The notes beneath the pieces are model-generated. The model had not been told where the DNA came from. It made no database searches and saw nothing but the letters and a program-made list of their open reading frames with translations. Both the position numbers and the translations under genes were made by a program. Shown here one piece after another: positions 1 through 21,797 of a stretch of DNA of 21,797 bases (position 1 is the first letter of the stretch; each line of letters opens with the position of its first letter). This DNA comes from a virus: positions 1 to 21,797 of IMG/VR virus record IMGVR_UViG_3300028925_003701, one strand, 5' to 3'.

Positions 1-605
1 CTCAAGCTTTTCCATTACCTGTAAATGATGAAGTATGCCTTGGAAGGAAGGATACTATAACTGGTGAACTACTTGAAAAGTGTTCAAAGTGTTACGCTGA
101 TAATAGGGGCTTTTATGCTATGCCTGATACTATAAGAGTACGGGAAGATAACTTAAAGATAATCAAAGAGAATATACAAGTATTTATATTTTTTATGATC
201 GGCAAGTTAAACAGAAAGAAGAATAAAGAGTTTCGATGGTTTGATAGTGGAGATATATTCTCAATTGAGTTCTTAAATGGTTTAATTGAAGTATGTAAAA
301 AGACACCTAATACAACACACTGGATACCAACAACTACTTGGAACTACCCAAATAAAGAGTTTTTATCATTATTACAAGTATTGCAAGCTTTACCTAATGT
401 TAGACTAAGAGCTTCAAATAAAGGTAGCATACCAGAACTACCTCAAGGTCTGTATCCTTTACAATCTGTAGTAGTCAAAGAAATAAAGGATAAGAGCACT
501 AAAGAATTATTCTATTGTCCTGCACCTAAACAAGGCGGGAAGTGTAAAAATTGTTCAGCATGCTACAACAAAAACATAATCACAATAGCTTACCTTGAAC
601 ACTAA
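1..605 (+). CDS. Gp88-like Cys-rich phage protein, 5' truncated
   Basis: The reading frame is open from the first bases of the window, so the true start lies upstream; the ATG at 120 is internal. About 200 residues are visible. Near the front is a CSKCYA motif and near the end CPAPKQGGKCKNCSACY, with RWFDSGD in the middle. The C-x2-C-Y-A near the start and a Cys-rich tail are the layout I know from the phage Gp88 domain family first named in actinobacteriophages; its biochemical function is not known to me. The paired cysteines suggest metal binding (inference). It ends 16 bases before the next gene and leads the early run of small genes. It has no T7 counterpart, so it is probably an accessory host-interaction gene. 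Family assignment is fairly likely, function unknown. Confidence 0.7.
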   Translation, partial: QAFPLPVNDEVCLGRKDTITGELLEKCSKCYADNRGFYAMPDTIRVREDNLKIIKENIQVFIFFMIGKLNRKKNKEFRWFDSGDIFSIEFLNGLIEVCKKTPNTTHWIPTTTWNYPNKEFLSLLQVLQALPNVRLRASNKGSIPELPQGLYPLQSVVVKEIKDKSTKELFYCPAPKQGGKCKNCSACYNKNIITIAYLEH

Positions 606-621
606 CTAAAGGATAAACAAA

Positions 622-819
622 ATGAATAACTATAAAAACTTTGATGAATATTTAGAGTGTGAGTATCAAGAACAAAGCAATACTTTAGGTGAATTTTATG
701 AGTGCAATGGTGGTCACTTATGGCATATATCAGATATTAAAAAAGAGTACTACCATATTAAATCAGCTAAAACATTCAACTATGATGAAATGCTTAGAAA
801 GTGTGGTGTAGAACTATGA
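622..819 (+). CDS. Small hypothetical acidic protein (65 aa)
   Basis: This 65-residue protein is not one I recognise. It is rich in Glu, Tyr and Asn (MNNYKNFDEYLECEY at the front), has three cysteines, and shows no signal peptide or membrane segment. An AAAGGA site lies about nine bases before the ATG. Its stop overlaps the ATG of the following 28-codon gene (ATGA at 816-819), which supports both as translated and coupled. The position in the left early cluster of a T7-like phage suggests a host-takeover accessory gene, but that is inferred from location only. Confidence 0.65.
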   Translation: MNNYKNFDEYLECEYQEQSNTLGEFYECNGGHLWHISDIKKEYYHIKSAKTFNYDEMLRKCGVEL

Positions 820-902
820 TAACTAAAATTGACTTAAATACCCTGGTTTTTGCTTGTCTATTTGGTGTACTTATCTGTATACTTATTCTAATATCCTTTT
901 AA
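816..902 (+). CDS. 28-aa single-span membrane miniprotein
   Basis: The ATG at 816 overlaps the TGA of the preceding gene (ATGA), and the frame runs 28 codons to TAA at 900. The peptide begins MITKIDLNTL and continues as an almost unbroken hydrophobic stretch (VFACLFGVLICILILISF), enough for one membrane span with the C-terminus at the membrane face. No known family is evident. Such tiny membrane proteins are common in phage early regions, where some block superinfection or alter the host envelope; nothing here shows which. The translational coupling and the clean hydrophobic profile are the main arguments that it is real. Confidence 0.5.
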   Translation: MITKIDLNTLVFACLFGVLICILILISF

Positions 903-915
903 TAGAGGTAAGACT

Positions 916-1083
916 ATGCTAACAAGTAGAGAGAAACAGATGATTGACCTGGCAGTAGAAACAGCTATTAATAAAGTGAAAAATGATCCTGTATTACTTA
1001 AAGAATGGTTAAATGATATAGATACAATAAACAATCTTAATAAACTAGTCAGAGAAGAAATGAGGCATCAATATGTTGAATGA
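916..1083 (+). CDS. Small helical hypothetical protein (55 aa)
   Basis: The frame from ATG 916 to TGA 1081-1083 codes for 55 residues beginning MLTSREKQMIDLAVE and ending MRHQYVE. An AGAGGTA site sits about six bases upstream. The sequence is charged, without cysteines or hydrophobic spans, and looks predominantly alpha-helical (for example AINKVKNDPVLLKEWLNDI). I recognise no family. It overlaps the next gene by 11 bases in another frame, the tight packing seen throughout this early block. Function unknown; probably a small cytoplasmic phage accessory protein. Confidence 0.55.
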   Translation: MLTSREKQMIDLAVETAINKVKNDPVLLKEWLNDIDTINNLNKLVREEMRHQYVE

Positions 1084-1249
1084 ACTATCACAACTAAGGG
1101 TTAACCTGGATGAATACTACACCAGGATTGATGATTTAAATACATATAAGAAAGAAAAAGCAAAGTGGGACTATTATACTGCTAAACTGTTAATATTTCA
1201 AGTCTACATGACTGATAACCGTAATTTCTACTTAGGTGTTTTAAGCTAA
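1073..1249 (+). CDS. Small hypothetical protein (58 aa)
   Basis: ATG 1073 lies inside the end of the previous gene, with a GAGG site about eight bases upstream, and the frame closes with TAA at 1247-1249 after 58 codons. The product starts MLNELSQLRVNLDEYYTR and is rich in Tyr, Lys and Leu; a helical, possibly coiled-coil segment covers the first two-thirds. It resembles no family I can name. The stop codon overlaps the ATG of a 14-codon micro-ORF (TAATG at 1247-1251). Function unknown. Confidence 0.55.
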   Translation: MLNELSQLRVNLDEYYTRIDDLNTYKKEKAKWDYYTAKLLIFQVYMTDNRNFYLGVLS

Positions 1250-1293
1250 TGAGCTTTGATTTTAGGCTACCAGACAGTAAACCTGTAGGGTAG
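1249..1293 (+). CDS. 14-codon micro-ORF overlapping a hairpin
   Basis: An ATG at 1249 overlaps the preceding TAA (TAATG) and opens 14 codons (MSFDFRLPDSKPVG) ending in TAG at 1291-1293. The second half lies inside the hairpin at 1262-1298, and the stop codon is in its 3' arm. It has no strong Shine-Dalgarno site of its own, so translation would depend on termination-reinitiation. It may be a leader peptide acting on the RNA structure before the zinc-ribbon gene, or a chance ORF. A second 14-codon ORF with the same layout occurs at 2191. Confidence 0.3.
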   Translation: MSFDFRLPDSKPVG

Positions 1294-1298
1294 CTTAA
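1262..1298 (+). other. RNA hairpin in early untranslated segment
   Basis: Bases 1262-1271 (TTAGGCTACC) pair with 1289-1298 (GGTAGCTTAA) through ten pairs including one G-U. A 2x2 internal loop follows, then a 4-bp upper stem (ACAG/CTGT, 1274-1277 with 1283-1286) closed by a 5-base loop. No T-run follows, so this is not a standard intrinsic terminator. It begins a 118-base stretch (1250-1367) that otherwise holds two further hairpins and a ribosome binding site. Role unknown; an RNA processing site or translational control element are options. Confidence 0.55.
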
Positions 1299-1305
1299 GA
1301 TAAGA

Positions 1306-1321
1306 GCTTTAAAGGCAAAGC
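1306..1321 (+). other. Small stem-loop
   Basis: GCTTT (1306-1310) pairs with AAAGC (1317-1321) around a 6-base loop. It is the middle of three consecutive hairpins in the 1250-1367 untranslated stretch. Alone it would be unremarkable; it is listed because the three structures follow one another with gaps of 7 and 8 bases. Confidence 0.35.
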
Positions 1322-1329
1322 AAGGGCTA

Positions 1330-1346
1330 CTCAGAGCCTCTCTGAG
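1330..1346 (+). other. Perfect 7-bp stem-loop before zinc-ribbon gene
   Basis: CTCAGAG (1330-1336) and CTCTGAG (1340-1346) form a perfect 7-bp stem with a 3-base loop (CCT). It ends 21 bases before the ATG at 1368 and about 10 bases before that gene's TAGGAG site. No T-tract follows. It could be an mRNA-stabilising or processing hairpin at the 5' end of the downstream message. Confidence 0.45.
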
Positions 1347-1367
1347 GGTATTACAATAGGAGACACA

Positions 1368-1751
1368 ATGAAATTTAAGCTAAATAAGGTAGGTAAAGCT
1401 AATAACAATCAGTTTGCACCTTATTCACAGATCATCGAGCATATATGGTGTGATAAGTGTAATACTAGGGAAACTTCAAGTATGTCTGTAGGTTATACTC
1501 TACAAGGTATACAGTTCTGGTGTGATAACTGTGATAAGTCTGTACTACACATAGCACTAAATCCAGGTTCATATACGGTTGATCCTAATCCACAAGGCAA
1601 GTTCAATAGACGTAACTTAAGAGCAGGGGAAGAGCGTATGAATGATTATAGTATTACTTCTATGGATTTACTTGAACAGAAGAAAGAAGAAGAGAAGAAC
1701 GACTATGGGTATAACCATAAGATAAGACACAATGCCATATACAGTAGGTAA
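1368..1751 (+). CDS. Zinc-ribbon-like small protein (127 aa)
   Basis: The product has two C-x2-C pairs (CDKC near residue 28 and CDNC near residue 52) separated by about 20 residues of likely beta strands, the pattern of a zinc ribbon. The C-terminal third is charged and helical (LEQKKEEEKNDYGYNHK). A TAGGAG site eight bases upstream and a hairpin just before it mark the start. I recognise no precise family. Small zinc ribbons often bind nucleic acid or a host protein such as RNA polymerase; for this protein that is inference. It stands after a structured untranslated stretch and before a likely regulatory region, so it may be transcribed as its own unit. Confidence 0.65.
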   Translation: MKFKLNKVGKANNNQFAPYSQIIEHIWCDKCNTRETSSMSVGYTLQGIQFWCDNCDKSVLHIALNPGSYTVDPNPQGKFNRRNLRAGEERMNDYSITSMDLLEQKKEEEKNDYGYNHKIRHNAIYSR

Positions 1752-1779
1752 ACTTAAGCAAACAAAGGATAAACTCATA

Positions 1780-1842
1780 TTTTAGTTGAAGTAAGACTCA
1801 TTCCTATATAGTATAACATATAGTATATACTATAAGTCTTAC
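1780..1842 (+). promoter_or_regulatory. AT-rich inverted-repeat control region
   Basis: The 159-base gap 1752-1910 has no credible gene. GTAAGACT (1791-1798) is repeated inverted as AGTCTTAC (1835-1842). Inside, TATAGTAT (1807-1814) pairs with ATACTATA (1827-1834), and 1819-1834 is itself a perfect 16-base palindrome, TATAGTATATACTATA. At 1780-1790 lies TTTTAGTTGAA, an 11-mer found again before the capsid gene (18345-18355). It could be a promoter, an operator or an easily melted replication start. The 3' part also has weak sigma70-like boxes (TAGACA at 1853, TATAGT at 1874, 15-base spacer). Exact role uncertain. Confidence 0.4.
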
Positions 1843-1910
1843 TATAAGTTTTTAGACAAGTAGTAGTAGTTACTATAGTTAATACAATAGGTTAACCAAA
1901 GGAGAACCTT

Positions 1911-2147
1911 ATGACTAACAGGTATAGGATCAATGGTGTATCATCAGATAATGAGCAAGAGAGTAAAATACATGATGTTAAACTAAAGACTTATAATAAG
2001 ATAGGAGAAGTGACTGATTCTATTTATATTTCAGGCTTAAGTCTACATGATGAAGTTTATTCGACTAAGACTAAGCAATTCATGACTATAGATGAGTATC
2101 ATGCAGGTAAGAAGAAGAAGTACCTAAGAAGTCTATTGAATAACTAG
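1911..2147 (+). CDS. Hypothetical protein (78 aa)
   Basis: This protein of 78 residues begins MTNRYRINGVSSDNEQE and ends in a strongly basic tail (AGKKKKYLRSLLNN). The centre (KLKTYNKIGEVTDSIYISG) suggests beta strands. No cysteines, signal peptide or membrane segment are present and I recognise no family. An AAAGGAG site six bases before the ATG fixes the start. It is the first gene after the inverted-repeat region at 1780-1842, so it may be under that region's control. The basic tail could contact nucleic acid or acidic proteins (inference). Confidence 0.6.
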   Translation: MTNRYRINGVSSDNEQESKIHDVKLKTYNKIGEVTDSIYISGLSLHDEVYSTKTKQFMTIDEYHAGKKKKYLRSLLNN

Positions 2148-2190
2148 AGTTGCATTAGTTTTAAATATATGCTATAAAGGAGATGTTTTG

Positions 2191-2235
2191 ATGGTTGTTT
2201 GTCTCTCTCCAGACCCAGGGTTATCTGTAGTTTAG
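2191..2235 (+). CDS. 14-codon leader-like micro-ORF with ideal RBS
   Basis: AAAGGAG at 2176-2182 stands eight bases before ATG 2191, the best-placed ribosome site in this gap. The frame codes for MVVCLSPDPGLSVV and stops at TAG 2233-2235. Its last five sense codons form the 5' arm of the hairpin 2212-2248, and the stop codon straddles the loop and 3' arm. A ribosome reading it would keep the hairpin open, as in leader-peptide control. The next gene (ATG 2262) lacks a clear ribosome site of its own. Whether the peptide matters or only its translation is unknown. Confidence 0.4.
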   Translation: MVVCLSPDPGLSVV

Positions 2236-2248
2236 ATAGCCTTGGGTC
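2212..2248 (+). other. 15-bp hairpin overlapping the micro-ORF stop
   Basis: Bases 2212-2226 (GACCCAGGGTTATCT) pair with 2234-2248 (AGATAGCCTTGGGTC) in an unbroken 15-bp RNA stem with two G-U pairs and a 7-base loop. It is the most stable-looking structure in the early region. The following sequence (ACTTAACTAAACC) is not a T-run, so intrinsic termination is unlikely. It lies 13 bases before the next ATG, where it could affect ribosome access or be cut by RNase III as in T7 early RNA; both are inferences. Confidence 0.6.
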
Positions 2249-2261
2249 ACTTAACTAAACC

Positions 2262-2582
2262 ATGCATGAAATAATTATAACTATAATGCTTATTATTCCA
2301 CCAGCTAGTCAAGGTATATATTGGGATATAGGTGAAGTACATAATCAACTCCAGGTTACCTTTGAGTCCGGTGTAAAGGCCAGCTATTCAGCTATTCAAG
2401 TGCCTTGTCACACTAAGCCTATCAAAGTAGGATGGGCTGTGTATCATACCAAGTCGATAGGACAGGAGACTTGCTACCTCACTGATACTAACTATCCTGT
2501 CATGGTGCGTGGGCCTTGGAGAACTACGATAACAAAGACATTCAAAACTAAAGGAGAACACAATGAGCTACCTACCAAATAA
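2262..2582 (+). CDS. Predicted exported protein with one Cys pair (106 aa)
   Basis: The N-terminus MHEIIITIMLIIPPASQG looks like a short signal peptide or anchor with possible cleavage after Ala-Ser, followed by a likely beta-rich domain with Trp residues and exactly two cysteines (VPCHTK and QETCYL) that could form a disulfide outside the cytoplasm. No clear ribosome site precedes ATG 2262; an in-frame ATG at 2286 would leave a truncated signal. The gene follows the 14-codon micro-ORF and its hairpin, so translation may be coupled or controlled through them. The last 20 bases overlap the next gene. No family recognised; an envelope-acting early phage protein is the likeliest role by context. 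Confidence 0.55.
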   Translation: MHEIIITIMLIIPPASQGIYWDIGEVHNQLQVTFESGVKASYSAIQVPCHTKPIKVGWAVYHTKSIGQETCYLTDTNYPVMVRGPWRTTITKTFKTKGEHNELPTK

Positions 2583-2757
2583 TGAGTGGTACGAGAATCT
2601 ATTTGAGAACTGCAAGTCTAAAAAAGAAGTAGAAGAGAAAGCAGTAGAGATGATTAGATATAGAGATAAAGATAGATATGAATATGAAAATAATGCAGTA
2701 ACTATAGCTCAAGGTCATGCAGCGACAATAGAATCTCTTATCAATCAAATGTACTAG
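2563..2757 (+). CDS. Small charged helical protein (64 aa)
   Basis: ATG 2563 follows an AAAGGAG site with seven bases between, inside the last codons of the preceding gene. The 64-residue product is highly charged and helical (SKKEVEEKAVEMIRYRDKDRYEYE), with one Cys and no membrane segment. A plausible coiled coil spans roughly residues 18-45. I recognise no family. It is the one clearly cytoplasmic member between two predicted exported proteins in this run. Function unknown. Confidence 0.6.
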   Translation: MSYLPNNEWYENLFENCKSKKEVEEKAVEMIRYRDKDRYEYENNAVTIAQGHAATIESLINQMY

Positions 2758-2766
2758 GAGCACACT

Positions 2767-3057
2767 ATGATAGTCTTAGTCACCTTAGCACTTACTACTT
2801 TTAGTTCCTACCTGGTTATGCCTTCATGGTTTGACCACGGCTCCTATAGCCAATACTCCACTCACTCTACCCTAGAAGAGTGTCAGCTAGTCAAGCATGG
2901 TATGGACGCAATCTGCGTAGGTGACTCACCATATCACCTATATGTAAACGATGAAGCAGAAGTAGTAGAAGAGTTTAAGAAAGAGATAGAGTTTACCAAG
3001 TGTGATTACTGGAGTGGTTGTTATTCTCACCGTCCAGTAACAAGGAGTGGACAATGA
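2767..3057 (+). CDS. Predicted exported protein with four Cys (96 aa)
   Basis: The protein opens with a hydrophobic segment (MIVLVTLALTTFSSYLVM), suiting a signal peptide or N-terminal anchor without basic residues. The remainder, about 75 residues, is polar and has four cysteines (LEECQ, DAICVG, TKCDYW, SGCYS) that could make two disulfides in the periplasm. An AGGAG site lies about six bases before the ATG. Its TGA overlaps the ATG of the next gene (ATGA, 3054-3057). I see no known family. Beside two other exported-looking small proteins it may be part of an envelope-modifying or superinfection-blocking set (inference). Confidence 0.55.
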   Translation: MIVLVTLALTTFSSYLVMPSWFDHGSYSQYSTHSTLEECQLVKHGMDAICVGDSPYHLYVNDEAEVVEEFKKEIEFTKCDYWSGCYSHRPVTRSGQ

Positions 3058-3212
3058 GTAAATACCGCTTTAGGATCTTATTTGTGGTGATGTTACTTTC
3101 AATTGTTTCATGGAAAGTATTCATGGAAGCTCCTGCTAAAGTTGTAGATACCACCTGGCACTTTGAGCACTGTACTTCTAACTCATCTACAGACTGTGGA
3201 CGATTAGAATGA
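3054..3212 (+). CDS. Small signal-anchor protein with one Cys pair (52 aa)
   Basis: I place the start at ATG 3054, not the upstream in-frame ATG at 3018, because AAGGAG lies six to seven bases before 3054 and the ATG overlaps the previous stop (ATGA). The 52-residue product has a basic N-terminus (MSKYRFR), a hydrophobic span (ILFVVMLLSIVSWKVFM) and a short polar tail with two cysteines (EHCTSNSSTDCGR). This is the layout of a type II signal-anchor or exported miniprotein with a periplasmic disulfide. It is coupled at its stop to the following membrane-protein gene (ATGA at 3209-3212). No family recognised. Confidence 0.55.
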   Translation: MSKYRFRILFVVMLLSIVSWKVFMEAPAKVVDTTWHFEHCTSNSSTDCGRLE

Positions 3213-3424
3213 TCTGGATTGAGAGCTTTCTATCAGTGTGGGCTTTGATAGCCATACGAATGTTAGCTCAAGGCCACAAGGCTGGCCCTATTGTAGGTTG
3301 GATAGGGCAGGTCTTGTGGGTTTCCATGTGGATATACACCAAGCAGTACGGCTTCATACTAATTGATGTTGGCCTTGGTTATATCTACTTGGAAGCTTAC
3401 TTGAAAGGTAAAAAGAATGCGTAG
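3209..3424 (+). CDS. Small multi-span membrane protein (71 aa)
   Basis: ATG 3209 overlaps the TGA of the previous gene. The product is largely hydrophobic: segments around residues 2-19 (SFLSVWALIAIRML), 27-43 (GPIVGWIGQVLWVSMWI) and 48-62 (FILIDVGLGYIYLEA) suggest two or three membrane spans, with a basic tail (KGKKNA). I cannot assign a family. It resembles a holin only in size and span number, and its early position argues against a lysis role; a membrane partner for the adjacent exported proteins is equally possible. Its last 8 bases overlap the oxygenase gene. Confidence 0.55.
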   Translation: MIWIESFLSVWALIAIRMLAQGHKAGPIVGWIGQVLWVSMWIYTKQYGFILIDVGLGYIYLEAYLKGKKNA

Positions 3425-3947
3425 ACCTATGCAACTCAATCACTACCTAGGAGTCTTCTCTCCTGAAGAGGTAACCAGGATCACAGAACTAGGTGATTCA
3501 TTAGATTTAGTAGAAGGTGCTATATTAGTCAAGGGTAAGGATTCCATAGAGCACAAGAAGAGAAACACTAAGATAGCTTGGGTACATCATACCTTAGACA
3601 CCGCTTGGATATTCACCAGGATGGCTAAGATGTGGATGCTTGAACCTATCTCTATGTTACAATCATTCCAGTACAGTGTGTATCATGTAGGTGGACACTA
3701 TGATTGGCATAGAGATTTAGGGACAGGCGGTGACATCGTGAGTAACAGGGTTATATCAGGTACGCTCCAGTTGAGTGAACCCACAGATCATAAGGGTGGT
3801 CTATTGGAAGTGGAGAATGAGTTCGGGCCTTGTACAGTAGAGAAGGAAAGAGGCATGATCACTTCATTTCCAGCTGGATGGAGACACAGAGTTACACCTG
3901 TTACTCACGGTATTAGAAAGACTTTAGTTATGTGGGGATTACGCTAA
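3417..3947 (+). CDS. 2OG-Fe(II) dioxygenase (P4H/PiuC-type fold)
   Basis: This 176-residue protein has the double-stranded beta-helix signature of 2-oxoglutarate/Fe(II)-dependent oxygenases. The HxD iron ligands are H98 and D100 (DWHRD), the distal ligand is H157 (GWRHRV), and R167 (GIRKTLVMW) fits the 2-oxoglutarate carboxylate. A GGLLEV strand and FPAGW turn also match the prolyl-4-hydroxylase-like subgroup. Such enzymes hydroxylate proteins, nucleic acids or small molecules; this one's substrate is unknown. It lies directly before the RNA polymerase, with its TAA overlapping that gene's ATG (TAATG), so the two are co-expressed early. ATG 3417 follows AAAGGTAAAA; a second ATG at 3429 would remove only four residues. 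Family certain, role open. Confidence 0.88.
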   Translation: MRRPMQLNHYLGVFSPEEVTRITELGDSLDLVEGAILVKGKDSIEHKKRNTKIAWVHHTLDTAWIFTRMAKMWMLEPISMLQSFQYSVYHVGGHYDWHRDLGTGGDIVSNRVISGTLQLSEPTDHKGGLLEVENEFGPCTVEKERGMITSFPAGWRHRVTPVTHGIRKTLVMWGLR

Positions 3948-6349
3948 TGCTCAATAGACAGAAACTACTAGAAGAAGAGATGATAGCCTTAGGAGTCAAG
4001 AGGTATCGTCATGAGAATACTGAGGCTAAGAAGGGTAAGCATGAGTCCACTACTCCTGCGGGTATTCAATTCATTCGTAAAGGTTGCGGTAAGATAGTCA
4101 AGCAATTAGATCAACTCAAGTTAGACTATGCTAAGGGTATACCAGTACAGTGTGAGAAAGAAGTGATGGAGTTAATCACTAACTCTGTGTCTTCTGAGGT
4201 GGTAGCTTTCCTAGCTCTTAAAGCTTGTGTCAATCACTTGTCTACTCCAGTTAAACTAATCAAGGTGGCCCTGGAAGTAGGGTCATTCATAGAAGATGAG
4301 ACAAGGTTCAGAGCCTTTGCTAAAGAAAATGCACCTCTATTTGGTGTAGTAACTAGAGATCTCTCAAAGAGAACTACTAATTACAGGAAACAAAAGAGAG
4401 TACTTGTACACTCAGCTAATAAAGCAGGGATTGAGTGGCATAACTGGTTGACAGCAGATAAGACTAGACTAGGGACACTCTTAGTCAAGATGGTGTGTGA
4501 TGCTACCAAGCTATTTGAGATCAAGAAGCATACCAGTGCTAGTCATAAGAAATTTAAAAAGGTGTACTGGCTAGAAGCTACTGAAGCTTCCCTTAAGTGG
4601 ATAGACAATAAGAATAGTGTGTGTGAGTTGTTGTCTCCTGTTAAGATGCCATGTTTGATCTACCCCAGGAAATGGGAAAGTGTATATGATGGTGGTTACT
4701 ATCAGTATACTAAAATGAATCTTGTTAAATCGTCAGATGCAACATATCTTCAGCAGTTAGATAATACTAATTTGAAGGAGGTGTTCCATGCAACTAATAT
4801 CGTACAAGGGACTGGGTGGAGAATTAACAGTAAGGTCTTTGAGGTTATGGAAGCCTTATATGACAATCAGTCAGTGTGTCAGGTCATCCCAGAGGCAGGA
4901 CAAAGACACATGGAAGAGTCTTACCCTAAGACAGGGACACAGGAAGAGATAATAGAATGGAAAAGAACTGCTACTTTACTTCACAGTGATAATGTCAGAC
5001 GTAAGACCAAGCGTATACAATTCGCTCAACTTATGTGGATGACAAGAAAGTTTAAAGATGAGAAAGCTCTCTATTTCCCTCATACCTTGGACTTTCGTGG
5101 ACGTATGTATGCCAACACAGCCTTCCTCAATCCCCAGGGTGAGGATACCGCAAAAGGCTTGTTGGAATTCTCTACGGGAAAAGCTATGGGTGCTTCAGGA
5201 CTTGCATGGCTCAAGGTACACATCAGCAATTCTTGGGGATTCGATAAAGCATCCTTGGAAGAACGGGTAGAATGGACAGAGAACAATGAGGACATGATCA
5301 TGCGAATAGGCATTGATCCTCTTGGAAGCCGTGAGTGGATGGATGCAGATAAACCTTGGCAATTCCTTAGGTCTTGCTTTGAGTATGTTTGCTGTAACAA
5401 TAATGAGGACTATGTATCTCACTTACCTGTCACGGTAGATGGTAGCTGTAATGGTCTCCAACATTTCTCTGCTATGCTTAGAGATGACATTGGTGGAGCT
5501 GCAACTAATCTTATTAATCATGAGCAACCAGAGGACATCTATGAAATTGTCAGAAGAGAAGCAGAAAACGGAATGGTGCTTGACAATAATCCTGAGTTTC
5601 ATATATGGGGTAGCGGTGGTTGTCTTTCTCGTGCCTTGGTTAAACGCCCAGTAATGACTACTCCGTATGGTGCTACACTATACGGTATGAGAGATCAAAT
5701 ACATGAAGAACTTAAAAAGCAGTTGGACAAAGGAGTGGTATTTCCAGGTATTGATGGTAGTAGTGATATGTGGCCTCATTGTAAATATCTGGCTTTTCAT
5801 ATCTATGAAGCTATTGGAAGAGTTGTTATATCTTCTAGGTTAGGCATGAAGTGGCTACAGGATGTAGCTAAATCCTCTAACAAGTTAAAGAGACCTATAT
5901 ACTGGACACTACCTACAGGGTTTGTAGTTAAACAGAAGTACATTAGGTCAATAGTAAAAGAAATTAAGACTATCATAAATGGACGCATGGCCTCACTCTA
6001 TGCAGGAAGTAGTGATGCTGAGAAGATGCACACATTTAGACAGGTCAATGGTATTGCACCTAACTTTGTTCATAGCTTAGATGCTTGTCACCTTATGAAA
6101 ACTATAGTCAGTGCTAGAGATAATCATGGTATTGAATCTTATGCTGTAGTCCATGACTCTTTTGGTACTCATGCTTGTGACATAGAACAACTAGGTATAG
6201 TGCTCAGAGAAACCTTTGTAGAAATATACAAAGAAGATATACTGAAAAAATTTATGGAAGAGCAGGGGGATCTTGATTTGCCTAGTCTCCCTGAGTATGG
6301 TAAGTTAAATATTGAGGACGTAAAAAATGCAGAATTCTTTTTTAGCTAA
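3947..6349 (+). CDS. T7-like single-subunit DNA-directed RNA polymerase
   Basis: This 800-residue enzyme would transcribe phage middle and late genes from its own promoters. All hallmarks of T7 RNA polymerase are visible: DFRGRMY (from about 382), motif A DGSCNGLQHFSAMLRD with catalytic D498, motif B KRPVMTTPYG with K566 and Y574 (matching T7 K631 and Y639), NFVHSLDACH, and motif C VHDSFG with H736 and D737. The C-terminus ends in FFFS, echoing the aromatic tail of T7. T7's enzyme is 883 residues; the shortening falls mostly in the N-terminal half. I chose ATG 3947 (TAATG overlap, GTGGGGA upstream) over the in-frame ATG 3932, which lacks a site. The specificity-loop region differs from T7, so its promoters should too. 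Confidence 0.96.
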   Translation: MLNRQKLLEEEMIALGVKRYRHENTEAKKGKHESTTPAGIQFIRKGCGKIVKQLDQLKLDYAKGIPVQCEKEVMELITNSVSSEVVAFLALKACVNHLSTPVKLIKVALEVGSFIEDETRFRAFAKENAPLFGVVTRDLSKRTTNYRKQKRVLVHSANKAGIEWHNWLTADKTRLGTLLVKMVCDATKLFEIKKHTSASHKKFKKVYWLEATEASLKWIDNKNSVCELLSPVKMPCLIYPRKWESVYDGGYYQYTKMNLVKSSDATYLQQLDNTNLKEVFHATNIVQGTGWRINSKVFEVMEALYDNQSVCQVIPEAGQRHMEESYPKTGTQEEIIEWKRTATLLHSDNVRRKTKRIQFAQLMWMTRKFKDEKALYFPHTLDFRGRMYANTAFLNPQGEDTAKGLLEFSTGKAMGASGLAWLKVHISNSWGFDKASLEERVEWTENNEDMIMRIGIDPLGSREWMDADKPWQFLRSCFEYVCCNNNEDYVSHLPVTVDGSCNGLQHFSAMLRDDIGGAATNLINHEQPEDIYEIVRREAENGMVLDNNPEFHIWGSGGCLSRALVKRPVMTTPYGATLYGMRDQIHEELKKQLDKGVVFPGIDGSSDMWPHCKYLAFHIYEAIGRVVISSRLGMKWLQDVAKSSNKLKRPIYWTLPTGFVVKQKYIRSIVKEIKTIINGRMASLYAGSSDAEKMHTFRQVNGIAPNFVHSLDACHLMKTIVSARDNHGIESYAVVHDSFGTHACDIEQLGIVLRETFVEIYKEDILKKFMEEQGDLDLPSLPEYGKLNIEDVKNAEFFFS

Positions 6350-6593
6350 TTCAAGTGTAAAGAATGTATCAGCAGGAATGATGGCAGTAGTTGATTCTTT
6401 ACACAACTTTAGTAGGGCAGAAAGACACGCTATTATTCTTAGTGTGTTTAATTGTTTGTATAACAATAAGCTTCAACATAAGTACAGTATCACAGATGTA
6501 ATGATGATGGTTGACACAATGAGAGAAGAGTGCAAACGCACAAAGGTTCCTGAATTTGGGGGAGCAGAACGCTACATCAAAGGAGAATTATAA
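6327..6593 (+). CDS. Hypothetical protein between RNAP and SSB (88 aa)
   Basis: ATG 6327 lies within the last codons of the RNA polymerase gene and the frame ends with TAA at 6591-6593, where its last base is the first base of the SSB ATG (TAATG). The 88-residue product is helical with many Met (SAGMMAVVDSL, DVMMMVDTMREECK) and two cysteines; no membrane segment or known motif is seen. By position it corresponds to the small class II genes between genes 1 and 2.5 of T7, several of which act against host enzymes, but I see no similarity to any of them. Overlaps on both sides support expression. Function unknown. Confidence 0.65.
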   Translation: MQNSFLANSSVKNVSAGMMAVVDSLHNFSRAERHAIILSVFNCLYNNKLQHKYSITDVMMMVDTMREECKRTKVPEFGGAERYIKGEL

Positions 6594-7162
6594 TGGCAAA
6601 GCAGAAGTTTGATACCCATGTATCACCAGCAGGAATTGCGGTATACCCTTGGTTGAACAAAGCAGACACTAAGTTTGATGCTGATGGTGTATTCTCAGTT
6701 AAACTTATCTTTGACAAAGCAGCTACTAAAAAGATTAGTGACATTGTTAAACCCCTGATGAATGGTGGTGCTAACAATCCTATCAAACCTGAGTTAGATG
6801 ATCAGGGTGAAAAGACAGGTCAGTATGTTGCTAACTTTAAGATGAAAGCTCATGTTAAAACTAAAGGTGGCGATGAGTGGGATCAAAAGCCTATCCTGGT
6901 TGACTCTGATGGTAACAGAATGATTGCTGCCATAGGTGGTGGTAGTAAACTCCAAGTACAGTACGAAGCTATCCCTTATGATGCTATGGGTGGTGGTGTT
7001 AGTTTGAGAATGAAGAAGGTAAGAGTCCTTGACCTTGTAGAGTACGAGTCTAAATCTGATAGTACTAACTGGGGTGAAGAAAAGGGTAGCTATGTAGCAC
7101 CTAAAGATGACTTTAAAGTTGCAGAGGAAGCAGTAGATGACGATGAAGAAGAAGATTTCTAA
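6593..7162 (+). CDS. Single-stranded DNA-binding protein (T7 gp2.5-like)
   Basis: This 189-residue protein fits the phage SSB family related to T7 gp2.5, with an OB-fold core covering roughly residues 1-150. Seen are the conserved opening (THVSPAGIAVYPWLNKAD), the SVKLIFDKA strand, the KMKAHVKTK strand and the GGGVSLRMKKVRVLDLV stretch. The tail is strongly acidic and ends in Phe (DDDEEEDF), the feature through which gp2.5 contacts DNA polymerase and helicase. It would coat single-stranded DNA and promote annealing in replication and recombination. AAAGGAG precedes the ATG. The acidic tail's codons overlap the start of the endonuclease I gene, as both are GAA/GAT-rich there. Confidence 0.92.
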   Translation: MAKQKFDTHVSPAGIAVYPWLNKADTKFDADGVFSVKLIFDKAATKKISDIVKPLMNGGANNPIKPELDDQGEKTGQYVANFKMKAHVKTKGGDEWDQKPILVDSDGNRMIAAIGGGSKLQVQYEAIPYDAMGGGVSLRMKKVRVLDLVEYESKSDSTNWGEEKGSYVAPKDDFKVAEEAVDDDEEEDF

Positions 7163-7568
7163 GAGCCAGATGAAGAGGGGTATGATAGAAGGGTATCGTT
7201 CAGGTCTTGAGTGTTCAGTAGGAGCACAACTTAACTCTGCCAAAGTTAGGTGGGAGTATGAGTCTGAACGTATCCCTTTTACTCCTAAGAAGAGAACTTA
7301 TACACCTGATTTTATTATCAAAGGTCAGGCAGTAAAGATATATATAGAAACGAAGGGTAGGTTCCTTGGATCAGACAGGTCTAAACACCTTCTGGTCAAG
7401 GAACAACACCCTGAGTTAGATATAAGATTTGTCTTCACTAACCCAGATCAAAAACTATACAAGGGAGCAAAGACGACTTATGGAGACTGGTGTACAAAGC
7501 ATGGATTTAGCTTTTCCAAAGGAAGCGTACCGGACAGTTGGATCAGAGAGTGTCTGCCTAAGGCATGA
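7137..7568 (+). CDS. Endonuclease I, Holliday-junction resolvase (T7 gp3-like)
   Basis: This 143-residue nuclease matches T7 endonuclease I along its length. Catalytic residues align: E25 (RSGLE), E40, D58 (YTPDF), E71 and K73 (IETKG), corresponding to T7 E20, E35, D55, E65 and K67. KHLLVKEQHPELDIRFVF and LYKGAKTTYGDWC are close to the T7 sequence. It resolves branched DNA before packaging and helps break host DNA to recycle nucleotides. ATG 7137 has GAGGAAG six bases upstream, inside the SSB acidic tail; ATG 7143 is a weaker alternative. The 3' end overlaps the start of primase-helicase, and no T7 gene 3.5 (lysozyme) homologue stands between them. Confidence 0.95.
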   Translation: MTMKKKISKSQMKRGMIEGYRSGLECSVGAQLNSAKVRWEYESERIPFTPKKRTYTPDFIIKGQAVKIYIETKGRFLGSDRSKHLLVKEQHPELDIRFVFTNPDQKLYKGAKTTYGDWCTKHGFSFSKGSVPDSWIRECLPKA

Positions 7569-9156
7569 ACCTTGTCCGTCCTGTGGATCTAAAGATAACT
7601 TAGCGAGGTATGATGATGGACACGCATTCTGTTTTAGTATTGACTGTGATCATTATGAGCATAGCAATAGTGGCTCTACTGTCATTCTTAGAAACAAGTC
7701 AGCAAAGAATAAGGGGTCTTTCACTCCAGTTGGAGGAGAATTCAAAGAAATATCAAAGAGAAAAATATCGGAATCTACGTGCAGGAAGTATGGGTACAAG
7801 ATAGGAAAGTATGAAGGTAAGTTAGCTCATCTAGCATCCTTTGTAAAAGACGGCATAGTAGTAGGACAGAAGATTAGATTTAAGGATAAAGAGTTTCGTA
7901 CCATAGGTGACTGTTCTGGCCTATGGGGTAAGCACTTGTGGAATGATGGTAAGAAGATATGTATAACTACAGGAGAATTAGATGCACTTAGTATTGCAGA
8001 AGCTCAGAACTGTAAGTGGCCTGTGGTCTCTATTCCTAATGGTGATCAATCAGCTAAGAAGACTGTGGCTAAGAACCTTGAGTGGTTGTTGGGGTTTGAT
8101 GAGACCATACTTATGTTTGACATGGATCAGTCAGGTCAGAAAGCAGCTGTACAAGTGGCAGAACTATTTCCACCAGGAAGATGTAAAATCGCTAGATTGG
8201 GAAAGAAGGACGCGAGTGAGTTACTATGTGAAGAAGGAAGTTCTGAAGTAGTTGATGCAATCTGGAGAGCTAGAGTGTATAGACCAGATGGTATCATTGC
8301 TGGTTCTGATACATGGGACTTAGTTAATTGTCCTATGACTGCTAGTGATCATGACTATCCTTGGAAGGGACTTAATGCTAAAACTTTAGGAGCACGAAGA
8401 GGTGAAATTGTTACATTCTGTGCAGGGACTGGTGCAGGTAAATCTACAGCTGTTAAAGAAATCGCTGCTTATTTTCTCTCTCAAGGTGAGACTGTGGGCT
8501 ATATTGCACTGGAAGAATCTGTTAGACAAGCTGCCATAGACTTCATGTCTATTGAAGCTAACATGATGCTACATTTAGAAAAGGATTTGGATGAAGAATT
8601 TAAGAGACATATATGGGAGAAGGTATTTGCAGATAACAGATTATACCTGTATGATCATTGGGGTAGTGTAGATGTTGATGTTCTTGTTAGTCGCATTCGT
8701 TATCTCGTTCACTCCTGTGATGTTTCTTGGTTTGTGCTTGATCATCTCAGTATTATGGTCAGTGGAATTGAAGGTGGAGATGAAAGACGGTTGATAGACA
8801 ACATAATGACGCAGCTTAGGTCATTAGTTGAAGAGCTTAATATCGGTATGTTCATTGTCTCTCATCTAAAGAGACCACAACAAGGAAAGGGGCATGAAGA
8901 TGGCAAACAAGTCAATCTCTCAGATCTTAGAGGGTCAGGAAGCATTGCTCAACTCAGTGATTTCGTCATTGGACTTGAACGAGACCAGCAGCAGGACGGT
9001 GAGACCTCTATTAGAGTACTTAAGGCAAGATATAAGGGTTCATCTACAGGACTTGCAGGAAGTCTATTCTATGACACAACTACAGGAAGACTCAAAGAGT
9101 GTGGAAGTACAACGTCTGAAGGACATAATGTTGGACATGAATCACCGCCTTTCTGA
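7480..9156 (+). CDS. Bifunctional primase-helicase (T7 gp4-like)
   Basis: The enzyme unwinds the fork and makes RNA primers. The N-terminus has a zinc ribbon (CPSCG at 32-35, then FC-x4-C), followed by a TOPRIM primase (TTGELDALS and LMFDMDQSG). The C-terminal RecA-like helicase has Walker A GAGKST (K321), Walker B VLDHLS, and DLRGSGSIAQLSD, as in T7 gp4. From ATG 7480 it is 558 residues (T7 gp4A 566). The start is uncertain: 7480 has AAGGGAG twelve bases upstream, ATG 7501 gives 551 residues without a site, and a TTG at 7429 would add a tail with no family match. It overlaps endonuclease I. An ORF in the +1 frame overlaps its final 257 bases. Confidence 0.94.
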   Translation: METGVQSMDLAFPKEAYRTVGSESVCLRHEPCPSCGSKDNLARYDDGHAFCFSIDCDHYEHSNSGSTVILRNKSAKNKGSFTPVGGEFKEISKRKISESTCRKYGYKIGKYEGKLAHLASFVKDGIVVGQKIRFKDKEFRTIGDCSGLWGKHLWNDGKKICITTGELDALSIAEAQNCKWPVVSIPNGDQSAKKTVAKNLEWLLGFDETILMFDMDQSGQKAAVQVAELFPPGRCKIARLGKKDASELLCEEGSSEVVDAIWRARVYRPDGIIAGSDTWDLVNCPMTASDHDYPWKGLNAKTLGARRGEIVTFCAGTGAGKSTAVKEIAAYFLSQGETVGYIALEESVRQAAIDFMSIEANMMLHLEKDLDEEFKRHIWEKVFADNRLYLYDHWGSVDVDVLVSRIRYLVHSCDVSWFVLDHLSIMVSGIEGGDERRLIDNIMTQLRSLVEELNIGMFIVSHLKRPQQGKGHEDGKQVNLSDLRGSGSIAQLSDFVIGLERDQQQDGETSIRVLKARYKGSSTGLAGSLFYDTTTGRLKECGSTTSEGHNVGHESPPF

Positions 9157-9208
9157 ACTAGAAGAACAAGTGTACCCTAAAAGAAGTATATTTCAGGAGA
9201 GACCATGA
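8900..9208 (+). CDS. Possible overlapping small helical protein (102 aa)
   Basis: In the +1 frame within the end of primase-helicase, ATG 8900 has AAAGGGG (8886-8892) seven bases upstream and opens 102 codons. It runs 52 bases past the primase stop and ends in a TGA that overlaps the DNA polymerase ATG (ATGA, 9205-9208). The product is charged and heptad-rich (EVQRLKDIMLDMNHRLSELE), a likely coiled coil, with no Cys or membrane span. The ribosome site and stop-start coupling argue for it. Against it, this stretch has unusual codon usage that also opens spurious frames elsewhere. A shorter version from ATG 9128 (26 aa, GAAGGA upstream) is possible. No family known. Confidence 0.4.
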   Translation: MANKSISQILEGQEALLNSVISSLDLNETSSRTVRPLLEYLRQDIRVHLQDLQEVYSMTQLQEDSKSVEVQRLKDIMLDMNHRLSELEEQVYPKRSIFQERP

Positions 9209-11010
9209 GCTTAGACTTAATAGTAGATTTAGAGACAGATGGACTACTTCCTACTGTTACTAAGATACATTGTATTGGTATGTCTGTAGTTGAAGCTGAA
9301 GCAGGACAAGTCTTTGCTAATCAGGAGCCTTATGATTGTCTTGAAGATGCACTAGAGATTATGAGTTCTGCTAAGTCTATTACTGGACATAATCTTATTG
9401 GTTATGATCTGCCTGTATTAAAGAAGATCTTAGGGTGGACACCTAGCAAGCACACAGAGATCATTGATACACTGGTGGTCTCCAGGCTCTGTCATACTAA
9501 CCTCTATGAAGTAGATGCTAAGGAACATAGTATTGACAACAAGCTTTATGGTTCTCATAGTTTGAAAGCTTGGGGTCAGAGAATGGGTGTCCTTAAGCAG
9601 ACTCTAGGTACAGGATCAGACGATGTGTGGAGTAAGTTTACTCCTGCTATGGCTGACTACTGTGTACAGGATGTGAGTGTTACAGCTCATCTTAAGTATC
9701 ACTTTGAGGTACTAGAGTATTCTGAAGATGCCTTAGACTTAGAGCATAAGTTTGCACAGATCATTCAAAGACAGGTAGAGCATGGCTATGCGTTTGATGT
9801 AGTCAAAGGTAAAGAACTATATGTAGGACTACTCAAACGTCAAGAAGAGTTAGGATCAGCTCTTAGAGCAAGCTATGGTAGTTGGTTCGTTGATGAAGGT
9901 GAAGTAACTCCTAAAGTTAGCAGTAAGAAAAGAGGTACGAGTAAAGGAGCTGTGTATAATAAGATCAAACAAGTAGAGTTCAATCCCAATTCCAGGGATC
10001 ACATCTCTAGGTGTTTGAAGAAGCAAGGGTGGCAACCTACAGAGTTTACAGCTGGAGGTAAGCCTAAGATAGACGAGTCAGTATTGAGTAAGCTACTGCT
10101 GCCTAACTGTCAAGAACTTAAAGAGCACTTCTTAATATCTAAACGTATCTCACAATTAGCGGAAGGAAACCATGCTTGGCTTAAATTGGAACGTGGAGGG
10201 CGTATCTATGGATCAGTTAATACAAATGGGGCCGTCACTGGTCGTTGTACTCATAGCAACCCTAATGTCGCACAAGTCCCAGCATCCTACAGTCCGTATG
10301 GCATTGAGTGTCGTAGTTTGTTTAGAGCTAGTACGAATCATGTATTGGTTGGTTGTGATGCTGATGGTCTTGAACTTAGAGCACTAGCAGGATACCTTAA
10401 AAAATATGATGGAGGAAGATATGCAGAAGCTGCGGTCTCAGGACAAAAGAGTGACGGAAGTGATATCCATTCTATTAACCAAGGAATTCTTGGCATCGCC
10501 TCACGAGATGTTGCAAAAACATTCTTCTACGCATTTATTTACGGAGCTGGAGACGCAAAGCTTGGAACAATTCTTGGAGGAGGTATTGGAAAGGGCAGAG
10601 GTGCAAGGAAAAAGTTTCTTGAAGGAGTTGAAGGACTCCTTGATCTTACTACAAGAGTTAAGCAAATCTATAGAAGAAGAGGGCATCTCATTGGTCTTGA
10701 CGGAAGAAGGCTTCATATTCGTTCGGAGCACTCAGCATTAAACACTTTGCTACAGAGTGCAGGTGCTATACTTATGAAGAAAGCTTTAATACTGCTAGAT
10801 GACCGTCTGAAAAAACACTACAACCAAAGTGACTATGAGTTTGTAGCAAATATTCACGATGAGTTTCAAATAGAGGTTAAAGAAAAATATGCACAAGAAA
10901 TCGCATCCCATGCAGCTGAATCTATTTCTAGAGCAGGAGAGTACTTTGAATTTGGCTGCCCACTTTCCGCAACTAGCCACATTGGAAAAACTTGGGCTGA
11001 CACACATTAA
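9205..11010 (+). CDS. Family A DNA polymerase with 3'-5' exonuclease (T7 gp5-like)
   Basis: This 601-residue replicative polymerase has an N-terminal proofreading domain (D8 and E10 in DLETDGLL, then TGHNLIGYDLP and YCVQDVS) and a Pol I-type polymerase domain: motif A CDADGLELR with D385, motif B RDVAKTFFYAFIYGAG with K438 and Y442, and motif C HDEFQIEV with D552. Tyr at 442 corresponds to T7 Y526 (E. coli F762), common in virulent phages. It is shorter than T7 gp5 (704). Only about 28 residues separate YGSWF from VEFNPNSRDHI, where T7 holds its thioredoxin-binding segment, so thioredoxin is probably not its clamp. CAGGAGAG precedes the ATG. Its 3' end is followed by an inserted HNH gene. Confidence 0.96.
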   Translation: MSLDLIVDLETDGLLPTVTKIHCIGMSVVEAEAGQVFANQEPYDCLEDALEIMSSAKSITGHNLIGYDLPVLKKILGWTPSKHTEIIDTLVVSRLCHTNLYEVDAKEHSIDNKLYGSHSLKAWGQRMGVLKQTLGTGSDDVWSKFTPAMADYCVQDVSVTAHLKYHFEVLEYSEDALDLEHKFAQIIQRQVEHGYAFDVVKGKELYVGLLKRQEELGSALRASYGSWFVDEGEVTPKVSSKKRGTSKGAVYNKIKQVEFNPNSRDHISRCLKKQGWQPTEFTAGGKPKIDESVLSKLLLPNCQELKEHFLISKRISQLAEGNHAWLKLERGGRIYGSVNTNGAVTGRCTHSNPNVAQVPASYSPYGIECRSLFRASTNHVLVGCDADGLELRALAGYLKKYDGGRYAEAAVSGQKSDGSDIHSINQGILGIASRDVAKTFFYAFIYGAGDAKLGTILGGGIGKGRGARKKFLEGVEGLLDLTTRVKQIYRRRGHLIGLDGRRLHIRSEHSALNTLLQSAGAILMKKALILLDDRLKKHYNQSDYEFVANIHDEFQIEVKEKYAQEIASHAAESISRAGEYFEFGCPLSATSHIGKTWADTH

Positions 11011-11035
11011 AACTCTAGAAGACTTAGTAGTTTTT

Positions 11036-11431
11036 ATGAAGCAAATGAACACAGTAATCCAGCAAAGTAATCCTTATCAGTCATCTGATAGAAGTGATCT
11101 GGGGCCGTATTCAAAATATCATCATAAAGTTAGAACTAGTTTTTTGGCTTGGTTATTTAATTTTACTTGTCAAGAGTGTGGATTAACTAATAACGAAAGA
11201 ACTTTCTGTTTCCACCATGTAATACCAGAGGATAAAAAATTTAATATTACACGACAAGCAGGGCATAAGGATAAATTATCGTTGTTTAAAGAATTATTAA
11301 AATGTGTTTATTTGTGTGAAAATTGTCATGCTCAAACACACGCTGATATGGGAGACTTAGATGAAGACTTCAAGGCTATTAATAGACGGAGACATACTTA
11401 CATACAGAACTTGTTGGGCTGTACAGAATGA
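11036..11431 (+). CDS. HNH homing-type endonuclease
   Basis: The 131-residue product has a zinc-bound HNH core: C45-x2-C48 (CQECG), catalytic-type H60-H61 (FHHVIP), KCVYLC at 90-94 and CENCHAQTH with C94, C97 and H98. Such free-standing nucleases cut DNA and spread their own gene, usually beside conserved phage genes. It sits between DNA polymerase and exonuclease, is more AT-rich than either (about 25-33 percent GC in the lines I counted), and has no clear ribosome site, all signs of recent arrival. Its frame is open upstream to ATG 10889 inside the polymerase, but family-like sequence begins only after about 11036; ATG 11045 is an alternative. The last 71 bases overlap the exonuclease start. 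Confidence 0.82.
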   Translation: MKQMNTVIQQSNPYQSSDRSDLGPYSKYHHKVRTSFLAWLFNFTCQECGLTNNERTFCFHHVIPEDKKFNITRQAGHKDKLSLFKELLKCVYLCENCHAQTHADMGDLDEDFKAINRRRHTYIQNLLGCTE

Positions 11432-12104
11432 AGTAGAGTGGCCTGATGGTATAGTTACTACTGCTACTAACCTAGCAGAACTTAAAGCTCAAGCTGATAT
11501 AACTATAAGATATTGGCAGGAGAAGATCGGTATATCTAATTTCATTATATGCTTCTCTCCTAAAGGGTCAAAATATTTTAGGCATAAAATTTTAGAAGAT
11601 TATAAAGGCAACAGAAAAGCTACAAAGAAACCTCTAGGTTATCATTCTCTAGTAGAATACCTTAAGGAAGTACACACCACCTTCACTCTCAGAGACTGTG
11701 AAGCTGATGATGGTCTGGGTATCCTAGCTACGGATGGTAGTCATTCTAGGAATGTGATTGTTAGTATTGATAAGGACATGTTGACAATCCCATGTGAATA
11801 CTTTAATATAGATAGTGAGGTTACTGAAACTATTACTGAGACTCTTGCAGATTATATGCACTTGTATCAGACACTAGTAGGTGACTCTACTGATAACTAC
11901 AAAGGGTGTCCTGGTATTGGGCCTAAGAAAGCAGTAGAAATACTTAAGAAACCTACTTGGGATAGTGTGCTTACAGCTTTTCATAAGGCTGACCTTACTG
12001 AAGAGGATGCACTAAGACAAGCTAGGGTAGCTAAGATATTACGAGCTGATGACTATGACTTTAAAACTGAGGAGGTAATATTATGGGAGCCGTTAAGAGC
12101 ATGA
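11361..12104 (+). CDS. 5'-3' exonuclease (T7 gp6-like, FEN family)
   Basis: This 247-residue protein belongs to the 5' nuclease/FEN family and corresponds to T7 gp6, which degrades host DNA and removes RNA primers. Metal-binding motifs are LLIDGDIL (D9, D11), DYKGNRKATKKPLGY, DCEADDGLG and VSIDKDM. GDSTDNYKGCPGIGPKKA is the helix-hairpin-helix DNA-binding element, with acidic residues for the second metal site. The ending VILWEP parallels the YLWRP ending of T7 gp6. Length is shorter than T7's roughly 300. GGGAG lies six bases before ATG 11361. The first 71 bases overlap the HNH gene and the last 22 overlap the DUF3310 gene. Confidence 0.93.
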   Translation: MKTSRLLIDGDILTYRTCWAVQNEVEWPDGIVTTATNLAELKAQADITIRYWQEKIGISNFIICFSPKGSKYFRHKILEDYKGNRKATKKPLGYHSLVEYLKEVHTTFTLRDCEADDGLGILATDGSHSRNVIVSIDKDMLTIPCEYFNIDSEVTETITETLADYMHLYQTLVGDSTDNYKGCPGIGPKKAVEILKKPTWDSVLTAFHKADLTEEDALRQARVAKILRADDYDFKTEEVILWEPLRA

Positions 12105-12394
12105 TGGAATGTTTTGAATGTGGACAAGTCAATGACAATCATGAAGCCTTTTGTAAGAGTCAAGATTTAAATGATCAGTGGCTAGGAGGTAGTACTAACA
12201 TACGTCCTACATACTATGCCAAATATAAGATAGACCCTTGGACATTCTGTATTGAGAACAAACTAACACTAGATGTTGGTAGTGTGATTAAATATGTAGT
12301 AAGACATCAAGATAAGAATGGTGTCGAGGATCTGAACAAAGCAATAAAGTGTATTGAAATGATGAAGGAGTTTTACTATAATGAAAAAAGTTAG
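12083..12394 (+). CDS. DUF3310-family protein (103 aa)
   Basis: The C-terminal half matches the phage DUF3310 pattern: YYAKYKIDPWTFCIENKL, then GSVIKYVVRHQDKNGVEDLNKA and a final helix. Some phage annotations call this family a nucleotide kinase, but I do not consider that demonstrated. The N-terminus adds a small Cys motif (CFECGQVNDNHEAFC) that may bind zinc. GGAGG lies seven to eight bases before ATG 12083, within the last codons of the exonuclease. It begins a run with MazG-like and RNR genes, all overlapping, so a part in nucleotide metabolism is plausible from context. Confidence 0.8.
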   Translation: MGAVKSMMECFECGQVNDNHEAFCKSQDLNDQWLGGSTNIRPTYYAKYKIDPWTFCIENKLTLDVGSVIKYVVRHQDKNGVEDLNKAIKCIEMMKEFYYNEKS

Positions 12395-12755
12395 AGAGTT
12401 TCATGAGAAGATGGAGTTAGCAATTGATCAACCTTACAGTAAAGAGCTGATGAACTTTAGGTTGAAGCTCCTCTTTGAAGAGATCCAAGAACTAGCAAGT
12501 GCAGCTCTTGATCTTGAAACTAATTTGGATCAAGAAGAACGCCATGTTATGATGCAGGACTTGTTAAAAGAAATGTGTGATGTGGTCTATGTGATTAAAG
12601 GTATGGCAGTATCATTTGGTATGGAGTTTGATAGAGCATTTGCATTAGTCCATAAGTCTAACATGAGTAAGCTACCACTAACCAAGGACGCTGATGGTAA
12701 AGTCCGTAAGGGATTGAACTATGAGCCTCCGGTACTGGAGGGTTTAATTAATTGA
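12381..12755 (+). CDS. MazG-like nucleotide pyrophosphohydrolase
   Basis: This 124-residue protein is an all-alpha NTP pyrophosphohydrolase of the MazG/PRA-PH type. The Mg-binding signature is complete: E33, E34 and E37 (FEEIQEL) followed by E64 and D67 (KEMCDVVYV). The VHKSNMSK stretch is also typical of phage members. Family enzymes hydrolyse (d)NTPs to monophosphate and pyrophosphate; in phages they are thought to clear unusual nucleotides or lower (p)ppGpp signalling, which remains debated. GAAGGAG precedes the ATG by about ten bases. The gene overlaps DUF3310 and its stop overlaps the TTG start of the RNR gene, so the three are probably translated together to manage the nucleotide pool. 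Confidence 0.88.
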   Translation: MKKVREFHEKMELAIDQPYSKELMNFRLKLLFEEIQELASAALDLETNLDQEERHVMMQDLLKEMCDVVYVIKGMAVSFGMEFDRAFALVHKSNMSKLPLTKDADGKVRKGLNYEPPVLEGLIN

Positions 12756-14698
12756 CAACACCATCCGTCAGAGCACAAGTAATAACCAGACGTACCTACA
12801 ATAGACCTACTGATACAGGCTATGAGACATGGGAACAGACAGTTGATAGAGTCATACGTCACCAAGGATGGCTATGGGATAGAGCTTTAGGTAAGCCTAA
12901 CCCTGAGGGTGTGTACTATCAGTCTGTGTGTGCAGAGCTAGAAGAGCTACGTCAATTGATGTTAGACCGTAAGGTAATGGTATCAGGTAGAACATTGTGG
13001 CTAGGAGGAACTGATGTAGCTAAGAAGAGAGAAGCTAGTCAGTTTAATTGTGCTCATCTTAAAGTGGAGACTATTCATGACGTTGTTGACTCTCTGTGGC
13101 TCTTGTTACAAGGTTGTGGAGTTGGGTTTACGCCAGTTGTCGGAACACTTAGCGGGTTTACATCACCTATCACCACCATTGAAGTCCTTAGAAGTAAGCG
13201 AACCAAGAAAGGTGGACACGAAGGAAACAAAGAATCTTTCGATGCCGATACCGGGACTTGGAGTGTTACAGTTGGAGACTCCGCTGAAGCCTGGGCTAAA
13301 AGTATCGGTAAGCTTCTGGCTTACAAAGGGAAAGCTACAAAGTTCGTACTCGACCTTACAAATCTACGACCCGCAGGGCAGCGTCTTGCAGGGTACGGAT
13401 GGATCTCTTCAGGTGACGGCCCCTTGTCCAAAGCCTTCACAGCAATAGCACAGATTCTGAACAAGAAGAGTGGTCAGCTGCTGAGTAAGATGGACATACT
13501 AGATGTAATGAACTGGCTGGGAACGGTGCTATCCTCTCGTAGATCAGCAGAGATAGCTTTGGTTTATCATGATACTCCAGAGTGGGAGCAGTTCGCAAGA
13601 GCTAAGGATGATCTAAAACATTCTCCCCATCGTTCACAATCTAATAATAGTGTAGTCTTTTGGAAGGAACCTACTGATGCACAACTGGGACAAGTCTTTG
13701 AAATTATTAAAGAAAGCGGAGGTTCCGAACCAGGAATTATCAATGGAGCAGAGGCAAGAAGAAGAGCACCTTGGTTCTCAGGAGTCAATCCATGTGCCGA
13801 AATCCTCCTTGGAAATAAAGCTTTCTGTAATCTTACCGAAGTCGATGTTGGAAAATTCAGGGATGATAACGGAGGACTCGATAGAGCACTCTATGTTACA
13901 GCTAGGGCGAACTATAGGCAAACACTGGTCAACCTTGATGATGGAATCTTACAGAGAACATGGCATGAGAACAACGAATATCTTAGACTATGCGGAGTTG
14001 GTCTCACCGGAATTACCACTAGAGAAGACCTTAATGAATACGACTATAAAAGATTTAGAAACATAGCAGTACATGGGGCATACTCAATGGCAGACGAGCT
14101 AGGTACTCAACGTCCTAAGAACGTCACTACTATTAAACCTAGTGGTACATTGAGTAAGATCATGGACACTACTGAGGGTTGTCATAAGCCTATAGGTAAG
14201 TACATCTTTAACAATGTTAACTTCTCCATCAATGATCCTATGCTTCCTAAGCTAAGAGAAGCAGGGTATCATGTAGTAGTTAATCCTATTGATGAACACA
14301 ATTCTATTGTTACCTTCCCTGTATGCTGGGATGACATTAGATTTACTAAAGAGGGAGACAAGTATGTTAACAACGAGACGGCTCTTGAACAGTTGGCAAG
14401 GTACAAGCTTCTCATGGATTCTTACGTTGAGCAGAACTGCTCGATTACGGTTTCTTATAAAGAGGATGAAGTGCCTGGGATTAGAGCTTGGCTTAAAACT
14501 AATTGGTCTAGCTACGTTGGTGTTAGCTTTCTTCCCGTTACTAATACCGTCTATGCGTACCTCCCACAAGAAGTAGTTACTGAAGAGAGATATAATGAGT
14601 ATGTATCTCAGTTAAATGAGGTAGACTTTAGTGCTACTGGTAGCTCACATGAGATAGAAAATGATGAGTGTGCTACTGGTGTTTGTCCTACTAAATAA
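12752..14698 (+). CDS. nrdJ: Adenosylcobalamin-dependent (class II) ribonucleotide reductase
   Basis: This 648-residue enzyme converts ribonucleotides to deoxyribonucleotides. Seen are C100 (FNCAH), the catalytic finger loop NPCAEIL with C348 and E350, FCNLTE with C359, the KPSGTLS loop, and a C-terminal redox pair in CATGVC (C640, C645). A single large subunit without neighbouring NrdB or NrdG and this C-terminal pair fit the monomeric class II type, which needs vitamin B12 coenzyme. Start is TTG 12752: GGAGGG (12737-12742) is nine bases upstream, TTGA overlaps the MazG stop, and the first in-frame ATG would remove about 70 residues including family sequence. Bases about 13120-14080 have distinct codon usage. 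Confidence 0.93.
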   Translation: MTTPSVRAQVITRRTYNRPTDTGYETWEQTVDRVIRHQGWLWDRALGKPNPEGVYYQSVCAELEELRQLMLDRKVMVSGRTLWLGGTDVAKKREASQFNCAHLKVETIHDVVDSLWLLLQGCGVGFTPVVGTLSGFTSPITTIEVLRSKRTKKGGHEGNKESFDADTGTWSVTVGDSAEAWAKSIGKLLAYKGKATKFVLDLTNLRPAGQRLAGYGWISSGDGPLSKAFTAIAQILNKKSGQLLSKMDILDVMNWLGTVLSSRRSAEIALVYHDTPEWEQFARAKDDLKHSPHRSQSNNSVVFWKEPTDAQLGQVFEIIKESGGSEPGIINGAEARRRAPWFSGVNPCAEILLGNKAFCNLTEVDVGKFRDDNGGLDRALYVTARANYRQTLVNLDDGILQRTWHENNEYLRLCGVGLTGITTREDLNEYDYKRFRNIAVHGAYSMADELGTQRPKNVTTIKPSGTLSKIMDTTEGCHKPIGKYIFNNVNFSINDPMLPKLREAGYHVVVNPIDEHNSIVTFPVCWDDIRFTKEGDKYVNNETALEQLARYKLLMDSYVEQNCSITVSYKEDEVPGIRAWLKTNWSSYVGVSFLPVTNTVYAYLPQEVVTEERYNEYVSQLNEVDFSATGSSHEIENDECATGVCPTK

Positions 14699-14699
14699 A

Positions 14700-14719
14700 A
14701 TTGGAGTGATGACTCCAAT
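14700..14719 (+). other. Hairpin separating replication and virion modules
   Basis: ATTGGAGT (14700-14707) pairs perfectly with ACTCCAAT (14712-14719) around a 4-base loop, three bases after the RNR stop codon. The downstream bases (AATATCGGGTCTTT) contain only a short T-run, so it would be a weak intrinsic terminator. It may instead protect or process mRNA at the junction between RNR and the late genes. The rest of the 48-base gap is the ribosome site (TAGGAG) of the next gene. Confidence 0.5.
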
Positions 14720-14746
14720 AATATCGGGTCTTTAGGAGAGCCTTAC

Positions 14747-14962
14747 ATGAATTTTGAGAATGACATAGTAATAACCGATGGTTTACTCAGGACATTAGAG
14801 AGTAACTTTGGTGCTCATACTATAAATACAGTAGATACTTGGGAGCAGACCTGTGAACTTAAAGGTCAACTTAAAGTACTCTACTGGTTAAAGAATAAGC
14901 AGGAAGAATTAAGAGAAGATCAGTTTAAAAATACAGATCAAATTAATATAAATACTAGTTAG
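14747..14962 (+). CDS. Small hypothetical protein (71 aa)
   Basis: This 71-residue protein is acidic, with two regions visible: MNFENDIVITDGLLRTLES and a helical second half (CELKGQLKVLYWLKNKQEELRED). It has one Cys and no membrane segment. TAGGAG lies before the ATG. Small genes at this place, just before portal and head genes, are common in T7-like phages. I recognise no specific family and no function can be given. It is the first gene after the 14700-14719 hairpin and so probably the first of the virion operon. Confidence 0.6.
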   Translation: MNFENDIVITDGLLRTLESNFGAHTINTVDTWEQTCELKGQLKVLYWLKNKQEELREDQFKNTDQININTS

Positions 14963-14971
14963 GAGAAGAGA

Positions 14972-15229
14972 GTGTTAAACCTATTGACTGTCCTTATGTG
15001 TGGGGGAGCACCAAGTATTCCACCGCCACCCCCACCGCCCCCTCCACCTCCTCCTCCCCCACCCCCTCCCAGTCCTCCAGCCCCGATTGCTACTGTCGCT
15101 GCCTCTGCTAAGAGTCCTTCAGAAAAAGCAACCACCAAGGCTAAGACTAGGACATCAAGGAGAGCTACAGGGAAGTCTAGGTTTAGAACCCTTGGTTCAA
15201 GTGGGCCTACTGGATTGAATATAGGTTAG
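14972..15229 (+). CDS. Polyproline protein, T7 gp7.3-like tail/virion protein
   Basis: The product has a short hydrophobic front (MLNLLTVLM), CGGAPSI, then 17 consecutive prolines (residues 17-33, bases 15020-15070), and a basic Ser/Thr/Lys tail ending GPTGLNIG. The tail resembles the end of T7 gp7.3 (KKSLSVARSSGGGINI), a tail-assembly protein found in the virion; with the location before portal this supports the call. I use GTG 14972 because AGGAGA is correctly spaced before it. An in-frame ATG at 14996 would give MCGGAPSI, possibly the true mature start. A proline run this long would need host EF-P to translate. Moderate certainty on role, high on coding. Confidence 0.65.
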   Translation: MLNLLTVLMCGGAPSIPPPPPPPPPPPPPPPPPSPPAPIATVAASAKSPSEKATTKAKTRTSRRATGKSRFRTLGSSGPTGLNIG

Positions 15230-15232
15230 ACT

Positions 15233-15757
15233 ATGTGTGAACCGATTTCCATTGGTATTGCTATTGGTGCTAGTGTAGGAGCTATTAGTGCAGCAGCTAC
15301 TGGTGGTAATATACTACAAGGAGCTTTGATAGGTGGTGCTACTGGTGCTTTTACTGGTGGTACTGGTGGATTAGGAGCAGGAAGTGTTAGCTCTGGTATA
15401 GGAGGTTCGTTAGGAGCTAGTACTAGTACATCGTTGTTTGCTTCAGTAGGAAGTGCAGTAACATCTGCGGGAGCCTTAGGCTTTGCAGCTACTGGATTAG
15501 CTGGAGGACTTCTTATGGGAGCACTCACTCCTAAAGCTCCAGACTATTCAGCATACACCTCAGCTTCCCAAAACGTACTACAACAACAGTTTAACAGTCA
15601 ACACATAGCTACCACAGGTAGTGGTGGCAGACAAGCAAGTGCTTCTTTAGCACAGGCTATTAGTCGCAGTAAGAAACGTAAACTCTCACAAGCAGACGTA
15701 AGTGATCTTAGTATTGACACTTCCTCGTTTGCATCTACAGGACTTCAATTCGCATGA
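15233..15757 (+). CDS. Gly/Ala-rich putative virion or ejection protein (174 aa)
   Basis: The protein begins MCEPISIGIAIGASVGAISAAATGG and its first 100 residues are Gly/Ala/Ser/Thr-rich and hydrophobic, suggesting membrane-inserting helices. The C-terminal third is polar with basic SRSKKRKLSQ and the ending SFASTGLQFA. Several podoviruses have MC-starting Gly/Ala-rich proteins here or among internal virion proteins (T7 gp6.7 and gp14 both start with MC), which are ejected into the cell. Assignment to that group is inference from composition and place. It lies three bases after the polyproline gene and its stop overlaps the portal ATG (ATGA). No catalytic motif is seen. Confidence 0.6.
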   Translation: MCEPISIGIAIGASVGAISAAATGGNILQGALIGGATGAFTGGTGGLGAGSVSSGIGGSLGASTSTSLFASVGSAVTSAGALGFAATGLAGGLLMGALTPKAPDYSAYTSASQNVLQQQFNSQHIATTGSGGRQASASLAQAISRSKKRKLSQADVSDLSIDTSSFASTGLQFA

Positions 15758-17307
15758 CACAAGAAACCGGACTTAGTAAAAGATACAGTGACTTAGCTGT
15801 ATACAGACAGTGTTTCTTGGAGGAAGCTTGGGATGCAGCAGAGTTAACTTTACCTTTCATTCTACCTAGAAATGCTACATACAATCAGACACTACCCACT
15901 CCTTATCAAGGGGTAGGAGCAAGAGGTATAAATAATTTAACAGCAAAATTATTATTGACTTTGTTCCCACCTAATTCTCCATTCTTTAAGTTTCAAATAG
16001 ATGACTTCACACTAGAGGAACTACAGCAACAACGTGCTCCAGTAGAGGAAGGACTTAACTCTATGGAACGAGCAGTCATGGATGAGATAGAAGGTAAGGC
16101 TATGCGTGTACCACTCAATGAGTGTATACGTCACCTACTTATTACTGGTAATGCTGTACTCCATGCTGAGAAAGATAATGCTATCAGAGTATTCCATCTA
16201 GATCAGTATGTAGTAAGAAGAGATCCACAAGGTAAAGTACTAGAAATTATAGTTAAAGAACAGATGAGTAGAGAGTTGTACAAAGAGATCTTTAAGTCAG
16301 CCCCTCCTAGTGAGACTGGTACTTCTGCTGATGGTAATGAAAGAGAACTTAGTCTGTACACCTCAGTTAAACGTGTAGATAAGAAGATCAAAGTAAGACA
16401 AGAAGTAAACGATAAGAGAATCCCTGGTACAGAGTCTGAGTATCCTTTAGAGAAGACCCCTTGGTTAGCCTTAAGATATAATGCTATTGATGGTGAGGAC
16501 TATGGAAGAGGCTTTGTAGAAGAGTACCTAGGTGATCTCAAGACAGTAGAAGGATTAAGTAAAGCTATCATTGAAGGTACAGCTGCTGCTGCTAAGGTAT
16601 TGTTCTTAGTTAAACCTAATGGTACTACTAAGATGCGTACTATTAGTAACGCACCTAACCTAGCTGTAAGACAGGGACATAAGGATGACGTTACTGTAGT
16701 ACAAGTAGAGAAGTTCAGTGACTTCAGAGTAGCAAGAGAGACAATGGAAGGTGTAGAGCGTAGACTAGCTGCTGCCTTCTTGTTAAACCAGAGTGTACAA
16801 AGGGATGCTGAGAGAGTAACTGCTGAAGAGATTAGATTTCTAGCTAATGAACTAGAGACTAGCTTGGGTGGTATCTATAGTCTTCTTTCACATGAACTTC
16901 AGTTACCATTAGTCAGACGAATTATAGCAGTACTAGAAAGAGAGAAGAAGTTACCTAAGTTGCCTGAGGGTACAGTAGAACCTGTGATCATCACTGGGTT
17001 TGAAGCTTTAGGTAGAGGTAATGATGCTAATAAACTAGCTACTTATCTACAGACTGCAACACAGATCTTAGGGCCAGAAACTGTAGTAGGATATATCAAT
17101 GCTAGTGACGTTCTTAAACGTCTAGGAGTAGGCTTTGGTATAGACATGAAGGGACTCATTAAGACTGAAGAACAAGTACAACAAGAGAGACAACAAGCCC
17201 AGCAAGCACAACAACAAGCAGAGATGATGAAAGCTGCTACACCTAATGCTGTTACGCAGGGTGGTGAAATGATTAGACAAGGAGCACAACAAGGTGAGCA
17301 AAACTAA
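15754..17307 (+). CDS. Portal / head-tail connector protein (T7 gp8-like)
   Basis: This 517-residue protein matches T7 gp8 throughout: TPYQGVGARGINNL near residue 48, LLLTLFPPNSPFFKF, LLITGNAVL, YGRGFVEEYLGDL, QRDAERVTAEEIR and SLLSHELQLPLVRR, ending with a Gln-rich tail (QQERQQAQQAQQQAEMM). Twelve copies form the vertex ring through which DNA is packaged and ejected, and to which tail proteins dock. T7 gp8 is 536 residues. ATG 15754 overlaps the previous stop (ATGA) and an AGGAC-like site is about ten bases upstream. The 3' end overlaps a small unknown gene that begins with GTG. Confidence 0.96.
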   Translation: MTQETGLSKRYSDLAVYRQCFLEEAWDAAELTLPFILPRNATYNQTLPTPYQGVGARGINNLTAKLLLTLFPPNSPFFKFQIDDFTLEELQQQRAPVEEGLNSMERAVMDEIEGKAMRVPLNECIRHLLITGNAVLHAEKDNAIRVFHLDQYVVRRDPQGKVLEIIVKEQMSRELYKEIFKSAPPSETGTSADGNERELSLYTSVKRVDKKIKVRQEVNDKRIPGTESEYPLEKTPWLALRYNAIDGEDYGRGFVEEYLGDLKTVEGLSKAIIEGTAAAAKVLFLVKPNGTTKMRTISNAPNLAVRQGHKDDVTVVQVEKFSDFRVARETMEGVERRLAAAFLLNQSVQRDAERVTAEEIRFLANELETSLGGIYSLLSHELQLPLVRRIIAVLEREKKLPKLPEGTVEPVIITGFEALGRGNDANKLATYLQTATQILGPETVVGYINASDVLKRLGVGFGIDMKGLIKTEEQVQQERQQAQQAQQQAEMMKAATPNAVTQGGEMIRQGAQQGEQN

Positions 17308-17533
17308 AGATACAAATGAGAAGGAAGAAATAAAAGCTAAGGATAAAGTAGCTAGGTCTGTTACAAGTAAAGCAGAACTAAAGAACATTGAAATTGTCAG
17401 TGAGATTCTAGAACAGAAGACTGATGTTAGAACTCACAACTCTCTTCCTTCAACGTACACTAAGATTCAGTTGCGTAACGGAACAATCAAAGAAACTTAT
17501 GGAGAGAGATATGGCAAACCAGCTAACGGTTGA
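17294..17533 (+). CDS. Small basic protein between portal and scaffold (79 aa)
   Basis: A GTG at 17294 with AAGGAG nine bases upstream opens 79 codons overlapping the portal end by 14 bases and the scaffold start by 23. The product is very rich in Lys, Glu and Thr (MSKTKDTNEKEEIKAKDKVAR), hydrophilic and likely helical or disordered in front, ending GERYGKPANG. I recognise no family; T7 has no gene here. Most of it (about 17308-17510) lies in sequence not used by another gene, and the overlaps suggest translational coupling, so I consider it real. Perhaps an assembly helper; function unknown. Confidence 0.65.
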   Translation: MSKTKDTNEKEEIKAKDKVARSVTSKAELKNIEIVSEILEQKTDVRTHNSLPSTYTKIQLRNGTIKETYGERYGKPANG

Positions 17534-18287
17534 GAACGTCCAGTCAGACATGAGTGTAGAAGAGTCACACAATCAAGATATGATTGACTTGGTTGAAGAG
17601 AAAGAGATCGTCCCACCAGGGATGGAACCTCAGGATAAGTTTGGTGGTGACTACAATAAACTCATGGAAAGCTATCAGCAACTAGAACAGAAATTAGGTA
17701 AACCACAAGAGGAAGAGTATGTAGCTGAAGAGTCAGACCTTAGTATACCTCAGGCTCCTGATGTAGCTGAAGGTGCATTCGATATGGCTGTTCTCCAACA
17801 GGAGTACATGACTAATGGTGCTCTAGGAGAAAACAGTTATAAGCAACTAGAAGATGCAGGTATCAGTAGACAGTATGCTGATACATACATTGCAGGAGTC
17901 AAAGCATTAGGTGAACAGATTGGTAACAATGTGAAGTCTTCTGTAGGTGGTGATGCTGAGTACAGTAACATGGTTGAGTGGGCTAAGGCTAACTATAACC
18001 AAGATCAAATTCAAGCTTACGATAAGGCTGTTAATAGTGGAGATGTTAATACTGCTATTATGGCAGCTAAAGGTTTACGGTCTGATTATACCAACACAGC
18101 TGGTAGTGAAGGCACGACTTATGGAGGCACACAAGCGGAACCTGAGGGTTCTGAACAAGTCTTTAGGTCTAATGCTGAAGTAACTGCTGCGATGAAAGAC
18201 AAACGGTATGAGTATGATACTGCTTATAGGCAGGATGTACTTAAGAAATTAGACCGATCAGATATTTTCTCTCAAGGGAGACTATAA
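17511..18287 (+). CDS. Capsid assembly scaffolding protein (T7 gp9-like)
   Basis: I start the gene at ATG 17511, with GGAGAG five bases upstream; the in-frame ATG 17424 would add residues with no family character. The 258-residue product is acidic (MSVEESHNQDMIDLVEEKE), with helical central segments (YMTNGALGENSYKQLEDAG) and a C-terminus, KDKRYEYDTAYRQDV, matching the conserved end of T7-like scaffolds that touches the capsid protein. Scaffold guides procapsid formation and then leaves. T7 gp9 is about 307 residues, so this one is shorter. It stands directly before the capsid gene, as in T7. Confidence 0.9.
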   Translation: MANQLTVENVQSDMSVEESHNQDMIDLVEEKEIVPPGMEPQDKFGGDYNKLMESYQQLEQKLGKPQEEEYVAEESDLSIPQAPDVAEGAFDMAVLQQEYMTNGALGENSYKQLEDAGISRQYADTYIAGVKALGEQIGNNVKSSVGGDAEYSNMVEWAKANYNQDQIQAYDKAVNSGDVNTAIMAAKGLRSDYTNTAGSEGTTYGGTQAEPEGSEQVFRSNAEVTAAMKDKRYEYDTAYRQDVLKKLDRSDIFSQGRL

Positions 18288-18344
18288 GTAGTACCCGCTA
18301 TCAAGTATTAAACAAGTAAACAAAAGCCAGCTGCGGTTGATAAC

Positions 18345-18394
18345 TTTTAGTTGAAAGTTAAAGAAAAGTATAGCTATTATGTTAGATACTTTTT
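18345..18394 (+). promoter_or_regulatory. Putative promoter and hairpin before capsid
   Basis: The 137-base gap 18288-18424 carries TTTTAGTTGAA (18345-18355), identical to 1780-1790. TTGAAA (18351-18356) and TATTAT (18375-18380), 18 bases apart, resemble sigma70 boxes. AAAAGTAT (18364-18371) pairs with ATACTTTT (18386-18393), giving an A-rich/T-rich hairpin followed by one more T. AACTTT and AAAGTT (18343-18359) form a second small inverted repeat. T7 has a strong phage promoter before its capsid gene, so a promoter is expected here. Which of these signals is used cannot be settled by reading. Confidence 0.35.
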
Positions 18395-18424
18395 ATCAAT
18401 TAATTAAAAAACTAGGAGAATAGT

Positions 18425-19405
18425 ATGTCAGTTACGAATACTTCTGCACCCGTCTTAACTATGACGAGAACAGGACAAGCTAATTCTGCTGGTGATTCCT
18501 CTGCATTATTTCTTAAAGTATATGCAGGTGAAGTATTAACTGCTTTTGAGCAAGCCTCAGTTACGATGGACAAGCACGTTATCCGATCTATTAGTTCGGG
18601 TATCTCAGCACAGTTTCCACTAGTATGGAAAACTGCGTCTACTGAGTATGCTTACATCAACGGCTCTGGAGATACGGGAACCACTGGTATTGCATTAGAT
18701 GGTACAATTATTCACAAGAACGAGAAGGTCATCTCTATTGATGGTCTCTTGATCGCTGATCACTTTGTGAACAACTTGGATGAGGCTATGTCTCAGTTTG
18801 AAGTTCGTTCTATTTACGCTAAGGAAGCAGGTATTGCCTTGGGTACACAATGGGATCAGAATGTTTTACAACAAGGAGTCTTGGGAGCACGATCTGCTAC
18901 GCTAGTAACTAGTGGTAACGGTGGTTCTGTACTTACTAATGCTTCTTATGGTACGTCTGGTTCTACTCTAGGTAGTGGCTTGTTTGATGCTGCTGAACAG
19001 CTAGATGAGAACAATGTACCTGAGAGTGACCGCTATATGTACATCCGTCCTGCTCAGTATTATCTGATGGCAGAGACTACTGACCTCATCAACCGTGACT
19101 GGGGTGGAAGTGGTGTATATTCAGAAGGCGAAGTCATGAAGGTAGCTGGTATTCACATTGTGAAGACTAACAACCTGCCTATTAGTAACGTCAGTTCAGC
19201 TCAAGTAACGGCACATGATGGTAACTTCAGTACGACTAAAGCACTAGTTATGCACAAGTCTTCTGTAGCTACTGTTAAGTTGTTGAACCTTGCAGTTGAA
19301 ACTGAATACAGCATCAAGAATCAGGGCTGGATCATCGTTGCTAAGTATGCGATGGGCCACGGATTTATCCGTCCTGAAGGCTGTGTTGAATTTAAAACCT
19401 CTTAA
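18425..19405 (+). CDS. Major capsid protein (T7 gp10A-like)
   Basis: This 326-residue protein is the HK97-fold coat protein of T7-like phages. Family segments include the opening with GDSSALFLKVYAGEVLTAFE, QFPLVWKT, ITIDGLL-like ISIDGLLIADHFV, MYIRPAQYYLM and the end KYAMGHGFIRPEGCVEF. T7 gp10A is 345 residues. AGGAGA stands five to six bases before the ATG. It follows a 137-base leader with promoter-like signals and is followed by one accessory structural gene and then an intrinsic terminator, so it is probably strongly and separately transcribed. I saw no obvious slippery site for a 10B-type frameshift product at its end. Confidence 0.96.
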   Translation: MSVTNTSAPVLTMTRTGQANSAGDSSALFLKVYAGEVLTAFEQASVTMDKHVIRSISSGISAQFPLVWKTASTEYAYINGSGDTGTTGIALDGTIIHKNEKVISIDGLLIADHFVNNLDEAMSQFEVRSIYAKEAGIALGTQWDQNVLQQGVLGARSATLVTSGNGGSVLTNASYGTSGSTLGSGLFDAAEQLDENNVPESDRYMYIRPAQYYLMAETTDLINRDWGGSGVYSEGEVMKVAGIHIVKTNNLPISNVSSAQVTAHDGNFSTTKALVMHKSSVATVKLLNLAVETEYSIKNQGWIIVAKYAMGHGFIRPEGCVEFKTS

Positions 19406-19422
19406 GGGAAAGGATATAATTT

Positions 19423-20262
19423 ATGACTGATATAGCTGATATCCAATCTCTTGCCTTAGCTGCTAATACAGTTACCAATGTAACGCTAGTACAGCCTTAT
19501 GCTGATAACGCTACTATTGGTACTACAGCAGAGGGAATTAATAACACCGATGCCGACAGTGTGTTTCCTGTCATTGCTGGAGCAGATATAGATATTGTAT
19601 CTGCTGCTTCAGCTGATGATGGTGCTCCTGCTGGTACTGGTGCTCAGATTGTAGCTGTTACATATCTTGATGATAGTTTTAATCAATATACAGAGAATGT
19701 AACAATGAATGGTACGACTGAAGTTGAGTTGACTGAGCAGAATATTACCTTTATTCAGAAAGCTGAGATCATTGCTTCTGGTACTGGTCTTGCTTCTGCT
19801 GGTGCTATCACCATTGCTGATTTAACTGGTGGTGGTGTCCATGCTATAATTGATGCAGGTTCTAGGGACTCAGGTAACTGTGCATGGATGGTTCCTGCTG
19901 GTCACACTGGGTACATCCACGGCTTCTGGGGTGATGTACTACCCGTTGCTGCTGGTGCAGGAGTCTGTGAGGTTATCCTTCAGATTGCCTATGCTGGATT
20001 CTCTGGTGTAGCTAACTCTGAAACATGGCGTGACATTGCTAAGATGACCATTGTAGAGTGCGATGATGATATCGTATCTACTACTGGTGGTAATGCTGGT
20101 AATGTTGGTAGCTTTAGTTTCCCAGGAAATGTTCCATTTGTAGTTCCTGCAAAGACTATGGTACGCTTGGCTGGTAGAGCTGGTGTTGCTTCAGCCATGA
20201 ACTGTGGCTTTAGTATGTCAGTACAAGGCTCAGGTTCTGGTACTACGATAACAGATAGTTAA
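19423..20262 (+). CDS. Accessory virion structural protein (279 aa)
   Basis: The product is rich in Gly, Ala, Thr, Val and Asp with few Lys, and reads as beta-strand rich from end to end (for example DSFNQYTENVTMNGTTEVEL and GYIHGFWGDVLPVAAGAG), typical of phage surface proteins. AAAGGA lies eight bases before the ATG. It sits between capsid and the terminator at 20268, so it is co-transcribed with capsid and likely made in quantity. T7 has no counterpart. A head decoration or fibre-like protein is the most likely role, inferred from place and composition; no precise family recognised. Confidence 0.65.
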   Translation: MTDIADIQSLALAANTVTNVTLVQPYADNATIGTTAEGINNTDADSVFPVIAGADIDIVSAASADDGAPAGTGAQIVAVTYLDDSFNQYTENVTMNGTTEVELTEQNITFIQKAEIIASGTGLASAGAITIADLTGGGVHAIIDAGSRDSGNCAWMVPAGHTGYIHGFWGDVLPVAAGAGVCEVILQIAYAGFSGVANSETWRDIAKMTIVECDDDIVSTTGGNAGNVGSFSFPGNVPFVVPAKTMVRLAGRAGVASAMNCGFSMSVQGSGSGTTITDS

Positions 20263-20267
20263 ACTGT

Positions 20268-20299
20268 GGGGAGGGCTAGTATAGACTCCCCTTTTTTTT
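20268..20299 (+). terminator. Intrinsic terminator after capsid operon
   Basis: GGGGAG (20268-20273) pairs with CTCCCC (20286-20291) and is followed at once by eight T (20292-20299), a canonical rho-independent terminator. The 12-base loop contains a further CTA/TAG pairing. It lies five bases after the stop of the 279-aa structural gene. It parallels the T-phi terminator after gene 10 of T7, which lowers transcription of tail genes relative to capsid. Confidence 0.92.
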
Positions 20300-20318
20300 A
20301 TAATAAGGAGAACAACTA

Positions 20319-20909
20319 ATGGCAGATACAAGCAGAACTGTCACAGATATGGCAAGCAATCTGTTCCAAGACAGTCAGGCTGCTGGTTCTATTACGCCTC
20401 AAGATCTTAGGGATTTCTTAGAGACTTGCCAGACAAAACAAGGAAGTATTTACATCAGTACAGCTGGTGCTACTACCATTGCAGGACAAGCTAATGTAAC
20501 TGCTAACTCTCTTACCAACATGGTAGCAGTAGAGACAGGTGGTACGTTTACTCTTAGCACAGCTCCTACAGCTAATGAATTTGATATGAATACAGATGGA
20601 CAGTTGAGGTACACAGGTACTCCAACTACTAATGTATTCTTTACAGCTTCAATCATGCTAGAGATTGTAACATCTGTAGTTGACCATGAGTTAGTCTTTG
20701 CTGTAACCAAGAATGGAACAATAGTAACTGGTGCTAAAACTGGTGGTTTCTGTCCAAGAGTTACAACCAACTCAGTACCTATGTCTATCTCTGGCTTTGC
20801 TGCAATGGCTACCAATGATTACTTAAACCTCTGGGTTGGTAATGTTGATGGCACAGGTAATGTATTGGCAAGGATGGCTCAACTTACAGCTCACAGTCTG
20901 GTAACTTAA
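20319..20909 (+). CDS. Accessory virion structural protein (196 aa)
   Basis: The N-terminus (MADTSRTVTDMASNLFQDSQ and ITPQDLRDFLET) is a type common at the front of phage decoration and fibre proteins. The remaining 150 residues are beta-rich (GQLRYTGTPTTNVFFTASIM, HELVFAVTKNG, NDYLNLWVGN), consistent with a jelly-roll or similar trimeric surface domain. AAGGAG lies eight bases before the ATG, directly after the terminator T-run. It precedes tail tubular A with one base between. T7 lacks such a gene. Likely a head or tail surface protein, possibly a receptor-binding or decoration element; this is inference. Confidence 0.65.
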   Translation: MADTSRTVTDMASNLFQDSQAAGSITPQDLRDFLETCQTKQGSIYISTAGATTIAGQANVTANSLTNMVAVETGGTFTLSTAPTANEFDMNTDGQLRYTGTPTTNVFFTASIMLEIVTSVVDHELVFAVTKNGTIVTGAKTGGFCPRVTTNSVPMSISGFAAMATNDYLNLWVGNVDGTGNVLARMAQLTAHSLVT

Positions 20910-20910
20910 A

Positions 20911-21516
20911 ATGGCTTTTATATCCTTAACACCTATGACAGAGCTGCAAGCAGTCAATCTGCTTCTATCTGCTATAGGTGAAGCTGCTGTATCTAGTCTG
21001 GAAACAGCTACTACAGTAGAAGTAACTCAAGCTAAGAATTTACTTTCTAATGTAAACAGAGCAGCTCAACAAAAGGGATGGCATTTTAATACAGAGTGGG
21101 ACGTAGTGTTAACTAGAGATATTGACAATAGGATACCTCTTAGTGAGTCTATTCTATCTGTGTATCAGCCAGGACAGCTCATGACTATTAGAGGTAGGTC
21201 TGGTAGTATGTATGCCTATGACCTAGATAACAACACCTTTACTTGGACTAAGAATCTCAACAATGCTGTTACTATTACTCTCTTAGATTTCATAGATAGT
21301 CCTAATACCTTTAGACAGTATGTAACTACTAGAGCTGCTAGGATCTTCCAAGAAGAAATTATAGGACAAGTATCAGCAGAGACTGTGAATAGACAAGAAG
21401 AAGCAGAAGCTTATGCAGACTTGTTAGATGATGATGCAGAAAGAGCAGGATTGAACGTAGCTTATGGGACACTAGATATGTTAAATACAACTCAGATTCA
21501 CAGGAAGTTATGGTAG
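20911..21516 (+). CDS. Tail tubular protein A (T7 gp11-like)
   Basis: The 201-residue product matches T7 gp11, which forms the dodecameric gatekeeper ring between portal and nozzle. Typical segments are MTELQAVNLLLSAIGEAAV, a RAAQQKGWHFNTE helix, and the C-terminal FRQYVTTRAARIFQEEIIG followed by an acidic helical stretch. T7 gp11 is 196 residues. The stop codon of the preceding gene is one base before this ATG, and its own stop is immediately followed by the tail tubular B ATG, so these genes are probably translated as a chain. Confidence 0.93.
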   Translation: MAFISLTPMTELQAVNLLLSAIGEAAVSSLETATTVEVTQAKNLLSNVNRAAQQKGWHFNTEWDVVLTRDIDNRIPLSESILSVYQPGQLMTIRGRSGSMYAYDLDNNTFTWTKNLNNAVTITLLDFIDSPNTFRQYVTTRAARIFQEEIIGQVSAETVNRQEEAEAYADLLDDDAERAGLNVAYGTLDMLNTTQIHRKLW

Positions 21517-21797
21517 ATGCCATTAATTACAGAGCAAATAAGCAACCTGATCAATGGAGTATCTCAGCAACCACCTAGTTTAAGACTAGCTTCTCAATGT
21601 GAAATACAAGAGAATGGCATGGTCACTATTGCAGAGGGTCTTAAGAAGAGACCTCCTCTAGAGCACGTTACTAAGCTCAACAATAAGACAGATCTAGATG
21701 CTAAGATTCACTTCATTAACAGAGACCCATCTGAAAGATATGTAGTTACTATTACTTCAGATCAATTTGATAGTGCTTTTGCTTCTGACTTTTCTGG
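21517..21797 (+). CDS. Tail tubular protein B (T7 gp12-like), 3' truncated
   Basis: Only the first 93 codons lie in the window; the gene continues past the edge (T7 gp12 is about 794 residues). The start, MPLITEQISNLINGVSQQP, followed by EGLKKRPPLEHV and IHFINRD, is nearly the same as the N-terminus of T7 gp12, the nozzle protein at the end of the short tail. AGGAAG lies about nine bases before ATG 21517, and the ATG follows the stop of tail tubular A directly. Confidence 0.93.
   Translation, partial: MPLITEQISNLINGVSQQPPSLRLASQCEIQENGMVTIAEGLKKRPPLEHVTKLNNKTDLDAKIHFINRDPSERYVVTITSDQFDSAFASDFS

Follow-up and report, generated by a model that had tools for sequence, protein, structure and literature searches.

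Positions 2149–2252 of the DNA analysed here, a 21,797-base virus record of a T7-like phage (the window), probably form one module, a host-type early promoter followed by a structured leader RNA that acts in cis. The supposed mini-gene within this stretch has the look of a regulatory RNA element and not of a coding sequence for a very small protein, judging from its comparison with related sequences. We infer that host RNA polymerase would start near 2185 and that the helix of the leader would begin at about +28 of the early mRNA, acting as RNA and not through the 14-codon peptide that overlaps it; the operon controlled in this way would lead to the phage RNA polymerase gene. The features of the window on which the argument turns are as follows.

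2150–2155, + strand, predicted -35 element TTGCAT (TTGCA is invariant in 8/8 aligned elements)
2168–2178, + strand, predicted extended -10 element, TATG at 2168–2171 and TATAAA at 2173–2178 (TATGnTA is invariant in 8/8)
2176–2182, + strand, AAAGGAG, putative ribosome site that overlaps the -10 box and the discriminator
2185–2210, + strand, leader strand GTTTTGATGGTTGTTTGTCTCTCTCC, nearly invariant in relatives
2191–2235, + strand, micro-ORF of 14 codons (MVVCLSPDPGLSVV) followed by TAG at 2233–2235
2212–2248, + strand, 16-pair RNA hairpin with arms 2212–2227 and 2233–2248 and a loop of 5 nt
2262–2582, + strand, first gene after the leader (gene 2262), 106 aa, without a Shine-Dalgarno (SD) core
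3947–6349, single-subunit RNA polymerase gene (Pfam RNA_pol, E 3.4e-109)
7137–7568, endonuclease I gene

No DNA-level match to the window was found in 50,697 phage records. The phage records related to it through the polymerase (n = 2593) all had <60% identity, LUZ100 (35.2%) being the best of those listed. The Rfam covariance models gave no match at the gathering score in the whole window, and a relaxed Rfam search of 1200–2300 gave a single match (1776–1864, E 3.2) that lies outside the element; a tRNA or a known RNA family was dropped as its identity, as the searches of the window offered no supporting match. We also found no description of the promoter-leader element in the literature searched, which covered few subscription papers. 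Elsewhere in the record, a 2OG-Fe(II) oxygenase gene (3417–3947, Pfam E 2.8e-11) lies directly 5' of the RNA polymerase gene, an ORF at the left end (120–605) matches Pfam GP88 (E 1.5e-15), and the ORF at 14972–15229 encodes a long unbroken proline run.

Relatives were collected as 18 loci from the product of gene 2262 and 22 loci from the polymerase. The module, ∼105 nt long, is present in the window and in eight other IMG/VR contigs of the same T7-like clade, and these provide eight distinct sequences with the window included (L046 and L051 are identical over the stretch compared); seven elements are complete and one (L047) is truncated because its contig ends within the 3' arm. A covariance model built from five sequences without the window found the window at 2149–2252 with 67.6 bits. 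All seven contigs with a polymerase identity of at least 83% and at least 2.7 kb of DNA upstream of the polymerase gene carry the element (L020, L022, L024, L026, L028, L030 and L033); L025 and L027 have 1.3 and 1.0 kb upstream, and the other contigs at or above 83% start at or in the polymerase gene. The distant relatives L034 and L032 (59–61% polymerase identity, 6.0 and 2.6 kb upstream) gave no model match up to E 10, and the best match in a distant relative was that in L031 (18 bits, E 0.23). When 10 whole records were searched with the model, eight gave one strong match each and two gave none; all other matches in these records were at most 23 bits, four of them being the same stem on the opposite strand. 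Forty-seven stretches from a scan of genome contigs, which were judged by eye and not scored with the model, appeared to be chance matches, none of them having the promoter block in the 75 bases upstream. By eye, the element was also absent from 3 of 11 viral stretches (L045, L049 and L050), and 12 further stretches searched with the model gave one match of 10.6 bits (E 4.5).

The module always precedes the RNA polymerase gene, at a distance of ∼1.4 to 2.8 kb, while the neighbouring genes change. The nearest upstream ORF encodes 78 aa in the window, 76 aa in L018 and L020, 155 aa in L022 and L033, 75 aa in L007 and 25 aa in L030 (no upstream ORF is covered for L026); in L018 and L020 it ends inside the element, and coding may add to the conservation of the element there. 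The first downstream ORF is gene 2262 in the window and in L018, an ORF of 76 aa in L020 and of 82 aa in L022 and L033, and a hydrophobic ORF of 24–27 aa in L007, L026 and L030. The product of gene 2262 had no match in PHROGs or Pfam. The first-pass annotation had noted that this gene lacks a clear ribosome site, and our comparison confirms it: the SD core is absent from the start of gene 2262 in 18/18 orthologues checked (the window and 17 others; L009, with too little upstream DNA, was left out), and it is present at 21 of the 26 window gene starts checked (a listed position, 17507, that is not a start codon was omitted). No copy of the element was found in the available DNA of 12 of these 18 orthologues. 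The start without an SD core thus occurs whether the element is there or not, and it belongs to gene 2262 itself and is not tied to the micro-ORF or to the leader.

In the window, TTGCAT and TATAAA are separated by a spacer of 17 nt and, together with TATG, are predicted to form a σ70-like extended -10 promoter, from which transcription would begin near 2185. GTTGCA, GTTTTA and TATGnTA are common to all aligned elements without exception, and the strict promoter pattern occurs once in the window compared to 0.07 times per random window. The -35 element of the window agrees with the consensus at three of six positions and the -10 hexamer does not end in T in any element; it reads TAATAA in L026, L044 and L047 and TAGTAA in L048, so that it is weaker in four of the eight sequences. 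A relaxed pattern that covers TAATAA and TAGTAA occurs five times in the window (2.47 expected), and a generic σ70 scan of the window did not list the site and returned 17 promoters where 21.6 were expected, i.e. no excess. L005 (5960–6003) and L006 (64–107), in which the model did not find the promoter-leader element, have TGGACT, 17 nt and TACTAT with TATG directly before the 2262 orthologue, as read by eye. This sequence fits the presence of a promoter at this place more widely, and, given its short distance to the ATG of the 2262 orthologue, the mRNA could be leaderless.

The promoter and the leader up to the stem are 0.85–0.93 identical to the window (five of seven comparisons listed), which is higher than the identity at four-fold sites of the polymerase gene on the same contigs (0.65–0.81). 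Within this stretch, the purine tract and CUCUCUCC are candidates for a first hairpin, which forms in six of seven single folds with a pairing that differs between elements. Pairing of CUCUCUCC with the SD of the next gene was dropped, being possible only where this SD reads AGGAGA (L020, L022 and L033); in these three contigs the AGGAGA is placed behind the stem, not inside it.

The stem itself begins 1 nt (window) or 2 nt (other elements) after CTCTCTCC. It had been described as an unbroken 15-bp hairpin, which is correct for the RNA (16 pairs, three of them G-U) and incorrect for the DNA, where the 15-nt arms 2212–2226 and 2234–2248 are 87% complementary. The folding z-score was -4.23 for 2148–2300 and -5.28 for 2179–2262, with 0/200 shuffles as stable in each case, and this is the only perfect stem of at least 15 pairs (G-U allowed, loop 3–10) on either strand of the whole window. 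A single stem would not be decisive, because 5 of 60 first-order random windows contain at least one perfect 15-pair stem; what decides is its recurrence in 7/7 complete elements, with 15 pairs in L046 and L026 and 16 in the others, two or three of them G-U in each. The loops of these seven elements measure 4, 4, 5, 6, 6, 7 and 46 nt and differ in their letters. The longest, in L044 (192–268), amounts to a natural insertion experiment, since all 16 pairs are kept despite the growth of the loop to 46 nt. When the arms are swapped between elements, 4–10 of the 14 outer pairs form, except for L044 with L048 (12–13 pairs) and for L043, L046 and L026, which share the stem (14 pairs). The alignment of five sequences that leaves out the window has two-sided changes at 8 of 14 pairs, and pairing is kept in 69 of its 70 cells; slid structures have at most two pairs with such changes. 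On four of five covariation measures 0/500 shuffles scored as high, and on the fifth 18/500 did; such shuffles can be beaten by related sequences without structure, and more weight rests on the slid controls and on the fact that every complete element has a perfect stem. Taken together, these comparisons show that the helix is kept as an RNA structure while its sequence is free.

A DNA palindrome for a repressor was rejected because of the G-U pairs and the variable arms, and a lambda-type nut boxB because of the loops of 4–46 nt with differing letters. An intrinsic terminator was likewise rejected, as the terminator scan did not contain this site and the window continues with ACTTAACT after the stem; a run of six T's, 4 nt behind the stem, exists only in L044 and L048.

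The micro-ORF was the starting point of the first-pass annotation, and in the window it reads as claimed, with AAAGGAG at 2176–2182, 8 nt, ATG at 2191 and 14 codons up to TAG at 2233–2235. AGGAG-N4-9-ATG occurs at 17 sites on the + strand of the window, of which, by our own sorting against the predicted genes, 11 are gene starts and 6 (the micro-ORF among them) are not, so that a ribosome site with an ATG is weak evidence when taken alone. AAAGGAG is present only in the window, the relatives reading AAGAGAG or AGAGAGA at the same place; its AAA is also part of the -10 box, and transcription beginning near 2185, as inferred, would start downstream of its GGAG. All eight distinct element sequences have the ATG, which opens MV[FV]VSLL in seven of them. 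The exception is the window, where an extra T puts the invariant CTCTCTCC in a different frame from the other seven. The ORFs of the eight sequences comprise 9, 9, 9, 11, 13, 14, 17 and 17 codons, with their stops (that of the window included) scattered over stem positions 7 to 31. Codons 1–7 of the seven MV[FV]VSLL sequences contain one replacement (L043) and zero synonymous changes, so it is the letters, not the peptide, that appear to be kept. The distance from the ATG to the stem is 21 nt in 8/8 sequences (with the stem start assumed for the truncated L047), and the window keeps it because an insertion ahead of CTCTCTCC is offset by a deletion behind it; these compensating indels are a single event, yet they would fit a role of the ribosome at the AUG. 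The comparison with relatives, proposed earlier as a check, therefore bears out a start codon and a stem that recur in all element-bearing relatives, but not a ribosome site, a frame or a stop that are conserved. The peptide is probably not the conserved function of 2191–2235.

The comparison has weakened control by a leader peptide, in which ribosomes loaded at AAAGGAG would reach or stall in the stem and open it for the next gene, and we consider it unlikely. It accounts for the good ribosome site and ATG in the window, for the kept ATG, MV[FV]VSLL and 21-nt spacing, and for the stops, none of which precedes stem position 7, so the 5' arm would be covered by a ribosome terminating there. However, the ribosome site is confined to the window, whose frame is shifted, the first seven codons lack synonymous changes, and an RNA starting near 2185 would exclude the ribosome site altogether. 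A frame and a stop conserved among relatives would be expected of such an attenuator and were not found, and the hairpin does not hide a ribosome site of gene 2262, as the SD core is missing from all 18 orthologues, whether or not they have the element. Like erm-type attenuators, as far as the source extracts describe them (PMC11264731), the element has a short ORF that enters a stem upstream of a gene; unlike in these, conservation does not extend here to the frame, the stop or a hidden ribosome site. About as improbable is that TTTTAAATATATGCTATAA is a promoter of the phage's own RNA polymerase with its start at the purine tract 2177–2179, where the leader would begin with GGAGA, able to pair with UCUCC as the first hairpin. 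The hairpin in six of seven folds favours this, as does CTATA followed by a purine run, which we take to resemble T7-type promoters; against it, the purine-tract pairing differs between elements and the invariant GTTGCA lies beyond what is presumably the usual reach of such polymerases. Moreover, there is no second copy in the window (the best other score is 6.5 bits versus 24.7), no repeated promoter-like family is seen among the 20 listed of at least 60 repeat families, and this promoter was set back as the main reading for want of a second copy. The consulted portion of the LUZ100 report describes three σ70-like early promoters and a phage promoter directly upstream of the polymerase gene, the latter favouring a phage-polymerase promoter here as well (PMC10134795). 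LUZ100 and the window are alike in having host-type promoters, predicted in the case of the window, in the early part of a genome that encodes a single-subunit polymerase; a conserved structured leader is, in contrast, not mentioned in that portion of the source (PMC10134795).

A special case of the preferred module is a put-like RNA, through which host polymerase would ignore the terminators of the early operon: a protein-free antiterminator, with the invariant strand and the 16-pair helix giving read-through to the phage polymerase gene. We give it a low probability. In HK022, putL lies just downstream of PL and consists of two stem-loops with bulges (PMC9378689, from the sections available). 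As with putL, an invariant strand and a structured RNA stand in cis directly behind an early-type phage promoter, which is here a predicted one; unlike putL, whose two bulged stem-loops depend on important sequence according to the same sections, the element has one firm, bulge-free helix of free sequence (PMC9378689). In addition, the first stem is inconsistent between elements, and a terminator scan of 1–6500 on both strands gave 3 compared to 2.9 expected, no excess to be overcome. Finally, RBS-like ATGs do occur elsewhere in the window and a few random windows hold a 15-pair stem, but the view that these are chance features of an intergenic gap is contradicted by conservation and covariation over eight distinct sequences, and we regard it as extremely improbable.

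Within the preferred reading of a host-type promoter with a structured leader, we tentatively place foremost that the helix together with the invariant strand defines or shields the 5' end of the early operon mRNA, through RNase III-type cutting or as a stabiliser, because a helix with no constraint on its sequence or loop suits something that recognises double-stranded RNA or stability. A long helix with little dependence on loop or sequence, a trait of RNase III sites, is what the elements have (15–16 pairs, free sequence). RNase III does not need an invariant strand, however, and 16 pairs are short for this enzyme, both of which count against the module; so does the fixed 21-nt distance, which would fit a ribosome role, where the leader is held to act as RNA only. 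The invariant strand and the fixed distance of the AUG are why we keep two further modes in view, a gate on translation initiation at the conserved AUG or behind it, which is possible at a clearly lower probability, and put-like antitermination, which is somewhat less probable still; a small remainder falls to some other mode of action. In phage T7, helical hairpins between early genes serve as RNase III processing sites. The element shares with them a helical hairpin ahead of an early gene of a T7-like phage and differs in the invariant leader strand and the promoter attached to it and in its perfect stem of only 15–16 pairs.

A second structured intergenic RNA lies in the same early region, at 1250–1367 of the window, ahead of gene 1368. 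It consists of an interrupted 26-pair helix with the loop AAAAC or TAAAC, followed by a 7-pair hairpin, and has counterparts in L007 (303–430), L018 (4600–4730), L020 (1930–2055) and L022 (2639–2768). The five-sequence fold has two-sided changes at 7 of its 33 pairs, and in L018 some pairs of the second hairpin are broken; an RNase III-type site is a possible role for this RNA. Ahead of the capsid gene, the leader (18287–18424 in the window, and L099–L103) is likewise conserved outside coding sequence in 6/6 aligned sequences, with an AAAGTAT/ATACTTT inverted repeat, read from the sequence, and then T's.

In this uncultured T7-like clade, a predicted early promoter is thus coupled to a leader RNA that is conserved and covaries, and neither Rfam nor the phage DNA records gave a match to the element. 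If it acts on host polymerase, on mRNA decay or on ribosomes, it would add an RNA layer to the step at which the phage polymerase is produced.
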